A DNA stretch of 58,053 nucleotides from Clostridia bacterium. GTDB taxonomy: Bacteria > Bacillota > Clostridia > UMGS1883. The notes beneath the pieces were generated by a model. The model had not been told where the DNA came from. It made no database searches and saw nothing but the letters and a program-made list of their open reading frames with translations. Both the position numbers and the translations under genes were made by a program. Shown here piece after piece: positions 1 to 58,053 of the stretch (position 1 is the stretch's first letter; each line of letters begins with the position of its first letter). The stretch spans positions 1 to 58,053 of the forward strand of contig JAFTOF010000001.1 in assembly GCA_017451505.1 (NCBI GenBank), in the 5' to 3' direction.

Positions 1-1056
1 GGTGCACTTTCAGGCGTGGTTATGAGCGATACACTTTCGTCAAATAACGGTAACCTCAGCCTCACAGTTCCTCTTTCGGAATATCCAGATGCTACAAGTG
101 TCAGGTGCTTTATTTGGGACGGAAATACATTAAGACCCTACACAGAGCCTAAGGAAACACCTGTTAAGACACTGCTTCAGGAGCAGTTCAGCGGTAAGAA
201 GGTAATTTTCATCGGTAATTCATTCATTTACTACGGAAGAACGGTGAAACATGTCAACAGCAAATACTATGAGCAAAGCGATAGAATCAATGACAAGGGT
301 GGATTCTATCAGCTTTGTAAGCAGAATGGTATTGATGTGGAAGTAACAAACTGGACTTTTGGCGGTCACAAACTTGGAGATTTATTCGGTGATAAATGTG
401 CCTACTCGGACTGCCCTAATTACGGCGAAATAAAGCACGAGGACTACCTTACAGACAAATATTATGATTATGTCGTTGTATCTCCTGGCTCGGGTGAAAG
501 ACAGAGTAACGAATTTATGGACAACATCGAATATATAACAGACTTCTTCCAGGCAACAAATCCCAACGTGGAGATAATTATTTTGGGTAATACTGCGGGA
601 CATGGTGTTGGTAAAGAGCTTACAACAATTACATCAAACTACAAAACTCTTTACAATGCAGGTTATCCCATTGCAGACTGGGGCCATCTTGTAAAGAACA
701 TTATTGACGGAACAGAAACTGTTCCGGGCGCAACCCAAATCTACAATAAGAATACCTTTATCGTAGATCAGAGCAGCTCCGACGGCTACCACCCCAATCT
801 TCTTTCGGGATATATCACCACTCTTTTCACTTATTGTACAATAACAGGGGAAAAGGCATTAGGTCAGCCCTATATGTATTTCTGGGATTCAACCACTGCT
901 CCTGCAAATGTGGCATCATATGTGGCGGACTACTACACAGATGGTGACGCAGATACAACCTTCCCCGAAATCCTTAACTCGGAATCGGATATCAGAGGTA
1001 TACAGAAGCTTATAGATAAGTATATGGAAGAAAAAGCATTCCTTACCGAGTATTAA
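1..1056 (+). CDS. SGNH/GDSL-like hydrolase, 5'-truncated by the window edge
   Basis: The reading frame is open from base 1, so the gene starts upstream; the first ATG at 16 is probably internal. The visible part has a short beta-rich stretch, then an SGNH-type hydrolase domain. Block I is GKKVIFIGNSFIYYG, with the Ser of GNS as likely nucleophile, and block V is DGYHPN, with Asp and His. Such domains deacylate carbohydrates or other esters. It is closely similar in its catalytic half to the genes at 1243 and 4129, so the three form a tandem paralog set. The substrate is unknown. A terminator follows directly. Confidence 0.75.
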   Translation, partial: GALSGVVMSDTLSSNNGNLSLTVPLSEYPDATSVRCFIWDGNTLRPYTEPKETPVKTLLQEQFSGKKVIFIGNSFIYYGRTVKHVNSKYYEQSDRINDKGGFYQLCKQNGIDVEVTNWTFGGHKLGDLFGDKCAYSDCPNYGEIKHEDYLTDKYYDYVVVSPGSGERQSNEFMDNIEYITDFFQATNPNVEIIILGNTAGHGVGKELTTITSNYKTLYNAGYPIADWGHLVKNIIDGTETVPGATQIYNKNTFIVDQSSSDGYHPNLLSGYITTLFTYCTITGEKALGQPYMYFWDSTTAPANVASYVADYYTDGDADTTFPEILNSESDIRGIQKLIDKYMEEKAFLTEY

Positions 1057-1063
1057 TATGATG

Positions 1064-1097
1064 AAAAAGCAAGTGGTTTTCTGTCACTTGCTTTTTT
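1064..1097 (+). terminator. Rho-independent terminator
   Basis: GCAAGTG and CACTTGC form a stem around a 9-base loop, with A-run on the left and T-run on the right. It lies just after the first SGNH gene. Confidence 0.85.
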
Positions 1098-1175
1098 GTG
1101 CGAAAAATCAACTTTAGATTCAAAAAATGCTTAAAAATCCATGGCATATCCACATGATGTTGACAAAATAGTCTA

Positions 1176-1204
1176 TTGCGGGTAACAGGATAAAATGATA
1201 TAAT
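1176..1204 (+). promoter_or_regulatory. Sigma-A-like promoter of the 930-aa SGNH gene
   Basis: TTGCGG, 17 bases, then TATAAT. The start codon at 1243 is preceded by an AAAGGAAG ribosome binding site. A TTGACA at 1160 is also present, but lacks a good -10 at 17 bases. Confidence 0.6.
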
Positions 1205-1242
1205 TTATACGTATAAAATCATCAAAAGAAAGGAAGAAAAAG

Positions 1243-4035
1243 ATGAAGAAAAAAGTATTAAGTATGCTGCTTGTTATCGTTATGCTTTTGAGCTTTTCTC
1301 TAAGCCTTACGGTTTCGGCATCAGAAACAAATGTCAGCGTCGTTTTTTATGATGTTATGACAAAAGAAGCAATCACAAGCTTGGAGGGTGTGGGCAGTAC
1401 ATATGCCAAAGTAAGCTTCACCTCACCTGAAAAGGCGAATGCATTTATAATTTGCTCATCTTACGACGGAGATGACAAGCTTTTGACTACTCACATCTGT
1501 GAAACAATCAGTACGGCAAGTGAGTACACCACAGAAGATATAGACCTTACAGGTGCACGTAAAATAAAGCTTTTCGTGATGGACAGCCGTGAAAACTTAG
1601 TGCCCCTTTGTGCTTCCACAGAGCTTACCCGTACAACGGACGACGGCACCGTTGCTCTTGCATTTGATGATAAGAGCCTTGTTACAGCAGGTGCATACGA
1701 CCCAAATGTATCTGTGGAGGAAGATGTACTGGGTGCCTATGACGATACTGTAGTGTCGGTGACATCAGGAATCAGCGGAGTTAAGTATGTGAACAATAAT
1801 ATGGCAATAAACTCATCTGGCGTATATTTTAATAGAAAGTACGTCTACACAACAGTTGATCTCAGCGATAAGCTTCCTGCAAAGAAGGTTACGGTTAATT
1901 TTACCGGAACTGTAACGGCTTCAGCCACCAGCTATATTTATATTAATCAGGTGGACGAATATCCGGAAGCAGGGGAGAATATCGTAGAAGGAACACGCCT
2001 TGCATATGCAAAAATGAATGGCAACACCTCAGATGTTGCATATTCCTGCGATATTACAGAGGCGTACAATAAGGCAGTAGGCTCCAAGCTTTACCTCAAA
2101 ATGTATGGCTGGTACGGAGCTACAAAGCGTTACGATAATGCGGTGCGACTTAATACGACAAACCTCTCACTTGCAGTAACACCCTCTACAGGAAATGATT
2201 TCAAGGTTACCTTTAACGTAGGTGCGGAAGACTTTGCTGCAGGCGTATATGATGAAATCACTCTTCCCGAGTGTACAAATGTAATTGCAGGCAGAAAGTT
2301 TGCAGGCTGGTCGGACGGAAAGAATGTCTACCAGGCAGGTGACAAATACATCGTTAATTCAAGCGTGAAATTCACCGCAACCTATGAAAAGGATCCTACA
2401 ACCTACACCGCCGCACAGAAAGCACTTGACGGCAAAAAGGTTATGTTCATCGGTAACTCATATGTATACTACGGAAACTGCGTATTGCAGCACACACAGC
2501 TTCAGTACCAATGGGATCAGAGAAATAACGACAAGGGATATTTCTATCAGCTTTGTAAAGAAAATAATATAGACGTTACCGTAAGGAACTGGTGCTTCAG
2601 CGGTCATGACCTGAATCAGACGTTCCAGGGTCCCTGCACAAGCAGTTACGCATCATGTGCCGGAGTAGACCATGAATCGCACATGGAAGACAGGGTACTT
2701 GACTATGTTATCATTTCACTTCACGCATCAAGTGGAGAAGAAAAAAATTTAGAAGCTAATATTGACTATGTAATGAATTTCTTCCGCGAGGCTAATCCCG
2801 ATGTTAAATTCGTACTCCTTGGTAACCATGCGGTTTACGGTTTAACTAACAGAGAAAGCTATCCCGGAATTGTAGAATATTACAAGACCCTTGAAGAGAA
2901 GGGCTTCATCATTGCTGACTGGGGCGAAATTGTGAATGACGTAGCAAACGGCGAAGTCGCTGTTCCCGGTGCAACTCAGACTTATAACAAAAACACATTT
3001 GTTAATACTAATGACGGATACCATGAAAATGAATTGTCAGGATATATTACAGCACTTTCTGCATTCTGTGCTATTACGGATGAAAGTGCAGTAGGTCAGC
3101 CTTATGCATTCTGTTCAGATAAGACTCTTCACAAATACTTTGATTTGTACGAGCGTAGAAGCGAGCGTTATAAGAACGACACAGACACCAATTTCATAGA
3201 AGTATTTGAATCTCCTGCAGATATGCTCGGCTTGCAGAAGCTTGTTGACAGGTACATAAATCCTGAATTAATTGTTCCCGTAACGCTTACTCTTAATGAC
3301 TGTGAGGAAGCAGGAACAACTACCTATGAAAAGGGCGACGAGGTAACACTTCCTACACCTACAAAATCTGCTAAGACACAGGAATACACATTTACCGGCT
3401 GGACAGACGGAACCAAGACCTATAATGCCGGTGATAAGCTTACCCTTAATCAGAACATGTCTCTTACTGCAACCTGGACGAGTACACCACGTGCAGAAGG
3501 AACAATAAGCTTTGATGATATAAGCCTTGTTAAAGTGGGTGCATGGGATGCTACTGCATCGGCGTATGATGATTCGGTTAAATCTATAACCTCAGGAATT
3601 ACAGGTTCTCAGGACATCAATTCTTACAGACCGGTTGTAAAACAAGACGGTGTTAATTCGTACGTAAACAGACATTTTATTTATGCCTGCATTGACCTGA
3701 CAAACGAGGCTCCTGCCGGAAAGGTTACAATAAATGTGACCGCAACGCCAACAGGCTCTGCTTCTCTCTATATATATCAGGTTGACTCATATCCTGCTGT
3801 AGATGAAAATTATGCAAGCGGAACAAAACTTACAAAAATCAGTTATACAAGTTCGCAGAAAAATACAGCAGTTACAACAAATTATGATATAACCGATATT
3901 TTCAATAAGGCAGTAGGTTCAAAGCTTTATTTCAGAATTTACGGTACGCATGGCAATGCGGAGCGCTATAGAAATGCTTTGAAATTTGATGCAAGTTTAT
4001 TGAATCTGTCATTCACAGCAGTTGCAGCAGAATAA
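1243..4035 (+). CDS. Secreted multidomain SGNH hydrolase with flanking beta-sandwich modules
   Basis: 930 aa with an N-terminal Sec signal (MKKKVLSMLLVIVMLLSFSLS, cleavage near the SASE). Order: short beta domain (about 30-130), a beta-sandwich module starting VALAFDDKSLV (about 140-320), an InlB/Listeria-type repeat ending FAGWSDGK...TATYE (about 325-385), the SGNH catalytic domain (GKKVMFIGNSYVYYG, block V NDGYHENE), a second InlB-like repeat (FTGWTDGTKTYNAGD), and a second beta-sandwich starting ISFDDISLVKVGAWD that repeats the first. The catalytic domain is therefore bracketed by a duplicated, probably carbohydrate-binding module. Likely an extracellular carbohydrate esterase; the substrate is not deducible. 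Confidence 0.75.
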   Translation: MKKKVLSMLLVIVMLLSFSLSLTVSASETNVSVVFYDVMTKEAITSLEGVGSTYAKVSFTSPEKANAFIICSSYDGDDKLLTTHICETISTASEYTTEDIDLTGARKIKLFVMDSRENLVPLCASTELTRTTDDGTVALAFDDKSLVTAGAYDPNVSVEEDVLGAYDDTVVSVTSGISGVKYVNNNMAINSSGVYFNRKYVYTTVDLSDKLPAKKVTVNFTGTVTASATSYIYINQVDEYPEAGENIVEGTRLAYAKMNGNTSDVAYSCDITEAYNKAVGSKLYLKMYGWYGATKRYDNAVRLNTTNLSLAVTPSTGNDFKVTFNVGAEDFAAGVYDEITLPECTNVIAGRKFAGWSDGKNVYQAGDKYIVNSSVKFTATYEKDPTTYTAAQKALDGKKVMFIGNSYVYYGNCVLQHTQLQYQWDQRNNDKGYFYQLCKENNIDVTVRNWCFSGHDLNQTFQGPCTSSYASCAGVDHESHMEDRVLDYVIISLHASSGEEKNLEANIDYVMNFFREANPDVKFVLLGNHAVYGLTNRESYPGIVEYYKTLEEKGFIIADWGEIVNDVANGEVAVPGATQTYNKNTFVNTNDGYHENELSGYITALSAFCAITDESAVGQPYAFCSDKTLHKYFDLYERRSERYKNDTDTNFIEVFESPADMLGLQKLVDRYINPELIVPVTLTLNDCEEAGTTTYEKGDEVTLPTPTKSAKTQEYTFTGWTDGTKTYNAGDKLTLNQNMSLTATWTSTPRAEGTISFDDISLVKVGAWDATASAYDDSVKSITSGITGSQDINSYRPVVKQDGVNSYVNRHFIYACIDLTNEAPAGKVTINVTATPTGSASLYIYQVDSYPAVDENYASGTKLTKISYTSSQKNTAVTTNYDITDIFNKAVGSKLYFRIYGTHGNAERYRNALKFDASLLNLSFTAVAAE

Positions 4036-4047
4036 AGCAAAATGCAA

Positions 4048-4098
4048 GTCATTCTGAGCGTAGCGAAGAATCTGAAAACTACGCTCGCTCAGGATGAC
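4048..4098 (+). repeat. Clostridial intergenic palindromic repeat (TCATTCTGAG family)
   Basis: Starts GTCATTCTGAGCG and ends CGCTCAGGATGAC, an imperfect inverted repeat able to fold into a long hairpin. It lies between two SGNH genes. Related sequence recurs inside the prophage at 43,538-43,580, and within the coding sequence of the giant prophage gene near 48,900. Confidence 0.7.
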
Positions 4099-4128
4099 AT
4101 TTACAGTAACAAAAGCGAGGTTCACAAT

Positions 4129-5427
4129 ATGAAAAAAGTAGTAGCAATTATTCTTTCAATTATGCTTTTATTACCATGTTTCCCTGCTATGGCGGAAAAT
4201 GGTATAAATATTATAATTGACGGAGAAACAAAGAATTTTGACGTTATGCCCATTATTGATAACAGCCGTACTCTTGTGCCGCTCAGGGGTATTTTTGAAT
4301 CTCTCGGTGCACAGGTTGCGTGGGACGGAGCCACATCTACCGTCACCGCAACCAAGGGTGACACAACGGTTGTTCTTCAAATTGGAAATCCCGTTGCAAC
4401 GGTAAACGGGAAAGAGGTAACCTTGGATGTTCCTGCAAAGATACTTGACGGCAGAACCATGGTTCCCGTAAGATTTGTTTCCGAAAGCCTTGGTTGTAAG
4501 GTTGACTGGGTAGGCGAGAGCCGCACTGTGGTTATCTCATCTCAGACACAGAGTGAAGTGGCAGTAAATAACAAGGTTAAGGAGCTTCTTGACGGCAAAA
4601 AGGTAATTATTATCGGCAACTCTTATGTATATTACGGAAACTGTGTAATACCGAAGGCAAGAACTGCCTACACCTGGGCTGACAGAAGTCACGATAAAGG
4701 CTATTTCTATCAGCTTTGTAAAGAGAACGGAGCTGAGGTCGAGGTTGTAAACTGGTGCTTTACCGGTCATACAATGTATAACACATTTGATGGTGCCTGC
4801 GATGGAAGCGTAGAATGTAAGGGAGTATTCCACGAGAGTCATCTGGAGGACAGATATTTCGACTATGTAATTGTATCTCCTCACGCATCGGCAGGAGAGG
4901 AGCAGAATATAGCGAAGAATTTTGACTATATTATGAACTTTTTCCGTGAGGCTAATCCCAATGTGAAATTTGTCTGCCTTGGCAATCACGCCGTTTACGG
5001 ATTGACGAACAAAAAAACAGTATTCCCCGGAATCTCTAATTATTATCAGACCCTTAAGGAAGAAAAGGGTGTATTAATTGCAGACTGGGGTGCAGTGGTA
5101 AAGGGTATTTTAGATGGCGGTGTTGTTCCCGGTGCAACGCAGGAATATAACATAAACACCTTTGTCAATAATAAAGACGGCTATCACGAAAATGCTTTAA
5201 GCGGATATATTACAGCACTTACTGCTTTCTGTGCAATCACGGGAGAGAGTGCCGTAGGTCAGCCGTATAAGTTCTGTGGTGATGCTTCTTTAGGCGAAAG
5301 ATACGACCTTGTAAAGTATAGAAATCAGTTTTATAAATCACCTGAAGACACCAATTTCCTTGAAGTATTTAATTCCGAAGCAGATATGAGAGGAATTCAA
5401 AAATTAATAGACTGGCTGTTTATATAA
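4129..5427 (+). CDS. Secreted stalk-domain plus SGNH hydrolase
   Basis: 432 aa. The start at 4129 (MKKVVAIILS) is chosen because it opens a signal peptide and follows GCGAGG; the upstream in-frame codons belong to the palindromic repeat. Residues about 25-140 form a copper-amine-oxidase N-terminal-like stalk domain (LVPLRGIFESLGAQVAWDG, then MVPVRFVSESLGCKVDW). The rest is the SGNH domain with GKKVIIIGNSYVYYG and the DGYHEN block. The family name reflects fold similarity and does not imply copper or amine oxidation. Third of three tandem SGNH paralogs; probably cell-surface or secreted esterase. Confidence 0.8.
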   Translation: MKKVVAIILSIMLLLPCFPAMAENGINIIIDGETKNFDVMPIIDNSRTLVPLRGIFESLGAQVAWDGATSTVTATKGDTTVVLQIGNPVATVNGKEVTLDVPAKILDGRTMVPVRFVSESLGCKVDWVGESRTVVISSQTQSEVAVNNKVKELLDGKKVIIIGNSYVYYGNCVIPKARTAYTWADRSHDKGYFYQLCKENGAEVEVVNWCFTGHTMYNTFDGACDGSVECKGVFHESHLEDRYFDYVIVSPHASAGEEQNIAKNFDYIMNFFREANPNVKFVCLGNHAVYGLTNKKTVFPGISNYYQTLKEEKGVLIADWGAVVKGILDGGVVPGATQEYNINTFVNNKDGYHENALSGYITALTAFCAITGESAVGQPYKFCGDASLGERYDLVKYRNQFYKSPEDTNFLEVFNSEADMRGIQKLIDWLFI

Positions 5428-5433
5428 GCACAA

Positions 5434-5468
5434 CAAAAAATGCAGTTCACTTTGAACTGCATTTTTTT
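5434..5468. terminator. Bidirectional terminator between convergent genes
   Basis: TGCAGTTCA and TGAACTGCA stem, A-run on one side and T-run on the other. It serves the plus-strand SGNH gene and the minus-strand gene ending at 5482. Confidence 0.88.
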
Positions 5469-5481
5469 GTGCTCAATGTAA

Positions 5482-6957
5482 TTATTTACTGCTTGGTGCA
5501 ACAAGCTTTTCTATATCAATTTTCCATACACTGTCAGTGGTGTACTTGTTGGCTTTTCTCCGATATTTTACAGCTCCGGATTCAAAGGTTACATACAGAT
5601 TGCCATTAGCCGCTGCAATCTCTTCCATGTAAGGTATTGCCTTTATGGATTTTTCAAGGCTTAAACGAATAACAGGAATTTCAAAACCTCCATCCAGAGT
5701 AACCGCTCCATGTGTGCCGACACTCTTGGAGGTGTCATATACATAGAGATAACTGGGGTTCCAGCTTTTTGAAGTAGCTGTCACAAGGTATTTACCTATG
5801 GAAGTCATTCCCTGAATTTTTTGCTCCTCTACCTCGTAGAGAACTTCGGGAGCGTAGTCATACAATTCGTTACCTTCAACCTTATATTTCGCCGCAAGAC
5901 CGCTTGGCTGTGTGGAATCAAGCTTATACCCTCTGATTAAGAAAGGATAGGACTCATGTACTATTGTTTTGCTGTATTTTTTGTCATCGATATCGTAATA
6001 ATTGCCCATCCATAAGTAACCGTCACTGCACTCCAAGAAATCGTTTGAGGAAGATATACCCAATGTAAGCATAATATTTTCCTCTACCTTTAGATGTCCT
6101 GTTGGCTCCATAGCATCAATCGTTGCCAGTGAAATCCTCTGTATGCGTGCACCGTTTTCAAAATAGATGTCCTTGTCGCTTATAGCAATGCCGCCCATGT
6201 GACCGCGATGTGGACTGCCGTCTTCATGAAGCAGTTGATACTGCCGTGCTACATTTCCCGTTTCTGCATCTACTACAACAATAGAAGAATTCATATTTTT
6301 GATTTTTGCAGAAAAATAACCGGAAAGATAGAACTGATTGGTGTCTTTTCTGTATGCAATTCCTTGGGGAATAAAATGTTCATTCAGTCCCGGATAGATG
6401 AATGCATTTTCAGCCATGGAATAAAATTCCTCATACACTTCGTCTTTTAAATTTGCACCCACAAGTGTTCCCTGGGAAAAAGGAACGCCGTTTTCGTACT
6501 TTTCATTGGAGTAAAAACAGAGAACACGCTCCACATCATTCCAGCTCATTGTACAGTCCAAAGCATGGCAAATTCCATATTGTGAAACAAAAACTCTGCC
6601 GTTTATCAAAGGAAAGTTAACCATAGCAGCTTTTTCCTCGCCGTTTACAAACATACTTCCGCCTACGGTAAATGTAGCAGTTCTGTCACCTTTTGTGATA
6701 GTCGCTGTTTTACTTTCACCTTCCCAGGAAACCTCAAATCCCATAGCTTCACTGATTGCACGAAGCGGAATGTAAAGGTATCTGAAATCGTCAGCCGTGT
6801 GGTAGGGCTTTTCATCGGGGAAATTAATTTCCTGTCCGTCAAAAAATACACGGAAGTTTGTGTCCTGTGGTGTTTCTTCTGCAAATACACTCATAGAGAA
6901 AAGTAATAAAAATACAAGTGCAAATGCCAAGGTTCTTTTTAACTTTTTCATTTTCAA
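5482..6957 (-). CDS. Secreted stalk-domain protein with propeller-like C-terminal region
   Basis: 491 aa, signal peptide ending near FAEE. Residues about 30-160 form a copper-amine-oxidase N-terminal-like stalk domain (YIPLRAISEAMGFEVSWEG). The remainder (about 170-490) has repeated beta-strand patterns such as GIAYRKDTNQFYLSGYF, IVVVDAETG and LWMGNYYD, suggesting a beta-propeller-like or lyase-like sensor fold; no catalytic motif is recognised. It is a full-length paralog of the C-terminal half of the protein at 7107-9515, and the last roughly 60 bases of the two genes are nearly identical. It has its own promoter at 6992-7020. Function unknown, probably envelope-associated. Confidence 0.7.
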   Translation of the reverse strand: MKMKKLKRTLAFALVFLLLFSMSVFAEETPQDTNFRVFFDGQEINFPDEKPYHTADDFRYLYIPLRAISEAMGFEVSWEGESKTATITKGDRTATFTVGGSMFVNGEEKAAMVNFPLINGRVFVSQYGICHALDCTMSWNDVERVLCFYSNEKYENGVPFSQGTLVGANLKDEVYEEFYSMAENAFIYPGLNEHFIPQGIAYRKDTNQFYLSGYFSAKIKNMNSSIVVVDAETGNVARQYQLLHEDGSPHRGHMGGIAISDKDIYFENGARIQRISLATIDAMEPTGHLKVEENIMLTLGISSSNDFLECSDGYLWMGNYYDIDDKKYSKTIVHESYPFLIRGYKLDSTQPSGLAAKYKVEGNELYDYAPEVLYEVEEQKIQGMTSIGKYLVTATSKSWNPSYLYVYDTSKSVGTHGAVTLDGGFEIPVIRLSLEKSIKAIPYMEEIAAANGNLYVTFESGAVKYRRKANKYTTDSVWKIDIEKLVAPSSK

Positions 6958-6991
6958 TTTCCTTTCGTATATGATTTATTTTGCTAATAAA

Positions 6992-7020
6992 ATTATACAC
7001 AAGAAAAGAAAATATTTCAA
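6992..7020 (-). promoter_or_regulatory. Sigma-A-like promoter of the 491-aa stalk protein
   Basis: On the minus strand TTGAAA, 17 bases, TATAAT, about 35 bases upstream of the start codon. Confidence 0.75.
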
Positions 7021-7057
7021 CAACGGCGGAAAAAATGAAAAACAATCAGAACCAATC

Positions 7058-7100
7058 AAAAAATGGGATGTAAAGAAGTGAATCTTTTTTACATCCCATT
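7058..7100 (-). terminator. Terminator after the esterase-stalk gene
   Basis: Minus strand AATGGGATGTAAA pairs with TTTACATCCCATT and is followed by a T-run. It ends the 10882-to-7107 operon. Confidence 0.85.
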
Positions 7101-7106
7101 ATGTAA

Positions 7107-9515
7107 TTATTTACTGCTTGGTGCGACAAGCTTTTCTATATCAATTTTCCATACACTGTCAGTGGCAGTTACATTGGCTGCCTTACGCAGTGCGATGGAA
7201 GAGGATTTGAATATTGCATAAAGCTGTCCGTCAGTCTGTGTGATTTCTTCAAGATGTGGCATTACGACTGATTTCTTTTCGCAATTAAGCTTGATTACGG
7301 GGATTTCAGCCGAACCGAGAGTGATTTTTTCGCCACTGTCAACGGCTTTTTCGGTATCATAAATCTGAATGTTGGAGAGACCGTCATTGTATGATGAAGC
7401 TGTAATAATATAGCTTCCCGAAACAGTCATTCCCTGTATTGCCTCGGAGTTATCTAACGAATAGAGAAAATCGGGAATGTAGTCATAGGCCTCGCCGTTT
7501 TCTGCCTTTTTGTTTTTGTCAAGTCTGCCTGTTGCAGAATCAAGCTTGTAGCCTTTAAGAAGGAAACCATAGTTTTCGTGAGCTTTTGATGCGAACTTTT
7601 TATCATCAGCTTTATAGTAGTTTCCTGTCCACAAAAATCCGTCCTTGAATTCAATAAAGGAGCTTCCTGAGCTGTGTCCCAAAGAGAGGTTGATATTTTC
7701 TTCAACCTTAATATATCCGTCAGAGGACTTATCTATAGCTTCAAGTGAAATTCGCTGAATATAGTTACCGTTTTCAAAATAAATGTCCTTATCGCTTACC
7801 GCAATACCGCTTAATTTTCCCTTGTGCATACCTCCATCGGCTTCAAGCAGTCTGTACTGCGTGGCTATTTTTCCTGTGGAGGCATCAATAACGGCAATTA
7901 TTGAGTTTCGGTCTGTGTTAAAATATCCGGAAACATAAAACTGATTGGTAGCTTTTCTGTATGCAATTCCGCCGGGAACAAAATCCTCCTGTACACCGGG
8001 AGTATTAAATGCCTTTTCTGCTATGGAATAAAACTGTTGATATTTTGCTGAGTCTGTATTAGCACCCGTGTAGCCACCCTGCGTTAAATCAGAACCGAGG
8101 GGATATTTCTCCTTTGAGTAGAAATATAAAACGCGGTTTACATCATCCCATCTCATAGAGCAATCAAGAGCGTGGCATATTCCGTATACGGAAACAAATA
8201 CTCTGTCGCCTTTCAGCGGGAAATTGAAATAGCAGGGCTTGTTCACTCCGTTTACAAGGCAATCTCCGCCAAGCTTGAAGGTAGTGATTCTTTCACCTTT
8301 TTTCACCGTTACTGTCTGAGTTTCGCCGTCCCAGGAAACATCAAAGCCTGCAGCTTCGCTTACTGCACGCAGAGGAATAAACATACCTCTGTTATCCGAT
8401 GCGTTAAACTTTGAACCGTTAGGCATTTTTACCGCGGTATTGGAAAAAGGCTGCTGGTCGGGGAAAATTATTTCTTCTCCGTCAAGCACCACTTTAAACC
8501 CTTTGTTTTCGGGAAGATCTAAAGCATGTTTTAAAAGTGTGTGTTTGGAAGAATTGCCTTCAAATACGTTAGTGTCGCGGTCTTTGCTTGCCATCCATGC
8601 AAAGTTGTCGTTTGCACTGCCATCCCAATTAGGACCATATATAAACGGCTTTATATTGTGGTCACCGTTTTCAAGAGTAACAATCTCAGCATTGGGATAA
8701 TTTTTTAATGCTTCAGCCATTACCTGGGTGGATTTGTAGGGGATAGTAGTATCCTTGGTGCCGTGACAAATTCTTATGGGAGTACTTTTCCATAAATCTA
8801 CACTGTCGGGATCTCCAATGCCGGCACCGATGACCGCAGCGGCAAACACATCGGGGCAGTCCCTTAAAATTGTATATGAGCCGATTGCACCCATTGAATG
8901 ACCTGCTAAATATAAACGTGATGCATCAACGGTATAGATATTGCCGCCGTAAGAAATCCCTTTTTCAAGATAACCTTCCATCATTTTTTCGACTGCACGA
9001 AGATATGGCGAAGAATTACTCTTGTCTTCGGTAATTTGTTGTACAATACCACCGGCGGGAACCTCGCTCCAGTATGCGTTTTTTCTGTCCTTGATTTCGT
9101 TGGGAGCACCGGGTGCCTGTGGTGCGAAAATAATACAGTCTTCGATGCTGTTTGCAATGCTTTCGGCATATTTTGCACTTCCTCCAAGGTCCTTAGACCA
9201 TGGGGTAGCACCTACTGTGCGGAAATAGCCAAGCTCACCGCCGTGCAGATAGAGCAAGAACGGATATTCCTTGTTACTGTCATAATTTTCGGGAAGATAT
9301 ACAGTATAACGAAGCTCACCGTGTTCCATATCTTCACGCTTTACTTCACCGGAAAGTGTTTTCCAAACCCTATTTAAAGAGGCTTTTTGCGTCCCTTCGT
9401 TTGTTGTAACTTCTGTTTTTACGTCAGGATGAGGATACATTTTTGACTGGGCAAATGCCGATTGACAAAAAAGCACCAACAGAGCACACGCTGAAATTAT
9501 AAATTTTTTCATCAT
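7107..9515 (-). CDS. Secreted alpha/beta-hydrolase esterase fused to stalk and propeller-like domains
   Basis: 802 aa with a signal peptide ending near AFAQ. Residues about 45-310 form an alpha/beta hydrolase of the feruloyl-esterase/PHB-depolymerase type: LLYLHGG oxyanion region, GHSMG nucleophile elbow, HGTKD (acid) and ENGDHN (His). Residues about 330-480 are a stalk domain (FIPLRAVSEAAGFDVSWDG). The rest is a propeller-like region paralogous to the gene at 5482. The start overlaps the stop of the upstream glycosidase (ATGA-type), implying translational coupling. Probably removes acyl or feruloyl groups from a plant polysaccharide outside the cell while the glycosidase acts inside; that link is inferred from the operon. 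Confidence 0.78.
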   Translation of the reverse strand: MMKKFIISACALLVLFCQSAFAQSKMYPHPDVKTEVTTNEGTQKASLNRVWKTLSGEVKREDMEHGELRYTVYLPENYDSNKEYPFLLYLHGGELGYFRTVGATPWSKDLGGSAKYAESIANSIEDCIIFAPQAPGAPNEIKDRKNAYWSEVPAGGIVQQITEDKSNSSPYLRAVEKMMEGYLEKGISYGGNIYTVDASRLYLAGHSMGAIGSYTILRDCPDVFAAAVIGAGIGDPDSVDLWKSTPIRICHGTKDTTIPYKSTQVMAEALKNYPNAEIVTLENGDHNIKPFIYGPNWDGSANDNFAWMASKDRDTNVFEGNSSKHTLLKHALDLPENKGFKVVLDGEEIIFPDQQPFSNTAVKMPNGSKFNASDNRGMFIPLRAVSEAAGFDVSWDGETQTVTVKKGERITTFKLGGDCLVNGVNKPCYFNFPLKGDRVFVSVYGICHALDCSMRWDDVNRVLYFYSKEKYPLGSDLTQGGYTGANTDSAKYQQFYSIAEKAFNTPGVQEDFVPGGIAYRKATNQFYVSGYFNTDRNSIIAVIDASTGKIATQYRLLEADGGMHKGKLSGIAVSDKDIYFENGNYIQRISLEAIDKSSDGYIKVEENINLSLGHSSGSSFIEFKDGFLWTGNYYKADDKKFASKAHENYGFLLKGYKLDSATGRLDKNKKAENGEAYDYIPDFLYSLDNSEAIQGMTVSGSYIITASSYNDGLSNIQIYDTEKAVDSGEKITLGSAEIPVIKLNCEKKSVVMPHLEEITQTDGQLYAIFKSSSIALRKAANVTATDSVWKIDIEKLVAPSSK

Positions 9516-10882
9516 TTTATCCCTCTCTTTAATAATATTACTTGATTTTCTTTAAGCGTAAATTTTTTTGGGTTAATTTCTTCATTTGTCATAAGGTGGT
9601 CAATATCAATTAAGTAGGCTTCAAATTCACCCTCAAGATTAGTTTCAATCACTTGGTCACTGCCTGTTGTGTTTGTAATAAGGACTGCCTTTTCAGTATC
9701 AGAAGCAGCAGAAACTGCATAAAGTCCATTTGTATCACAATTAAGCTCCGTTTGATTTCCTAATTTATACAGCTCGCCAAAGGCTTTAAACGTGTAATAG
9801 ACATTACTTGGTTCATATGTTTTAACATCATAGAAACCTGCATATGGTCCCAAAGCCACATATTTCGCGTCGTAGTACATCAGCATACTTGTCTTTTTGT
9901 TCTGCATACCGCACATCATTGCGGCAGTTTGTGCAGAAGCATAGGAGCAATCACGGTTTTGAAGCCTGTCGTGAGAGTTATTCCATTCATTAAGATGAGT
10001 TTCAATATGACCAAGACCGTAATTTGTGAGCACTTTATCGATAAAGTCAGCCATTTTTTCTGCGGTATCTACGGTAGAGTATACGTGCCATGAAAAGAAA
10101 TCAATGGGGGAGTTATGCTCTTTTATGTAATCAAGAAATCCGTAAAGAAAGTTCATACGATAATCTTCTCTGGGACTGTTATATCTTTTTTCTTCTCGTC
10201 TTTCAATCTCCAAGCCGTATTTTTCCGGATTACCAAAAATGCCGTAAACACCAGTACAAGCATAGCCTCCTACTTTGATTTTATCACCGAAACACGCTTT
10301 AAGGTGCTTTGCGGTAACATCATAGAGCCTGTAATACTCTTCAGGTGTTCCTGTCCACATCTGATTCATGTCGGGAAATTCACGATTATCCGGTTCATTC
10401 CAGATTTCCCAGTACTTTATACCGTAATTGAATCCGTCTGCCCAGCCTTCATTATAGTGGCGTATAATATGCTCGCATATTTTTGCCCATTTATCATAAT
10501 CCTTTGGCGGATGAATGCGATATGCCCTGACAACGCACTGATTTTCGATTGTAACGCCTAATCTGAAATAAGGTGCAACTCCATAGTCTGCAAGCCCTTT
10601 GATAAGCGTATCGGTAAAAGCGAAATCATAGGAAGCGGGATCATCAACATCTGCTTCAAAATCGCGGAAAATGTTGGGAATGTCCACAAACCTGTTGCTT
10701 CCGAATGCACCGCCGACATCGTGCAGCCTTGAATATGGGATATTTGCGTCCTTGAGAATCTGTATGGGGGAAAAGTCATGTCCCTTGCCAAAACCGCCGC
10801 CTTTAAACGGTGGCTGACCTACTGCGTGCATGGGCTTGATTTTACCTGTGATTTTGTCAAAATCAATATTAATATTTGCCAT
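9512..10882 (-). CDS. Glycoside hydrolase, GH39-like (beta-xylosidase type), cytoplasmic
   Basis: 456 aa, no signal peptide. A clan GH-A TIM barrel is indicated by YFRLG, then KYWEIWNEPDN (acid/base Glu near residue 162) and ETHLNEWN (nucleophile Glu near residue 298). A C-terminal beta domain follows (EKAVLITNT...LLKRG). The match is best to GH39 beta-xylosidase-like enzymes, but other GH-A families cannot be excluded. The start follows AAAGGAT. It is divergent from the DeoR-type regulator at 10982, and overlaps the downstream esterase gene by 4 bases, so it is first gene of a two-gene operon. Confidence 0.78.
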   Translation of the reverse strand: MANINIDFDKITGKIKPMHAVGQPPFKGGGFGKGHDFSPIQILKDANIPYSRLHDVGGAFGSNRFVDIPNIFRDFEADVDDPASYDFAFTDTLIKGLADYGVAPYFRLGVTIENQCVVRAYRIHPPKDYDKWAKICEHIIRHYNEGWADGFNYGIKYWEIWNEPDNREFPDMNQMWTGTPEEYYRLYDVTAKHLKACFGDKIKVGGYACTGVYGIFGNPEKYGLEIERREEKRYNSPREDYRMNFLYGFLDYIKEHNSPIDFFSWHVYSTVDTAEKMADFIDKVLTNYGLGHIETHLNEWNNSHDRLQNRDCSYASAQTAAMMCGMQNKKTSMLMYYDAKYVALGPYAGFYDVKTYEPSNVYYTFKAFGELYKLGNQTELNCDTNGLYAVSAASDTEKAVLITNTTGSDQVIETNLEGEFEAYLIDIDHLMTNEEINPKKFTLKENQVILLKRGIK

Positions 10883-10903
10883 TATATTTTATCCTTTCTC
10901 TTA

Positions 10904-10932
10904 TTGACATATTTGACCTTTACAGTTATAAT
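10904..10932 (+). promoter_or_regulatory. Consensus promoter of the DeoR-type regulator
   Basis: TTGACA, 17 bases, TATAAT: a perfect sigma-A consensus. Its -10 overlaps the -10 of the divergent glycosidase promoter, so one bound repressor could block both. Confidence 0.85.
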
Positions 10933-10959
10933 GATAAATAACAAGAGCTAAATAGTCAA
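10931..10959 (-). promoter_or_regulatory. Promoter of the glycosidase-esterase operon
   Basis: Minus strand TTGACT, 17 bases, TATCAT. It is face to face with the regulator promoter and overlaps it at 10931-10932. Confidence 0.75.
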
Positions 10960-10981
10960 CAATGGCGGTGAAAAAGACAAA

Positions 10982-11776
10982 ATGAGCAACAATGAGCAAA
11001 GAAAGAGAATTATGTTTCAACAAGAGCGAATGGACGAAATAATAAAAATACTTCAGACAAATAACTATGTGACAGTAGATTATCTTGCCAAAGAGCTTGA
11101 TTTTTCTCCCTCAAGCATCAGACGCGATTTGACATTGCTTGAAAAGCAGGGAAGAGTAAAGCGAAGCTACGGCGGAGTAGAAATAACAAAATCCGGAAAG
11201 AACGTTCCTTTCAAATTTCGCCAGCATCAATTCAATAAGGAAAAAACTTCAATTGCAAAAGCGGCAGCCGAGCTTGTTCATGACGGAGATACAATCTTTC
11301 TTGATCATTCTTCCACCGTTCAACATATGGCAAACTTCCTTTTAAAAAAGAAAAATTTAAGAGTGGTTACAAGCAATCTTACCCTTGCAATGTACCTTAA
11401 TGAACGCGGAGTGACAGTCTATACAGTTTGCGGAAAAATTGTTGAAACGCCAGGTGTAGTGGTGGGGTTTCACCTTGATAAAAGCCTTCAGCAATTTAAT
11501 ATAGATGCTGCCTTCTTTTCAGCAAGGGGGCTGAGTGCAGACGGCTTTTGCGTGCATAATTATGAATTGACTGCACTTACCGTTAGACATATATGTGATA
11601 ATTCAAATAAAAGCGTTCTTTTATGCACTGGAAATAAATTTGACGCCAACAACCCTTTCAAGAGCGTTTCATTGGAGAAGATAGACTATTTTATTACGGA
11701 TTTACCTGTAAGTGAAGAAATAAAAAATAATTTTAAGAATACGAACTATATAGAAGCAAAAAGAAGCATCGAATAA
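10982..11776 (+). CDS. DeoR/GlpR-family transcriptional regulator
   Basis: 264 aa. The N-terminal winged HTH (about 15-70) shows the DeoR signature: ERMDEIIKILQ, VTVDYLAKELDFSPSSIRRDLTLLEKQGRVKRSYGG. The C-terminal part (about 85-255) is a DeoR-C sugar-phosphate sensor domain (KTSIAKAAAELVHDGDTIFLD, RVVTSNLTLAMYL, FFSARGLSADGF). It is divergent from the glycosidase and esterase genes, so it most likely represses them and is released by a phosphorylated sugar. The ligand is unknown. Confidence 0.87.
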   Translation: MSNNEQRKRIMFQQERMDEIIKILQTNNYVTVDYLAKELDFSPSSIRRDLTLLEKQGRVKRSYGGVEITKSGKNVPFKFRQHQFNKEKTSIAKAAAELVHDGDTIFLDHSSTVQHMANFLLKKKNLRVVTSNLTLAMYLNERGVTVYTVCGKIVETPGVVVGFHLDKSLQQFNIDAAFFSARGLSADGFCVHNYELTALTVRHICDNSNKSVLLCTGNKFDANNPFKSVSLEKIDYFITDLPVSEEIKNNFKNTNYIEAKRSIE

Positions 11777-11792
11777 TCGATGCTTCTTTGTA
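11756..11792. terminator. Hairpin terminator between convergent genes
   Basis: A 12-bp perfect stem, AAGAAGCATCGA with TCGATGCTTCTT, overlaps the stop codon of the DeoR gene. The T-run is better on the minus strand, for the alpha-CTD gene. Confidence 0.75.
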
Positions 11793-11801
11793 TTATGTAG
11801 A

Positions 11802-12173
11802 TTAGTCACAGTTGATTTTGAGAAGATTCTCAAGGAAGCTCTTCTTATCATGCTCGTTGAGAGCTTCGTAGCTGTATTCGAGAGCTTTGAGCTGGATTTC
11901 CTTAGCACTTTTAACACCAAGGTTTCTTACATCTCGGAGATTACCGGAATTAAGAAGGTCAACAAGCTTTCCCAAATCCTTTACACCGTGTGCCATAAGA
12001 GCGTTGTAAGATCTAACTGAAAGGTCCATATCCTTAATTGCCATACCGCAAGTCTGTGCAGTAAGTGCAATGTTAATCTTTACAGTTGAGAAAATTTGTG
12101 CGAGAACGGGAAGAAGTCCGTAGGTCTCAACACATTTGTAAAAAAGTTCAATATCGATTGTTTCCATTTTCAT
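11802..12173 (-). CDS. Free-standing RNA polymerase alpha C-terminal-domain protein
   Basis: 123 aa. Residues about 48-100 match the helix-hairpin-helix fold of RNA polymerase alpha-CTD: DLSVRSYNALMAHGV, then DLGKLVDLL and NLGVKSAKEIQLKAL. Positions equivalent to E. coli alpha R265, N268, G296, K298 and S299, which contact UP elements, are all present. There is no alpha N-terminal assembly domain; instead there are about 45 residues of unknown helical sequence. It could bind AT-rich DNA or a transcription factor and act as a small regulator; this is inference. It has its own promoter with a long inverted repeat just upstream. Confidence 0.75.
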   Translation of the reverse strand: MKMETIDIELFYKCVETYGLLPVLAQIFSTVKINIALTAQTCGMAIKDMDLSVRSYNALMAHGVKDLGKLVDLLNSGNLRDVRNLGVKSAKEIQLKALEYSYEALNEHDKKSFLENLLKINCD

Positions 12174-12198
12174 ACCACCATTTGTTCAATTTGTTTAT

Positions 12199-12227
12199 AT
12201 GATAACACAAAAGAACAAATTAATCAA
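12199..12227 (-). promoter_or_regulatory. Promoter of the alpha-CTD gene
   Basis: Minus strand TTGATT, 17 bases, TATCAT. The flanking ATTTGTTC and GAACAAAT form a second, shorter dyad across the promoter. Confidence 0.7.
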
Positions 12228-12231
12228 TGTG

Positions 12232-12271
12232 CATATTTACCAACGTTTTGTGTACATAAATGGTAAATATG
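12232..12271. promoter_or_regulatory. Perfect 11-bp inverted repeat upstream of the alpha-CTD promoter
   Basis: CATATTTACCA and TGGTAAATATG, separated by 18 bases, lie immediately upstream of the -35. No T-run follows, so an operator or activator site is more likely than a terminator. Confidence 0.6.
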
Positions 12272-12296
12272 GAGAAAATACACAATTTAGTGTATT

Positions 12297-12440
12297 TTTT
12301 CTTTAAATACTGCTGTGAATTTACTGCCTTCGCCTAATTTACTGTCTACATAAATTTCTATATTATTTTGTTTTGCAATGTGCTTTACAATAGACAGTCC
12401 CAATCCTGTCCCGTCAACCTTCTTTGAATGGCTTTCTATG
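12297..12440 (-). pseudogene. C-terminal remnant of a PhoR-like sensor histidine kinase
   Basis: On the minus strand the sequence encodes SHSKKVDGTGLGLSIVKH, then IEIYVDSKLGEGSKFTAVF and a stop. This is the G2/F end of a HATPase_c domain as found in PhoR/WalK-type kinases. The rest of the kinase (sensor, HAMP, HisKA, N box) is absent: the reading frame runs into the 3' end of the pyridoxamine kinase gene. A kinase gene was evidently truncated by a rearrangement that brought in the upstream gene. A weak hairpin (AATACAC/GTGTATT) follows the stop. Confidence 0.8.
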
Positions 12441-13284
12441 AGATGACCGCTTTTTCCTGTGTTTTTGCAAGCAAGGGGAGGGATTGTTCAAACTTAAGCC
12501 CATACCAGTATTTACTGCGTTCATCCATTGTTTTCATAATGCAGTCTTTTACAAAATCCGAGGAAATCTGCGTTGCTTCAAAGAGTGATTTTCCATTGAT
12601 ATAGAGTCCTATAAATGCAGAGGAAAATAAATCTCCTGCTCCGTAGAATACTCCGTCGTATAGAGGCTTATCGGCAGAGAAAATCTCATCCGATGCTTTG
12701 TCGTAAGCGACGGTAGAGATTGTTTTAGGTGTATGAACACCGGTAATAATTACATTCTCGCAGAGATTAGAAAGCAAGCGTGTCAGTTCTTTAATGTCGC
12801 AAGGCTCTTTATACAAAGACGGATTTTTCCCCGAAAGAATCATTGCCTCTGTCATATTTGGCGTTATAATATCGGCTTTTTTGCATAGCTCGGACAATGC
12901 TTTTGCATAATCTATATCAAGTCCTGAATAGAACTTTCCGTTATCAGCCATTACAGGGTCTATAAACACTACGGTATCTTTTTTTGCAAACTTATCAATG
13001 AAATCGGATACCGCAGAAATCAAATCCAAATTTCCTATATAACCCACGTAAATTGCATCAAATTCCATGTTAAGAGATTCCCAATGATGAGTAATTTTCT
13101 TGAATTCATCATATAAAGGGTGGAAAGTGTAATTCTTAAATTCCCCCGTATGTGTGGAAAGGACAGCGGTGGGGAGAACTACCGTCTCCGAGCCAAGGGT
13201 GGAAATAACGGGGAGTGCAACTGTGATTGAACACTTTCCGAAACATGATAAATCCTGAATTGTAACTAATCTCTTTTGTTTCAT
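12436..13284 (-). CDS. Pyridoxamine/pyridoxal kinase (PfkB/ThiD-like fold)
   Basis: 282 aa, normal family length. It phosphorylates B6 vitamers to make pyridoxal 5'-phosphate. Signatures: VTIQDLSCFGKCSITVALPVIS at the N-terminus, YVGYIGN, VFIDPVMADNGKFY (substrate and Mg site), ITPNMTEA, and the anion-hole motif GAGDLFSSAF near residue 215. It is 29 bases downstream of the Na/Pi cotransporter gene, probably co-transcribed. Its 3' end is fused to the tail of a broken histidine kinase gene, suggesting it was inserted here relatively recently. Confidence 0.87.
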   Translation of the reverse strand: MKQKRLVTIQDLSCFGKCSITVALPVISTLGSETVVLPTAVLSTHTGEFKNYTFHPLYDEFKKITHHWESLNMEFDAIYVGYIGNLDLISAVSDFIDKFAKKDTVVFIDPVMADNGKFYSGLDIDYAKALSELCKKADIITPNMTEAMILSGKNPSLYKEPCDIKELTRLLSNLCENVIITGVHTPKTISTVAYDKASDEIFSADKPLYDGVFYGAGDLFSSAFIGLYINGKSLFEATQISSDFVKDCIMKTMDERSKYWYGLKFEQSLPLLAKTQEKAVIS

Positions 13285-13313
13285 TGAAAAAACCTCTTAA
13301 TTTTAAAATAGAT

Positions 13314-15059
13314 TTACAATGCGTATTTTTGTCTGTAGTATGCACATTGTTTTTTGAAATCGTTTTCTGTGCCTTCCTTAACTCGGGAGAGATATTCGTG
13401 CATTTCAAATCTGTCGTGAGCGGTTTCAAGCATACATGCACCGATGTTCGAGCAATGGTCTGAAATTCTCTCACAGTTTATAAGAAAGTCGGAGTATATA
13501 AAGCCTGTTTCAATTGTACATTCTCCTTGCTTAAGGCGGATGACATGCCCCTCTTTCAGTTTATATCGCAAGTAATCGACTGTTTCCTCAAGGGGTTCGA
13601 TTAATTGGGCTTTGGCAAGGTCATTATTTTCAAAAGCATCAACAGTAAGTCCGATTATTTCACGCAGAGCGTCGCACATAACCTTAATTTCCTTCCTGGC
13701 ATTGTCAGTAAAGACAATACCTTTGTTGTTAAGCTCTGTTGCAACGTCACATATGTTCACCGCATGGTCGGAAATTCTTTCCAAATCGCCAATGCAGTGG
13801 AGCAGTGCGGAAACCTCGCGGCTGTCTGACGCATTTAAATTTTCTTTACATAATTTTACAAGGTAATCACCAAGATGGTCCTCGTACATATCCGCTTTTG
13901 ATTCGGCATTATGAACTGCTTCGACAATGTCCTTATCATATTTCCCTAAAGCTTCAAGGGACATAACGATTGAATTTTTAGCAGTGTGTGCCATCTTTAC
14001 GGCTACGTTTTTAGCGTGGGACAGTGCTATGGGGGGAGTAACAAGCAGTCTTTCGTCCAAAAGCTGCTTTTTATCCTTGATTTCATTATTGGGGATAAAA
14101 AGATACGCAAGCTTTTCAAGCTGCTTAATAAAGGGGAACAGGAGTGCAGTTGCAGTAATATTAAAGATTGAGTGTGCTACTGCAATCCCTGCGGCATTAA
14201 TTGATTTTGAAAAGAACGAAAAATCAAAAATTGCATTAAGTGCATAAAATCCTAAGGCAAACACCGTTGCACCTATTATATTAAATGAAAGGTGAATAAC
14301 CGCCGTGCGTCTTGCATTTTTATTTGTGCCGACAGAGGAAAGCAGTGCCGTGGCACAGGTTCCTATATTCTGACCTAAAATAATAGGAATTGCATTGGAA
14401 TAGGTAACCGTTCCCGTGGTAGAAAGAGCCTGGAGAATACCTACCGATGCTGACGATGACTGAATAACCGCTGTGAGAAGTGCTCCGACCAAAATTCCAA
14501 GAACGGGATTTGAGAAGAGTGTGAATATACTTGTGAAGGTTTCGTTATTCTTAAGCCCTTCAACAGATGATGTCATCATTTCCATTCCGGCAATCAGTAC
14601 CGCAAAGCCGATAAGAACCGAGCCTATATTCTTTCTTGAATCCCTCTTGCTGAACATCAGAAGAATAATTCCGATTACTGCGAGAACGGGGGAGAAGGAG
14701 GTTGGCTTTAAAAATCGAATGAAAATATTGTCTCCCTGAAGCCCTGTAAGACTGAGAAGCCAAGCGGTGATTGTTGTTCCTATATTGGCACCCATGATGA
14801 TGCTGATTGACTGAGAAAGCTTCATAATTCCTGAGTTCACAAAGCCCACAACCATTACTGTGGTTGCAGATGAGCTTTGAATAATAGCAGTAACAGCCAT
14901 ACCGAGAAGCAGTCCCTTAAAAGGGTTTTGGGTAACGCTTTCGAGAATTTTTTTCAGCTTGTTACCGCCGCATTTTTCAAGACCGTCTCCCATTACGTTC
15001 ATTCCGAACAAAAAGATGGCAAGACCGCCAAAAAGCGACAAAATTGAAAAAATGTCCAT
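13314..15059 (-). CDS. Na+/phosphate cotransporter family protein (NptA-like) with PhoU-like C-terminal domain
   Basis: 581 aa. The start at 15059 (MDIFSILSLFGGLAIFLFGM) is preferred over the longer frame, since it begins the first membrane helix and follows GGAAGG. The membrane part (about 1-300) has the two QSSSA repeats typical of this family (AIIQSSSATTVMV and AVIQSSSASVGIL) and GANIGTT/GQNIGT motifs. Residues about 340-560 are a helical PhoU-like domain that couples transport to phosphate state. Three Pho-box-like repeats precede the gene, so PhoP control is likely. The truncated PhoR tail lies two genes downstream. Confidence 0.9.
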   Translation of the reverse strand: MDIFSILSLFGGLAIFLFGMNVMGDGLEKCGGNKLKKILESVTQNPFKGLLLGMAVTAIIQSSSATTVMVVGFVNSGIMKLSQSISIIMGANIGTTITAWLLSLTGLQGDNIFIRFLKPTSFSPVLAVIGIILLMFSKRDSRKNIGSVLIGFAVLIAGMEMMTSSVEGLKNNETFTSIFTLFSNPVLGILVGALLTAVIQSSSASVGILQALSTTGTVTYSNAIPIILGQNIGTCATALLSSVGTNKNARRTAVIHLSFNIIGATVFALGFYALNAIFDFSFFSKSINAAGIAVAHSIFNITATALLFPFIKQLEKLAYLFIPNNEIKDKKQLLDERLLVTPPIALSHAKNVAVKMAHTAKNSIVMSLEALGKYDKDIVEAVHNAESKADMYEDHLGDYLVKLCKENLNASDSREVSALLHCIGDLERISDHAVNICDVATELNNKGIVFTDNARKEIKVMCDALREIIGLTVDAFENNDLAKAQLIEPLEETVDYLRYKLKEGHVIRLKQGECTIETGFIYSDFLINCERISDHCSNIGACMLETAHDRFEMHEYLSRVKEGTENDFKKQCAYYRQKYAL

Positions 15060-15107
15060 AGAAATACAACCTTCCTTTGTTTTAATATACTCAGTATATG
15101 TTACTAA

Positions 15108-15147
15108 TGTAAAATTTAAAACCAAAGTTATGTAAAATCTATGTAAA
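15108..15147 (-). promoter_or_regulatory. Pho-box-like direct repeats upstream of the Na/Pi cotransporter
   Basis: On the minus strand TTTACA occurs at 15142-15147, 15131-15136 (11-bp period) and 15108-15113. This matches the Gram-positive PhoP box (TTWACA-type repeats, about 11 bp apart). A TATACT -10 lies at 15093-15098 with a poor -35, as expected for an activator-dependent promoter. Confidence 0.65.
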
Positions 15148-15154
15148 ATTACAT

Positions 15155-15814
15155 TTATTTCATTTTGTCAACAATATCCAAAAGCTCAGAGGGGTGGCTG
15201 ATAATTGCATCAGCACCGTTTTCCAGAAGCTCAGGCTCTTTCCTGAAGCCCCAAAGAACGCCAACTGTGTAAAGGCCTGCACCCTTACCTGTTTTCATAT
15301 CCGTACCTGTATCTCCGATATAAAGACATTCCTCTTTCTTTACGCCAAGTTCATCTATTATATCAAATACCCCCTGCGGGTCAGGCTTAAGAGCAACTCC
15401 TTCACGACCGCCGTAGCAAACATCAATAAGCCCTTCGGGGAAAAGTGCCTCGGAAACCTTTATAGCGGTGCCGTGAGGTTTATTGGAAAGGATGGCAGCT
15501 TTAATTCCAAGCTTTTTTAATTCCTTAAGCATGTCTATGATGCCTTCATAAGGCTCAGTTAAGTAAAGGAAATCGTTATCATATTTAGTGTTGTATTCAA
15601 AAGAAACTTCATCAAAATACTTTTCGTCCGCTCCCACCGTTTTAAGCATTCTTTCTACAAGAACCTTTGCACCGTTTCCCACAATAACCTTGTAGGTTTC
15701 AGTATCAATTTCGTTAAGTCCTGCTTTTTTCAGTGCGTTGTTGGCAAAGTATTTAATTGAATTTATCGTATTGGCAACAGTGCCGTCCATATCAAATATA
15801 CATGCTTTAATCAT
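15155..15814 (-). CDS. HAD-superfamily hydrolase, phosphoglycolate phosphatase-like
   Basis: 219 aa. HAD motif I is FDMDGTVAN, motif II is ILSNKP, motif III Lys lies in LKPDPQG and motif IV is YIGDTGTDMKTGKGAG. The helical cap sits between motifs I and II (about 15-90), the C1 type of Gph/PGMB enzymes. It likely hydrolyses phosphoglycolate or a related small phosphate ester; the exact substrate is not determined by sequence. It is last in the nadK-argR-recN-rseC run, 15 bases after rseC. Confidence 0.82.
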   Translation of the reverse strand: MIKACIFDMDGTVANTINSIKYFANNALKKAGLNEIDTETYKVIVGNGAKVLVERMLKTVGADEKYFDEVSFEYNTKYDNDFLYLTEPYEGIIDMLKELKKLGIKAAILSNKPHGTAIKVSEALFPEGLIDVCYGGREGVALKPDPQGVFDIIDELGVKKEECLYIGDTGTDMKTGKGAGLYTVGVLWGFRKEPELLENGADAIISHPSELLDIVDKMK

Positions 15815-15829
15815 TTGTTTAATCCTTTC

Positions 15830-16237
15830 TTATTTTATAATCTTTACTATCTGCGTAGAAAATCTCGAGGTCTTACGGGGGAACTTGTCTATAATATAAA
15901 ACAAAACAAGCACGCCGATAAGGGTAAAGATAAGTGCGGCATCTGCAATGACAGTGTTATCCGTCAATGAATCCGCTATAAAATATGCACCTATGGCTGC
16001 AATTATAGGGAGTATGTAACCCACAAATGCCAAAAGCATAAACATGGCGGAATTCATTTCGAGCTTAACCATGTCACCTACTTGTGCATTGGCTTTATTT
16101 ACTGCATTTATCGTTCGAGAGGTAGGCTTACAGCCGCCTTCGCACTGTGCACAATTTTCGCCGCATGCAGAAGCACGTTTGATGCGAACAACGGCACTTC
16201 TGCCGCGAAGTTCTACAATTTCACCGATTTGTTCCAT
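15830..16237 (-). CDS. rseC: SoxR-reducing-system RseC/MucC family protein
   Basis: 135 aa. The N-terminal soluble part holds CGENCAQCEGGC, the cysteine cluster of RseC proteins, in a small beta domain (GEIVELRGRSAVVRI). Two membrane helices follow (about 68-90 and 98-115). Family members act with Rnf-type complexes in electron transfer; here no rnf genes are nearby. RBS is AAAGGAG. It lies 11 bases after recN. Confidence 0.8.
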   Translation of the reverse strand: MEQIGEIVELRGRSAVVRIKRASACGENCAQCEGGCKPTSRTINAVNKANAQVGDMVKLEMNSAMFMLLAFVGYILPIIAAIGAYFIADSLTDNTVIADAALIFTLIGVLVLFYIIDKFPRKTSRFSTQIVKIIK

Positions 16238-16248
16238 AAAAATCTCCT

Positions 16249-17892
16249 TTAAATTCCCAGCATTGAAGCTGCATTTTTTAGTGATATGTCATTAATATTA
16301 TCCCCGCTAATAATACGTGCAATTTCGCTGATTCTTTCTTTCTCGGAAAGAGAACGGATAATTGTCTTAAAGCTTTCGCTGTCAGTTTTCTTTTCGAGAA
16401 GCATATGGTGCTTTGCCGCAGCGGCGATAACAGGCAGATGCGTTACGCATATCAACTGATACTTTTCGGAAAGCATCTGCATTTTATTTGCAATTTTTTC
16501 CGCGGCTCTGCCCGAAACACCTGTATCAATTTCATCGAAAAGAAGCGTTGGAATTTTGTCAAAATCTGAAAAAACTGACTTAATTGCCAGCATTACACGG
16601 CTGATTTCACCGCCTGAGGCTATTTTTGCCAAACTTTTCGGGGATTCCGACGGATTGGTTGAAATCACAAACTCAACATTTTCAATTCCGTTTGCACTCA
16701 AGGCACACGGCGTGAACAGAAATTCGATTTTGCATTTTGGCATATCGAGGCTTTCAAGCTCTTTTGTAAGTCTTTCGGAAAGAAGTACTGCACTCTTTTT
16801 CCTTGCTTGCGAAATTTGTTCGGCAATTTTATTTGCACAAACTGTAAGCTCATCGTTTCTCTTTGCAAGAGCCTCTTTATCATCATCAAAGCTTTTCAGT
16901 TTTAGAAGCTTTTCACTTGCTTCATTGTAGAATTTCAGTATATCGGAAATTTCTCCGCCGAATTTACGCTTTAAATTCCTGATTATATCAAGCCTGTCAT
17001 TAATTTGTGAAAGCTCTTCAGGTTTAAATTCAATCGAGGAAATATATGAAGAAATATCTCTTGAAAGCTCCTCGGTTTCATAATACAGATCTGTTATTTT
17101 TTCGCAGTAGCCTTGTGCCGACGAATCTGTCATAGACAATGCTTCAAGTGCACGCATGGCACTGTAAAGTGATTCCTTAGCACCGCCTTCAAAATAAAGA
17201 GCCGAATATGCTTTTTGTGCATTCTTTTCAATGTTTTCCGCGTTTTCAAGTATGCTCTTTCTTGAGAGTAGTTCATCTTCTTCATTTTCGGAAAGGTTTG
17301 CATTCTCAATTTCCTGAACCTGATAGGAAAGATACTCAATTTCGCTTTGCCTCGAAATTTTATCCCCGTTTAATTTTTCAAGCTCGGAGCGAACCGTGCA
17401 AAGTTCTTTGTAAATTTCCTTATATTCATTAAGAAGCTTTTCGTTTTCACAGAAAGCATCAAGAAAATTAATGTGGGAGGAAGTGTCCATAAGCTCACTG
17501 CTGTCTCTCTGACCGTGGATAACCACAAGCTTTTCTCCGATTGTACGCAGTTGTGCCACGCTTACGGCACAGCCGTTTATATGGCATAGGTTTCTACCGT
17601 CTTTGTAAAGCTTTCTGGTAATGATTATGTTAGAACCATCTGTATCAATTCCGTTTAGTGAGAGAATGTCATTAAGAAAATCACAGAAGAAAACCGCACT
17701 TACCTTTGCAAAATTGGCACCTTCGCGGATAAGCTCGCGGGAAGCCCTTGCCCCCAAAACCATATTGAGCGAATTTATAAGCAGCGATTTACCTGCACCT
17801 GTTTCTCCTGTTATTACATTCAGTCCGTGTTCAAATTCTATTGATGCTTTTTCAATTACCGCTATGTTTTCAATATCAAGCTGGATAAGCAT
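16249..17892 (-). CDS. recN: DNA repair protein RecN
   Basis: 547 aa, full family length. SMC-like ATPase acting in double-strand-break repair. Walker A is GETGAGKS (29-36), the central region (about 150-370) is coiled coil, the signature is IASGGEISRVMLAIKSV, and Walker B plus D-loop is LLFDEIDTGVSG. The start at 17892 is 15 bases after the argR stop. The argR-recN order is standard for Clostridia. Confidence 0.96.
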   Translation of the reverse strand: MLIQLDIENIAVIEKASIEFEHGLNVITGETGAGKSLLINSLNMVLGARASRELIREGANFAKVSAVFFCDFLNDILSLNGIDTDGSNIIITRKLYKDGRNLCHINGCAVSVAQLRTIGEKLVVIHGQRDSSELMDTSSHINFLDAFCENEKLLNEYKEIYKELCTVRSELEKLNGDKISRQSEIEYLSYQVQEIENANLSENEEDELLSRKSILENAENIEKNAQKAYSALYFEGGAKESLYSAMRALEALSMTDSSAQGYCEKITDLYYETEELSRDISSYISSIEFKPEELSQINDRLDIIRNLKRKFGGEISDILKFYNEASEKLLKLKSFDDDKEALAKRNDELTVCANKIAEQISQARKKSAVLLSERLTKELESLDMPKCKIEFLFTPCALSANGIENVEFVISTNPSESPKSLAKIASGGEISRVMLAIKSVFSDFDKIPTLLFDEIDTGVSGRAAEKIANKMQMLSEKYQLICVTHLPVIAAAAKHHMLLEKKTDSESFKTIIRSLSEKERISEIARIISGDNINDISLKNAASMLGI

Positions 17893-17907
17893 AAAATCAC
17901 CGTTTCG

Positions 17908-18360
17908 TTATTTAGTCATATTTTTGAGCTTTTTGCACAGCTTTTGTGCGGCGTTTTCACTGCGTACCGTTACAAAAATTGTGTCATCACCTGCAATTGT
18001 TCCCAGACATTCCGAGAACTGCATTGCATCAAGTACGCTTGCCGCACCCTGTGCCATTCCTGCAAGAGTTTTTATTACAACGGTGTTTAATGCGTAGTCA
18101 ACACTGATGATGCTCTTACTTAGAATTATGGACATCTTGTCAGTTACGCCTTCGTTATTTTCCGAAGTGTGGGGGGCATATACATACCTTCCCGAATCAT
18201 TGAGCTTCTTCAAAAGACGAAGCTCCTTAATATCCCTTGATACAGTAGCCTGTGTTACGTCGAAACCAATGGAAGAAAGTGCAATGGTAAGCTCCTGCTG
18301 GGTTTCTATGTTGTTTTTAGTTATTAAATCGAAAATTGCCTCGTGTCGTTTGTTTCTCAT
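17908..18360 (-). CDS. argR: Arginine repressor ArgR
   Basis: 150 aa. N-terminal winged HTH with the family SRDIKELRL motif (QATVSRDIKELRLLK). C-terminal hexamerisation and arginine-binding domain ends with GTIAGDDTIFVTVRS, carrying the GTIAGDDT signature with the paired Asp that bind arginine. Controls arginine synthesis and breakdown genes. Lies between nadK and recN, in one transcription unit. Confidence 0.95.
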   Translation of the reverse strand: MRNKRHEAIFDLITKNNIETQQELTIALSSIGFDVTQATVSRDIKELRLLKKLNDSGRYVYAPHTSENNEGVTDKMSIILSKSIISVDYALNTVVIKTLAGMAQGAASVLDAMQFSECLGTIAGDDTIFVTVRSENAAQKLCKKLKNMTK

Positions 18361-18375
18361 CGTAGCACCTCTAAA

Positions 18376-19200
18376 TTAAAGCTTTTTCTGAAGAATATCA
18401 TAAAAATTCAGTTCTTTGTTACAAGCAAGTCGGGTTATGTGCTCGGATTTTTCCACCGTTATGTAATCTGCGTTTTTGAGCGACTCGAAAATTTGCCCAT
18501 CTATTGCAAGCTCTGCATTAGCGTTGTATTCTATTTTGATTTTTTCAGGGGGAAGAACAATGCTTCTCGCACGAAGCATGTGGGGACAGATGGGAGTAAT
18601 TAGCATCGTGTCGGCATCTGGGGAAATAACAGGACCGCCTGCAGATAAGGAATAAGCGGTAGAGCCTGTAGGAGTTGCTATAATCATACCATCGGCTCTG
18701 TATGCACAGACTGTTTTTTCATTGCAGTATGCAGTAAAATCCATAAGCCTTGAATTTGACTTGCGTGATACAACAATCTCGTTCAATGCGTGATAGACTG
18801 ACGCTTCTTTTCCGTCTGTTACAACACTTGCACGAAGCATAAAACGATTTTCAAAGTGAATGTTATCACTTAGCAAAAGTTCTGCCGCTTCCTTTAGGTT
18901 ATTACTTTCAAAGGTTGAAAGATAACCAAGATTGCCAATGTTTATCCCTAAAAGGATTGTGCCAAAGGGAGCACATCTTTTGGCGGTGGAAATAATTGTG
19001 CCGTCACCGCCCAGTACTGCCGCAACGGAGCATATGGAAAAAAGCTCCTCATCAGGCTTGTATGTCAATAGAGGCAGTTTTTCAAATCCTGTCTTGTCGG
19101 TGTATAATTCCGCCTTGCCTGAAAGCATTGATATAAGCTTAGTTGCAATTTCCAATGCATTGATTTTATCAAAATTAACTATAAGTGCAATCTTTTTCAA
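18376..19200 (-). CDS. nadK: NAD kinase
   Basis: 274 aa from a TTG start at 19200, which lies 6 bases after AAGGAAGTGA. The in-frame ATG at 19227 is less likely because that binding site would then sit inside the gene. The enzyme makes NADP from NAD. Signatures: LGGDGTII (GGDG motif), GINIGNLGYLS, the conserved NE region (ALNEIVVSR), and TPTGSTAYSLSAGGP. First gene of the nadK-argR-recN-rseC-HAD run. Confidence 0.94.
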   Translation of the reverse strand: MKKIALIVNFDKINALEIATKLISMLSGKAELYTDKTGFEKLPLLTYKPDEELFSICSVAAVLGGDGTIISTAKRCAPFGTILLGINIGNLGYLSTFESNNLKEAAELLLSDNIHFENRFMLRASVVTDGKEASVYHALNEIVVSRKSNSRLMDFTAYCNEKTVCAYRADGMIIATPTGSTAYSLSAGGPVISPDADTMLITPICPHMLRARSIVLPPEKIKIEYNANAELAIDGQIFESLKNADYITVEKSEHITRLACNKELNFYDILQKKL

Positions 19201-19235
19201 AAAAATCACTTCCTTATATATTTGCATTCCGTATA

Positions 19236-19264
19236 ATTATACATCATTTTTGAATAAAGGTCAA
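19236..19264 (-). promoter_or_regulatory. Promoter of the nadK-argR-recN operon
   Basis: Minus strand TTGACC, 17 bases, TATAAT, about 35 bases upstream of the nadK start. Confidence 0.8.
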
Positions 19265-19324
19265 TAAAATAAGTTTTTTTATGTCAAAAAATCAGCCTAT
19301 AGATTTTTTGCCCGATTTCTAAGA

Positions 19325-19774
19325 AAAAAAGAGACATCCTTGCGGACATCTCTTCTTGTTTTGGTGAGCCATCGGAGAACAGATGCTTCGCATCTTTCTT
19401 GCTTGACGACCGCAAACTTTGTTTGCAGTACCCGTCTTCGCACCAACTTCGCTAAAAACGGTTACCAACCGTTTTCTTAACGCTCGTTGCCCTCTCAGGG
19501 TTCGAATCTCCTCTAATCTGTAAGCAAAACAAAAAGAGACATCCTTGCGGACATCTCTTCTTGTTTTGGTGAGCCATCGGAGAACAGATGCTTCGCATCT
19601 TTCTTGCTTGACGACCGCAAACTTTGTTTGCAGTACCCGTCTTCGCACCAACTTCGCTAAAAACGGTCATCAACCGTTTTCTAAACGCTCGTTGCCCTCT
19701 CAGGGTTCGAATCTCCTCTAATCTGTAGGTAAAACAAAAAAAGAGACATCCTTGCGGACATCTCTTTTTTGTTT
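19325..19774 (-). repeat. Tandem array of about 206-bp units built on the tRNA-Lys 3' tail
   Basis: Two full units (terminator hairpins start at 19331 and 19536) and the terminator part of a third (19743) repeat with a 205-207-bp period. Read on the minus strand, each unit has an inverted tRNA T-arm (GGAGATTCGAACCC), small hairpins around AAAACGG..., GCAAAC-TTT-GTTTGC and AGATGC-GAA-GCATCT, then 17 bases identical to the end of tRNA-Lys (TCTCCGATGGCTCACCA), then an AGAGATGTCC...GGATGTCTCT terminator. In the third unit the tRNA tail is the prophage attL. The one visible loop difference (GGTTACCAACC versus GGTCATCAACC) keeps the stem ends. ORFs here are spurious. Confidence 0.85.
19738..19770 (-). 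terminator. Original tRNA-Lys terminator, now outside attL
   Basis: Minus strand AGAGATGTCC, GCAA loop, GGATGTCTCT and T-run (with two G-U pairs). It directly follows the CCA end stranded at attL, so it probably ended tRNA-Lys transcription before phage insertion. The same hairpin is repeated at 19331 and 19536. Confidence 0.8.
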
Positions 19775-19820
19775 TGGTGAGCCATCGGAGATTCGAACCC
19801 CGGACAACTTGATTAAAAGT
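19775..19820 (-). other. attL: 46-bp copy of the tRNA-Lys 3' end
   Basis: Identical over 46 bases to 57592-57637. It contains the CCA end, acceptor, T-arm and variable region up to the anticodon loop of tRNA-Lys, and then diverges. It is the left boundary of the prophage. Confidence 0.95.
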
Positions 19821-19858
19821 GAATATAAAAGCCTTTAATAATACGGGATTGAAGAAAA

Positions 19859-19880
19859 ATGACAAAGACGAGACAAAATT
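19859..19880 (+). promoter_or_regulatory. Candidate arm-type integrase sites, left arm
   Basis: ATGACAAAGAC and GAGACAAAATT are 11 bases apart, in tandem, 39 bases inside attL and touching the integrase stop codon. They match the TTGACAAAGAT pair inside attR. Confidence 0.6.
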
Positions 19881-20934
19881 ACAAGAAGTTATGTGACATA
19901 TACTGATTGATTTTATCTACACTCTTAATCGTCATTTCGTCGGCGAAGTCGGTATAGATATTCATTGTGGTTCTGATGTCGGCGTGGCGAAGAAGACGCT
20001 GGGCCGTTTTAACATCTACGCCTGCTTTGTACAATAGTTTGGCATATGCGTGGCGTAGCTGATGCATATTAATGTTGTGACCGATTGCCTTACAGTATTT
20101 TTTCCATCGCTTATTGAGCTGAGTTTCCGAGAGAGGCTTCTCTTTTCCGAAGATAAAATCATCAGGGTGCATATCCTTGACCATATCGAAGAGCAGCGGT
20201 TTCAGAATTGCCAGAAGCGGCATATCATTTTCACTGCTTAAAGTTTTTGCGGTTTCTTTGACGTGTGCCTGATTGTGAATAAATTCTACTGTCTGCTTGT
20301 AGTAGATTATATTATTGTCAAAGTCTATCTGCTTTTTCTGAATGGCGGCAAGCTCGCCGCGACGGTACCCGGTACACAGAAGACACATTGCCCACATACC
20401 CCATTCTACAGATGTTGCACTTTGGGTAATGGTTTCGATTATAACATCATCGGGTGATTTTACTTTTTTCTTTGTTGCCGTGCGAGGTATTCTGAGGGCT
20501 CGACGGAAATCTGTAAGCGAAAGGTCCTGCCGCATCGCATAGGTGAGAACCATCCCGAAAACGGTTTTTGCTTTGTGAATAGCGGAATAGCTATACTTTT
20601 GTCTTGCCATATCGTCGAGCAGGGATTGTACCATCGAAGCGGATATATCCTCTATATTCTTGTCGTAAAATGCGGTGAGGTGCTTAAGTGCATGCACGTA
20701 GCCTTGGTGAGTGGAGTAACTGACGGTGTCTTCGTGGGAATCAAGCATCTGCTCGGCAAGCTTGAGAAAGTTGTGCTTCCGGGCGTAGAGGTCGCTTTGG
20801 TAAGTTAGCATCTGCTGCTGAATATCCTTGAGGGCTTTTTTATCGTTTGACTCTTTACTGTAGAATGTTTTTGACTTGCCGTCAATAACTACTGTTTGCA
20901 TTGCTCTGCCATCTTTGCGGCGTGTAATTCCCAA
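19879..20934 (-). CDS. int: Phage tyrosine-recombinase integrase
   Basis: 351 aa from a TTG start at 20934, placed about 8 bases after AAGGAGG; the GTG at 20943 overlaps that binding site and is unlikely. It catalyses recombination between attP and the tRNA-Lys attB. An N-terminal AP2-like arm-binding region is followed by a SAM-like core-binding domain (about 50-140) and the catalytic domain. Catalytic residues seen: Arg in CTGYRRGEL, HxxR in HQLRHAYA, His in LLRHADIRTT and Tyr in MNIYTDF. Located right at attL. Confidence 0.95.
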   Translation of the reverse strand: MGITRRKDGRAMQTVVIDGKSKTFYSKESNDKKALKDIQQQMLTYQSDLYARKHNFLKLAEQMLDSHEDTVSYSTHQGYVHALKHLTAFYDKNIEDISASMVQSLLDDMARQKYSYSAIHKAKTVFGMVLTYAMRQDLSLTDFRRALRIPRTATKKKVKSPDDVIIETITQSATSVEWGMWAMCLLCTGYRRGELAAIQKKQIDFDNNIIYYKQTVEFIHNQAHVKETAKTLSSENDMPLLAILKPLLFDMVKDMHPDDFIFGKEKPLSETQLNKRWKKYCKAIGHNINMHQLRHAYAKLLYKAGVDVKTAQRLLRHADIRTTMNIYTDFADEMTIKSVDKINQYMSHNFL

Positions 20935-20947
20935 TAATAACACCTCC

Positions 20948-20976
20948 TTGATTAGTTACGAATAATGTGATAAAAT
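20948..20976 (+). promoter_or_regulatory. Promoter of a candidate small RNA
   Basis: TTGATT, 17 bases, TAAAAT on the plus strand. The -35 overlaps the integrase ribosome binding site on the opposite strand. Confidence 0.6.
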
Positions 20977-20982
20977 AGATGT

Positions 20983-21047
20983 GGGTCGAAAGAGACCCAC
21001 ACATACCCCTGACTCCTGCAGCGGTGAAACGCTGTGGGAGTTTTTTG
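20983..21047 (+). ncRNA. Candidate small RNA between int and hicA
   Basis: A plus-strand unit of about 65 bases follows a promoter-like sequence. It has a first hairpin (GTGGGTC, GAAAGA loop, GACCCAC), a short linker (ACATACCCCTG), then a 12-bp stem (ACTCCTGCAGCG with CGCTGTGGGAGT, two G-U pairs) followed by TTTTTT. This is promoter, structured body and terminator in one compact unit with no ORF. It runs opposite to the flanking minus-strand genes. It could be a phage regulatory RNA or an antisense control of the int leader. The terminator alone is a simpler alternative reading. Confidence 0.55.
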
Positions 21048-21057
21048 TTTTTGTAGA

Positions 21058-21276
21058 TTAAAGTGAGAGAAGAAAATCCTCTAAGCTGATACCTGATTGA
21101 TTAAGAATGCTTTTGAAGGTTCCGCGAGCTACCTCGTCGTGGTTAGGTACGATTACAACATGATAGCCGTCGGAATACTTGATATGGCTTCCTTTTTGAC
21201 TGACAAAGCGGAAATTGAATTTTTCAAGGACACGGATAATTTCTTTCGGTGTGAGAATCGGATATTTGGAACCCAT
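21058..21276 (-). CDS. hicA: HicA-type toxin (mRNA interferase)
   Basis: 72 aa, typical HicA length. Double-stranded-RNA-binding-like fold with the catalytic His in GSHIKYSDG and the pattern VVIVPNHDEVARGTFKSILNQ. HicA cleaves mRNA when freed from HicB. The start overlaps the last base of hicB. Sited next to the integrase, where it would stabilise the prophage. Confidence 0.88.
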   Translation of the reverse strand: MGSKYPILTPKEIIRVLEKFNFRFVSQKGSHIKYSDGYHVVIVPNHDEVARGTFKSILNQSGISLEDFLLSL

Positions 21277-21482
21277 CAGATTGCAACCTCCATTGTGGTA
21301 ACAAATATGCTTGTTTCGGAAAGGGTAGGCGTATTGTCCTCAAAATAGAGGGAAAGAGCTTCTTTTAAATTATCAATGCTTTCGTCAAGTGTTTTTCCCT
21401 GTGATGCAACGCCTGTAGCAACGTCGGTTGCAACATACCAGGAATCCTCTTTCTGAATTACAACTGTACATTTAACTGACAT
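21276..21482 (-). CDS. hicB: HicB-type antitoxin
   Basis: 68 aa with the HicB beta-alpha-beta fold (VVIQKEDSWYVATD, GVASQGKTLDESIDNLKEALSLY). It lacks the C-terminal HTH or RHH seen in longer HicB proteins, so autoregulation may be weak or need a partner. The antitoxin-first order and 1-base overlap with hicA support the module. Confidence 0.87.
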   Translation of the reverse strand: MSVKCTVVIQKEDSWYVATDVATGVASQGKTLDESIDNLKEALSLYFEDNTPTLSETSIFVTTMEVAI

Positions 21483-21511
21483 AATGATACCTCCAATATA
21501 GATTTATAGTT

Positions 21512-21540
21512 ATTATATGCTGAAGAAATTATTTGATTAA
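21512..21540 (-). promoter_or_regulatory. Promoter of hicBA
   Basis: Minus strand TTAATC, 17 bases, TATAAT, then GGAGG before the hicB start. Confidence 0.5.
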
Positions 21541-21557
21541 TAATGGGGTGTGGCTTG

Positions 21558-22292
21558 TCAACCGTTATCCGGATAGAGTGAATTCATCAGCTTGGTTTTG
21601 TTAGTGGCATAGAGTTCAAGCGTATTATAGTCATATTCAGACAGAATATAAGATTGGACGTTGTCGTATATTTTTCGATAGTGGTCGTAGGTGTAAGTTT
21701 TGTTCAAATACCCAAGTGTTACGTCAACAAGTTCATAAATTTTTTGCTGAGCTTCTTTTGATAGGGTAAGACATTGATTTGGTTCGAACGGCAGTGATTC
21801 CATTGTCTTTCCTAAATAAGCTTTATTATAATAATTGACTAATCTTTCTAAGTCTATCAAAGCGTGCGGAACGAGATAGTCTTTGTTTATGGTAAGATTG
21901 GCAACCAATTCATGTGTTCTTCCTGAAACCTCGTAATCATAGGTCATATTGCAGAGCCTCAGTGTTGAGTGAAGGTTTTGGCGTATTAACTCGGTTTCGT
22001 TAAGAATATTTATTCCAAGCTCAAACAACAAAGCATTAGCTGAAGCGTTAGCAATTCTAACTTCTTGCTTGTCAGCGTTCCACTCTACCGTTAAGCCACT
22101 GCCTTCACCAATTTTACGCAGCGGAATATATGTGTTACCGTTTAAATTAAGTACAGGCAAACTCCCAACGTCTAACTGCAAACCATTAACTATAATCGGA
22201 TAATAAACCTGCGTGCAGGTGAAGTCCGTAGCCAATGTAGAATAAGGCGAAGCAACAACCAATATAAGAATGAGAGCTATAATCTTTTTCAT
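21558..22292 (-). CDS. Secreted stalk-domain protein, prophage-borne (copy 2)
   Basis: 244 aa with a signal peptide (MKKIIALILILVVASPYSTL). Residues about 35-80 form a copper-amine-oxidase N-terminal-like stalk motif (YIPLRKIGEGSGLTVEWNADKQEVRIAN). The helical remainder is unrecognised. It is a diverged paralog of the protein just upstream (20-base gap). In the lysogeny arm, so expected in the lysogen; a surface role such as superinfection exclusion is a guess. Confidence 0.7.
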   Translation of the reverse strand: MKKIIALILILVVASPYSTLATDFTCTQVYYPIIVNGLQLDVGSLPVLNLNGNTYIPLRKIGEGSGLTVEWNADKQEVRIANASANALLFELGINILNETELIRQNLHSTLRLCNMTYDYEVSGRTHELVANLTINKDYLVPHALIDLERLVNYYNKAYLGKTMESLPFEPNQCLTLSKEAQQKIYELVDVTLGYLNKTYTYDHYRKIYDNVQSYILSEYDYNTLELYATNKTKLMNSLYPDNG

Positions 22293-22312
22293 ACAAATAA
22301 TCCCCTTTGTTT

Positions 22313-23041
22313 TTAATATTCAAGACATGGACCGAGAAGTTCATAAAGTATATCGTCTATATCAGTATTAACGCCGCCAACGATATTCTCGGCGTTATTT
22401 GAGTATGTATCACTGTAAGTATTCCAAACGCCTTGTGCATATTCAAAAGAATAGATACCGTTTGTATAACCGATAGTTACATTGGCAATTTTTCTTAGAG
22501 CTTCTCCTGCGATGTTTACGTATGCGAGCCTATTGGTTATATCAATATAATCTTCATCACTTACTTCTAAACCATAAATTTCCGACAATGCATTGAGTAA
22601 AATGTTAATTTGCTTAATCTTAGACGGAATTAATGTATCTAATGAATAATTGATAAATTGTGTATAGGTTGAGTCGCCCTCTGTCATTGCATCATAGCAA
22701 TTCATCTGACAAAGAAGTAATTCGTTTCGAGTTTCTTTTAAGAGATTATAAATCGTAGTAACAATCATACAATACTGAAAATAATTGCTTTCGCCGTTAT
22801 AAATTTCTGCCGTACGGTTTTTTTCATCCCATTCTACTGTTAAACCGCTACCTTCTCCTATTTTTCGCATAGGTATATAGGTGTTTCCGTTATAATTCAA
22901 AGCCGGAAGATCCCCTTTTTCCATTTCGACACCATTTACATAAATAGGGTAATTAACTTCCGTGCACACATATTCCGTTGCTGTAACTACGTAAGGCAAT
23001 AACACCAATACTGCTAATAATAATGCTGTGATTTTTTTCAT
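22313..23041 (-). CDS. Secreted stalk-domain protein, prophage-borne (copy 1)
   Basis: 242 aa, signal peptide ending near TATE. The stalk motif YIPMRKIGEGSGLTVEWDEKNRTAEIYNG is almost the same as in copy 2, while the helical C-terminal parts differ strongly. The conserved domain plus divergent tail suggests a shared anchor or ligand-binding base with a variable effector part. Possibly acquired from the host, which has three genes with related stalk domains at 4129, 5482 and 7107. Function unknown. Confidence 0.7.
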   Translation of the reverse strand: MKKITALLLAVLVLLPYVVTATEYVCTEVNYPIYVNGVEMEKGDLPALNYNGNTYIPMRKIGEGSGLTVEWDEKNRTAEIYNGESNYFQYCMIVTTIYNLLKETRNELLLCQMNCYDAMTEGDSTYTQFINYSLDTLIPSKIKQINILLNALSEIYGLEVSDEDYIDITNRLAYVNIAGEALRKIANVTIGYTNGIYSFEYAQGVWNTYSDTYSNNAENIVGGVNTDIDDILYELLGPCLEY

Positions 23042-23072
23042 TGTAAAACTCCTTTAAATTTATAAATTTTAT

Positions 23073-23459
23073 TTAAAACATATCCTTGTTTTTATATTCG
23101 GAAATATCAAGCTCTCTTTTATTGCCGTAACGACAATCGCCATAACCTTGAATATATCCGTCGTATGCCCCTTCCCAATAGGAGTCAAACATATCATCCT
23201 CGTCGAAAATATCATCTTCTTCAAAAACAGCATCTCTGTATATAAGCACATCATCATATATGAGATTTTCGATTTCATTCTGAACATGGTCACAATTGCC
23301 ATCGCAACTATCAATGTGTTCTTCGTAGTTCCCATATTCCTCTTGTGCAGCGGCATAACCTTCGTTATAGGCTTTTCTTTCGGCTTTTCCGCTTGCCAAA
23401 GAGAAAACAACGATTAAAATTATAAAAAATATCAAAGAACCATCAGATTTTGTTTTCAT
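23073..23459 (-). CDS. Small membrane-anchored acidic protein, unknown
   Basis: 128 aa. One N-terminal hydrophobic helix (LIFFIILIVVFSLASG), then a strongly acidic region (FEEDDIFDEDDMFDS) and Gly/Tyr-rich repeats (EGYAAAQEEYG, EGAYDGYIQGYGDC). The second part resembles bacterial coil-glycine proteins of unknown role. It lies between the protease and the stalk-domain genes in the lysogeny arm. No function assigned. Confidence 0.6.
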   Translation of the reverse strand: MKTKSDGSLIFFIILIVVFSLASGKAERKAYNEGYAAAQEEYGNYEEHIDSCDGNCDHVQNEIENLIYDDVLIYRDAVFEEDDIFDEDDMFDSYWEGAYDGYIQGYGDCRYGNKRELDISEYKNKDMF

Positions 23460-23493
23460 ATTAAAGACACCCTTTAAAATTATTTGAATTAGT

Positions 23494-23529
23494 ATAACAA
23501 AATAACAACCCGATTTAGTATTTTGTTAT
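23494..23529. repeat. Perfect 10-bp inverted repeat in the lysogeny arm
   Basis: ATAACAAAAT and ATTTTGTTAT with a 16-base spacer, between the ImmA-like gene and the 128-aa gene. There is no T-run, so it is more likely a binding site or RNA-processing hairpin than a terminator. Confidence 0.5.
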
Positions 23530-23539
23530 GTGTTAAGTG

Positions 23540-24178
23540 TTACGGGTTGCAAATTTTGCAGGGAGAGAGAAGCTTTTGTGCCTCTAAAAGTTCCATATAA
23601 GCGGTAGGACATCCGGAAATGGTTCCGCAGGTTTCACGGTGATAACAATCTCCGGTGGAGGTAATGACAACGTGCTCGAAATGCTCCTCCCGTGGATAAT
23701 TATTTATCGGCACGTTGGTTTTGGTTGAAAAAGTAAGTTGAAACATACATGCAGCGGTTATAACTGCAAAAAGCAATAACAATACAGGGGTGACAGGCTT
23801 ACGTTTCTTATTTAAAACGAAATAAACAAAGGCATCGGCATCGATGTCAAGAAGAATTCTGTTATGCGTACTGAGACGTTCGTAATCCAGATGTTTAAGC
23901 TCTATATGCCCGACTTCGTGAAGCAAAACGTAGAGCTTATCTTCAACGGAAAGCATGTTATTTATGAATATTATTTTAGCTGTTCCGACATATGTGAATG
24001 CCTTTGAGGTTTTCGCCTTTTCTGTTTGCCCGTACCGTGCAAGCTCATTGTCACCTGCAGCGGTGTTAAAAAAAATAGTTTCATATCCGAGCTTTTTAAG
24101 ATGTTTTTCTACAATTTCAAATTCGATTTTACCATTAATGGATTTATAAAACTTATTAGCAGCCGTTTCGATTTTCAA
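23540..24178 (-). CDS. ImmA/IrrE-type metallopeptidase with membrane anchor
   Basis: 212 aa. The N-terminal zinc peptidase has YVLLHEVGHIELKH (HExxH) near residue 90, with a downstream acidic DIDADAFVYF motif. A membrane helix (about 130-150) and a C-terminal part with CYHRETCGTISGC and CKICNP follow. In ICEBs1-like systems ImmA cleaves the immunity repressor to start induction. Here it lies 50 bases downstream of the CI-like repressor, the expected partner. Membrane anchoring is less usual and could mean external signal input. Confidence 0.8.
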   Translation of the reverse strand: MKIETAANKFYKSINGKIEFEIVEKHLKKLGYETIFFNTAAGDNELARYGQTEKAKTSKAFTYVGTAKIIFINNMLSVEDKLYVLLHEVGHIELKHLDYERLSTHNRILLDIDADAFVYFVLNKKRKPVTPVLLLLFAVITAACMFQLTFSTKTNVPINNYPREEHFEHVVITSTGDCYHRETCGTISGCPTAYMELLEAQKLLSPCKICNP

Positions 24179-24228
24179 AAAAAAGTCATTCCTTTCGAAT
24201 CGGGCTGCTATTTTGTTATCGTGGAGTA

Positions 24229-24681
24229 TTAAGTGGTTTTTTCTTTGACAGGAGGTTGAGTGTCCTCTGTGCCGTCAGCACCGTATGCGGCAATCTTGTA
24301 GGAAGCTTCCTTCGGGAAGTGAAGAGGCTTATTACTTTTTATATATCGACCTGATGAAACAAGGTCGATTGAATTGTCAAGGAGTTTTTCTTGACCTTCC
24401 TCATTGAGCTGACGATAGTTTTCGATGAGTTGTAGCTCAAAAGGAGAGAGGGAATCTGTAGAAATAGCGGTGTCGGCACACGTCAGATAATCAATTGATA
24501 CGTTAAAGAATTTAGCAAGATTTATAACAACCGTGTAAATAGGCTCCTGTGTTCCGTTCTCGTAACGGCTTAGTGTGCTTTTGTTCATCTTTGTATTATA
24601 TCTCTTGTTGTACAGTTCAATAAAACTATCCATGGAAAGAGCTTTTTCCTCTCGCAATGCTTTTAATCTTTTTGAAAACAT
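24229..24681 (-). CDS. CI-like phage repressor (XRE-family HTH)
   Basis: 150 aa from the ATG at 24681, which follows GGAGGTGATAAC; the longer frame would start upstream of that site. HTH at about 5-65 (FSKRLKALREEKALSMDSFIELYNKRYN, NKSTLSRYENGTQEPIYTVVINLAKFFNVSIDYL). The C-terminal tail lacks a LexA-type peptidase, which fits cleavage by the neighbouring ImmA. It maintains lysogeny by binding the divergent promoter region. Confidence 0.85.
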   Translation of the reverse strand: MFSKRLKALREEKALSMDSFIELYNKRYNTKMNKSTLSRYENGTQEPIYTVVINLAKFFNVSIDYLTCADTAISTDSLSPFELQLIENYRQLNEEGQEKLLDNSIDLVSSGRYIKSNKPLHFPKEASYKIAAYGADGTEDTQPPVKEKTT

Positions 24682-24702
24682 TGTTATCACCTCCGCAACA
24701 CA

Positions 24703-24731
24703 ATAATAGCACGGAAACACGTAGTTTACAA
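24703..24731 (-). promoter_or_regulatory. Repressor promoter with embedded operator
   Basis: Minus strand TTGTAA, 17 bases, TATTAT. The spacer contains the 12-bp site ACGTGTTTCCGT (24711-24722, minus strand), an ACG-N6-CGT dyad. Confidence 0.7.
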
Positions 24732-24783
24732 GCATTTTTTTAAAATAAATTGAAAAAAATATAAGAAAATTTTAAAATTGTTA

Positions 24784-24812
24784 TTGACAAAGCAACAAAA
24801 ACGTGTTATCGT
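24784..24812 (+). promoter_or_regulatory. Early lytic promoter with operator
   Basis: TTGACA, 17 bases, TATCGT. The matching operator ACGTGTTATCGT (24801-24812) overlaps the -10. AAGCAACAAAA is directly repeated at both sides of the operator. Confidence 0.75.
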
Positions 24813-24839
24813 AAAAGCAACAAAAGGAGGTGCGGAACT

Positions 24840-25055
24840 ATGAAAAAAGTACATGAACCATACCACAAGCTTAAGAATTGGTTGAGAGAAAACAGGGTTC
24901 CATATCGCGAAATTGCTGATTTTTTAGGGCTTACAATACCGACAGTAGCAGCTAAGATAAATGGAGATTCAGATTTCTATCTGTCAGAAGTACAGGCATT
25001 AAGGCGAAAGTATGGGCTTTCTGCCGATTATTTTTATACCGGGACTGTTGCTTAA
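24840..25055 (+). CDS. Cro-like small HTH regulator
   Basis: 71 aa with an XRE-like HTH (YHKLKNWLRENRVPYREIADFLGLTIPTVAAKING, then YLSEVQALRRKYGLSADYFYTG). It is the first gene of the rightward early operon, divergent from the repressor, with a strong AAAGGAGGTG site. Position and size indicate the lytic-switch antagonist. Confidence 0.82.
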   Translation: MKKVHEPYHKLKNWLRENRVPYREIADFLGLTIPTVAAKINGDSDFYLSEVQALRRKYGLSADYFYTGTVA

Positions 25056-25091
25056 ACGATAACAAAGTAAAAAAAGAAAGGGGGGAGTGAA

Positions 25092-25244
25092 GTGGGTAGT
25101 GAAAAGAAAAAAGCTCCCTTATCATATAAGGAAGCGTGGGAAAGAAGAAGGGCGGAATATTGGTTTTCGGTTGCAAAGTTTCTTTTGTCATTAACAGGCG
25201 GAATTATTGGTGCAATTATAGCCTTTTTATTATTGGGTGATTAA
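25092..25244 (+). CDS. Small single-pass membrane protein, unknown
   Basis: 50 aa from GTG, with AAGGGGGGAG ahead. Charged N-terminus (SEKKKAPLSYKEAWERRR), then one hydrophobic helix (LLSLTGGIIGAIIAFLLLG). Typical of the small membrane proteins after cro in clostridial prophages. Function unknown. Confidence 0.6.
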   Translation: MGSEKKKAPLSYKEAWERRRAEYWFSVAKFLLSLTGGIIGAIIAFLLLGD

Positions 25245-25267
25245 CCAAAATATTATAGAGGAGGTGA

Positions 25268-25360
25268 GTGGCGGTGAAGAAGTTGCCATGGTGGGCTTGG
25301 GTACCGCAAACTGTCATTAGCATAATAATAATTATTATTTCTTTATGTAGGCTAAGATAG
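25268..25360 (+). CDS. Very small hydrophobic protein, tentative
   Basis: 30 aa from GTG at 25268 (or 25274), with AGGAGG in front. One membrane helix with a run of Ile. Its 3' end overlaps the convergent gene at 25335. Supported only by the binding site and composition. Confidence 0.4.
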   Translation: MAVKKLPWWAWVPQTVISIIIIIISLCRLR

Positions 25361-25712
25361 CCACTATTAGTGCTGCTATTGAAATTAAGTTAGAAACTAT
25401 AAGAGGAATCCAAAAACGTCTGCTTTGCGTCCTTCGCTCGGCGTGTTCGCATTCGGTTTCGAGGTAAACTTTGGATTTTTTTATCTCTTGGTTGTTGTGA
25501 ATGGGTTCGATATTAGTTATGTAATAACGTTCTTCATTTTCGGATTCGCCATACTCTGTCTTTTCCTTGACAATAAGTAAGCTTCCCCGTTGGAACTTGG
25601 GGGAATTACGTAGAATGGCGTATCTATTGCCGTTATTATCATTGAAAAACTTTCCCGTTAAAGGGAATGAGCCGCTTTTAATTTTGGATACATAAAAATA
25701 GTAATCGTTCAT
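25335..25712 (-). CDS. Membrane protein with C-terminal anchor, unknown
   Basis: 125 aa. A soluble N-terminal part with several beta strands (SFPLTGKFFNDNNGNRYAIL, GSLLIVKEKTEYG) may be a small beta-barrel, followed by a basic stretch and one C-terminal helix (ISIAALIVAILAYIKK). It is the only minus-strand gene inside the early region, so it is probably expressed in the lysogen; a moron or exclusion protein is possible. Confidence 0.6.
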   Translation of the reverse strand: MNDYYFYVSKIKSGSFPLTGKFFNDNNGNRYAILRNSPKFQRGSLLIVKEKTEYGESENEERYYITNIEPIHNNQEIKKSKVYLETECEHAERRTQSRRFWIPLIVSNLISIAALIVAILAYIKK

Positions 25713-25797
25713 TTATAATCATTCCTTTCGGGGTGATTATAGCACAAATAGAAAAGCATGTCAAAAAGACAAAGTAAAAAGAAAGGGGTATGTGTAA

Positions 25798-26169
25798 ATG
25801 CTTAGGAAAAAGTACATCAAGGTAAGTTGTAAGGCGTGGGAAGACATAAGGCGGGCGATGGTAGAAGCTCTGAAAAATAATGCGGAATTAAAGGCATACA
25901 GGAATACGGACATGTCTCCTGATGAGATTCTTCTCGCTTCTGAAAGGCAGGCGGCTTTTGAAGAAATCGGAATGGAACCGTCGGACTTAATGGATTTGGT
26001 AAGACGTGATACGGCAAAGGAAGCAACCGTGTTTGGCGAAAACCTCCTTTGTCCTTCGTGCGGCAACTTTCATGCGGCGTCAAGGGAATATGCCGAATCA
26101 TTTCCCTTTTGTGATAAATGCGGGCAGAGGATTATTCCGCCGGCATCGGTTACAAAGGAGGTTTTGTGA
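25798..26169 (+). CDS. Small protein with C-terminal zinc ribbon
   Basis: 123 aa. Helical N-terminal region (about 1-80), then CPSCGNF...FCDKCGQRI, a four-Cys zinc ribbon. Stop overlaps the start of the next gene (GTGATGG). Role unknown; likely DNA- or protein-binding early phage gene. Confidence 0.65.
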   Translation: MLRKKYIKVSCKAWEDIRRAMVEALKNNAELKAYRNTDMSPDEILLASERQAAFEEIGMEPSDLMDLVRRDTAKEATVFGENLLCPSCGNFHAASREYAESFPFCDKCGQRIIPPASVTKEVL

Positions 26170-26366
26170 TGGAGAAGCAAGGTTACAGAGAGATGCTGGC
26201 CTTCCTAAGTGAAAGGGGATACAAGATGACATTATCCAGGAAAGAAGCTCAGGAGGTGCTTGGTGTGTCCCACACTCATCTTGCGAAGATGATAAACAGA
26301 GGCCATATCAAACTGATTGATAATAAGATTCCATTGGGAAGCGTAGCAAGATATTTGTGCGGATAG
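26169..26366 (+). CDS. MerR/excisionase-like HTH protein
   Basis: 65 aa. The start at 26169 follows AAAGGAGG. The sequence MTLSRKEAQEVLGVSHTHLAKMINRGHIKLIDNKIPLGSVARYL is a helix-turn-helix of the HTH_17 excisionase type. It may be the directionality factor for the integrase, or a small regulator. The int gene lies 5 kb away on the other strand. Confidence 0.65.
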   Translation: MEKQGYREMLAFLSERGYKMTLSRKEAQEVLGVSHTHLAKMINRGHIKLIDNKIPLGSVARYLCG

Positions 26367-26376
26367 GAGGAAGCGT

Positions 26377-26616
26377 ATGAATGCAGCGGAAGCAGAGAGA
26401 GCATTTTGGGAAATGCTGCCGTGTGAGATGGCAACGGTGGATGTTAGTCTCGGAGAAAAATTGAAATTCGATGCACCGATAGAGCTTATATACATAAGGG
26501 ATGAGTCGATGCTGACAAGAATGGCGTTGGTTTTTAAAACCGGTGAAAGGTGCATATCAAGATATTCGATTGAGCGTTTAAAGCTGAGCGACGAAGGGAG
26601 CAAGCAAGATGACTAA
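26377..26616 (+). CDS. Hypothetical early phage protein
   Basis: 79 aa, AGGAGG site. Mixed alpha/beta sequence with no recognised motif (EMATVDVSLGEKLKFDAPIE, then ERCISRYSIERLKL). Overlaps the next small gene by 8 bases. Confidence 0.55.
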   Translation: MNAAEAERAFWEMLPCEMATVDVSLGEKLKFDAPIELIYIRDESMLTRMALVFKTGERCISRYSIERLKLSDEGSKQDD

Positions 26617-26764
26617 GTTTTTTACATATATGGCTTTAATGCTGTGGTTTGCCAATCAAACAGGTCTTCAAAGAATTAATCCGTGGTGGGGAACGTTTGC
26701 GACGTTTGTATTTATGCGTGAAATGTTGAAGTGTACCACGGTGAAGGGCAGGAAAAAGCGATGA
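26609..26764 (+). CDS. Small membrane-like protein, unknown
   Basis: 51 aa. Aromatic, hydrophobic N-terminal half (FFTYMALMLWFANQ) and basic tail (TTVKGRKKR). It overlaps both neighbours by a few bases, which suits a tightly packed phage operon. An AAGGGAG site lies ahead. Confidence 0.5.
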   Translation: MTKFFTYMALMLWFANQTGLQRINPWWGTFATFVFMREMLKCTTVKGRKKR

Positions 26765-27030
26765 TGAAAAGTTGTGCGACGTGCAAAAATTTATTTCGCA
26801 AGTGTGACGGAGAATGTGATGTCTGCGGACATGCTGTGGGGAATGGAACGCTTGAGGAACGGATGAGCAATGCTCGCCCCTACGAGGCGGTGCTTGAGCA
26901 GATAAGGTTCGGAGTAGCACAGTGCAAGTGTATGGTTTGCCATGATGAAGACAGCGGAAAGTACAGGTATTATGAAGAGAATGAGGACATAACGGCACTG
27001 CTGGGAGGAGACGAAGAAGTTGGTTTGTAA
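26761..27030 (+). CDS. Cys-rich small protein, probable zinc binding
   Basis: 89 aa from ATG 26761. Pairs CATCKNLFRKC, CDVCGH and CKCMVCHDED could bind one or two zinc ions. Acidic C-terminal tail. No known family is recognised. Confidence 0.55.
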   Translation: MMKSCATCKNLFRKCDGECDVCGHAVGNGTLEERMSNARPYEAVLEQIRFGVAQCKCMVCHDEDSGKYRYYEENEDITALLGGDEEVGL

Positions 27031-27589
27031 ATATTGTGGTAAGGAATTTGTAAAAAACAGCCCTCGGCAGTTATACTGCCGCCCCGGTTGCAAGATAAAG
27101 GCTAACAATGAAAAGAGAGTAGGAAAAAGCGGAAAAGTAAGTCTCTGCATATATTGCGGAGAGGAGTTTACATCTCTGCACGGGGCGAAGTATTGCAGTG
27201 TGCTTTGCCATGCTAAGGCGGACGCAGAGCGAAATAGGGCTAAGTACATCCCTGTGGAGAAGCGTAAACAAGAAAAAGTATACCCTCCGAAGCCGTGTGT
27301 TGAGTGTGGAGAGCCGTTTGTTCCGAGAAGTGGCAGTGCACGATATTGCTCTCCCGAATGCTTTGCGAAAGCGAGAAGCAGAAGAACTAAGAAGTATGAA
27401 GTTGTCGCACCCCATCAACCTACTACTACACAAGGGAGTCCGGAGAGCGAGGCTGTGAGGCGGTATCGAAAAATGTCGCTTCGGGAGGTTTCTGCAGAAT
27501 GCAAGAGGCTGCATCTTACATATGGACAGGCACAGGTAATGGCGAATATGGGAACACTGCCTGAAGATTTTGGTTTGGGGGTAAATTGA
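27020..27589 (+). CDS. Triple zinc-ribbon protein with a shared C-terminal module
   Basis: 189 aa from a TTG start with GGAGG ahead, overlapping the previous gene. Three zinc-ribbon units (CKYCGKEF...YCRPGC, CIYCGEEF...YCSVLC, CVECGEPF...YCSPEC), then about 35 residues, MSLREVSAECKRLHLTYGQAQ...LPEDFGL. The same module ends the protein at 33253. The ribbons resemble FCS-type or HNH-associated zinc fingers; no nuclease motif is seen. Confidence 0.65.
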   Translation: MVCKYCGKEFVKNSPRQLYCRPGCKIKANNEKRVGKSGKVSLCIYCGEEFTSLHGAKYCSVLCHAKADAERNRAKYIPVEKRKQEKVYPPKPCVECGEPFVPRSGSARYCSPECFAKARSRRTKKYEVVAPHQPTTTQGSPESEAVRRYRKMSLREVSAECKRLHLTYGQAQVMANMGTLPEDFGLGVN

Positions 27590-27862
27590 ATGGAAAGATT
27601 GCAGGAGACAATAGAATTTTTTAAGGCGTGTGTGAAACGCGACGAAGGATTGAGCGACGACCTTGCCGTGTATCGGAGGTTGGCACTTGATGCACTTTTG
27701 AGAATGAAAAAGACGTGCGGAACGTGCCGGTTTTATGCTGACGGTATTTGCGGAAGTATACACGGTATGGGTGGTAAGGTGTGCAAGGGTAATTACTGCT
27801 CACATTATGATGAAGGGAAAGATGATACGGATGAAAGCAATGCTAAAATATCCGGGCAGTAA
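27590..27862 (+). CDS. Cys-rich small protein, unknown
   Basis: 90 aa. Helical first half, then CGTCRFYADGICGSIHGMGGKVCKG, a Cys/His cluster that could hold zinc or a small redox centre. Its 3' end overlaps the methylase start by 41 bases. Confidence 0.55.
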   Translation: MERLQETIEFFKACVKRDEGLSDDLAVYRRLALDALLRMKKTCGTCRFYADGICGSIHGMGGKVCKGNYCSHYDEGKDDTDESNAKISGQ

Positions 27863-28628
27863 ATGGAGAATAGCAGATTGGATTATAGGTTATTTCCCTA
27901 CACATAGAGTTTACTGTGAACCTTTCTTTGGCAGCGGTGCAGTATTCTTCAATAAGAAACCTGCTTATACGGAAACCATAAACGATATTGACGGAAATAT
28001 TGTAAATCTGTTTGAAGTCTGCAGAACGCATCCAAAAGAACTTGCGGCCGCAATTAACCTTACCCCGTTTTCAAGAGAAGAATTTTGTAATTGCTACGAT
28101 ATGAATGTTAAAGACCCTATAGAAAGAGCAAGGCGAACAGTAGTTAGGTACCATCAATCCTTTGGTACAAGTAATAGCTTCAAAAGCAGTTGGAAAAACA
28201 CACAAACTGCGGGCGGTCCTCGTTGTGCTACAATGTGGAACTATTTGCCCGAAACTGTTATAGACGTCTGTGAAAGATTAAAAGAGGTGCAAATAGAAAA
28301 CATTGATGCACTTGAACTTATAAGCCGTTATGACAACGAGGAAACTTTAATATACTGTGATCCGCCATATCTTCCGGAGCTGCGAAAGAAAAATATGTAT
28401 GCTCAGGAAATGAGCTTGGAAAAGCACATTGAGATGTTAGAGTTGTTAAAGCGGAGTAAGTCAAAAATTGTTCTTAGCGGTTATGATAGCGAACTATACA
28501 ATAATATGCTTTCGAATTGGTTTACGTCCGAGAAAATAACGACGGCGCAAATGGGATTACACAGAACTGAAAAATTGTGGATGAATTTTATTCCTGACTA
28601 TACGCAGATATGTATTGATGAGATATAA
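27822..28628 (+). CDS. D12-class N6-adenine DNA methyltransferase (Dam-like)
   Basis: 268 aa. The start at 27822 follows GAAGGG; ATG 27831 is a close alternative. AdoMet-binding motif EPFFGSGAVFF, entry motif LKYPGSKWRIADWI and catalytic YCDPPYLPE define the D12 class. The methylated site is not deducible; Dam-type GATC is common in the class. No restriction enzyme gene is next to it, so an orphan methylase protecting phage DNA or regulating transcription is likely. Confidence 0.9.
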   Translation: MIRMKAMLKYPGSKWRIADWIIGYFPTHRVYCEPFFGSGAVFFNKKPAYTETINDIDGNIVNLFEVCRTHPKELAAAINLTPFSREEFCNCYDMNVKDPIERARRTVVRYHQSFGTSNSFKSSWKNTQTAGGPRCATMWNYLPETVIDVCERLKEVQIENIDALELISRYDNEETLIYCDPPYLPELRKKNMYAQEMSLEKHIEMLELLKRSKSKIVLSGYDSELYNNMLSNWFTSEKITTAQMGLHRTEKLWMNFIPDYTQICIDEI

Positions 28629-28641
28629 GGAGTGATGACAA

Positions 28642-29064
28642 GTGTCAGAATTTGAAATGTTAGAAGCTGAAAAGTACTGGTGTGAAAATTGCTGTAACTG
28701 GGATAAAGAGCACGTGATGATGGATGGATATTCCAAATGTAAATTAACAGGGACGCTTTGTTTCGCCCAGGAGAGCGGAAAGGAATGCAAGTGTTTTAAC
28801 GTGCCGGCTGAGAATGTAATTGTACCGCCTTGTAAGGTGGGGCAGACGGTGTATTTTCTGATAGAGGATACGGTTGCAGGTGAAAAGTACATAAGCCCCG
28901 AGCAAATTACAGATGTATGCACCAAAGGCTTTTATACATCAGGACACGAAGACAGTGATGAGAACGGAGATTTGTGGCTGTGGTCTGATGTCGGGGAAAT
29001 TGTGTTCCTTGATAAAACAAAGGCAGAGGAAGTATTGAAAGGCGGTAAAGTAAATGGTAAGTAG
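28642..29064 (+). CDS. Hypothetical phage protein with N-terminal Cys cluster
   Basis: 140 aa from a GTG start after AAGGAGTGA. CENCCNW...CKLTGTLC...CKCF in the first 55 residues, then a small beta-rich domain (VGQTVYFLIEDTVAGEKYISPEQITDVCTKGFYTSG). This layout is common in clostridial phages, but its role is unknown. Confidence 0.6.
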   Translation: MSEFEMLEAEKYWCENCCNWDKEHVMMDGYSKCKLTGTLCFAQESGKECKCFNVPAENVIVPPCKVGQTVYFLIEDTVAGEKYISPEQITDVCTKGFYTSGHEDSDENGDLWLWSDVGEIVFLDKTKAEEVLKGGKVNGK

Positions 29065-29599
29065 AAATTTAACCGATAGTGCGGTTATTCATATTGAAGA
29101 TGAAGATACAGAGTTCTTTGAATATCTGGAAAAAAAGTTAAAAACGCTTGCAGATAGTAGTAATGTTTATATGCGTTGCCTGTGGTCTTTCATTCACAAT
29201 CAACGTTTTGAGGTAAAAGTCCTTGCAGGCGACAGAACAGATTATCGCGGGGAGGCTTTTCAAGACTTCTTTACACTTCACAAGACAAAGTATGAAACCT
29301 ACGATTCTCTTTGTTGGTTGTTCTTCCACGAGTTAGGGCATTTTGTCCTTACGAACTCTGTATTCGAAGGCGTTTTTAAAGGAGCTAAGGCTACCTATTA
29401 TAAAGATAAAGGTATCGAGGGTAAGGATGGTATCTATTGGGCACACGATGACTATTACAATTACTATAAAGAACACCACGATGATGATCCTGAAGAGAAA
29501 ATCGTGAGTATGTTTGCTACTTTTGTTATGGGTGAGAATTATGACCGTTCTTGGTGGTATAAACGTATTAAGCTATTGGACGGAGGTAAAGAGAAATGA
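29054..29599 (+). CDS. ImmA/IrrE-like zinc metallopeptidase, early region
   Basis: 181 aa. LCWLFFHELGHFVLTN carries HExxH near residue 95. A downstream acidic segment (DDPEEKIVSMFATFVMG) gives a plausible third ligand. Unlike the lysogeny-arm protease it has no membrane segment and is in the lytic operon. Could cleave a host or phage regulator. Overlaps neighbours by 11 and 4 bases. Confidence 0.65.
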   Translation: MVSRNLTDSAVIHIEDEDTEFFEYLEKKLKTLADSSNVYMRCLWSFIHNQRFEVKVLAGDRTDYRGEAFQDFFTLHKTKYETYDSLCWLFFHELGHFVLTNSVFEGVFKGAKATYYKDKGIEGKDGIYWAHDDYYNYYKEHHDDDPEEKIVSMFATFVMGENYDRSWWYKRIKLLDGGKEK

Positions 29600-29841
29600 A
29601 AGAATGGTTTGCACGATTAAGATATAGATTGGCTTATGCAATATACCCCGAATTTTTTGACGATATGGAAGAAAGGTTTTCGGGATTATTGCAACACACA
29701 ACAGGCGGATTGTTGAGCAAGACAAATTACACATTACAAGGAATGATTTCGGCAGTTGACGATTATCAGCAAAGATGTTGCAGTGAATGCGAATATTATC
29801 TTGCCGACCACCTAACCGAGAAAGGCGGTGCTGCAAAGTGA
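29596..29841 (+). CDS. Hypothetical small protein with CSEC pair
   Basis: 81 aa, AGGAGG-like site (GGAGGTAAAG). Helical, aromatic N-terminus; RCCSECEYYLADH near the C-terminus. Function unknown. Confidence 0.5.
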   Translation: MKEWFARLRYRLAYAIYPEFFDDMEERFSGLLQHTTGGLLSKTNYTLQGMISAVDDYQQRCCSECEYYLADHLTEKGGAAK

Positions 29842-30020
29842 TAGATAAAATCAAAGCAATTATTGCAAAGGCAAAAGAAAAAATGCGTTACAACAGATGT
29901 TACAGCAACATGGAGTGGCAGGGTGTCGCCGTATTCGGAATGTGTTCAGGAGAATACTTCGACGAAGAATACAAAAAGCGGCATTGCCGTAGCTGCCCTT
30001 ATTACAGAAAGGTAGGTTAA
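29838..30020 (+). CDS. Small basic Cys-containing protein
   Basis: 60 aa from GTG overlapping the previous stop (GTGA). Basic helix (IDKIKAIIAKAKEKMRYNR) then CYSN...MCSGE...HCRSCPYY. Possible zinc-binding nucleic-acid protein; no family recognised. Confidence 0.5.
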   Translation: MIDKIKAIIAKAKEKMRYNRCYSNMEWQGVAVFGMCSGEYFDEEYKKRHCRSCPYYRKVG

Positions 30021-30027
30021 AAGAACA

Positions 30028-30165
30028 ATGTTTTTAGGTTGTCCGTATTCACATCTTTCTTACCTGAAAGAACCGCCCTACTGTAACGCTGTGTACATTC
30101 CAAAAAGGTCACAGCAGATTAAAAATAAAAAGCTGAGAGCCAAGAAAAAGAAACGGAGGAAGTAA
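30028..30165 (+). CDS. Very small basic protein
   Basis: 45 aa, CPYSHLSYLKEPPYCNAVYIPKRS, then a Lys/Arg tail. The ORF fills the gap between two packed genes; no strong ribosome binding site (AAAGAAC). Confidence 0.4.
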   Translation: MFLGCPYSHLSYLKEPPYCNAVYIPKRSQQIKNKKLRAKKKKRRK

Positions 30166-30166
30166 G

Positions 30167-30382
30167 ATGGCGCAAAAAACAGAGATTGTTTGTGATAAAT
30201 GCGGAAAAGAGATAATCAATCCCACGGGGTGCTATTGCCCAACTTATGCCTTAAAAAACTATTCAGCAAAAATAACTCTGTGGCCTGTAGGAGAGACAAG
30301 AAGTAGCTTTGGACAAAGAATTGACCTGTGTCCTGATTGTTATGAAAAATTTGTAAACTTTATGGAAGAAGGTGCAGAGTGA
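30167..30382 (+). CDS. Two-CxxC zinc-ribbon protein
   Basis: 71 aa with GGAGGAAG site. CDKCGKEI near the start and CPDCYEKF near the end, a four-Cys ribbon with an inserted beta hairpin (YSAKITLWPVGETRSSFGQRIDL). A frequent phage protein type; probably nucleic-acid or protein binding. Confidence 0.6.
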   Translation: MAQKTEIVCDKCGKEIINPTGCYCPTYALKNYSAKITLWPVGETRSSFGQRIDLCPDCYEKFVNFMEEGAE

Positions 30383-30558
30383 TGGCTTATTGTTTCTTCT
30401 GCAGAAAGAGAAAAACAAGCAGAAGCACCTTTTATAAGCTTGACAAAGACGGACACGAAATATGTCAATCTTGTATGCGAGAGGGATATGCAAAATCGGC
30501 TCTTGAAATTATTGAACATAACAGAAAGGTAGACGAAAGTAATGGCAAGGTATATTGA
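30382..30558 (+). CDS. Small zinc-knuckle protein
   Basis: 58 aa. CFFCRKRKT and ICQSCMREGY form a CxxC pair set; a helical tail follows. Start and stop overlap both neighbours (TGATG at the start; 17-base overlap at the end). Confidence 0.5.
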   Translation: MAYCFFCRKRKTSRSTFYKLDKDGHEICQSCMREGYAKSALEIIEHNRKVDESNGKVY

Positions 30559-30850
30559 CATAGAAGGTGCAGGAATTGGCAAGGCAAACAGAGAGCAATT
30601 TCTTGTTCCTGAATTTGCTGACGGTTGGAATGCTGTCTTAAAGATATTAGAAAAAGAGCCCACCGCCGATGTTGTGGAAGTGGTACATGGGTATTGGATT
30701 GAAGATATTAAAGAAATCGTCCCTCTTAACGGCATCGTGCCAATAAAAGCGTTAGTAGGCTACAGATGCTCCGTGTGCAATAGGGCGGAGTTTAACAAAG
30801 AGCCGTATTGTAACTGCGGTGCAAAAATGGACGGAAAGGGTGATACATAA
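30542..30850 (+). CDS. Hypothetical phage protein with C-terminal zinc ribbon
   Basis: 102 aa. The pattern PTADVVEVVHGYW..., then YRCSVCNRAEF...YCNCGAKMDG, is widespread in clostridial phages and mobile elements; function unknown. Stop overlaps the next start (TAATG). Confidence 0.65.
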   Translation: MARYIDIEGAGIGKANREQFLVPEFADGWNAVLKILEKEPTADVVEVVHGYWIEDIKEIVPLNGIVPIKALVGYRCSVCNRAEFNKEPYCNCGAKMDGKGDT

Positions 30851-31110
30851 TGAAAAACGGGAAGAAACCTACGAGGGCACAGAAGATGCTAAATAATCAA
30901 AAACTCGGCAAAAAAGCAGGAACGAAATTTTTGCCGAAAAAGGAAGAACAATTGTAACGATGTGAGCCGTGAGGCGATACGGAGCATACGGTTGTTCTGA
31001 CGCCGTGGCATCTGAATTATGAAAACTGGCTTATAGTGAAGGACACGTCAACGGAAATGGTAGTGGTACATAGGCATACAGATAGGATAAGAACAATTGT
31101 GAAAGGGTAA
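30850..31110 (+). pseudogene. Small DUF6906-like phage gene split by a structured repeat
   Basis: The first part reads MKNGKKPTRAQKMLNNQK; the last part, in the same frame, reads HLNYENWLIVKDTSTEMVVVH and ends KG-stop at 31110. Together they resemble one small phage protein of about 50 residues. Between them lies a 101-base two-hairpin element (30902-31002) that brings two in-frame stops (first at 30955). The upstream half could still be made as a 35-aa peptide. The family name is from memory and should be treated as tentative. Confidence 0.6.
30902..31002 (+). repeat. Two-hairpin covarying element, copy A
   Basis: Runs from AACTCGGC to TTCTGACG. Stem 1 is TCGGCAAAAA with TTTTTGCCGA; stem 2 is AGAACAA with TTGTTCT. 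Copies B and C have the same layout but different, still fully paired stem sequences. Inserted in the small gene at 30850. Confidence 0.75.
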
Positions 31111-31407
31111 ATGAAAATGAACGAAACAAGAGTAACACAAGAAAGAATCAATCATCTGCTGGAAACAGCGGAACGCGAATCAACGACAGCTTTTGGAAAG
31201 TGCTTTGTTCTATCGGTCAGACTGGAGAACGGATTTGTACTGACGGAATCCAGTGCATGTGTTGATCCGAAAAACTATGATGCAGTAATAGGTCGAGAAC
31301 TTTGTTTAAAAAAGATAGAAAACAAGCTCTGGGAATTGGAAGGTTATGCTCTTCAGAAAAAATTATACGAAGGCGGTGCTTCGCATGAAAATTCAAAAGA
31401 TAGTTGA
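31111..31407 (+). CDS. Gp49-family phage protein (N4 Gp49 / Sf6 Gp66 type)
   Basis: 98 aa. RVTQERINHLL...STTAFGKCFVLSVRLENGFVLTESSACVDPKNYDAVIGRELCLKKIENKLWELEGY matches this widespread phage family of unknown function over its full length. AAAGGG site. Overlaps the next gene by 23 bases. Confidence 0.8.
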   Translation: MKMNETRVTQERINHLLETAERESTTAFGKCFVLSVRLENGFVLTESSACVDPKNYDAVIGRELCLKKIENKLWELEGYALQKKLYEGGASHENSKDS

Positions 31408-31894
31408 TATATGTAAAAAAAGCGGGCAATTGTATATAACCGAAGCGGAGGGTGCGCAGTGGATCGGGAACGGACAAGCTGTATATCCGCTTTATGACCT
31501 GCCGAAGCTGACGGCCGAGGAATTATGTACAATTTATTCTATAACAGAAGAACAGCGTGACAAAATGATACTCAATGAAAAGGATGCTTCTGAATATAAA
31601 ATAGATTTCAGTGCAATTAATGGTGACGAGGAAGCAGCGGAAGTCGTAAATATTGGACTTCATTTTGGAGGGACAAGCCTCATTATGCTTAAATGTGGCG
31701 GAGGAATCAGTTTCGTAAAGCGAATGTATCTGACGCCGTTCAAGGAGGAAGTGCAATACTGGCGAAGAACAGGCCCTATCGGTGAGTATTTCGTGGTAAC
31801 TGCAGGGATGTTTATAAAAGCAATTATAGTCCCTGAAACGGGCTTACGTGCAGATATTGCGGGAGAGCTTAAAGAAATTGTAAAAATGATATGA
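31385..31894 (+). CDS. Hypothetical phage protein
   Basis: 169 aa from ATG 31385, after AAGGCGG. Starts MKIQKIVDICKKSGQLYITEAEGAQWIGNG, a pattern seen in clostridial phage proteins of unknown role. Two beta-rich segments follow (TSLIMLKCGGGISFVKRMYL). No catalytic motif is seen. Confidence 0.6.
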   Translation: MKIQKIVDICKKSGQLYITEAEGAQWIGNGQAVYPLYDLPKLTAEELCTIYSITEEQRDKMILNEKDASEYKIDFSAINGDEEAAEVVNIGLHFGGTSLIMLKCGGGISFVKRMYLTPFKEEVQYWRRTGPIGEYFVVTAGMFIKAIIVPETGLRADIAGELKEIVKMI

Positions 31895-31910
31895 AAACAG
31901 GGTGATAACA

Positions 31911-32120
31911 ATGAAAGTGTATGAATTGATGAAAAAGCTTGCAGGGGCACCCGCAGGGGCTACGGTGGAGGTATCAAAGGTAATGACGCTCCGGGAAGTG
32001 GCAGAAAAAGAATGCGATGCTGAAAGAGCGATTGACGACAAGACCGTCTACGATGTGGGCGGAGAGGTCAAAGATATATTCCACGAACACGGAGAGACGG
32101 TTTTACTTTATTTGGAGTGA
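31911..32120 (+). CDS. Hypothetical small phage protein
   Basis: 69 aa from ATG 31911, after AGGGTGATAACA. MKVYELMKKLAGAPAGATVEVS at the start is typical of small clostridial phage proteins; acidic C-terminus. Function unknown. Confidence 0.6.
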   Translation: MKVYELMKKLAGAPAGATVEVSKVMTLREVAEKECDAERAIDDKTVYDVGGEVKDIFHEHGETVLLYLE

Positions 32121-32123
32121 TGT

Positions 32124-32150
32124 GGCGGGCGGATGATATCCGCCCCTACG
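32124..32150 (+). repeat. Palindromic intergenic repeat, copy 1
   Basis: GGCGGGCGGATGATATCCGCCCCTACG: GGGCGGAT/ATCCGCCC dyad, here between two genes. Near-identical copies at 33188, 43589 and 53344; a decayed copy at 33845. Confidence 0.85.
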
Positions 32151-32249
32151 CTCACGTGAAACGTTATATATAAATGAAAGGAAGAGTGAGAGGCTTCTTT
32201 TCATTTATATATAATAAAGAATTTAAAGCGAAGAACGGCGTAGCCGAAT

Positions 32250-32352
32250 AACTCGCAGAAAAAACAGCGAAGCGAAATTTTCTGCGAAAAAGGAAGAATG
32301 GATTTTGTGAGACGAAGCGGATGCTGAGACGTAACCTTTATCCATTCTGACG
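32250..32352 (+). repeat. Two-hairpin covarying element, copy B
   Basis: From AACTCGC to TTCTGACG. Stem 1 is TCGCAGAAAA with TTTTCTGCGA; stem 2 is AGAATGGAT with ATCCATTCT. The loop holds CAGCGAAGCGAAA. Lies just upstream of the Rep-like gene. Confidence 0.8.
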
Positions 32353-32428
32353 CACGCGTGTTCTTTGAGGGGCTCGGTAAGAGGCTAACAATTCAACCAT
32401 CGAATCTAAGAAGGGTGAGGGAAAAAGA

Positions 32429-33256
32429 ATGAAAAACGGGTATTGGGTTATAAGGACATATGTGGCAGGGAATATCGGGGAGAAGATTAAGTACTGGGTA
32501 TCAGGCAGTAAACCTGTTAGGGGTAAAAGGAGAATGCAGTCTGATATAAACAGGCTTGAAAAGAATGAAAAGCAGAGTGAGAAGAACCTGGCGAGGATTC
32601 TGAACACAAACTTTGGTATACAGGGCGGCGTGCTTGTGGGACTGGACTATTCCGACAGGGCATACAAAAAGCTCTTTGGAGCGTGCCGTGACAGGCAGGA
32701 GATTTGTGAGGCGGCAAAGCATCAGGCATCCTTGTGCCTTAGACGTGTGCAGAGAGAAGCAAAGAAGCGTGGTATAGAGGTGAAGACTGTTATAGTGACG
32801 GCAGACCTTGACGGAGAATCGAAGGAAGAGGTGAGAGTGCATCACCACATAGTGGTAAACAAGGAGGCAGCGGAGCTGTTCGGAGAGAAATGGAAGCACA
32901 GTGAAAGTGTTGACTATGAGTATCTTTACAGTGACCAAAAGGACAGAACACCTCTTGCACATTATCTGATGGAGCAGGTTAGCCATGTGCCGGGTGGCAA
33001 GGCGTACATAACAACAAGAAATCTTGAAAAGGCAAAGTGTATTGACCGCATCGCGAAAAACGGTGCGGAAATTGCTTTGCCTAAAAATTGTGAGCTTATA
33101 TACAGGAGTGCTCATGCAAGGGGGCTTAGCCAGTATTTGAGGTATCGGGTGATGGGTACAACGAACAATGACAATCCCTCCGAGGGTGGCGGGCGGATAA
33201 TATCCGCCCCTACGACGGGGGCGCTATCTGCGGAGAGCGGAGGCGATGAAGTATGA
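32429..33256 (+). CDS. HUH-type rolling-circle Rep-like protein
   Basis: 275 aa. EEVRVHHHIVVN (residues about 135-145) fits the metal-binding HUH motif, FGIQGGVLVGLDYSD may be motif 1, and HYLMEQV supplies a candidate catalytic Tyr. Such proteins nick single-stranded origins. It is the only replication-type gene seen in the prophage: no helicase, primase or polymerase was found. The last about 22 residues (GGGRIISAPTTG...) are encoded by a palindromic intergenic repeat (33188-33214), so the natural end was probably extended by repeat insertion. Confidence 0.6.
   Translation: MKNGYWVIRTYVAGNIGEKIKYWVSGSKPVRGKRRMQSDINRLEKNEKQSEKNLARILNTNFGIQGGVLVGLDYSDRAYKKLFGACRDRQEICEAAKHQASLCLRRVQREAKKRGIEVKTVIVTADLDGESKEEVRVHHHIVVNKEAAELFGEKWKHSESVDYEYLYSDQKDRTPLAHYLMEQVSHVPGGKAYITTRNLEKAKCIDRIAKNGAEIALPKNCELIYRSAHARGLSQYLRYRVMGTTNNDNPSEGGGRIISAPTTGALSAESGGDEV
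33188..33214 (+). repeat. Palindromic repeat, copy 2, inside the Rep-like coding sequence
   Basis: GGCGGGCGGATAATATCCGC plus CCCTACG, 26 of 27 bases as in copy 1. It is read in frame as part of the Rep C-terminus. Confidence 0.85.
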
Positions 33257-33552
33257 CGTTCAGAAAGTGTGAGTGCGGATGCGGAAGAGAGTTTCCTGTT
33301 ACGGCACATAACAGGAAGTATTACAGTGAATCGTGCAGGGTTATGGTATGTGCAGGAAAAAGGCAGATTGTCAAAGAGAAAAGCGTTAAATGGAATGAAT
33401 TGTCTCCCGGGGAAAGGTGGGAGGTGATGTCGCTTGCTCAGGTGGATGCAGAGTGCAAAAAGATGCACATGAGTTACGGAACGCTTCAAGGAATGTATTA
33501 TAACGGGTGTCTACCCGAGGATTTCGGGTTAAAAAGAAAGGATGAAGAATGA
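33253..33552 (+). CDS. Zinc-finger protein sharing a C-terminal module with the gene at 27020
   Basis: 99 aa. N-terminal CECGCGREFPVTAHNRKYYSESC zinc site, then MSLAQVDAECKKMHMSYGTLQ...LPEDFGL, the same 35-residue module as in the triple-ribbon protein. Start overlaps the Rep stop (ATGA). Confidence 0.65.
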   Translation: MTFRKCECGCGREFPVTAHNRKYYSESCRVMVCAGKRQIVKEKSVKWNELSPGERWEVMSLAQVDAECKKMHMSYGTLQGMYYNGCLPEDFGLKRKDEE

Positions 33553-33818
33553 TGAAAAAGCTTTTGCTGAAAAAACTGGAAGAACAAAGAAAAAGGACGG
33601 AGGTATTGCTAAAGGCGAGGAAAGAAATCATAAACGAGCTAAAGGAAGAGATAACCGGACTACGGCAAACTCTTGATATTTTGGCGGCGTTTTTGGATGC
33701 TACAGTGTCGGCAAAGGGCGAGATACGCATATCAAGGAATGAAATAAATCGGCGTGTCAAGCAGGGGTACGACATAAAATTTGATAGCGGAGAGATTGTA
33801 CTTCAAAGAAAAGAATAA
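33549..33818 (+). CDS. Coiled-coil plus HTH-like small protein
   Basis: 89 aa. Long basic/acidic helix (LLLKKLEEQRKRTEVLLKA...LKEEITGLRQTLDIL) followed by a short segment, GEIRISRNEINRRVKQGYDI, that may be DNA binding. Unknown role; last gene before the late region. ATG overlaps the previous stop. Confidence 0.55.
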   Translation: MMKKLLLKKLEEQRKRTEVLLKARKEIINELKEEITGLRQTLDILAAFLDATVSAKGEIRISRNEINRRVKQGYDIKFDSGEIVLQRKE

Positions 33819-33844
33819 CAACAAGGGAACGGCTGATGTAGGTT

Positions 33845-33870
33845 ACGGACAAATAATATCCGTGCCTACA
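33845..33870 (+). repeat. Decayed palindromic repeat
   Basis: CGGACAAATAATATCCGTGCCTACAG resembles the GGGCGGAT/ATCCGCCC family with one arm eroded. Confidence 0.55.
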
Positions 33871-33905
33871 GGCTGTTCTTTTTTTGTGTGAGCGATTGAG
33901 CGGGT

Positions 33906-33937
33906 TATGCGTACGCGGGCGTATGCGTGCGTGTGTG
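33906..33937. other. Alternating purine-pyrimidine tract
   Basis: GCGTACGCGGGCGTATGCG followed by TGCGTGTGTG: nearly unbroken alternating R-Y sequence immediately upstream of the late promoter motif. Such tracts can adopt Z-DNA under negative supercoiling. Confidence 0.5.
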
Positions 33938-33938
33938 C

Positions 33939-33968
33939 TTGACGAGTTAACGGCAACTAAATTATGAT
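33939..33968 (+). promoter_or_regulatory. Late promoter motif, copy 1 (upstream of TerS)
   Basis: TTGACG, 18 bases, TATGAT. The spacer starts with AGTTAACGGCAACT, which holds an AGTT/AACT dyad and is identical in copy 2. It sits 55 bases before the TerS start and probably drives TerS, fibre, lysis and portal genes. Confidence 0.7.
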
Positions 33969-34023
33969 TAAAAAAGAGAAGCGGTACAGAGCAAAGGTTA
34001 TTCCGACGAGGTGGTGGTGACAT

Positions 34024-34542
34024 ATGGCGAAAAATGGCGTTAAGAAATGGCTGAAAAAAGAAGGCCTCCGACAAATAACCCAGTGGGCGAGGGATGACAG
34101 CCTTAATATATCAGATATTGCGGAAAAAATGGAGATAAGCTCTGCGACATTCAGGCGGTGGAGGAATGACTATCCTGAAATTGCACAGGCCTTTGATGAA
34201 GGACGCAGAGTTGTAGATGAAAAGGTTGAAAACTCCTTCATCAAAATGTGCACAGGCTATCATGAAAAGGTTTTAAAAAAGCAAAAGGTGAAGCGTAAGG
34301 AATACGATGACAGGGGAAAAGTAACTGCCGAATATGAGGAATTTGTGGATGTGGAGGAAGAAGAATATATCCCTCCCAGCGTTGCGGCACAGAAGTTTTA
34401 TCTCCTTAACCGTATGCCCGACAGATATATTCCTGAAAATGCGGTGCTTCCGCCCGGAAACGAAGATGAAGAAGAATCAGGTGTTGTTATGCTGCCGGGT
34501 GTGGGCAATGAGGACGTGCAGGAAGCGGAAATTATTGATTAA
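34024..34542 (+). CDS. terS: Terminase small subunit-like HTH protein
   Basis: 172 aa after AGGTGGTGG. N-terminal HTH (ITQWARDDSLNISDIAEKMEISSATFRRWRNDYPEIAQAFDEGR) is typical of TerS proteins that recognise the packaging site. The C-terminal part is acidic (VDVEEEEY, NEDEEESG) with FYLLNRMPDRY. The large subunit is 19 kb away at 53393, an unusual separation, so another DNA-binding role is possible. Confidence 0.65.
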   Translation: MAKNGVKKWLKKEGLRQITQWARDDSLNISDIAEKMEISSATFRRWRNDYPEIAQAFDEGRRVVDEKVENSFIKMCTGYHEKVLKKQKVKRKEYDDRGKVTAEYEEFVDVEEEEYIPPSVAAQKFYLLNRMPDRYIPENAVLPPGNEDEEESGVVMLPGVGNEDVQEAEIID

Positions 34543-34544
34543 AT

Positions 34545-35867
34545 ATGACGAATGGAGCGATGAAAGTGTTATTTAAATTTGCGGTTCGGGGTGACAATAT
34601 AACCCCTGAGAGGGCTTATGATTTTATAGAGGGCAATAAGGGGAGCTATGAGGCTTGGTTTGAATTTTCGGAAGAATGGAAAAACCGTGTGAAAGTGTGC
34701 GTGGTTGAACAGGGTAAAAAGATATACTCTATTCCTATAACTGACGGACAATGCTTTCTTCCCGAAATGGAAAGGGGTACGGCGAGAATAGGCGTAATAG
34801 GAACACTGACGTCCAAGGACGATGAAGCAAGCACAATATCCACAAATATGAAAACTATCGGAGTTTTGGACGGAGCTGCGAACAAGGAAGCCAATTCACA
34901 GCTTAACACTGCAGCACAGGTTTGGGAAAAGTATCTTTCCGACATGGAAAATAACAGGGTTAAAGCTGAGGTGGCAGCGGGGACGGCGGCAGACGCAGCA
35001 AAAAACGCAACTACTGCCGCAGATGAAGCAGGAGAAAGTGCGGAAGAGTCCAGAAATAACGCAGAAATTACTGAAAATAGCAAAGTGGCTGCTATAAAGG
35101 CTGCGGAAGATGCCGAAAACGCTAAAACAAGTGCTGATAGTGCAATGAGAGTGGCGGAAGTGGCTGCATCGGCAGCATTAGAGGCAAAAGAAAAACTCGA
35201 AACCGCGAAACGTAATGCAGAAGAATTTTCGGCGAAGGCCTGGGAATTTTCACGAGAAGCCTTTAGTGCAGCGGCAGAAGCTAAGAACAGTGCCGATAAC
35301 GCTGCGACATCGGAGAGCAATGCGAAAGCTTCAGAAGAGGCAACGGCAGAAAGTGAAGCTAACACTGCAGAGCTGACAAGCCGTGCCGAAACGGCAGCAG
35401 AAAATGCGGAAAAGTCAGAGGTTAATTCTTCGGCTTCTGAAAAAACAGCCTCACAAGCACTTGCGGACCTGCTTGCTATGATAAATAGTGGTGATTTAAT
35501 ACTTGCTACAGAGGGCAAGCTTCCCCTTTCCGCAATCCCTGCAACGGCAACACAGGAAATATATACCGTTACAAGCGAAGATGAGCTTACAAGCCTTGTT
35601 GCTCAACGTGGCGATTTGGCAGAGCTTATCGAGGAAGTTGACGGTGAGCAGACCATCACAAAAACGTGGCAATGCCTTGGCGATGCTTCGGTGCGTGAAA
35701 ACTGGGTTGTATGGGGTACAAGCTATGCAGTACAGGCAGGCAATGCAACTACGGCAAACAATGCCTTAAACGCCAATATGATAAACAATCACCGTATCGT
35801 GGAAATGACAGAGGAAGAATTTCAGGCAGCTGTCAAGGATGAAAACACATATTATCTTGTGTATTGA
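34545..35867 (+). CDS. Fibre/upper baseplate-type protein with long Ala-rich coiled coil
   Basis: 440 aa (ATG 34545; ATG 34560 also possible). Residues about 1-100 resemble BppU-like N-terminal phage attachment domains (VLFKFAVRGDNITPERAYDF). About 120-310 is Ala/Glu-rich heptad sequence (AAGTAADAAKNATTAADEAG...) forming a trimeric shaft. The C-terminus has WQCLGDASVRENW and a short end domain (MTEEEFQAAVKDENTYYLVY). It likely links the tail to the receptor-binding protein encoded next. Confidence 0.7.
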   Translation: MTNGAMKVLFKFAVRGDNITPERAYDFIEGNKGSYEAWFEFSEEWKNRVKVCVVEQGKKIYSIPITDGQCFLPEMERGTARIGVIGTLTSKDDEASTISTNMKTIGVLDGAANKEANSQLNTAAQVWEKYLSDMENNRVKAEVAAGTAADAAKNATTAADEAGESAEESRNNAEITENSKVAAIKAAEDAENAKTSADSAMRVAEVAASAALEAKEKLETAKRNAEEFSAKAWEFSREAFSAAAEAKNSADNAATSESNAKASEEATAESEANTAELTSRAETAAENAEKSEVNSSASEKTASQALADLLAMINSGDLILATEGKLPLSAIPATATQEIYTVTSEDELTSLVAQRGDLAELIEEVDGEQTITKTWQCLGDASVRENWVVWGTSYAVQAGNATTANNALNANMINNHRIVEMTEEEFQAAVKDENTYYLVY

Positions 35868-35876
35868 GGTGGTTAA

Positions 35877-36641
35877 ATGATTTATGTAGGCGAAAACAAA
35901 TCAATACTGTGCAAGGGCGATTTCCGCCCTGCACAGCTTTACAAGGGCGATAAAAAAATAGCAGGGTACACCGTAGAAGAATTTGAAGGCACAGGCAGTG
36001 TAACGCTTGAAAATTGCTATAACGACAAGGTGTATAACGCTTATGTACACGGCAAAAACTTGCTCGATGTTAAAAAAGTTTATCCCGATTATGCGAATGA
36101 CGAAGGCGGGATAACTTATGACAACAGTGATGTTTGGAAAGTTTATGCAGTCAATATGTACGAAGGGTGGAAAGAAAATACTCAATACACCTTTAGTGCA
36201 AACTATGAGATTACGAACGCCGATAACAATAGAATAAATCTAAGCGTGCTTTATACAGACGGCACAAATAAAAATTTTTGGAACAACCTAGGTGGAACGG
36301 TTACGGGTTCTAAAAGTGGTTATGGGCGAATGACTACCGAAGCAGGAAAAACAGTACAAAAAATGATAATTGCGTTTGGTACTGGTCAAAGAACAATAGA
36401 TGTCAAACTTACCAATATGCAACTTGAAGAAGGAAGTGCTGCTACGGAGTATGAAGCTCCATTAACAGATGCGACCATAACGGTAAAATCAATGGAAAAT
36501 ACCGAAAAAACGCAGACAGTATTGTTTGAAAACGGAGAGCTGACAGCAGAGATACATACTTTTAAAGGCGTTACAGTGATTGAAATTGAATCAGATGCAG
36601 AAGCAACAACAAGCGGAAAGTATAAGAAAATGGAGGGATAG
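35877..36641 (+). CDS. Receptor-binding tail protein with carbohydrate-binding-like domain
   Basis: 254 aa, AGGTGG site. The middle part (about 55-195) is a beta-sandwich like phage carbohydrate-binding modules, ending in the typical MQLEEGSAATEYEAP motif. N-terminal YVGENKSILCKGDFRPAQLYKGD is common to phage tip proteins, and the end (VKSMENTEKTQTVLFENGEL) is short. Likely contacts the cell-wall polysaccharide of the host. Confidence 0.68.
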   Translation: MIYVGENKSILCKGDFRPAQLYKGDKKIAGYTVEEFEGTGSVTLENCYNDKVYNAYVHGKNLLDVKKVYPDYANDEGGITYDNSDVWKVYAVNMYEGWKENTQYTFSANYEITNADNNRINLSVLYTDGTNKNFWNNLGGTVTGSKSGYGRMTTEAGKTVQKMIIAFGTGQRTIDVKLTNMQLEEGSAATEYEAPLTDATITVKSMENTEKTQTVLFENGELTAEIHTFKGVTVIEIESDAEATTSGKYKKMEG

Positions 36642-36643
36642 AA

Positions 36644-37087
36644 ATGAGCGGAGTACAAATTAAAAATTCAGTATTAATTGTTTTATCGGTGGTGGGAAGC
36701 TTTATGGCTGAACACCTTGGAGGAGTTGATAAGATGCTTACAGCACTTATTGCCTTTATGGCAGTAGATTACATAACAGGCTTTGCCGTGGCTTTCGTTT
36801 TCCACAAATCCACCAAGACTGCAAACGGCAGTGCAAGCTCTCTTGCAGGGTTTAAAGGTATTGTCAAGAAAATGTGTATATTACTCCTTGTAGGTCTTGC
36901 ACACGAGCTTGATTATATAATGGGAGTTGATTATATAAGAGCTTTGGCAATACTGTTCTTTATTGGCAATGAGGGCTTGAGCGTACTTGAAAATGTCGGC
37001 TTAATGGGTGTACCGTACCCCGAATTTTTGAAGAAAGCACTCGAAGCTATCAAGGACAAAGGAAACAGGGGTGACGGCAATGAGTAA
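36644..37087 (+). CDS. Holin, phage_holin_4/Cph1 family
   Basis: 147 aa. Three to four membrane helices (VLIVLSVVGSFMAEHL, MLTALIAFMAVDYITGFAVAFVF, MCILLLVGLAHELDYI, ALAILFFIGNEGLSVLENV). The D-YITG motif and final charged tail match the family. It forms membrane lesions that release the endolysin, whose gene overlaps its 3' end. Confidence 0.9.
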   Translation: MSGVQIKNSVLIVLSVVGSFMAEHLGGVDKMLTALIAFMAVDYITGFAVAFVFHKSTKTANGSASSLAGFKGIVKKMCILLLVGLAHELDYIMGVDYIRALAILFFIGNEGLSVLENVGLMGVPYPEFLKKALEAIKDKGNRGDGNE

Positions 37088-38552
37088 TTTGCCCGAAAAA
37101 ACCATTATACCCAGTGACAGAATCCCAAGGACGTTCAGTCAGAATGTATACAAGAGCGGAAGGCTTTACACTACGGTTAACAGTTGCGTTACGTGCAGTA
37201 TAGTTAAAGTTATAGAGAGCTTGTATGCTAAAAAGAATGGGCACTATACAGAATTGTCCAAAGGTTATGCTTACGCGAGACATTCGGGGCGAAGTAATGA
37301 AGGTACGGCCATTGAGATTGTGCTTAAAAGCATGACGGAGAAAAAGACGGGTTCCGTGCCATACGAAATGTGTACGGACTACACCGAGAAACCCGAAATC
37401 TGTGAGATTATAGAGAGCAGACACGATATAGCCAAGCTTGATAAAGAGGCAGAAAAGTGGGCGATTGAGAACTGGGAATGTGTTAAAGGGAATAATGCTA
37501 AAGATTTAAAAGCAAATATCATAAGGTACGTCGACACTTATGAAGTTCCTCTTATTGGAACATTAAAACGCAGCGGTAGTGTAGACCATTGTGTTGTTAT
37601 TATCGGATATGATGATAAGTATATATATTACCACGACCATACTCTAAGCGGTGATGAGAAACGTGCGAAGTATGACAGATGGCTTAATTATTTCTATTAC
37701 ATCACTATTCCGGAGGGCGGTGCTAAAGCAGATCCGATTCCAGAAGAACCGACAGAGGAAACAAAACCCACCATAAACAAAGTACAGGAGGAAAATACTA
37801 TGGGATTTAAGCTTATTGATGTAAAGGACTTCAAGAGCTATCTTGATGGACTAAGCATTACAAGAAAGATTAATGTTGTGCAGTTACATCATACATATTC
37901 CCCTGCATACAAAGAGTTCAACGGAAAGAATCATGTTGAACTTCAGCAGGGTATGAAGACCTACCATTTAAAAACAAGAAATTATGCTGATATTGCACAG
38001 ACGTTTACCATATTCCCCGACGGCAAGATTTGCACAGGCAGGGACATAAACAAAGCCCCTGCCGGTATTTACGGAGCAAACAGTAACGGCATCTGCATCG
38101 AGTGTGTGGGCAACTTCGACAAAAATGGAGATACCATGACCGAGGCACAGAAAAATGCTATTGTTGCCGTGTGTCGCATACTGCTTGATAAGTTTGGACT
38201 TGATGCAAAAACGGGTGTGACATACCACGCATGGTGGACAAGCGGTGGCACATTCCTCGGCACATACATAGCGGGGCGGTCATACAAGACGTGTCCCGGT
38301 ACAAACTTCTTTGGCGGTAACACGAGGGAAGTGTATGAGAAAAACTTAATGCCTCTTATAGAAAACTACGGAAAGGAAAAAAAGGTTATGCTTGAAACAG
38401 GTAATGATATTGTGTGGGAGCTTATGAACGGCAAGCACAGAATTGAGATTACAGAGGTCGACAGAGCGATAAAGGCTATTGATGATGCAAAGAAAAACGC
38501 TAACTTTTCTTCTCTGTACTGGATTCTGTATAAGCTTGTGAACAATTTATAA
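37080..38552 (+). CDS. Two-domain endolysin: C39-like peptidase plus amidase
   Basis: 490 aa from ATG 37080 (8-base overlap with the holin). Residues about 20-215 form a papain/C39-like peptidase: candidate nucleophile Cys36 in VNSCVTC and His in VDHCVVIIGYDD. After a Pro/Glu-rich linker (PIPEEPTEETKP), residues about 245-430 form an Amidase_2/PGRP N-acetylmuramoyl-L-alanine amidase (VQLHHTYSP, ICIECVGNF, YHAWWTSGG, KTCPGTNF; zinc ligands His, His, Cys). A short C-terminal helical region may bind wall. An internal start at 37800 would give the amidase alone. Confidence 0.88.
   Translation: MSNLPEKTIIPSDRIPRTFSQNVYKSGRLYTTVNSCVTCSIVKVIESLYAKKNGHYTELSKGYAYARHSGRSNEGTAIEIVLKSMTEKKTGSVPYEMCTDYTEKPEICEIIESRHDIAKLDKEAEKWAIENWECVKGNNAKDLKANIIRYVDTYEVPLIGTLKRSGSVDHCVVIIGYDDKYIYYHDHTLSGDEKRAKYDRWLNYFYYITIPEGGAKADPIPEEPTEETKPTINKVQEENTMGFKLIDVKDFKSYLDGLSITRKINVVQLHHTYSPAYKEFNGKNHVELQQGMKTYHLKTRNYADIAQTFTIFPDGKICTGRDINKAPAGIYGANSNGICIECVGNFDKNGDTMTEAQKNAIVAVCRILLDKFGLDAKTGVTYHAWWTSGGTFLGTYIAGRSYKTCPGTNFFGGNTREVYEKNLMPLIENYGKEKKVMLETGNDIVWELMNGKHRIEITEVDRAIKAIDDAKKNANFSSLYWILYKLVNNL
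37785..37802 (+). promoter_or_regulatory. Internal ribosome binding site and in-frame ATG in the endolysin
   Basis: CAGGAGGA, 7 bases, ATG at 37800, in frame and exactly at the linker-amidase boundary (codon 241). It is the best Shine-Dalgarno in the gene and would yield a 250-aa amidase-only product. Confidence 0.75.
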
Positions 38553-38588
38553 GGAGAGCTTGAACAAAAGTAAACGAGGTGAAGTAAG

Positions 38589-40250
38589 TTGATTAAGAAA
38601 GAGGATATACAGGAAGCATTACAGATAATGCGTAGTTACAAGCAAGGCAAGGCAAATTTTGAAAACAGGATTGTTGAGGATGAACTTTTATGGAAGCGGT
38701 GCCACTGGCAACAGATGAGGGCAAAAAATGAGAAACATCCTGCAAGCGGTTGGCTTTTCAATTCCATTATAAACAAGCATGCTGATGCTATGGACAATTA
38801 TCCTGAAGCGATAATGATGCCCCGAGAAGAAAGTGACAAGGAAAGTGCCGAGCTTTTGTCGCAGGTTGTGCCGGTTATATTAGAGCAGAATAATTTTCGA
38901 AAGACATATTCTGATGCGTGGTGGTACAAACTGAAGCATGGTGTGACGGCTTACGGTGTGTTCTGGAACGGACAGGCAGACGAGGGCAGGGGCAATGTGG
39001 AGGTAAAGAAGCTTGATATGCTGAATCTTTTCTGGGAACCCGGAATAACGGACATTCAAAACAGCAGAAATCTCTTTATCTGTGATTTGGTAGCGGTAGA
39101 TATACTGAAAGAGCAATACCCCAATGCAAAAATATCGGGCGGGGAACGGGCTGAAATAAAAAAATATGTCTATGATGACACCTTTGACACAAGCGACAAG
39201 GCGATTGTAGTTGACTGGTACTACAAAAAGGGTGGAAAGCTCCATTTTTGCAAATTTTGCGAGGATAACATTCTCTTTGCCAGTGAAAACAAAAAAGAAT
39301 ACAGTGACGGTTGGTATGCGGACGGGCTTTACCCCGTGGTATTTGACACGCTTTATCCCGAGGATGGAACGCCGATAGGCTTCGGAATCGTTTCAATATG
39401 CCGTGATGCACAAATGAGCATAGATTTAATTGATGATGCAGCACTTGAAAATCTGAAATGGTCGTCAAAGCCAAGGTATTTTACAAAGAGTGATGCAGGT
39501 GTCAATAATAAAGAATTTATGGATTTAGAGAACTCCCTTGTTGAAGTGGAGGGGAATGTGGACGAGGAGAAGCTTCGTCAGATTAAACCTCCCGAATTTT
39601 CGCCGATTGCTCTTAATTTCCGTGCGGAAAAGATTAATGAGTTAAAAGAGACGAGCGGAAATAGTGATTTTGTACAAGGAAACACTTCTAAGGGTGTGAC
39701 AAGCGGTGCAGCTATCGCTACATTGCAGGAAGCGGGAAATAAGCTTTCGAGGGACACTGTGAATATGAGCTACGATGCATTCAAAAGTGTGATGCATATG
39801 TTGATTGAAAGGCTGAGACAGTTTTACGACATTAAAAGGACGTTCCGCATTACACGGCCACAGGGCGGTTATGAGTTTAAAAGCTTTAACAATGAAAAAA
39901 TGAAACTGCAACCAGCCGGAGAAGCTGCAGGAGTGGAGTTATTCAGAAAGCCAATTTTTGACATTGTAGTCCATGCACAGAAGAAGAATCCGTTTTCCAC
40001 GCTAAGCCAGAACGAAACTGCAGTGAATCTTTTTGACAGGGGATTTTTTAAACCCGAAATGGCACAGGAGGCACTTGCTGCACTCAAGCTGATGAGCTTT
40101 GACGGCAAGGAAGAAGTTGTGAAATATATACAGGACGGAATGACGTTGCAAAATCAATTAATGGAGATGCAAAAGCAAGTGCAGATGCCAACAGATGAAA
40201 ATGCGGTGCTTCGTCAGAACGTACGGCCGATGGTCGCTCCAACGGGATAA
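38589..40250 (+). CDS. Portal protein, podovirus/P22-like
   Basis: 553 aa from a TTG start after GAGGTGAAG. Signatures of portal proteins: W-LFNSIINKHADAMDNYPEA, GVTAYGVFWNG, a central domain (FYPVVFDTLYPEDGTPIGFG), long helices (SRDTVNMSYDAFKSVMHMLIERLRQFYDI), and a helical C-terminus. It forms the dodecameric ring for DNA passage at the capsid vertex. It lies before scaffold and capsid in the standard order. Confidence 0.85.
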   Translation: MIKKEDIQEALQIMRSYKQGKANFENRIVEDELLWKRCHWQQMRAKNEKHPASGWLFNSIINKHADAMDNYPEAIMMPREESDKESAELLSQVVPVILEQNNFRKTYSDAWWYKLKHGVTAYGVFWNGQADEGRGNVEVKKLDMLNLFWEPGITDIQNSRNLFICDLVAVDILKEQYPNAKISGGERAEIKKYVYDDTFDTSDKAIVVDWYYKKGGKLHFCKFCEDNILFASENKKEYSDGWYADGLYPVVFDTLYPEDGTPIGFGIVSICRDAQMSIDLIDDAALENLKWSSKPRYFTKSDAGVNNKEFMDLENSLVEVEGNVDEEKLRQIKPPEFSPIALNFRAEKINELKETSGNSDFVQGNTSKGVTSGAAIATLQEAGNKLSRDTVNMSYDAFKSVMHMLIERLRQFYDIKRTFRITRPQGGYEFKSFNNEKMKLQPAGEAAGVELFRKPIFDIVVHAQKKNPFSTLSQNETAVNLFDRGFFKPEMAQEALAALKLMSFDGKEEVVKYIQDGMTLQNQLMEMQKQVQMPTDENAVLRQNVRPMVAPTG

Positions 40251-40265
40251 TCAAAATAAATTTTC

Positions 40266-40295
40266 TTGACGAGTTAACGGCAACTCAATTACGAT
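40266..40295 (+). promoter_or_regulatory. Late promoter motif, copy 2 (upstream of scaffold)
   Basis: TTGACG, 18 bases, TACGAT with the same AGTTAACGGCAACT spacer core as copy 1. It lies in the only gap between portal and scaffold genes and probably boosts capsid expression. Confidence 0.7.
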
Positions 40296-40328
40296 AAAAT
40301 TAAAGAAAACAGAGAGGAGCCATTTTAT

Positions 40329-41300
40329 ATGACAGGCAATTCTATGGAACTCAATATACAGTTGTTCGCAGAAGGCGGCAGCGGTGAGGGTTCGGGCGTA
40401 AGTGCGGCAGTCGCTCAGCCGCAGACTTCGGGCGATGGCGGTGTATCCGCTACAAGTTCTCCCGCCGCCGGGGAGAAAAAGAACTCGGGATTCGGAGTGC
40501 AGAACGCGGAGGGAGATTCGTCGGCAAAGACGGGCGACCACGCAGGGTTCACCCCTACGGATGACAGTGGGGTGGGTAATGCCGGGAGTTCCGAGGAAGC
40601 TGCTCTTGATTTATTTTTTGAAAAGCATCCGGAGCTTAAAAAAGTAAATGACAAGAGAAACGACATGAAGACACAAAAAGCGATACAGAAAAGATTGTAT
40701 CAGGAAAGCAAATCCCAAAAGCCGATTAATGACATTCTTGATAAGCTGATGGTGCTTCACGGAGCAAAGAATGTGGAAGAGCTTTCAGTAAAGCTGAACA
40801 AGACACTTCCGCAAGAGTTTGCTGTGAACAGAGGTCTTGACGGTGAAGTGGGAGAAGAAATGTTTAATCTGCAATTTGAAAAAATGCAGGAAAACAGAAT
40901 GCGTGAATACTACGAGAAGCAGGCAAAGGTTGAAAGGCAGATGCAGGCATGGCGTAATGAAGCTAAGGAAATAATGGCAATCTATCCTGAGTTTAATCTG
41001 GAGGATGAGCTTCAAAATCCCGATTTTGCACGCCTTATATCAGCAACCGATGAACGTTACCGTATGCCGATGAAGCAGATATATGAGATGCTTCACCATG
41101 ATGACCTTATGAAAGCAGCGGAAAAAAGGGCGGCGGAAGCCTACTCAAAAAGTGTAAACGCAAATAAGCAGAGACCGAATGAAAACGGTACCGGAAACCA
41201 AAATGCGGTATCGGGTGCGTTTAATGTGTCGAAGCTTAGCAAAAAAGACCGTGCCGACCTTGCAAAAAGGGCAGGGCGAGGCGAAATAATTACATTGTAA
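40329..41300 (+). CDS. Scaffold-like protein
   Basis: 323 aa. Low-complexity Gly/Ser/Ala N-terminus, then a helical, charged body (FEKHPELKKVNDKRNDMKTQ, FNLQFEKMQENRMREYYEKQAKVE) and basic C-terminus (KLSKKDRADLAKRAGRGEIITL), the usual design of scaffolds just upstream of the major capsid gene. Residues about 68-77 (GDHAGFTPTD) come from an in-frame intergenic repeat (40531-40559). Confidence 0.75.
   Translation: MTGNSMELNIQLFAEGGSGEGSGVSAAVAQPQTSGDGGVSATSSPAAGEKKNSGFGVQNAEGDSSAKTGDHAGFTPTDDSGVGNAGSSEEAALDLFFEKHPELKKVNDKRNDMKTQKAIQKRLYQESKSQKPINDILDKLMVLHGAKNVEELSVKLNKTLPQEFAVNRGLDGEVGEEMFNLQFEKMQENRMREYYEKQAKVERQMQAWRNEAKEIMAIYPEFNLEDELQNPDFARLISATDERYRMPMKQIYEMLHHDDLMKAAEKRAAEAYSKSVNANKQRPNENGTGNQNAVSGAFNVSKLSKKDRADLAKRAGRGEIITL
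40531..40559 (+). repeat. Intergenic-type palindrome inside the scaffold gene
   Basis: GGGCGACCACGCAGGGTTCA followed by CCCCTACGG. The GGGCGA...TCRCCCC dyad and CCCCTACG end are those of clostridial intergenic repeats; it is read in frame. Confidence 0.6.
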
Positions 41301-41327
41301 GTTTAAAACGAATGGAGTGAAAAATTA

Positions 41328-42647
41328 ATGTTTAAGTTTAATTTGCAGCATTTCGCAGCAGGTGATGCAGTACATACCACTGACGGTATGGCAAGCAATG
41401 CCAACGGAAATGTAACCCCTTATGGGGAAAGCGGCGGACTTAGTGCCGAAATGAAAACGTATTATTCCGACTTTCTTATTGATATGGCGGAACCCAAGCT
41501 GGTACATGACCAGTTCGGTCAGAAGGTACCGATTCCCAAAAATAAGGGAAAGGTTGTTGAATTCAGAAAATATGATCCCCTTCCCAAGATGACTACGCCT
41601 CTTGTTGAAGGTGTAACCCCCAAAGGACAGAAAATGGACATGGGCGTTATCACGGCAGAAGTTAAACAGTACGGCGGCTTTATTGAGCTTTCGGACGTGC
41701 TTCTTCTTACTGCGATTGATAATAACCTTGTGCAGGCAACCAAGCTTCTTGGCGGTCAGGCAGGAAGAACTCTTGACACTATTACAAGAGAAGTTCTCTG
41801 CGGCGGTACAAACGTTCAGTTTGCAGAGGGACAGGTTGCATCAAGAAGCCTTCTTGCAGGCGGAAATGAATCGGGCAATCATTATCTTACAGTTGACGGC
41901 GTGAGACGAGCTGTACGCTACCTTAAGAAGATGAATGCGGAAACGATTAACGGAAGCTATGTGGGTATTATTCACCCCGATACTGCTTACGACCTTATGA
42001 GCGATCCTAAATGGATTAATGTTAAGACATATTCCGACCCTGAGGGCATTTACCAGGGCGAAATCGGTAAGATTGAGAATGTAAGATTTGTTGAAAGCTC
42101 CGAAGCAAAGGTTATTCACGCGGAAGACCTCTCTGCCGAAAGCAGAAATCTTACAGTTTCTTCCTACAGTACACTTACTTCTGCAGGCAAGGCGACACAT
42201 GGAGAAGGAACCTTGTACAAGCTTGTCGTAGAGGAGTCTCTTACCGAGGAAGATGCAGCAAGACTTGTGGATGCAATCATTCAACTTGGTGTAGAAGATA
42301 GCATCGAGGTATTGAGTGTGGCCGGTGTTGATGTAGCAGGTAACGCCCTCTATCTTTATGAAGAACCTATCAATACTCCCTCCGAGGGTGACATTTTGTA
42401 CCCCGGTGAAGCAGGATTTAAGGGCTGTGACGTTTATGCAACCCTTATTATCGGTGATAATGCTTACGGTACAACAGAAATCTCAGGCGGCGGTTTGCAG
42501 CATATTGTTAAGCAGCTTGGTTCTGCAGGAACGGCAGACCCCCTCAATCAGAGAGCTACAGCAGGTTGGTCCGCTACAAAGGCTGCCGTGAGACTTGTGG
42601 AACCTTATATGGTTCGTATAGAAACCGCAAGCACATTCGGTAATTAA
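41328..42647 (+). CDS. Major capsid protein, N4-gp56 family
   Basis: 439 aa. PIPKNKGKVVEFRKYDPLPKMTTPLVEGVTPKG, VKQYGGFIELSDVLLL, AGRTLDTITREVLCGGTNVQFAEG and GIIHPDTAYDLMSDP are hallmarks of the N4-gp56-type HK97-fold capsid family. The end (RATAGWSATKAAVRLVEPYMVRIETAS) is also typical. Part of the structural operon, with AGTGAAAAATTA site. Supports a short-tailed phage lineage. Confidence 0.92.
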   Translation: MFKFNLQHFAAGDAVHTTDGMASNANGNVTPYGESGGLSAEMKTYYSDFLIDMAEPKLVHDQFGQKVPIPKNKGKVVEFRKYDPLPKMTTPLVEGVTPKGQKMDMGVITAEVKQYGGFIELSDVLLLTAIDNNLVQATKLLGGQAGRTLDTITREVLCGGTNVQFAEGQVASRSLLAGGNESGNHYLTVDGVRRAVRYLKKMNAETINGSYVGIIHPDTAYDLMSDPKWINVKTYSDPEGIYQGEIGKIENVRFVESSEAKVIHAEDLSAESRNLTVSSYSTLTSAGKATHGEGTLYKLVVEESLTEEDAARLVDAIIQLGVEDSIEVLSVAGVDVAGNALYLYEEPINTPSEGDILYPGEAGFKGCDVYATLIIGDNAYGTTEISGGGLQHIVKQLGSAGTADPLNQRATAGWSATKAAVRLVEPYMVRIETASTFGN

Positions 42648-42664
42648 TTTAGGGAGGTTTTAAA

Positions 42665-42949
42665 ATGGCAACTAAAAACACTTCGGAAAAAACAAAAACA
42701 AAGGCAAAGGTTGTTGATGAAAATTCGCTGGTGGAAATTGAGCTTTTCCGTGATAATAAAGACTACAAAGACAATGTTTTTGTAGCAGTAAACGGAGAAA
42801 GCTGTGTAATTGCCCGCGGTAAAAAGGTAAAAATCAAGAAAAAGTTTGCCGATGTAATTGCTCTTTCCATGAAGCAGGATGTAAAGACTGCAAGAATGAT
42901 GGACGAAAAGTCTGATGAGTTCATGGCAGAAGCACAGACAAAACTGTGA
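42665..42949 (+). CDS. Small protein downstream of capsid
   Basis: 94 aa after GGGAGG. Lys-rich N-terminus, then a compact domain (LVEIELFRDNKDYKDNVFVAVNGESCVIARGKKVKIKKKFADVI) of the type often found right after phage capsid genes. Possibly a head decoration or completion protein; unproven. Confidence 0.6.
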   Translation: MATKNTSEKTKTKAKVVDENSLVEIELFRDNKDYKDNVFVAVNGESCVIARGKKVKIKKKFADVIALSMKQDVKTARMMDEKSDEFMAEAQTKL

Positions 42950-42955
42950 TAAATT

Positions 42956-43012
42956 AAAAAAAGACCGCAGCGGCGGTGCCAATAAGCGGCACGGTGCCGT
43001 TGCGGTCTTTTT
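42956..43012 (+). terminator. Strong terminator after the capsid block
   Basis: GACCGCAGCGGCGGTGCC pairs with GGCACGGTGCCGTTGCGGTC (one bulged region), then TTTTT. It would reduce transcription past the capsid genes. Confidence 0.85.
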
Positions 43013-43027
43013 GTTAAGGTGATGAAA

Positions 43028-43369
43028 ATGAAAGTTTATGAAGCTATAGAAAGGGCACAAAAGGGCGGATGTGCAAGCAATACGCCTAAGGATGTGCTGA
43101 TGGATGCCGTCAAAAGGCTCGAAAAACAGATTTCCGACAAGGCGGAAATCTTGCTTAGTGACATTGATGACAACACGGTTCTTTTAGCTTGTGGCGGAGG
43201 CGTTGCCGAAGGGTATGATGATATGTATGAAGCGTTCTTAAAACGTGAGGCAAGCAGGTATTGTGAAGCGTGGGAGAATTATGGGAATTACGATGCTGTA
43301 TTTGCTATAAGATACCGTGAACTGTGTAAGGAAATTATAAGAAACAGGAAGCCTAAGAGGTGGAATTAA
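43028..43369 (+). CDS. Candidate head-tail connector protein
   Basis: 113 aa from ATG 43028 with AAGGTG ahead. Largely helical (MKVYEAIERAQKGGCASNTP, LKREASRYCEAWENYGNYDAVF), size and place typical of head-tail connectors. No direct family signature, so the role is inferred from position. Confidence 0.5.
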   Translation: MKVYEAIERAQKGGCASNTPKDVLMDAVKRLEKQISDKAEILLSDIDDNTVLLACGGGVAEGYDDMYEAFLKREASRYCEAWENYGNYDAVFAIRYRELCKEIIRNRKPKRWN

Positions 43370-43370
43370 A

Positions 43371-43529
43371 ATGAACGAAAATGAAATAATGGCAGAGCAG
43401 GTTTTATTTGCCGGAGGTAAGAGGCTGGATGAGGTTATAAGTGAGCTTAAGAAAGCAAATTCGACTTTACAGGCGAACATAAACGCTCTTACAAACAGAG
43501 TGAAAGCTCTGGAGGATATGGAGGCGTAG
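43371..43529 (+). CDS. Small coiled-coil protein
   Basis: 52 aa: EIMAEQVLFAGGKRLDEVISELKK then LQANINALTNRVKALEDMEA, a predicted coiled coil. Directly follows the preceding gene, with AGAGGTGG site. Unknown; possibly a fibre or head-tail accessory. Confidence 0.55.
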   Translation: MNENEIMAEQVLFAGGKRLDEVISELKKANSTLQANINALTNRVKALEDMEA

Positions 43530-43537
43530 CGGAGTGC

Positions 43538-43580
43538 TGAGTGAGATTCTTCGACTCCACTTCGTTTCACTCAGAATGAC
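43538..43580 (+). repeat. TCATTCTGAG-family repeat in the prophage
   Basis: CTGAGTGAGATTCTTCGACT to CACTCAGAATGAC; TGAGTGA/TCACTCA dyad. Same family as the host copy at 4048-4098. Confidence 0.7.
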
Positions 43581-43588
43581 GGGGAGTA

Positions 43589-43615
43589 GGCGGGCGGATG
43601 ATATCCGCCCCTACG
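43589..43615 (+). repeat. Palindromic repeat, copy 3
   Basis: Identical to copy 1 at 32124 over 27 bases; 8 bases after the preceding repeat. Confidence 0.85.
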
Positions 43616-43632
43616 AGTGAATGCGATAAAGA

Positions 43633-43753
43633 AACTCGGCGAAAAAACAGCGAATGCGAAATTTTCGCCGAAAGAGGAAGAATGCACGTTGCGAGTGGAG
43701 AAAGAATGCCTCTGCGTGAGACTTTCAAAACGGAGCCTGCGTGTATTCTGACG
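43633..43753 (+). repeat. Two-hairpin covarying element, copy C
   Basis: From AACTCGGCG to TTCTGACG. Stem 1 is TCGGCGAAAA with TTTTCGCCGA; stem 2 is AGAATGCACG with CGTGTATTCT (one G-U). Its internal part is about 20 bases longer than in A and B. With the two repeats just before it, it fills the 243-base gap at 43530-43772. Confidence 0.8.
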
Positions 43754-43772
43754 AAAGAAAGGAAGTGAAAAT

Positions 43773-44765
43773 ATGCAGACATTTAATGATGAGAAAAAGA
43801 AAAGGGAAAACGGTGTAGCACAGCCTGTGACAACCGAGCAGGTGCAGACACAGCTTGCAAACAAGGCGAATCCTACAGTAACAGGTGGTGCGGCAGTTCC
43901 TACGGTTGCACCGAAGACATCAGCTATTCCCGGGGTAAAGGTGCATAGCAACGCACCTGCAATGATAGGAAACTATGCCTTTGATACCGACTTTATGGCC
44001 GAAAGGCAAAAAGCCGAAGCGGAGGGCGATTACGGTAAGGCGGCACTTATGGAGTTTTACAGAAATCAGAAGCTGGGATATATGACTTCTCCATACCGCA
44101 CTACTGATGTATATAATTATACAGACCCATACCGGGGAGAGCTTGACCGTATGCAGGAGGATATGCAAAATCGTGAAAAATTCAGCTATGATTATCGTGA
44201 TGACGAGCAGTACAAGGCAATAAAGAGGTTGAAAGAGAAAGAGGCACAGGACGCGTTTGACGACGCTTACGGACGGCTTTCAGCACAGTTTGACGGTGAC
44301 ATACCCGTAAATATGATGAATAAGCTCTATGACACGAAAGCGGATATTATAGATTCCGCAGACAGTTATATTCCACAACTTCAACAGTTGGCATATTCCA
44401 TGTATATGGATGAGGGTGACATGATGATGCGAAATTATGCACTCATGCAGGAGAGAGCCAATCAGGATTATAACAGGTGGGCGGAGAAACGTGACCTGCA
44501 CGTGTCAGGACTGGATAATAAGTATGGCAGAGATGCAAGCGAGAAAGCGTACAACGAGGATATCAGAAGGTATAATCAGGAATACGCAGATAAGAGAGCG
44601 GATATTGAGTATGAGAGAGACAACAATGAACAGCAGAGGACTACGGGGCTTACACAGACAGATTACGAGAATCGTTATCAGGCAACGCTTGCGATTATGG
44701 AAAGTGAGGGCGTAAGCTTTGACGAAGCATGGAAACGTGCTTCGGGATATGTGCCGAAATTTTAA
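43773..44765 (+). CDS. Tyr/Asp/Arg-rich internal structural protein, unknown
   Basis: 330 aa, AAAGGAAGTG site. Pro/Thr/Val-rich N-terminus, then a long charged helical region (DYRDDEQYKAIKRLKEKEAQDAFDD, EDIRRYNQEYADKRADIEYERD). The end (ATLAIMESEGVSFDEAWKRASGYVPKF) is a small helical motif. Sits just before the giant protein, so a virion-internal or tail protein is likely. No family recognised. Confidence 0.6.
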   Translation: MQTFNDEKKKRENGVAQPVTTEQVQTQLANKANPTVTGGAAVPTVAPKTSAIPGVKVHSNAPAMIGNYAFDTDFMAERQKAEAEGDYGKAALMEFYRNQKLGYMTSPYRTTDVYNYTDPYRGELDRMQEDMQNREKFSYDYRDDEQYKAIKRLKEKEAQDAFDDAYGRLSAQFDGDIPVNMMNKLYDTKADIIDSADSYIPQLQQLAYSMYMDEGDMMMRNYALMQERANQDYNRWAEKRDLHVSGLDNKYGRDASEKAYNEDIRRYNQEYADKRADIEYERDNNEQQRTTGLTQTDYENRYQATLAIMESEGVSFDEAWKRASGYVPKF

Positions 44766-44805
44766 TTAACTCGGAATAACACCTCGTAAGCTTGCTAATT
44801 AGGTT

Positions 44806-44832
44806 AAGGGGAGGGCGTAAAAACCCTCCTTT
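44806..44832 (+). other. GC-rich hairpin before the giant gene
   Basis: GGAGGG and CCCTCC with a short A-rich loop, followed by TTTAT. Could be a weak attenuator in the leader of the gene at 44877. Confidence 0.45.
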
Positions 44833-44876
44833 ATAACCCGAGAGAGGCTTTTGGGATGAATGGAGGAAAAGATACC

Positions 44877-47800
44877 ATGGCAAAGAAAAAGTTTTATATG
44901 GACGGCAATGGCAATGAAATACAGGAAGAATATGACGGACGTGTAAATGGAAACAAAACCAAAGAACAGCTTATAAGAACACACAAGGCGGACACTGCAA
45001 ACAGTGCCATTAAAAACGCTGTATACAAAGAAGATTACGACGTATTAAAAACAGATTTTGAAAAAAAGAGAGACGATGCCCTCAGTGGGCTTAACGACAT
45101 ATCAATAAACCCTGCAAAGTACGGAAAAGCAGGGGCAAAGCTTGCATCGGTATATCAGAGTGATTTGGATTTTTACGAAAGTAAAATAAAAGAGGTCGAC
45201 AGTAAGTATAAGAAAGCAAGCTACAGACCAAAAAGCGAATTTGAAAAGGCTACAGCCCTTGCACGAATGAACAGTGCCGCAGGAGAGTGGGTAAATCCCA
45301 CTAAGAGAAAAACACAGGAAGAAAAGCTTATGGCGGTTGACAGTGCCGTAAAAAGCTTACAGGGACCGAGAAAGCCGACATTGGAAGATTATGCAAGGGC
45401 TATGTATGATATTGAAAAATATGCCCCTGAAACGGACGCATATTTTAGATACAACACTACACCCCATAAGTACGGCATAAGCCAGCCGTTGGCAAACAGA
45501 TATACCTCCGCAATGGATAAGTACGGAAAGATTGCCGTGGAAAGCGGTGCATCGGATATGTACCGCCCGACGGGAAGAAATATACTTGACCCGTATGAAA
45601 TGATAAATGCATACTATTATTCCCGTAAGGGTGACAAGTACATAGAGGGCATGATTCCCACAGAGCTTACACAGATGACCGAGGGAGAAACAAAGCTGTA
45701 TATGACACTTCACAACCACAGTGAAAAGGACGCAAATGATTTCCTCGCCGAGCTTCGCCCTGTCCTTGAAGAAAGAGCAACACAAAAGGAGCAGGAAGAA
45801 ATTAGGGAAAAAGTAAAAAGAGGCGGAGCAGATGCATTTGAGGAACAAGTGAAAAGTGTACTAAGGAACGTGGTTTATTCCCCCTTTGCGGCAATGGAGT
45901 CTGCTACAGAAAATATCGGTGACAAACTTTTTGACAGAGAATCCGACGGCTACAACAGCGCTATTCAACGACAGCTTTATAACGCACAGGCGGCGAGAGA
46001 TGCACTTACCGAGGGGTGGCATCCTATATTCGGAAGCATTTACAAGGGCGGTATGAGCATTTTAGATTCTACGGTAGGCTCACTGATGGGGATGGGACTT
46101 GCAGATCCAACGGCAGGTAAGATGGCAAACGGAATTCTTAAAAGTGCAGGAAGCTTAAATATGGCAAGCGGGGCAATGGCTCAGCAAATGCAGGATGCAC
46201 ATATGAGAGGGCTTTCTTCGGGTAAACAGCTTGCCGAGGGAATCACAGCAGGTGTGATGGCAGCTATCACCGAGAAAATGGGAATGGAAAGACTGTTCGG
46301 TAAAAAAACAGGCGGAATTGTGAAAAATTTCATCAAAGGTGGAGCGAGTGAAACACTGGAAGAGGGTGCGGAATGGCTTGTAAACACCGGTGCTGATTAT
46401 GCAATAGCAGGGGAAAAGAGCAATATTGCACAAAACGGCATTAAAAATTCCCTTAAGGAGCTTGGGCTTGAAGCTATAGGTGCTTTTGTTTCGGGTGGTG
46501 CAGCAAGCGGAATCGGTGGCGGTGTATCAAACACATACCATAACAACTACTTAAAAAAAGTTGGCTCACTCTATGCAGACAAATCCGATTTACTTATTGA
46601 TTTGGGCGTGGAAGCAGCGGAAAACAGTTCTCATAAGCAAATAGGAAAAGCTGTAGAGGAAGCTATTGCAAAAGGCCTTGAAAAAGACGGAAGCATGGAA
46701 AGCATTGCAAAAACTATCGGATTATTAGAGGGACGGCAAAAAGGAAGCGTTCTCTCTGATGACGATATGAGAGCGGCAAGTGCGGTGGCATCGTACATTC
46801 TTCACGGAGAATCGGAGTCTAATCTTGCGGCGGCAGGTAACAGCGGAAGTGCATATCTGATTATCGATGCGATTGCAGACAATGACAATGCGAAAAACAA
46901 CATCAAAGAGGCTTTCTCCCCCGAAAAAATTGGTGGTGAAATGCGGCAGAATGAGGCTGTGCAGTCCCTTATAGAAACAGGGCTTGAAAGCAGCAGAATG
47001 AGCAGGGCATATGCTTTGGCGAAAGAAGCAGAAAGAAACGGTGTTGAGAGCCTCAGCGACAAGGAAATCGGGAATCTGTACCTTGCAAACCTCGAACAAG
47101 TGACAAAAGAGGGAAGTGTGCAATGGAAGACTAATAATGAGTATATGAGAAGTGCGGGGAAGAACCTCGTTAAAAATCCCGATGCTATGCAAAGAGTATT
47201 GAGCCTTTCAGGTGCAGAGGCGAGGAATATATTGCAGAAAATGCAGGGTGGCAGGCAGGTAACGGCGGATGATGCAAGATTTCTTATTGAATCGGTGGCA
47301 GCGGATGCTGTGAAAAGCGGTAATTTGGTGGAAATAGTTAAGGTGATAGATGCACTTGACGGAAGAGAAGCCGACTATATCGGAAGTCATGAAGCAATTG
47401 TAACGGCAAAGTCCATACAGGCGGCAATAGAAGGAAAGGCAACACGGCTTGATTATGAAGTGATAAGAAAAAGTAACGGTGCTGTGACAGTGCTGAGTGT
47501 GGCGGAGGAAATGAGGAGCGAGAACGCCTCAACCACAAAGACAACAGGCTTGGTAATGAATGATGCGGCAATGGAGCTTGATAAGAAAACGCGTACAAGT
47601 ATACATGATTTTGCAAAGAGGACAGGCAGTACGGTTATTGTCGAGCACTTTCTTGTTAATAAAAACGGCGAAGTGATAATGGGTGAAGAAAAGGACGGAG
47701 TTATCAGAATCAATGCCGATTATGCCGATGTGGCACACTCAATTGCTGTGCACGAATTTACGCATCTGATGAAGAAAATTGCCCCGAAAGCTTATGCGAA

Positions 47801-50800
47801 GTTTAAGAATTATGTTGTTTCAAAAATGAAGAGCGAGGGTACATATGAGGGAGCGATGGCAACGCTGCGTGAAGATTATGAAGACCTAAGCGATGAGGGG
47901 TTAATTGATGAACTCTGTGCACAAACAGCAGAAAGACTTTTCCGTGATGAAGCAGAATTGACAAGCTTAATAAAAAAAGACCGCACATTGGCGGAGTGGG
48001 TAAAAGATGCGTGGTTTAAGGTGCTGGATATGTTTGGCAGAACCGATGAAAGAACACACGCACAACTTATGTGGAAAAAGTGTGTTAAAGAGGCTTCGAG
48101 GGCAAAGAGCAAAGATGTAACAACGGGTGAGGTTAAATATAAGAAAGAGTATTCTTTTAACAAACAAGTCGATGATGCTCTTGATAACAAAATTCAAAGA
48201 GGATACAGCGTATATGTCGGACGATTGCCAAAACTGCTTGAAAAATGTGGGTTAAACCCCGAGCTTCCAATGTTGATGCATCCGTCACACATAAGGGATA
48301 TAAACCACGAGAAATCACCAGATAATATACATTATCACGGAATATCCAGTGATATAATAAAACAAATCCCTGATTTGATTAAATATCCGGCAATGATATA
48401 TGATTCCATATCAGAAGACAATAGCGATAATAGCATATGTATTCTTACAACACAATGTAATGATGAAGGTGCACCGATTGTAATAGTTATCACCAATAGT
48501 GAACAAGACGGAAAATACCTTGATGTAAAAATGGAAGTCAAGAAAACAGGTGCAAGTAATCATGTTGACACAATGTATGGAAAAGATGGATTTAGCTATC
48601 ACATGGATTCGGTTATTGATAAAGATGCAGTATTATACGTCAGCAAGAACGGAATGGATAAATTGCTAAATAGAAAAAACCTCAGGTTGAATTCTGATGG
48701 CAAGCTCCGATTGCTTGCGCGATTAGACAACCTAAGGTTTGACACCATTATACATCAAAGTAGAAATGTTGTCAATACTAAGTCTATGCAAAACGATGAA
48801 AATAATTCCACTTCTTCACAAAAACGCCCGGGGGTTTCTGAAAAACTTGATGAATACATGGGGGATTTTGCCGCACGGCTTAGCGATAATGCGGAGGAAG
48901 AGATTCTTCGCGAGACTCAGAATGACAGTGCGGAAAAGGCGGACATTGAGAAACTTCGGGCGGAGAATGCGGAGCTTCGAAAGCAGATTGAAAAGGAAAG
49001 GGGAAAAGCAAAGCAGGATTACAAAAGGGTTCTTGAAAAAGCCGAAAGAATTAAATTTCGCTGGGATAAAAGTGAAATAAAGAAGCGAATCGATTCTGAC
49101 TACAACTATTTGTCAAGAATGATAGAAAATCCTACAGACACGCGGCATGTCCCGGAACATTTAAGAGCATCGGTAGCCGAGGTTTTAAAATGCTTTAATT
49201 TCGAAACTGTACAGCTTGATAGGTTAAGGGATAAGGGAAAGACCATAAACAGTCCGACAGCGGTAAGACTCGAAAAACTATCAAGCTTATATGAAAAAGT
49301 AATGGAAAAAACAAATACAATAAACAGTCCCGAACTTAACGATGAATACATAAAAAGTGAAATAAAGGAACTGCTTAACGAAATACCTGTTGATGAAACG
49401 GGTAAGCCAAAACGAATACAAGATATGGAAATACGTGAAATGGCTGCTCTTCAAAAAATTTTAGCATCAATTCACAACTCTATAACCCGATACAACAAGG
49501 CTTTTACTAATGGACTTAACAAACCTATTAGCGGATACGGAGAAGAGCTGATTGAGGAGTGCCGCGACAGAATGGAAAGAAAAAAGGGTAAACTTCATCA
49601 CGCAAGTGACGGCTCATATGAAGAATATAGCAACAAAATAATCGACGGTCTTGACAGGCTGTTGACCACAGACAATTTACGTCCGTACGATTTTGTTTAT
49701 AAAATCGGCGGAACGGTAGAAATGCTGTACGGAAAACTGAGAGATGGTTACGACAAGTACACTCTAAACTGGAAATTTGCCATAGAAAGCATCGATAAAA
49801 TTAAAGGAGAAATGGATTTTTCGGAGCTAATAGGAAAGGAACTGCCGGTAAATACTTTTAAACTTTCAAACGGTGACGAGGTATCACTTACGACCACACA
49901 AATAATGTCGCTATATGCACTCAACAAACGAAGACAGGCAAGAGAACACATATACTTCGGGGGAATTGTTCCGGGAAAGGCAGATACAGGAAAAAAGGAA
50001 GATGGGAAATTTTTAAAAAGAAAGATTGAAAGTGCAAAGCCGTATAAAGTGACGGAAACTGATATTGGGGAAATGTTAAAAATACTCACTGAGGAACAAA
50101 AGAAGTTTGTTGATGAAATTGTAGGATTTCTTTCTAACACGTGTGCGGACTGGGGCAACGAGACAAGCATGAAACTATTTGGCTATGAAAAATACGGTGA
50201 AACATATTATTTCCCAATTAAAGTAGCAGATATTGCCCTTCCGAAATCAATGGAATCTATGCCGAGGGACACGACTCTGAAACATCCACCGCAATCAAAG
50301 AAAACAAAAGAGCACGCCAGACAGCCTTTAATGGTACTCGACTTTTTTGATGTGGTAACAAACCATATTAACAGCATGGCATTGTACAACTCCATGGTAT
50401 TACCGATGCTCGATATTGACAGGGTAATGAATTACGCTGAATCTGAAACGACAAAAATCAACGGCGTGGAAGTTGAACAGATTAAAGATGGTGCAAGGTC
50501 GATGTTTCGGCAGGCGTGGGGCAGAGCTTCCGAGGAATACATAGAAGGACTTTTTAAAAGCATCAACGGGCAAAAGAATGTGGATAGTGCAGGACTCGGT
50601 GATGTTCTTCTTTCCAATTCGAAAAAGACTGCTGTTGCAGCAAGCCTTAATGTGCTTTTTCAACAGTTTGGTTCCATAACACGAAGCATGTGTTATCTTT
50701 CGCCGCGAGATCTTAAAGTAAAAGTAACAAAAGCGGATACAAAGGAAATGCTTGAAAAATGTCCGATAGCATATTGGAAAAATCTCGGATTCTATGATAC

Positions 50801-53336
50801 AGGCATGAGTATAGGTATGAAGCAAACAGTATTCGGCAAAGAGCCGATTATTGATAGGTTGACGTTAAAACCTTATGGCTGGGCAGATATGAAAACATGG
50901 ACGCGGATATATGCAGCGGTAAAAAAAGAAGTTGCGAGGGAAAACCCAACTTTGGAAGTAGGGGGTGATGCTTATTTTGAAAAAGTAACAAACAGATTTA
51001 GGGAAATTATAGACGCAACACAGGTTGTAGACACACCCTTGCACAAGACGCCAACAATGCGAAGTAAGAATTGGTTTATGAAAGTGGAAACAGTCTTTAA
51101 ATCAGAACCACTGACCACCCTTAACACTTTTCAAACCCGCGTTCTCAAAGCAGTGCGAGAAAATAACACAGCAAAAGGGATAAGTCGTGCGATAGAAGTC
51201 TATGTGTTTTCTTCGTTGGTACAATCATTACTTCGTTCTATATCCGGGCTTATGAGATTAAAACCGGAAGATGAATATGATGACGACGGAAAGAAACGTA
51301 GTAAATTTGAGGTGTGGCTTGATTTGGTAATTGACGGATTCATTGATGAGCTTAATCCGATTGAGAAGATTCCGTTTGCAGGGACGATAATGTCAATGTT
51401 TTCCGGGTACAGTAGCAGCAGAATAGAATGGGCACCACTGGAGCGACTAATACAGGCTGTTAAACAAATTTATAATAAAGAAGATGGAAGAAATGGTTTA
51501 GCGGAGCTTGTTAATGTGACAAAGAATGTGTTTAATTTAAAAGGGATACCTGCAAGCAATATTCTTAGAGAGGTGAGAGCACTTACGAGGACAATCGGAG
51601 GTCCGATTTTGGGCGAAGAATATATGGATTACCTCATCACCAAATGGGATTACAGTGTTGACAATAAGAAAAATAGACATAAATTTATGAGATTTTACGA
51701 GTACGCCGTGAAGAATAATGAATACGAGTCCGCCGCAAAAATATTCTGTGATTATTACAGTGTGACAGAAAGTCCTGAAATAATAGAGGCGTGGATGAAG
51801 GAAACTGCAAGGCTGTACAAAAAAACAGAGGACAAAACCCTGTTTTACAATGAGCCTGCTGATGAAATTAATTTCCATGACGGTAAAATCGAACTTAAAA
51901 ATGATAGATACAAAAAGTTTATATCTGAATTCAACCAGTCGTATATTAATGATCTTAATAATATGCTTAAATCAAATTATTACAAAAAGCTTTCGGATGA
52001 TGAAAAAGTAACGGCACTAAAGAAAGTTAAAAAACATTCTTTGGAAAAAACACAAATGAACTATATCCCGATAGAAGCATTAGATAACGAAAAAAGTGAA
52101 AATGTCATCAGGGAAATGGATATACTGTTTTCTAAAAGCGGGGAAGACTTAATTCCGAGCTTGCCTGCAATTACCTATTTGTCTGACGGTGTAAAAACGG
52201 AAATCATAAAAGATGATTACGAAGAACACGCAGAACAATATTACAACCTTCTTTGGAAGACTGCATATGATTTTGTAACAGACAAGGAATACAAAAAACT
52301 GACGACTGAAGAAAAAATCAAAGGTTTCAACGAGATAGCAAGCTATTCCGAAAATATTTCCCTACAGGATTTTGCAGAAAAGTTCACTGTAACTGAATGG
52401 CAGGCACAAATGGAGGACGGAGAACTAAAATACATAGACAGGGCAATCGAAATGCATGATGGTAACAACCTTGAAGCACTGGCAGAAAAAATGTACGAGG
52501 CAGGTCATAAAAAAGAATATACGGAGGAAGACTATGAAAGATATATAGAGGAGCGGTTAAGTAAAAGCAGTTTTGAGCATGACGATATTGTTGAGGCTTT
52601 ACAGAAAAAAGTACGTTCAACCGATGAGTACGACAAATACAACAGTGACTTAAGACGCAGCATAAAGGTTGACACGACAGGGCTTACAACAGATGAAAAA
52701 AACATGGTTGAAAGCGGCAGAACCGGGGCGGCAAAATATTATGCCGACAAAGAATATGTGCCGTTTGATGATGGTGTAAGGTATATGAAAGTGTATGATG
52801 AAAAGCTTTCGAACGTAATAGAAATGGATGACTATTTAATCCATCGTGCAAAAGCTAAGAAAACGGCTGCACTTTCGGATGGTAGTCCCAATTTGAAAAA
52901 CACGGAGCTTGAGGCGTATCTTGAAACTACCGGTTATCCTAAACCAGTTAAAAGTGCATTGTTTGAAGCTTTGGTACAGAATCCAAGGTCGAAAAATCCT
53001 TATGGTGTGTACAGTGCAGAGCAAGTGCAAGCGGTGGGGAAGGTTGACGGTGCTGCAGGCGGAATGACACCTCAACAGTCATCTGACGGCAACAGCTTCC
53101 CCTCGAGGGGAAGCCAAGGACAGGGAGCGAAGAGAACGACGAGAGAGCGTGAAAGCCCGTCCCTACAGAGAAAACGAAGCAATACGATTTCAAGTGTGAG
53201 TACCGGTGTAAATTATGTTGCAGAAGCCGTGGCAAAGGCAGTTCCCGACAAGTCACAGATAATGCAGATTATTGACGGCATGGATGTATCAGATGCAATG
53301 CGGAAAGCACTTTATGCGGCGTTTGGTGTGTATTAA
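44877..53336 (+). CDS. Giant polyvalent internal virion protein with HExxH and MuF-C-like domains
   Basis: 2819 aa from ATG 44877 (GGAGG 9 bases ahead). Parts seen: charged helical N-terminus (1-340); Gly/Ala-rich amphipathic region (about 380-551) that could insert in membranes; HEFTH zinc-protease-like site at 959-963; MuF-C-like domain (about 1092-1290; MLMHPSHIRDINH, HYHGISSDIIKQIPDLIKYP, VLYVSKNGMDKLL), found in injected phage effectors; coiled coil (about 1351-1395); long C-terminal region with TQVVDTPLHKTPTMRS and helices (VYVFSSLVQSLLRSISGLM). Two segments (about 1341-1350, 2739-2767) stem from in-frame repeats. It is probably injected with the DNA. Confidence 0.75.
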   Translation: MAKKKFYMDGNGNEIQEEYDGRVNGNKTKEQLIRTHKADTANSAIKNAVYKEDYDVLKTDFEKKRDDALSGLNDISINPAKYGKAGAKLASVYQSDLDFYESKIKEVDSKYKKASYRPKSEFEKATALARMNSAAGEWVNPTKRKTQEEKLMAVDSAVKSLQGPRKPTLEDYARAMYDIEKYAPETDAYFRYNTTPHKYGISQPLANRYTSAMDKYGKIAVESGASDMYRPTGRNILDPYEMINAYYYSRKGDKYIEGMIPTELTQMTEGETKLYMTLHNHSEKDANDFLAELRPVLEERATQKEQEEIREKVKRGGADAFEEQVKSVLRNVVYSPFAAMESATENIGDKLFDRESDGYNSAIQRQLYNAQAARDALTEGWHPIFGSIYKGGMSILDSTVGSLMGMGLADPTAGKMANGILKSAGSLNMASGAMAQQMQDAHMRGLSSGKQLAEGITAGVMAAITEKMGMERLFGKKTGGIVKNFIKGGASETLEEGAEWLVNTGADYAIAGEKSNIAQNGIKNSLKELGLEAIGAFVSGGAASGIGGGVSNTYHNNYLKKVGSLYADKSDLLIDLGVEAAENSSHKQIGKAVEEAIAKGLEKDGSMESIAKTIGLLEGRQKGSVLSDDDMRAASAVASYILHGESESNLAAAGNSGSAYLIIDAIADNDNAKNNIKEAFSPEKIGGEMRQNEAVQSLIETGLESSRMSRAYALAKEAERNGVESLSDKEIGNLYLANLEQVTKEGSVQWKTNNEYMRSAGKNLVKNPDAMQRVLSLSGAEARNILQKMQGGRQVTADDARFLIESVAADAVKSGNLVEIVKVIDALDGREADYIGSHEAIVTAKSIQAAIEGKATRLDYEVIRKSNGAVTVLSVAEEMRSENASTTKTTGLVMNDAAMELDKKTRTSIHDFAKRTGSTVIVEHFLVNKNGEVIMGEEKDGVIRINADYADVAHSIAVHEFTHLMKKIAPKAYAKFKNYVVSKMKSEGTYEGAMATLREDYEDLSDEGLIDELCAQTAERLFRDEAELTSLIKKDRTLAEWVKDAWFKVLDMFGRTDERTHAQLMWKKCVKEASRAKSKDVTTGEVKYKKEYSFNKQVDDALDNKIQRGYSVYVGRLPKLLEKCGLNPELPMLMHPSHIRDINHEKSPDNIHYHGISSDIIKQIPDLIKYPAMIYDSISEDNSDNSICILTTQCNDEGAPIVIVITNSEQDGKYLDVKMEVKKTGASNHVDTMYGKDGFSYHMDSVIDKDAVLYVSKNGMDKLLNRKNLRLNSDGKLRLLARLDNLRFDTIIHQSRNVVNTKSMQNDENNSTSSQKRPGVSEKLDEYMGDFAARLSDNAEEEILRETQNDSAEKADIEKLRAENAELRKQIEKERGKAKQDYKRVLEKAERIKFRWDKSEIKKRIDSDYNYLSRMIENPTDTRHVPEHLRASVAEVLKCFNFETVQLDRLRDKGKTINSPTAVRLEKLSSLYEKVMEKTNTINSPELNDEYIKSEIKELLNEIPVDETGKPKRIQDMEIREMAALQKILASIHNSITRYNKAFTNGLNKPISGYGEELIEECRDRMERKKGKLHHASDGSYEEYSNKIIDGLDRLLTTDNLRPYDFVYKIGGTVEMLYGKLRDGYDKYTLNWKFAIESIDKIKGEMDFSELIGKELPVNTFKLSNGDEVSLTTTQIMSLYALNKRRQAREHIYFGGIVPGKADTGKKEDGKFLKRKIESAKPYKVTETDIGEMLKILTEEQKKFVDEIVGFLSNTCADWGNETSMKLFGYEKYGETYYFPIKVADIALPKSMESMPRDTTLKHPPQSKKTKEHARQPLMVLDFFDVVTNHINSMALYNSMVLPMLDIDRVMNYAESETTKINGVEVEQIKDGARSMFRQAWGRASEEYIEGLFKSINGQKNVDSAGLGDVLLSNSKKTAVAASLNVLFQQFGSITRSMCYLSPRDLKVKVTKADTKEMLEKCPIAYWKNLGFYDTGMSIGMKQTVFGKEPIIDRLTLKPYGWADMKTWTRIYAAVKKEVARENPTLEVGGDAYFEKVTNRFREIIDATQVVDTPLHKTPTMRSKNWFMKVETVFKSEPLTTLNTFQTRVLKAVRENNTAKGISRAIEVYVFSSLVQSLLRSISGLMRLKPEDEYDDDGKKRSKFEVWLDLVIDGFIDELNPIEKIPFAGTIMSMFSGYSSSRIEWAPLERLIQAVKQIYNKEDGRNGLAELVNVTKNVFNLKGIPASNILREVRALTRTIGGPILGEEYMDYLITKWDYSVDNKKNRHKFMRFYEYAVKNNEYESAAKIFCDYYSVTESPEIIEAWMKETARLYKKTEDKTLFYNEPADEINFHDGKIELKNDRYKKFISEFNQSYINDLNNMLKSNYYKKLSDDEKVTALKKVKKHSLEKTQMNYIPIEALDNEKSENVIREMDILFSKSGEDLIPSLPAITYLSDGVKTEIIKDDYEEHAEQYYNLLWKTAYDFVTDKEYKKLTTEEKIKGFNEIASYSENISLQDFAEKFTVTEWQAQMEDGELKYIDRAIEMHDGNNLEALAEKMYEAGHKKEYTEEDYERYIEERLSKSSFEHDDIVEALQKKVRSTDEYDKYNSDLRRSIKVDTTGLTTDEKNMVESGRTGAAKYYADKEYVPFDDGVRYMKVYDEKLSNVIEMDDYLIHRAKAKKTAALSDGSPNLKNTELEAYLETTGYPKPVKSALFEALVQNPRSKNPYGVYSAEQVQAVGKVDGAAGGMTPQQSSDGNSFPSRGSQGQGAKRTTRERESPSLQRKRSNTISSVSTGVNYVAEAVAKAVPDKSQIMQIIDGMDVSDAMRKALYAAFGVY
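48898..48926 (+). repeat. TCATTCTGAG-family repeat absorbed in the giant gene
   Basis: GAGATTCTTCGCGAGACTCA then GAATGAC, the core of the host intergenic repeat family, translated in frame as EILRETQND. Confidence 0.6.
53093..53165 (+). repeat. Repeat-like insertion near the end of the giant gene
   Basis: CTTCCCCTCGAGGGGAAGCC palindrome and a following stretch ending GCCCGTCCCTACAG, like intergenic repeats, encode a Ser/Arg-rich low-complexity segment (SFPSRGSQGQGAKRTTRERE). Confidence 0.55.
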
Positions 53337-53343
53337 GAAAAGT

Positions 53344-53370
53344 GGCGGGCGGATATTATCCGCCCCTACG
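53344..53370 (+). repeat. Palindromic repeat, copy 4
   Basis: GGCGGGCGGATATTATCCGC plus CCCTACG, between the giant gene and the terminase gene. Confidence 0.85.
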
Positions 53371-53392
53371 GTATGAAAGGGTATGAAATAAA

Positions 53393-54823
53393 ATGCAAAA
53401 TATAGTATGGCAGCCGCAACCAAAGCAGCGGATATTTATGTCACGCTCGGAAAACGAAGCTCTTTACGGTGGTGCTGCAGGCGGAGGAAAAAGCGACTGT
53501 GCGATTGCGGAGGCATTAAGGCAGGTACATATACCGCATTATAAGGGGATTATATTCCGAAAGACATATCCACAGCTTAGTGAATTAATTGACCGGAGCA
53601 GGGAAATTTATTCCCGTGCGTTTCCTAAGGCAAAATACAACGAAACAAAACACTGCTGGACGTTTCCGTCCGGAGCCAAGATTTATTTCGGTGCTATGCA
53701 GTATACCAAGGACAGGACGAATTATCAGGGTAAAAGATACGACTTTATTGATTTTGACGAGCTGACACAGTTTACGTGGGACGAATACAGTTATTTGTTT
53801 TCCCGAAACCGTCCCAACGGTCCCGGCACACGATGCTACATCAGAGCACAGGCTAACCCCGGAGGGATAGGACACGGGTGGGTGAAGGAAAGGTTTATTA
53901 CTCCTGCACCTCCGATGACTACTATTTGGGAAGAAAGGGAAATCAAATTCCCCGACGGAAACACACAGATAAAAAAGATGAGCAGAATATTTGTGCCGTC
54001 AACGGTATTTGATAACAAGAAGCTCATGGAGAACGACCCGGAATATATAACGAGACTGGCGAATCTTCCGGAGAATGAAAGGAACGCACTGCTTTATGGC
54101 GATTGGGACAGTTTTTCGGGACAGGTATTTACTGAGTGGAGAAATAACCCTGATGGGTATAAATCCAGACTTCACACCCACGTTATCAATCCCTTCAGAA
54201 TTCCCGACAGTTGGAAGATATACAGGGGTTTTGACTTTGGTTATGCGAAACCTTTTTCCGTAGGTTGGTATGCAATAGACCACGACGGAAGAATGTACCG
54301 CATCCGTGAACTATACGGCTGCACGGGAACGCCCAACGAGGGTGTAAGGTGGGACGTGGCAGAGATTGCCCGGAAGATTGTCGAAATTGAAAAGACGGAC
54401 GAGAATTTAAGGTACAAGCACATTAACGGCATTGCAGACCCGTCCATATTTGATAAGAGCAGAGGCGAAAGCATTGCGGAAATGATGGAAAGGGAGCATG
54501 TGTATTTTGATAAAGGGGACAACACCCGCCTTGCCGGAAAGATGCAGATGCACAACCGATTTGCTTTTGATGAGAACGGAATTCCAATGCTGTATGTGTT
54601 TAATACGTGCAAGCATTTTATAAGGACGGTGCCGGAGCTTGTGTACAGTCAGACAGATGTGGAAGATATTGATACCGACGGCGAAGATCATATTTATGAC
54701 GAGGTGAGGTATGTGGCAATGGCTCATCCCATAAATCCGCCGAAGAAAAAGTATGTGGAGAAAATGTACAATCCGTTGGAATCAGATTCACGTAGCAGCG
54801 GAATGTGGTGGGAGAAATATTGA
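53393..54823 (+). CDS. terL: Terminase large subunit
   Basis: 476 aa, normal length. ATPase domain: Walker A GAAGGGKS (27-34), YDFIDFDEL Walker B near 118-123. RNaseH-like nuclease: RGFDFGYAKPFSVGWYAID, GIADPSIFD and the final Asp in DHIYDEVRY. It drives DNA into the capsid through the portal. It is placed after the giant gene rather than next to TerS, which lies 19 kb upstream. Confidence 0.94.
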   Translation: MQNIVWQPQPKQRIFMSRSENEALYGGAAGGGKSDCAIAEALRQVHIPHYKGIIFRKTYPQLSELIDRSREIYSRAFPKAKYNETKHCWTFPSGAKIYFGAMQYTKDRTNYQGKRYDFIDFDELTQFTWDEYSYLFSRNRPNGPGTRCYIRAQANPGGIGHGWVKERFITPAPPMTTIWEEREIKFPDGNTQIKKMSRIFVPSTVFDNKKLMENDPEYITRLANLPENERNALLYGDWDSFSGQVFTEWRNNPDGYKSRLHTHVINPFRIPDSWKIYRGFDFGYAKPFSVGWYAIDHDGRMYRIRELYGCTGTPNEGVRWDVAEIARKIVEIEKTDENLRYKHINGIADPSIFDKSRGESIAEMMEREHVYFDKGDNTRLAGKMQMHNRFAFDENGIPMLYVFNTCKHFIRTVPELVYSQTDVEDIDTDGEDHIYDEVRYVAMAHPINPPKKKYVEKMYNPLESDSRSSGMWWEKY

Positions 54824-54837
54824 AAGGAGAAATAAAA

Positions 54838-57459
54838 ATGGCAGACAGAAGCGAAAGAACATACCTGTGGAAAGGGTTAAATAGAATGCCGTACATTGCA
54901 GACGGAGAAATGCGAAATATGAAAAATCTTTCTTCCGATGCGTATCCGTTTATAACAACGAGAAAAGGAAGAAAGCCGTATACGCTTGCAATCAGAATTC
55001 CAAGCTCCGAGGGCGAGGCATACAAAGATATTGATGTGCTTCCCGAACCAGATATAAACGAAGTGGGCAATATTTACAGGCTGGCAGCAGGGGCGTTGGA
55101 ACTTCCGGAATACACATCGGGAGGTTTTTATTACTGGAATGGTAGTGCGTGGATTGAGGGTTACTATGATTCAAAATTCTTAGGAGCTGTAACGTCGGTT
55201 ATCGGTTCGACGCTTGTTGCAGACCAATACAATGTTGGCACGTTCGGCCACGCCACTTCTATTTTTAACAATTCTAATGTAACTCTCGATTATAGCGGGA
55301 GAAAAGTTAAATATTTAGGCGAAGACAGCGGAATGTTTCTAAAAGGAAAAACCTATATATACCGGCTTGAGGTTGAAGGATATTGGGAAGCGGATTCTAA
55401 TGTCCGCTCTGACTACGGTGATTTTCCGATACCTCCAACTCCTTCAGTTGATTTGGCGGGGCGTAGCTTTTACTACACGGGGGAAACTAAAGATGGTTAT
55501 GCTTACGGCACATGGTACAAGTGCTACCTACGAGGAAGCGGTTACTGGGAGGAATGTGAAAGTTGTTACGATGTAGTTGAAACTATGCCGGAAAATCCCG
55601 AAACAGGCTTGCAGGTAAGATTCATTGAACGGCCGAGCGGTGCTCCTAATTTGAAATATTATTACCTGTGTCAATATGAAACCGACAGGGAGGGAACGCC
55701 GATATATTATTATAAAAGGGTTTCATCAATCGAAACTGGTGTTGAATGCGAAGATTCAACGTATTTGCCCGAAACTTCTGCGGAAAACGAAGGAAAATTC
55801 TTTAATTATACGGGAGCATCAACGGCGGGGCAGTTTGAAAAATGCTGTTATGAAGAATTCAAATATGTATGGAAAGAAGTATCTCATCCGAAAGTTTTGA
55901 GAACAGTGACGGTGCAGGAATATCTTGATAAGTACGACGGCAGGGGACTGGATGAAATTTTGGAGATAGCCAACTTTAGGGAAAGCCCCGCGGTGCTTTT
56001 TATTGATAAACAGAAAAAGACGTGCTTATACTATGAACAGAATGTGTGGGAGATTAACAACCTGAGTTATAAAACGGGAAAAAAACTTATACCCATAGGT
56101 GATAGAATTATCGTAGGAGAGGCAGGAAGTTATTTGAAAATAAAGGACGGTTCGAACATATTCTTTCAGACTGCTGAAAGCTTTTCTCAAACGGTGCGTG
56201 CCAGTTATGCCCCATACGGAAACGGGCAAAGCAAATATTTAGATAGCCAAATATCGGGCACGGCTGGCGGGGATGCGCATTTTAAAATCATTGCACCCGG
56301 AGGCGAAGGCGTAGGCTTTGAAACTGTGTACAATGGTCTTAATAAAGCCGGGACAAATTTTAAGGCAGTGTTTGACGGAAAAACTTATTACATGACGGTA
56401 AAAAGTGTAACTTATGAGAAAAATAAAAACATTGCAGGTTGGACCACGGGTAGCAAATGGCATTATGATTATGCAGATGAACTTATTATTGAGGCAACGA
56501 ATTGCACTGCGTCGTTTGAATGGAACGATACCCGTGGCTTTGGAAAACAAATTTTATTTGAATCAACAGACCCTCACTATTACGATGTAGCTGCTTGGAA
56601 AAAGAGATTGTGGGCATATGATGGCAATGTTTTCTTCGGAACGGCAGCGGATATCTTTAAAGACGACGGACATATAGACTGGAACCGAGGGGACAATACC
56701 AATCTTGAAGCTATTTCTCAGCCGTTATGGCAAGGCGGGGATATTACGGGCATTGCAGCACTGATGAACGGATTAGTGTATTTGAAGCGTGACTGTATAA
56801 CTGTAGTAACGGGTAACTATACTGCTATAATGAGTTCCAATACTATTCCGTGCAGAGGGCTTCCACCCGAAAACAGGCGAAGCGTGGCGGTGATTAACGA
56901 AAGTGTATACTATCTCTCTAATGACGGAGTATACAGATTTGACGGAGGTATTCCCCGATGCATCAGCCGTGATGCTAAAATTACAGGCACGGAAGCTGTG
57001 GGTGCAGGTGACGGTAACAAATATTATTTATCGTTGAAAGAGCCAAACGGAGATTATGTGTTGTATGTATACGATGTCAACCGTGAAACATGGCACAAGG
57101 AAGATAATACTCGCGTCATAAGCTTTGCAATGCTGGACGGTGAAATGTATATGGCAGTAGAAAAAGAAATATACAATATCAATGCACCGCAAGAAAAAGT
57201 GGACTGGGAATGTGAACTGTGGTATGATGAGGGCACCCACAGAAAAAAGAGGTATAAAGAATTCCATATGCGCGGCAATGTGGGGCATTGCGAATTCTTC
57301 CTTAAAGCTGACGGCGGCGAATGGAAATTTATCGCGGCACAAGAAGGACAATTCTCAATCAAGATTCCACCTTTCGAGTGCGAAGAGCTGAGTGTGCTGA
57401 TAAAAGGTGAGGGTATTTGCGAGATTAAAAGCCTGGATAGAGTGTTTGATGTGGATTAG
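54838..57459 (+). CDS. Beta-propeller tail nozzle / DNA-stabilisation-like protein
   Basis: 873 aa from ATG 54838, after AAAGGAG. N-terminal ERTYLWKGLNRMPYIADGEMRNMKNLSSDAYPFITTRKGR is a typical opening for P22 gp10- or T7 gp12-like tail proteins. The second half has propeller blades: AWKKRLWAYDGNVFFGTAADI, MNGLVYLKRDCITVVTG, INESVYYLSNDGVYRFDG, KYYLSLKEPNGDYVLYVYD. It probably closes the portal and forms the short tail. Middle insert (about 150-330) has repeated WY/CYD motifs, perhaps a lectin-like addition. Confidence 0.72.
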   Translation: MADRSERTYLWKGLNRMPYIADGEMRNMKNLSSDAYPFITTRKGRKPYTLAIRIPSSEGEAYKDIDVLPEPDINEVGNIYRLAAGALELPEYTSGGFYYWNGSAWIEGYYDSKFLGAVTSVIGSTLVADQYNVGTFGHATSIFNNSNVTLDYSGRKVKYLGEDSGMFLKGKTYIYRLEVEGYWEADSNVRSDYGDFPIPPTPSVDLAGRSFYYTGETKDGYAYGTWYKCYLRGSGYWEECESCYDVVETMPENPETGLQVRFIERPSGAPNLKYYYLCQYETDREGTPIYYYKRVSSIETGVECEDSTYLPETSAENEGKFFNYTGASTAGQFEKCCYEEFKYVWKEVSHPKVLRTVTVQEYLDKYDGRGLDEILEIANFRESPAVLFIDKQKKTCLYYEQNVWEINNLSYKTGKKLIPIGDRIIVGEAGSYLKIKDGSNIFFQTAESFSQTVRASYAPYGNGQSKYLDSQISGTAGGDAHFKIIAPGGEGVGFETVYNGLNKAGTNFKAVFDGKTYYMTVKSVTYEKNKNIAGWTTGSKWHYDYADELIIEATNCTASFEWNDTRGFGKQILFESTDPHYYDVAAWKKRLWAYDGNVFFGTAADIFKDDGHIDWNRGDNTNLEAISQPLWQGGDITGIAALMNGLVYLKRDCITVVTGNYTAIMSSNTIPCRGLPPENRRSVAVINESVYYLSNDGVYRFDGGIPRCISRDAKITGTEAVGAGDGNKYYLSLKEPNGDYVLYVYDVNRETWHKEDNTRVISFAMLDGEMYMAVEKEIYNINAPQEKVDWECELWYDEGTHRKKRYKEFHMRGNVGHCEFFLKADGGEWKFIAAQEGQFSIKIPPFECEELSVLIKGEGICEIKSLDRVFDVD

Positions 57460-57465
57460 TTCTTT

Positions 57466-57487
57466 TTGACAAAGATTTGACAAAGAT
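57466..57487 (+). promoter_or_regulatory. Candidate arm-type integrase sites, right arm
   Basis: TTGACAAAGAT occurs twice with an 11-base period (57466-57476, 57477-57487), 105 bases inside attR. Same repeat type and orientation as the left arm. Confidence 0.65.
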
Positions 57488-57542
57488 TTATTCTAAAAAT
57501 AACTCATTATGACTAAATTTAAAGTAATAAATCAATCAAAAC

Positions 57543-57588
57543 AAAAAACCGTGTAAAAGCCTAAATATAGGAATTTACACGGTTTTTT
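57543..57588. terminator. Bidirectional phage terminator at attR
   Basis: AAAAAACCGTGTAAA and TTTACACGGTTTTTT form a stem with runs of A and T on both ends. It ends the phage late transcript on plus, and replaces the lost native terminator of tRNA-Lys on minus. Confidence 0.88.
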
Positions 57589-57591
57589 GAA

Positions 57592-57637
57592 TGGTGAGCC
57601 ATCGGAGATTCGAACCCCGGACAACTTGATTAAAAGT
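57592..57637 (-). other. attR: 46-bp core inside tRNA-Lys
   Basis: Identical to attL (19775-19820). The phage brought this copy of the tRNA 3' part, so the gene remains whole. Confidence 0.95.
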
Positions 57638-57667
57638 CAAGTGCTCTGCCGACTGAGCTAATGGCCC
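57592..57667 (-). tRNA. tRNA-Lys(TTT)
   Basis: 76 bases with encoded CCA. Acceptor GGGCCAT/ATGGCTC (one G-U), anticodon loop CTTTTAA with TTT, T-loop TTCGAAT. Its 3' 46 bases are the phage att core. Confidence 0.95.
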
Positions 57668-57671
57668 GTAT

Positions 57672-57748
57672 TGGCTGGGCTGGCAGGACTTGAACCTGCG
57701 GGTGCCAGAGTCAAAGTCTGGTGCCTTAACCGACTTGGCTACAGCCCA
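57672..57748 (-). tRNA. tRNA-Gln(TTG)
   Basis: 77 bases with encoded CCA. Acceptor TGGGCTG/CAGCCCA, anticodon loop CTTTGAC, T-loop TTCAAGT. Four bases from tRNA-Lys. Confidence 0.94.
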
Positions 57749-57783
57749 ACATAGATATGTTGAGTGCAACTCAGGTGGATAAG

Positions 57784-57861
57784 TGGGGTGGATAGAGGGA
57801 CTCGAACCCTCGGCCTCTAGAGCCACAATCTAGCGCTCTAACCAACTGAGCTATACCCACC
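57784..57861 (-). tRNA. tRNA-His(GTG)
   Basis: Acceptor GTGGGTA/TATCCAC plus the extra G(-1) paired with C73, typical of tRNA-His. Anticodon loop TTGTGGC gives GTG; encoded CCA. Confidence 0.94.
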
Positions 57862-57867
57862 ATAAGT

Positions 57868-57944
<77 letters not shown>

Positions 57945-57965
57945 ATTTATTTTGTGGCAAAAAAG

Positions 57966-58039
57966 TGGAGCGGGTGATGGGAATCGAACCCACCTATCCA
58001 GCTTGGAAGGCTGGTGTTCTACCAATGAACTACACCCGC
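57966..58039 (-). tRNA. tRNA-Gly(TCC)
   Basis: 74 bases with encoded CCA. Acceptor GCGGGTG/CACCCGC, anticodon loop CTTCCAA with TCC. First of the five-tRNA minus-strand array. Confidence 0.94.
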
Positions 58040-58053
58040 ACTTGCGACTCTAA

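Follow-up and report, generated by a model that had tools for sequence, protein, structure and literature searches.

PMC4986893 describes rtT of Escherichia coli as a stable RNA that is released from tRNA transcripts and linked to amino-acid limitation, and reports rtT near tRNA-Asn and tRNA-Lys in Actinobacillus. The E. coli tyrT locus (L265) contains three annotated RtT units, located behind the tRNA in the same way as the Clostridia elements considered here. An antisense version of the tRNA-Tyr T-arm, degenerate in sequence, opens each unit (GGGGAAGGATGAGAAGCTTCG; in the third unit 18 of 21 positions agree with the complement), and the last 19 nt of tRNA-Tyr, including CCA, close it. Two other groups of known sequences invite comparison: the REP/REPIN and MITE repeats, which like the present element are short, dispersed, non-coding, palindromic and present in many copies per genome, and the attL/attR remnants of tRNA-integrating phages and ICEs, in which a displaced tRNA 3' end likewise flanks an insert.

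Here we describe a repeat array in a stretch of 58,053 nucleotides from a Clostridia bacterium (the window). The array is probably a tandem duplicate of a Clostridia-wide, tyrT/rtT-like RNA element, in which a predicted exchange of tRNA tails would govern the fate of read-through transcripts.

Results

A tandem array next to a prophage

The array occupies positions 19321-19791 of the minus strand and consists of two tandem direct repeats, 97% identical to each other, together with a third tail and terminator stretch (Table 1). An earlier note on this DNA had described tandem units composed of a tRNA-Lys tail ending in CCA, a series of hairpins, an inverted T-arm and a terminator. This is confirmed, with two units of 205 nt, and its assignment of the tail nearest the prophage as attL is borne out by the alignment to tRNA-Lys, which contains one mismatch. 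A single unit folds with z = -5.8, none of 200 shuffled sequences being equally stable. The two ORFs crossing the array (19319-19651 and 19452-19865) are without Pfam match and exist because the array is repetitive. The neighbour on the far side of the array is a NAD kinase gene.

Table 1. Positions of the array components and of the adjoining prophage and tRNA features in the window.
Feature	Position	Strand	Remarks
Repeat unit	19321-19525	-	205 nt
Repeat unit	19526-19730	-	205 nt
Third tail and terminator	19731-19791	-	the tRNA's own tail and terminator
tRNA-Lys terminator hairpin (terminator 1)	19741-19766	-	
Unit 1 antisense guide GAGATTCGAACCC	19703-19715	-	inverted T-arm; complement of tRNA-Lys nt 51-63
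Unit 1 structured body P2-P5	19584-19702	-	P3 hairpin 19660-19680, P4 19610-19641, P5 19586-19600
Unit 1 covariance model match	19568-19719		E 8e-45
Unit 1 tail copy TCTCCGATGGCTCACCA	19567-19583	-	tRNA-Lys nt 60-76 with CCA
Terminator 3' of unit 1 tail copy	19534-19559	-	
Unit 2 antisense guide GAGATTCGAACCC	19498-19510	-	complement of tRNA-Lys nt 51-63
Unit 2 structured body	19379-19497	-	P3 hairpin 19455-19475, P4 19405-19436, P5 19381-19395
Unit 2 covariance model match	19363-19514		E 1e-45
Unit 2 tail copy TCTCCGATGGCTCACCA	19362-19378	-	tRNA-Lys nt 60-76 with CCA
Terminator 3' of unit 2 tail copy	19329-19354	-	distal end of the array
attL	19775-19823	-	original 3' part of tRNA-Lys (nt 28-76), own tail 19775-19791 included; 48/49 identical
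Intact tRNA-Lys(TTT)	57592-57667	-	last in Gly-Arg-His-Gln-Lys cluster; ARAGORN
Prophage tyrosine integrase	19879-20943	-	context, outside the element; PF00589, E 6e-23

The prophage separates the array from tRNA-Lys, the intact copy of which lies at the far end of the prophage. In a sister species (G003, locus L012) the order of tRNA-Lys and array is uninterrupted, and before prophage entry the window array would likewise have stood directly behind tRNA-Lys. As the prophage has cut the array off from its promoter, the window array may be silent. The prophage also contains an exceptionally long ORF of 2826 aa (44856-53336).

Evidence at the RNA level

In an alignment of 113 sequences (A2), which was fitted to the model and hence favours the model's pairs, and which comprises related sequences, 95.6% of cells are paired and 38 of 43 pairs have changed on both sides, outlining a body of five stems. 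Values this extreme never arose in 500 shuffles, and slid controls pair at only 37-48%; given these slid controls and the size of the effect, a covariation artefact is unlikely. Wobble cells on the tRNA strand are G.T in 184 cases and A.C in 27, the pattern to be expected of a tRNA-sense strand that functions as RNA, and on this asymmetry the antisense strand was rejected as the functional RNA.

Terminators were found after the tRNA in 61 of 62 cases and after the tail copy in 58 of 62, compared to 6 of 62 at a position 150 nt further on and none following shuffling. Where the two terminators are unrelated in sequence (37 loci), the second has been kept in 33. Because most Clostridia copies have a strong intrinsic terminator separating the element from its tRNA, transcription of the element requires read-through. 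Selection on the element at the RNA level is well supported. Of the earlier proposal of a structured RNA riding on tRNA-Lys transcripts, the structured RNA on tRNA transcripts thus stands, by virtue of covariation, wobble asymmetry and second terminators, while the exclusive link to tRNA-Lys does not.

Guide and tail copy follow the host tRNA

The correspondence between each element and its tRNA was determined for 67 distinct elements whose guide is preceded, at 36-66 nt and on the same strand, by an intact tRNA; 23 isoacceptors are represented. Compared with nt 51-63 of the tRNA to which it belongs, the guide shows complementarity at 840 of 871 positions. Permuting the tRNAs (10,000 permutations) yields 707 ± 9 matches with a maximum of 742, bearing in mind that related sequences were not down-weighted and that the permutations ignore kinship. 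Complementarity breaks off abruptly at nt 51, with nt 50 matching in 12%, and tapers off over nt 63-69 at the other edge.

The direct tail copy spans nt 59-76 and is perfect in 52 of the 67 elements, with identity dropping to 5% at nt 58. It mirrors its tRNA even where CCA is not encoded by the gene (L117, L130 and L127). Within nt 65-76, a region unpaired in the modular fold described below, only 5 mismatches in 444 positions occur at the 37 loci with two unrelated terminators. The guide base opposite R57 covaries with the tRNA in 65 of 67 elements, and forms a C-G or T-A combination with a base of the P2 loop in 66 of 67, though it is located outside P1 and P2. At one locus in a complete genome (L290, G578) the tail copy derives from a tRNA other than the upstream tRNA-Arg; this locus is possibly rearranged.

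Predicted exchange of tRNA tails

When tRNA, terminator and element are folded jointly, the guide is predicted to pair with the T-arm in 61 of 61 cases. The 5' acceptor strand is predicted to pair with the tail copy in 60 of 61, and in no case with the tail of the tRNA itself. On average, this swapped arrangement gains 17 kcal/mol over separate (modular) folding; being a minimum-energy prediction, it takes account of neither co-transcriptional folding nor tRNA modification. If the element of a different tRNA is grafted on instead, guide:T-arm pairing falls to 29-31 of 61 and acceptor:tail copy pairing to 1-5 of 61. Much of the swapped fold follows automatically from the match between guide and T-arm and from the duplicated tail. 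P2 and the pair between guide base 57' and the loop are features of the modular fold only. The predicted swap accounts for the near-complete identity between nt 65-76 of the tail copy and the tRNA despite dissimilar terminators, and folding predicts that tails are swapped in read-through transcripts.

Other body types occupy the same niche. Type B (L252, L253, L216, L255, L237 and L246) is located downstream of tRNA-Arg, -Gln and -Pro. It has a different structured body (CGACYGCCGCCGGTGGCGGATAAAGGGAGTGC...), preceded by an inverted T-arm in several copies and followed by a tRNA tail in the clearest ones; in L216 it is nested within the body type of the window, type A. Type C (L245 and L241 at tRNA-Lys, L242 at tRNA-Val) carries the antisense of nearly the whole tRNA (nt 10-76), which starts at or near the terminator T-run and is followed by a body of ~200 nt and, in L245 and L242, by a tail copy. 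A fourth, distinct body, flanked by an inverted T-arm and an incomplete tail copy, occurs at a tRNA-Leu (L213, G005). A tail swap is also predicted for type B (L253) and type C (L245 and L242).

Relation to the E. coli tyrT repeats

Model R2, built from Clostridia elements only, was run over 3 kb containing the E. coli units: the three rtT units are its best three matches, end to end, with E values of 2e-4, 3e-4 and 3e-3. Both E. coli tRNA-Tyr transcripts are furthermore predicted to swap tails, with 7 of 7 and 6 of 7 acceptor pairs formed. The Clostridia elements differ from tyrT/rtT in being associated with at least 23 isoacceptors as well as tmRNA, and in usually having an intrinsic terminator both before and after the element. 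The Rfam family RtT (RF00391) gave no match in 7 genomes of the genus, with a positive E. coli control, and none in the window region; Rfam searches at low threshold produced nothing above chance for the element. Because RF00391 misses the Clostridia elements, these are not filed under it. Common descent of the Clostridia elements and the E. coli rtT repeats is likely, judging from a remote similarity. The earlier statement that the unit matches no known element consequently holds for Rfam, but the tyrT/rtT repeats share its architecture.

Distribution among tRNA genes and genomes

Within the genome of the window, the body is also found behind tRNA-Gln(CTG) and twice behind tRNA-Leu(CAA), with remnants behind tRNA-Ser and tRNA-Val. 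In total the family has more than 100 copies with the same body, located behind at least 23 isoacceptors and tmRNA (L013 and L167, tmRNA being identified by its 3' sequence). Each of the 7 genus genomes carries the body, which also turns up in scattered families across the class. A named scan returned 79 stretches, almost all from Clostridia/Oscillospiraceae of animal guts; the few actinobacterial stretches among these are pattern matches only, with no full model match. At E < 1e-7, covariance model R1 detects the family in at least 58 of 393 sampled Clostridia genomes, a lower bound as few candidates were scored per genome. Inspection of 20 weaker matches (19 more loci and L202) generally revealed the same layout. 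Outside the class the element is rare, with three more genomes in a phylum sample searched with R2. It was not found in the viral contigs, phages and plasmids searched, and carriage by phage or plasmid was rejected on these grounds.

In two species the element lies between tRNA-Lys and tRNA-Trp within one operon (L199 and L200). Sister species differ in that the element is present at a given tRNA in one and missing in the other, and it is therefore dispensable. The specificity for tRNA-Lys entertained in the earlier note is not borne out, as genome searches tie the copies to tRNA 3' ends generally; nor is the array confined to a single genome, the other possibility raised there, since other tRNAs of the same genome and many further genomes carry the element.

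Origin and spread of the element

Regarding the manner of spread, we infer that the element moves or is gained and lost, because body similarity is independent of the tRNA and sister species differ at the same tRNA. Vertical, tRNA-bound lineages receive no support from body similarity. The tRNA-matched ends may be those of a selfish mobile element, copied from the target at insertion; this reading is compatible with tail exchange, and we consider it a serious possibility that falls somewhat short of an even chance. The conserved end TYGAACCC would anneal to the T-loop (GGGTTCRA), and the flank from nt 59 would be copied into both antisense arm and tail, perhaps via fold-back synthesis at the terminator hairpin, with the RNA fold serving spreading and not the host. 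Body similarity of 0.80-0.82 in all classes of comparison (same or different tRNAs and genomes) and the differences between sister species are in line with such copying, as are an antisense-arm edge that is sharp at nt 51 and fuzzy at 63-69, last units that are often truncated, and a median spacing of 12 nt between T-run and guide, which fits a lost complement of nt 64-76; in L160, the antisense spans nt 51-78 and abuts the terminator. A type A body at tRNA-Pro (L202, G400) has its guide on nt 36-48 of the anticodon arm, at a T-arm-like sequence (GGGTCAAG), and its tail copy correspondingly begins earlier (nt 41-76). On the other hand, no responsible enzyme was found, PF01797 transposases failing to track the element (none in G002), and viral contigs, phages and plasmids are devoid of it. 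Near-identical bodies at different tRNAs were not seen (best ~0.91). In addition, P2 and its loop are re-matched at almost every tRNA, for which copying alone is insufficient.

A Y1/RAYT transposase was rejected as the driver, being present in several carriers, absent from others (G002) and present in some non-carriers. Separately, short hairpin repeat families (GTGAAATA... and GCTAAATT...) occur near tRNA loci, downstream of L010, L013, L236 and L249, and several genomes with those repeats encode RAYT-like Y1 proteins of 250-305 aa, possibly constituting a REP/RAYT system.

Comparison with known mobile repeats and insertion remnants reveals differences. Unlike REP/REPIN and MITE repeats, the element lies 36-66 nt past a tRNA 3' end and always in one orientation, its ends match the tRNA concerned, and multi-stem RNA covariation is seen on one strand; no consistent partner transposase accompanies it. 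In place of the fixed terminal inverted repeats and mobilising transposase of a MITE or REPIN, we find ends that track the host tRNA and an inconsistent occurrence of PF01797. The MITE-like element with tRNA-derived ends proposed earlier is therefore apt as to dispersal and tRNA-independent body similarity, but not as to its ends, which are tRNA-specific, or an enzyme, none being found. Unlike attL/attR remnants, the tail copy starts at nt 59 within the T-loop, an antisense arm and a conserved RNA fold are present, and there is no integrase between the tails. The earlier note had also proposed a landing pad offering several attB-like sites, i.e. decoy attachment sites for tRNA-targeting integrases. 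An attB-type sequence does overlap the tail copies, and among the loci tested a single integrase gene adjoins a tail copy (L174), with an integrase-arm-like remnant in that place at L103. The prophage in the window, however, used the tRNA itself, with a 49-nt core of identity as opposed to 17 nt in the tail copy; the L022 and L013 arrays are likewise split from the 5' part of a tRNA or tmRNA, and the antisense arm, RNA covariation and terminators are left unexplained. This proposal is consequently not supported, and we regard it as very unlikely. Integrative elements with an apparent integrase gene directly behind a tRNA were observed at L251 and L254, the one at L174 lying behind a tail copy.

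An intron-like insertion, in which the guide would act as a splint holding nt 51-58 against the tail copy's nt 59-63, such that tRNA 1-58 is joined to the tail copy and the element excised, is highly improbable. The guide does span the 58|59 junction exactly, and pairing of acceptor and tail copy is predicted in 60 of 61 cases. However, the tRNA is already complete with its first tail copy, the junctions lack conserved nucleotides and vary on inspection, and no intron core was recognised; searching the window region with Rfam up to E = 1 gave no intron match. Bacteria are not known to possess the tRNA splicing endonuclease. An ordinary, functionless local tandem duplication would fit the near-identity of the two units, yet can scarcely be the explanation for a family dispersed over many tRNAs and genomes with compensatory changes in most of its pairs. 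Integron attC sites, retron or reverse-transcriptase priming and guide RNAs were weighed on anatomy, and nothing specific emerged.

Discussion

We propose that tail exchange in a tyrT/rtT-like element accounts for the array. The layout on the tRNA strand is tRNA, terminator, 13-nt guide (nt 51-63), ~115-nt body (P2-P5), tail copy (nt 59-76 with CCA) and terminator, and the element would be read as RNA once tRNA transcription runs past the first terminator. The resulting RNA could adopt two competing folds. In the modular fold, a normal tRNA cloverleaf would form, with the element closed on itself by P1 (guide and tail copy), P2 and the pair of guide base 57' with the P2 loop. The swapped fold would have the guide capture the T-arm along with the original tail of the tRNA, and the tail copy joined by the 5' acceptor strand, yielding a tRNA-like body with intact acceptor stem and CCA that is devoid of a T-arm. 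According to this model, the exchange most likely sets the fate of the read-through transcript, which may mean that excess tRNA is processed or removed, or that an rtT-like RNA is set free. The tandem copies would most simply have arisen by unequal recombination between the repeated tail and terminator stretches.

The architecture was already known from one E. coli locus, and is generalised here through the matched-antisense rule and the predicted tail swap. More tentatively, and with some doubt, we suggest a class of bacterial tRNA-gene companions defined by geometry as opposed to a single sequence family, in which read-through would swap the tail to give either a normal tRNA or a T-arm-free tRNA-like RNA; such a class takes in type A, two further body types described here and E. 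coli rtT. If true, these companions would constitute a structural switch on tRNA output, which could underlie the reported link between rtT RNA and amino-acid starvation.

The tyrT repeats and rtT RNA, for decades a little-understood oddity of E. coli, thereby become one case of an arrangement common in gut Clostridia. The rule of an antisense to the own T-arm together with a copy of the own tail gives a precise prediction, the tail swap, which if true would be a new mode of tRNA gene control. If the element is selfish instead, it would represent a mobile RNA element able to tailor its ends to each tRNA.

Follow-up and report, generated by a model that had tools for sequence, protein, structure and literature searches.

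The palindromic repeats closest in kind to the element described here are the CGTC-tagged REPs, which are 20 to 40 bp long and have a single stem of 8 to 9 bp with A-T as its first two pairs, a loop of 4 to 5 nt, a CGTC tag (or TGTC or CCTC), a tail that is mostly CCA, and no dedicated transposase (Di Nocera et al. 2013, PMC3733652). They include dRS3 of Neisseria and RPE-4 and RPE-6 of Rickettsia; no Firmicutes with CGTC REPs are listed in that paper, nor is a junction with the CCA end of tRNA genes mentioned (PMC3733652). In REP/RAYT systems (GTAG REPs and the Y1 HUH transposase TnpA-REP), dispersed palindromes of fixed polarity carry an unpaired conserved tetranucleotide at the foot. MITEs derived from IS200/IS605 have two subterminal hairpins, no inverted terminal repeats, and a fixed orientation relative to the target, and a tRNA-end target is atypical for such elements. 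Elements of the IS110/Piv (bridge-RNA) group have been linked to dRS3 of Neisseria. Streptococcal BOX-type repeats, to which the present element is likened by description only, are small, intergenic, and modular and have covarying stems.

The window, the whole stretch of 58,053 nucleotides of Clostridia DNA that was analyzed, is a P22-like prophage region with genes for the portal, the major head protein, both terminase subunits, a holin, an endolysin, and a replication initiation protein. Three copies of a hairpin repeat reported in a first-pass annotation were located, all on the plus strand (Table 1). The ends AACTCG and TTCTGACG were common to all three copies in a MAFFT alignment, as that annotation had reported. 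The linker was also shared by the three, with the variant AAAGAGGAAGAA in copy 3, whereas the loop CAGCGAA, which had been assigned to every copy, was present in copies 2 and 3 and was replaced by CAGGAA in copy 1. Both of the hairpins (H1 and H2) that had been described folded in each copy, and MFE z-scores for copies 1 to 3 were -4.7, -4.0, and -4.2 on the plus strand and weaker on the minus strand. The core GAAATTTTNNNNGAAANAGGAAGAA occurred exactly three times, and a pattern with up to 3 mismatches matched those three places only, compared to 0.03 matches expected by chance from shuffles. Copy 3 precedes a gene of the phage structural region, and neither a tRNA gene nor CCA adjoins any of the three copies. 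The region of copy 2 is considered noncoding because the homologous regions of L071, a genome of the same genus, and L075, a viral contig, are not open; a small ORF around this copy (...ARVFFEGLGKRLTIQPSNLRRV) was rejected on the same grounds. Other repeats were observed nearby: GGCGGGCGGATGATATCCGCCCCTAC is present at 32120-32147 and 43590-43617, just upstream of copies 2 and 3, with GATTCTTCGACTCCACTTCGTTTCACTCAGAATGACG additionally near copy 3, and a near-perfect long inverted repeat (ATATATAAATGAAAGGAAGA ... TCTTTTCATTTATATAT) lies between two genes at 32164-32215, upstream of copy 2.

Table 1. Element copies and adjoining features in the window
Feature	Position	Strand	Basis
Element copy 1, short form, 101 nt, within DUF6906 gene	30902..31002	+	Alignment, fold, covariation
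Copy 1 hairpin H1 (TCGGCAAAAA ... TTTTTGCCGA)	30905..30937	+	Fold, pairs
Copy 1 linker AAAAGGA, purine-rich, joining H1 to H2	30938..30944	+	Sequence
Copy 1 hairpin H2 (AGAACAATTGTA ... TACGGTTGTTCT)	30945..30998	+	Fold, pairs
Copy 1 terminal GACG tag (CGTC on other strand)	30999..31002	+	Sequence; kept in 95/113 long-form copies
Element copy 2, 103 nt, noncoding DNA upstream of replication initiation gene	32250..32352	+	Alignment, fold
Element copy 3, 121 nt, H2 extended, directly upstream of gene at 43773	43633..43753	+	Alignment, fold
DUF6906 gene, 5' part (MKNGKKPTRAQKMLNNQ...)	30850..30901	+	PF21847 match with halves joined
DUF6906 gene, 3' part (...WHLNYENWLIVKDTSTEMVVVHRHTDRIRTIVKG*), same frame as 5' part	31003..31110	+	PF21847; intact homologues L075:3020-3175, L071
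Phage replication initiation protein, context beside copy 2, outside element	32429..33256	+	phrog_3584, E=3.3e-38; weak sub-cutoff match to REP_ORF2-G2P

A covariance model built from the three window copies retrieved further short copies from genomes of the same genus and from one viral contig. Across 12 distinct short copies, 98.8% of cells were paired and 12 of 20 pairs were altered on both sides, which bore out the compensatory stem changes first noted in the window. Double changes affected 53 cells, compared to 17.4 in shuffles, and the covariation score was reached by 0 of 500 shuffles; sliding the partners by 1 to 3 columns reduced pairing to 38 to 51%. Stem 1 of these copies contained only Watson-Crick pairs, with no G-U pair and no one-sided change, RNAalifold recovered the identical two-hairpin structure, and the GACG end was present in 12/12. 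The covariation persisted in 113 copies of a long form, described below, with double-sided change in 20 of 21 pairs and a score that was likewise reached by none of 500 shuffles. Selection on structure, as had been suggested, was therefore supported in both short and long copies. Hairpins and A/T-rich stems are common in the genome to which the window belongs, and the copies might be put down to chance hairpins or look-alike intrinsic terminators. This explanation, which retains next to no probability, was refuted by the three core matches against 0.03 expected, by the common ends and linker, by covariation exceeding all shuffles and slid controls, and by model scores of up to 184 bits elsewhere.

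Mobility of the element within phage was indicated by copy 1, which separates two in-frame halves of a phage DUF6906 gene. When joined, the halves matched PF21847 over nearly the full length (E=2.9e-18), and reading through the copy encountered two in-frame stops inside the element. The gene is intact in L071 and in L075, whose replication protein is 74% identical to that of the window. An element 88.6% identical to copy 1 is present in L075 at another locus, upstream of the terminase small-subunit gene. The intact gene in both relatives and the copy elsewhere in L075 indicated that copy 1 is an insertion and that the element occupies differing sites. The insertion at copy 1 is a multiple of three and the DUF6906 frame is kept, but translational bypass or an intron was rejected because copies 2 and 3 lie outside genes and the element carries stops. 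Strict DNA patterns mostly had no match in viral contigs, two loose matches there (L048 and L049) were judged not to be elements, and searches of annotated phages and plasmids found no match. The proposal of a mobile palindrome-type element was thus supported by the split gene with its intact, empty-site homologue, by the copy elsewhere in a related virus, and by an empty tRNA-end site in sister genomes (see below). The element did not reach the gathering threshold of any Rfam 15 family, a check proposed in the first-pass annotation, and the repeat family was not found in the literature searched; the text of a study of candidate structured RNAs from human microbiomes (PMC8040213) mentions no tRNA-end element. 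Overall, the element is real, mobile, and outside Rfam.

The family to which the window copies belong, as short forms, is ∼160 nt long and has the order H1, AAAGGAGGA, H2, and GACG. The second half of the long form is as in the short form, while H1 is longer and has a highly conserved interior (TAGCGACAGYGARCCGTYGYGAGGGCG...GAGCCGAGCG); alignment of 11 long-form copies detected 50 invariant columns. Long and short forms have H2, the linker, and GACG in common, and genome G020 contains both, with H2 sequences that are almost the same; a short-form model, R2, detected a long-form copy (L087) with an E value of 1.3e-10. Searching the phylum with R2 returned only the genome of the window, and finding relatives took a long-form model, R3, built from the 11-copy alignment. 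The proposed covariance-model search of Clostridia genomes yielded, with R3, relatives in 64 of 391 sampled Clostridia-class genomes (54 of 317 high-quality genomes and 48 of 222 genera; E<=1e-6), with scores of up to 184 bits in other genomes. Copy numbers per genome are lower bounds, since at most seven candidates per genome were scored. Relatives on named contigs belong to Clostridia/Oscillospiraceae metagenome-assembled genomes. The element first noticed in the window is a short version within a larger family that is associated with tRNA ends. Composite arrangements were also seen: one genome (G002, L054-L070) holds many copies of a mosaic repeat of >300 bp with a related two-hairpin module (CCCCGCAAAACGGCGAAGCCGATTTTGTGGGG-AAAAGGAG-...-GACGACG), and L149, L155, and L205 have two or three long-form elements head-to-tail, with spacers of ∼30 to 45 nt and with several starting with TGG.

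The surroundings of 113 long-form copies, from 79 fetched loci and the loci obtained earlier, were examined in element orientation with ARAGORN and a script. In 41/113 copies, a tRNA or tmRNA gene lay directly against the last base of GACG, with its CCA end (read as the complement) at a gap of 0 nt; this fraction may be inflated because the copies examined were the best-scoring ones. A further four lay 1 nt from CCA, and another four were separated from it by 3 nt. All tRNA-end copies were antisense, and no sense-oriented copy was found at a tRNA 3' end, so that the junction on the tRNA strand reads tRNA...CCA followed immediately by CGTC-hairpin-hairpin. The 41 exact junctions involved 14 tRNA types (Pro, Met, Ala, Gln, Glu, Leu, Lys, Thr, Arg, Cys, Asp, Val, Gly, and Asn) and tmRNA, giving 15 gene types, in 25 genomes and 13 families. 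TGG followed GACG directly in 64/113 copies, compared to a background of 0.8%, and the complement of the T-loop started 19 nt downstream in 36 copies. The sense-strand end was GACG in 95 of the 113 copies and GACA in 5. At L092 (tmRNA) and L033 (the genome of the window), the element instead directly adjoins a tmRNA or tRNA-like gene on its 5' side. What is new and surprising in these results is the junction with tRNA ends, which is absent from the short forms of the window.

Unoccupied sites, proposed as a check in the first-pass annotation, were seen both at DUF6906 and at the CCA of tRNA-Lys. An Arg-His-Gln-Lys tRNA operon in genome G525 carries an element at the Lys CCA, followed directly by CGTC. 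The orthologous operons of G502 and G567 (91% and 85% identical) pass from CCA directly into an intrinsic terminator with no element, and the tRNA-Lys of the window (57592-57667) has its own terminator only and no element. At the far end, the native terminator is followed immediately by the TGG that opens the unit in several subfamilies (TGGAAAAGCCGAACGGTTTAGATG..., TGGTGCGAGTGTTCTTACAGGACTTG...), which indicated that on the tRNA strand the unit is CGTC ... CCA, placed after CCA. The far-end CCA, which lies against the native terminator, represents either a 3-bp duplication or a CCA borne by the element; the window copies have no TGG start.

These data bear on whether the copies are kept for a function as a structured RNA or 3' trailer, with the hairpins and the T-rich linker (TCCTCCTTTT on the tRNA strand) serving as a terminator or processing signal. 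The structure is strongly conserved, as is the sequence of H1 (50 invariant columns in 11 copies), and copies follow the last tRNA of operons. G-T pairs exceeded A-C mismatches in stems by ∼2:1 (122 to 52 overall and 31:14 in stem 1) in an alignment fitted to a sense-strand model. The excess leans toward a sense-strand RNA, a weak sign that RNA may matter, and in the same measure it speaks for the phage or host RNA that was offered as one reading of the window copies. However, an ordinary terminator occupies the same place in the sister genomes and at the window tRNA-Lys, copies are also present inside a phage gene and elsewhere, and termination requires neither an exact 0-nt spacing nor 60 nt of conserved H1 interior. 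A retained functional RNA was consequently judged unlikely.

Fragments of tRNA genes were detected beside some elements. The far end repeats nine bases of the tRNA end in L230 and 25 in L152, and several loci have an extra 18-nt tRNA 3' fragment next to the element and an inverted T-arm further away. In six loci (L137, L144, L210, L170, L139, and L193), 18-nt fragments (tRNA positions 59-76) lie directly beside long-form elements; an intact copy of the matching tRNA adjoins, and there is a hairpin-rich spacer of ∼150 nt, possibly another mobile element. At L020 (1165-1640), tRNA-Leu is followed by two tandem units of ∼190 bp, each containing an inverted T-arm, a short-form element, an 18-nt tRNA-Leu 3' fragment, and a terminator that differs between the units. 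The 18-nt fragments and the inverted T-arm fit either site-specific recombination in the T-loop or tRNA-primed copying.

Under the former, a tyrosine recombinase with a T-arm core would have mediated site-specific integration at tRNA genes, leaving the copies as remnants or mini-elements whose hairpins would be recombinase-binding arms. The duplicated tRNA 3' ends start in the T-loop, an inverted T-arm is present on the other side, tandem units follow an intact tRNA in L020, and 25 nt of a tRNA 3' end are duplicated around L152. Most exact-junction copies nevertheless are missing a far-side tRNA 3' duplication, 15 gene types are used although integrases are usually specific for one, and the units contain no integrase, making this origin quite unlikely.

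Under the latter, the CCA 3'-OH of a mature tRNA would prime copying from GACG by a template-switching retroelement, and the tRNA-CCA-cDNA would then be integrated. Such priming would account for junctions at 0 nt from the mature CCA, as seen for tmRNA and 14 tRNA types, the 5'-end junctions at L033 and L092 are expected from end-to-end template switching, and the 18-nt fragments (nt 59 to 76) beside several copies have the length of a retroviral primer-binding site. T-loop att-site duplication, however, explains these fragments equally. RVT_1 was detected in 8/22 genomes, with no match in the copy-rich, near-complete genomes G487, G297, G364, G688, and G027 and no element near the reverse transcriptase loci that were found; a link between the element and reverse transcriptase was rejected on both counts. 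A tRNA-primed retroelement was thus considered very unlikely. A small probability, and no higher, is given to an element that recognizes the mature 3' CCA of tmRNA and of tRNAs of any type, with this RNA as primer or acceptor, inserts there, and uses a non-RVT_1 or phage-supplied polymerase; if true, it would be the first bacterial element of a retro type that is primed by tRNA or directed to tRNA ends.

An association with IS200/IS605-type transposases, suggested when the repeat was first noted, was not found. No copy was beside a Y1 gene, neither TnpA nor TnpB was beside copies, and no Y1 match was obtained in G020 or G007, both of which carry copies. The Y1 transposase in the genome of the window is flanked by a palindrome other than the element. 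The other palindromes at this gene and the lack of matches in G020 and G007 led to rejection of a Y1/RAYT link, and no transposase linked to a copy was found. The locus concerned (L042, contig C20, ∼1380-2270) has a RAYT-like Y1 gene flanked by ACACATTGGGGACTGTCCCCAATGTGT, an ordinary REP/RAYT pair distinct from the element.

Like CGTC REPs, the element has at one end a hairpin with CGTC (GACG on its sense strand) immediately at its foot, and both are dispersed, sometimes inside genes, with no linked transposase; the CCA at the other end in several subfamilies may correspond to the CCA tail of those repeats. In 68/113 long copies, GACG is immediately preceded by a hairpin with 7 pairs or more, compared to 2.7% of control positions; this terminal hairpin, present in most long copies and absent from the window copies, typically has 9 pairs and a 4-nt loop, as in CGTC REPs. 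Unlike CGTC REPs, the element is ∼100 to 200 nt long (101 to 121 in the window and ∼160 in relatives) rather than 20 to 40, has two differing hairpins, a purine linker that is conserved, and an H1 whose interior is highly conserved, begins its stems with G-C rather than A-T pairs, resides in Clostridia, and forms the junction with tRNA CCA ends. It is closest in kind to the CGTC-tagged REPs yet is not classed with them, as size and architecture differ. The palindrome with an unpaired conserved tetranucleotide, the dispersal, and the fixed polarity are shared with REP/RAYT, but the GTAG tag is missing and no RAYT gene adjoins copies. The two subterminal hairpins, the lack of inverted terminal repeats, and the fixed orientation relative to the target are shared with IS200/IS605-derived MITEs, but there is no conserved TTAC/TTAT-like target; the Y1 genes in the genome of the window have other ends, and no IS200/IS605 parent with matching ends was found.

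The element has fixed ends, covarying hairpins, a dispersed distribution, a fixed orientation, and a preferred GACG/CCA junction. We favor, with moderate confidence, a gene-less, nonautonomous mobile palindromic element that is moved by a trans-acting enzyme at CCA, the phage copies being short forms of the ∼160-nt Clostridia family. Because of the hairpin at GACG and the likeness to CGTC REPs in tag, stems, loops, the lack of a transposase of their own, and perhaps the CCA tail, DNA strand transfer at CCA, catalyzed in trans, is the preferred mechanism. The putative enzyme would recognize the terminal hairpin with its CGTC foot, probably on single-stranded DNA, and the frequency of hairpins at GACG relative to control positions points to this object. 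Recognition would be analogous to the hairpin-plus-tetranucleotide mode of REP/RAYT and IS200/IS605, and the enzyme would join the element 3' of CCA. Ends of tRNA genes may be favored because the spacing between CCA and the conserved T-arm is constant there, and the phage insertions may be less specific events that carry the element between hosts. The exactness of the junction at any tRNA type could also stem from an RNA-level event.

A repeat family is thus present in about one-sixth of the sampled Clostridia-class genomes and is positioned to the exact base at tRNA and tmRNA gene ends. The concrete sites, the empty-site pair, and the phage carrier offer starting points in a search for the enzyme responsible for repeats of the CGTC type, a question that dates from 2013. 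The element can reshape the 3' regions of tRNA genes, with native terminators shifted by ∼200 bp, and may thereby affect tRNA expression in gut bacteria.
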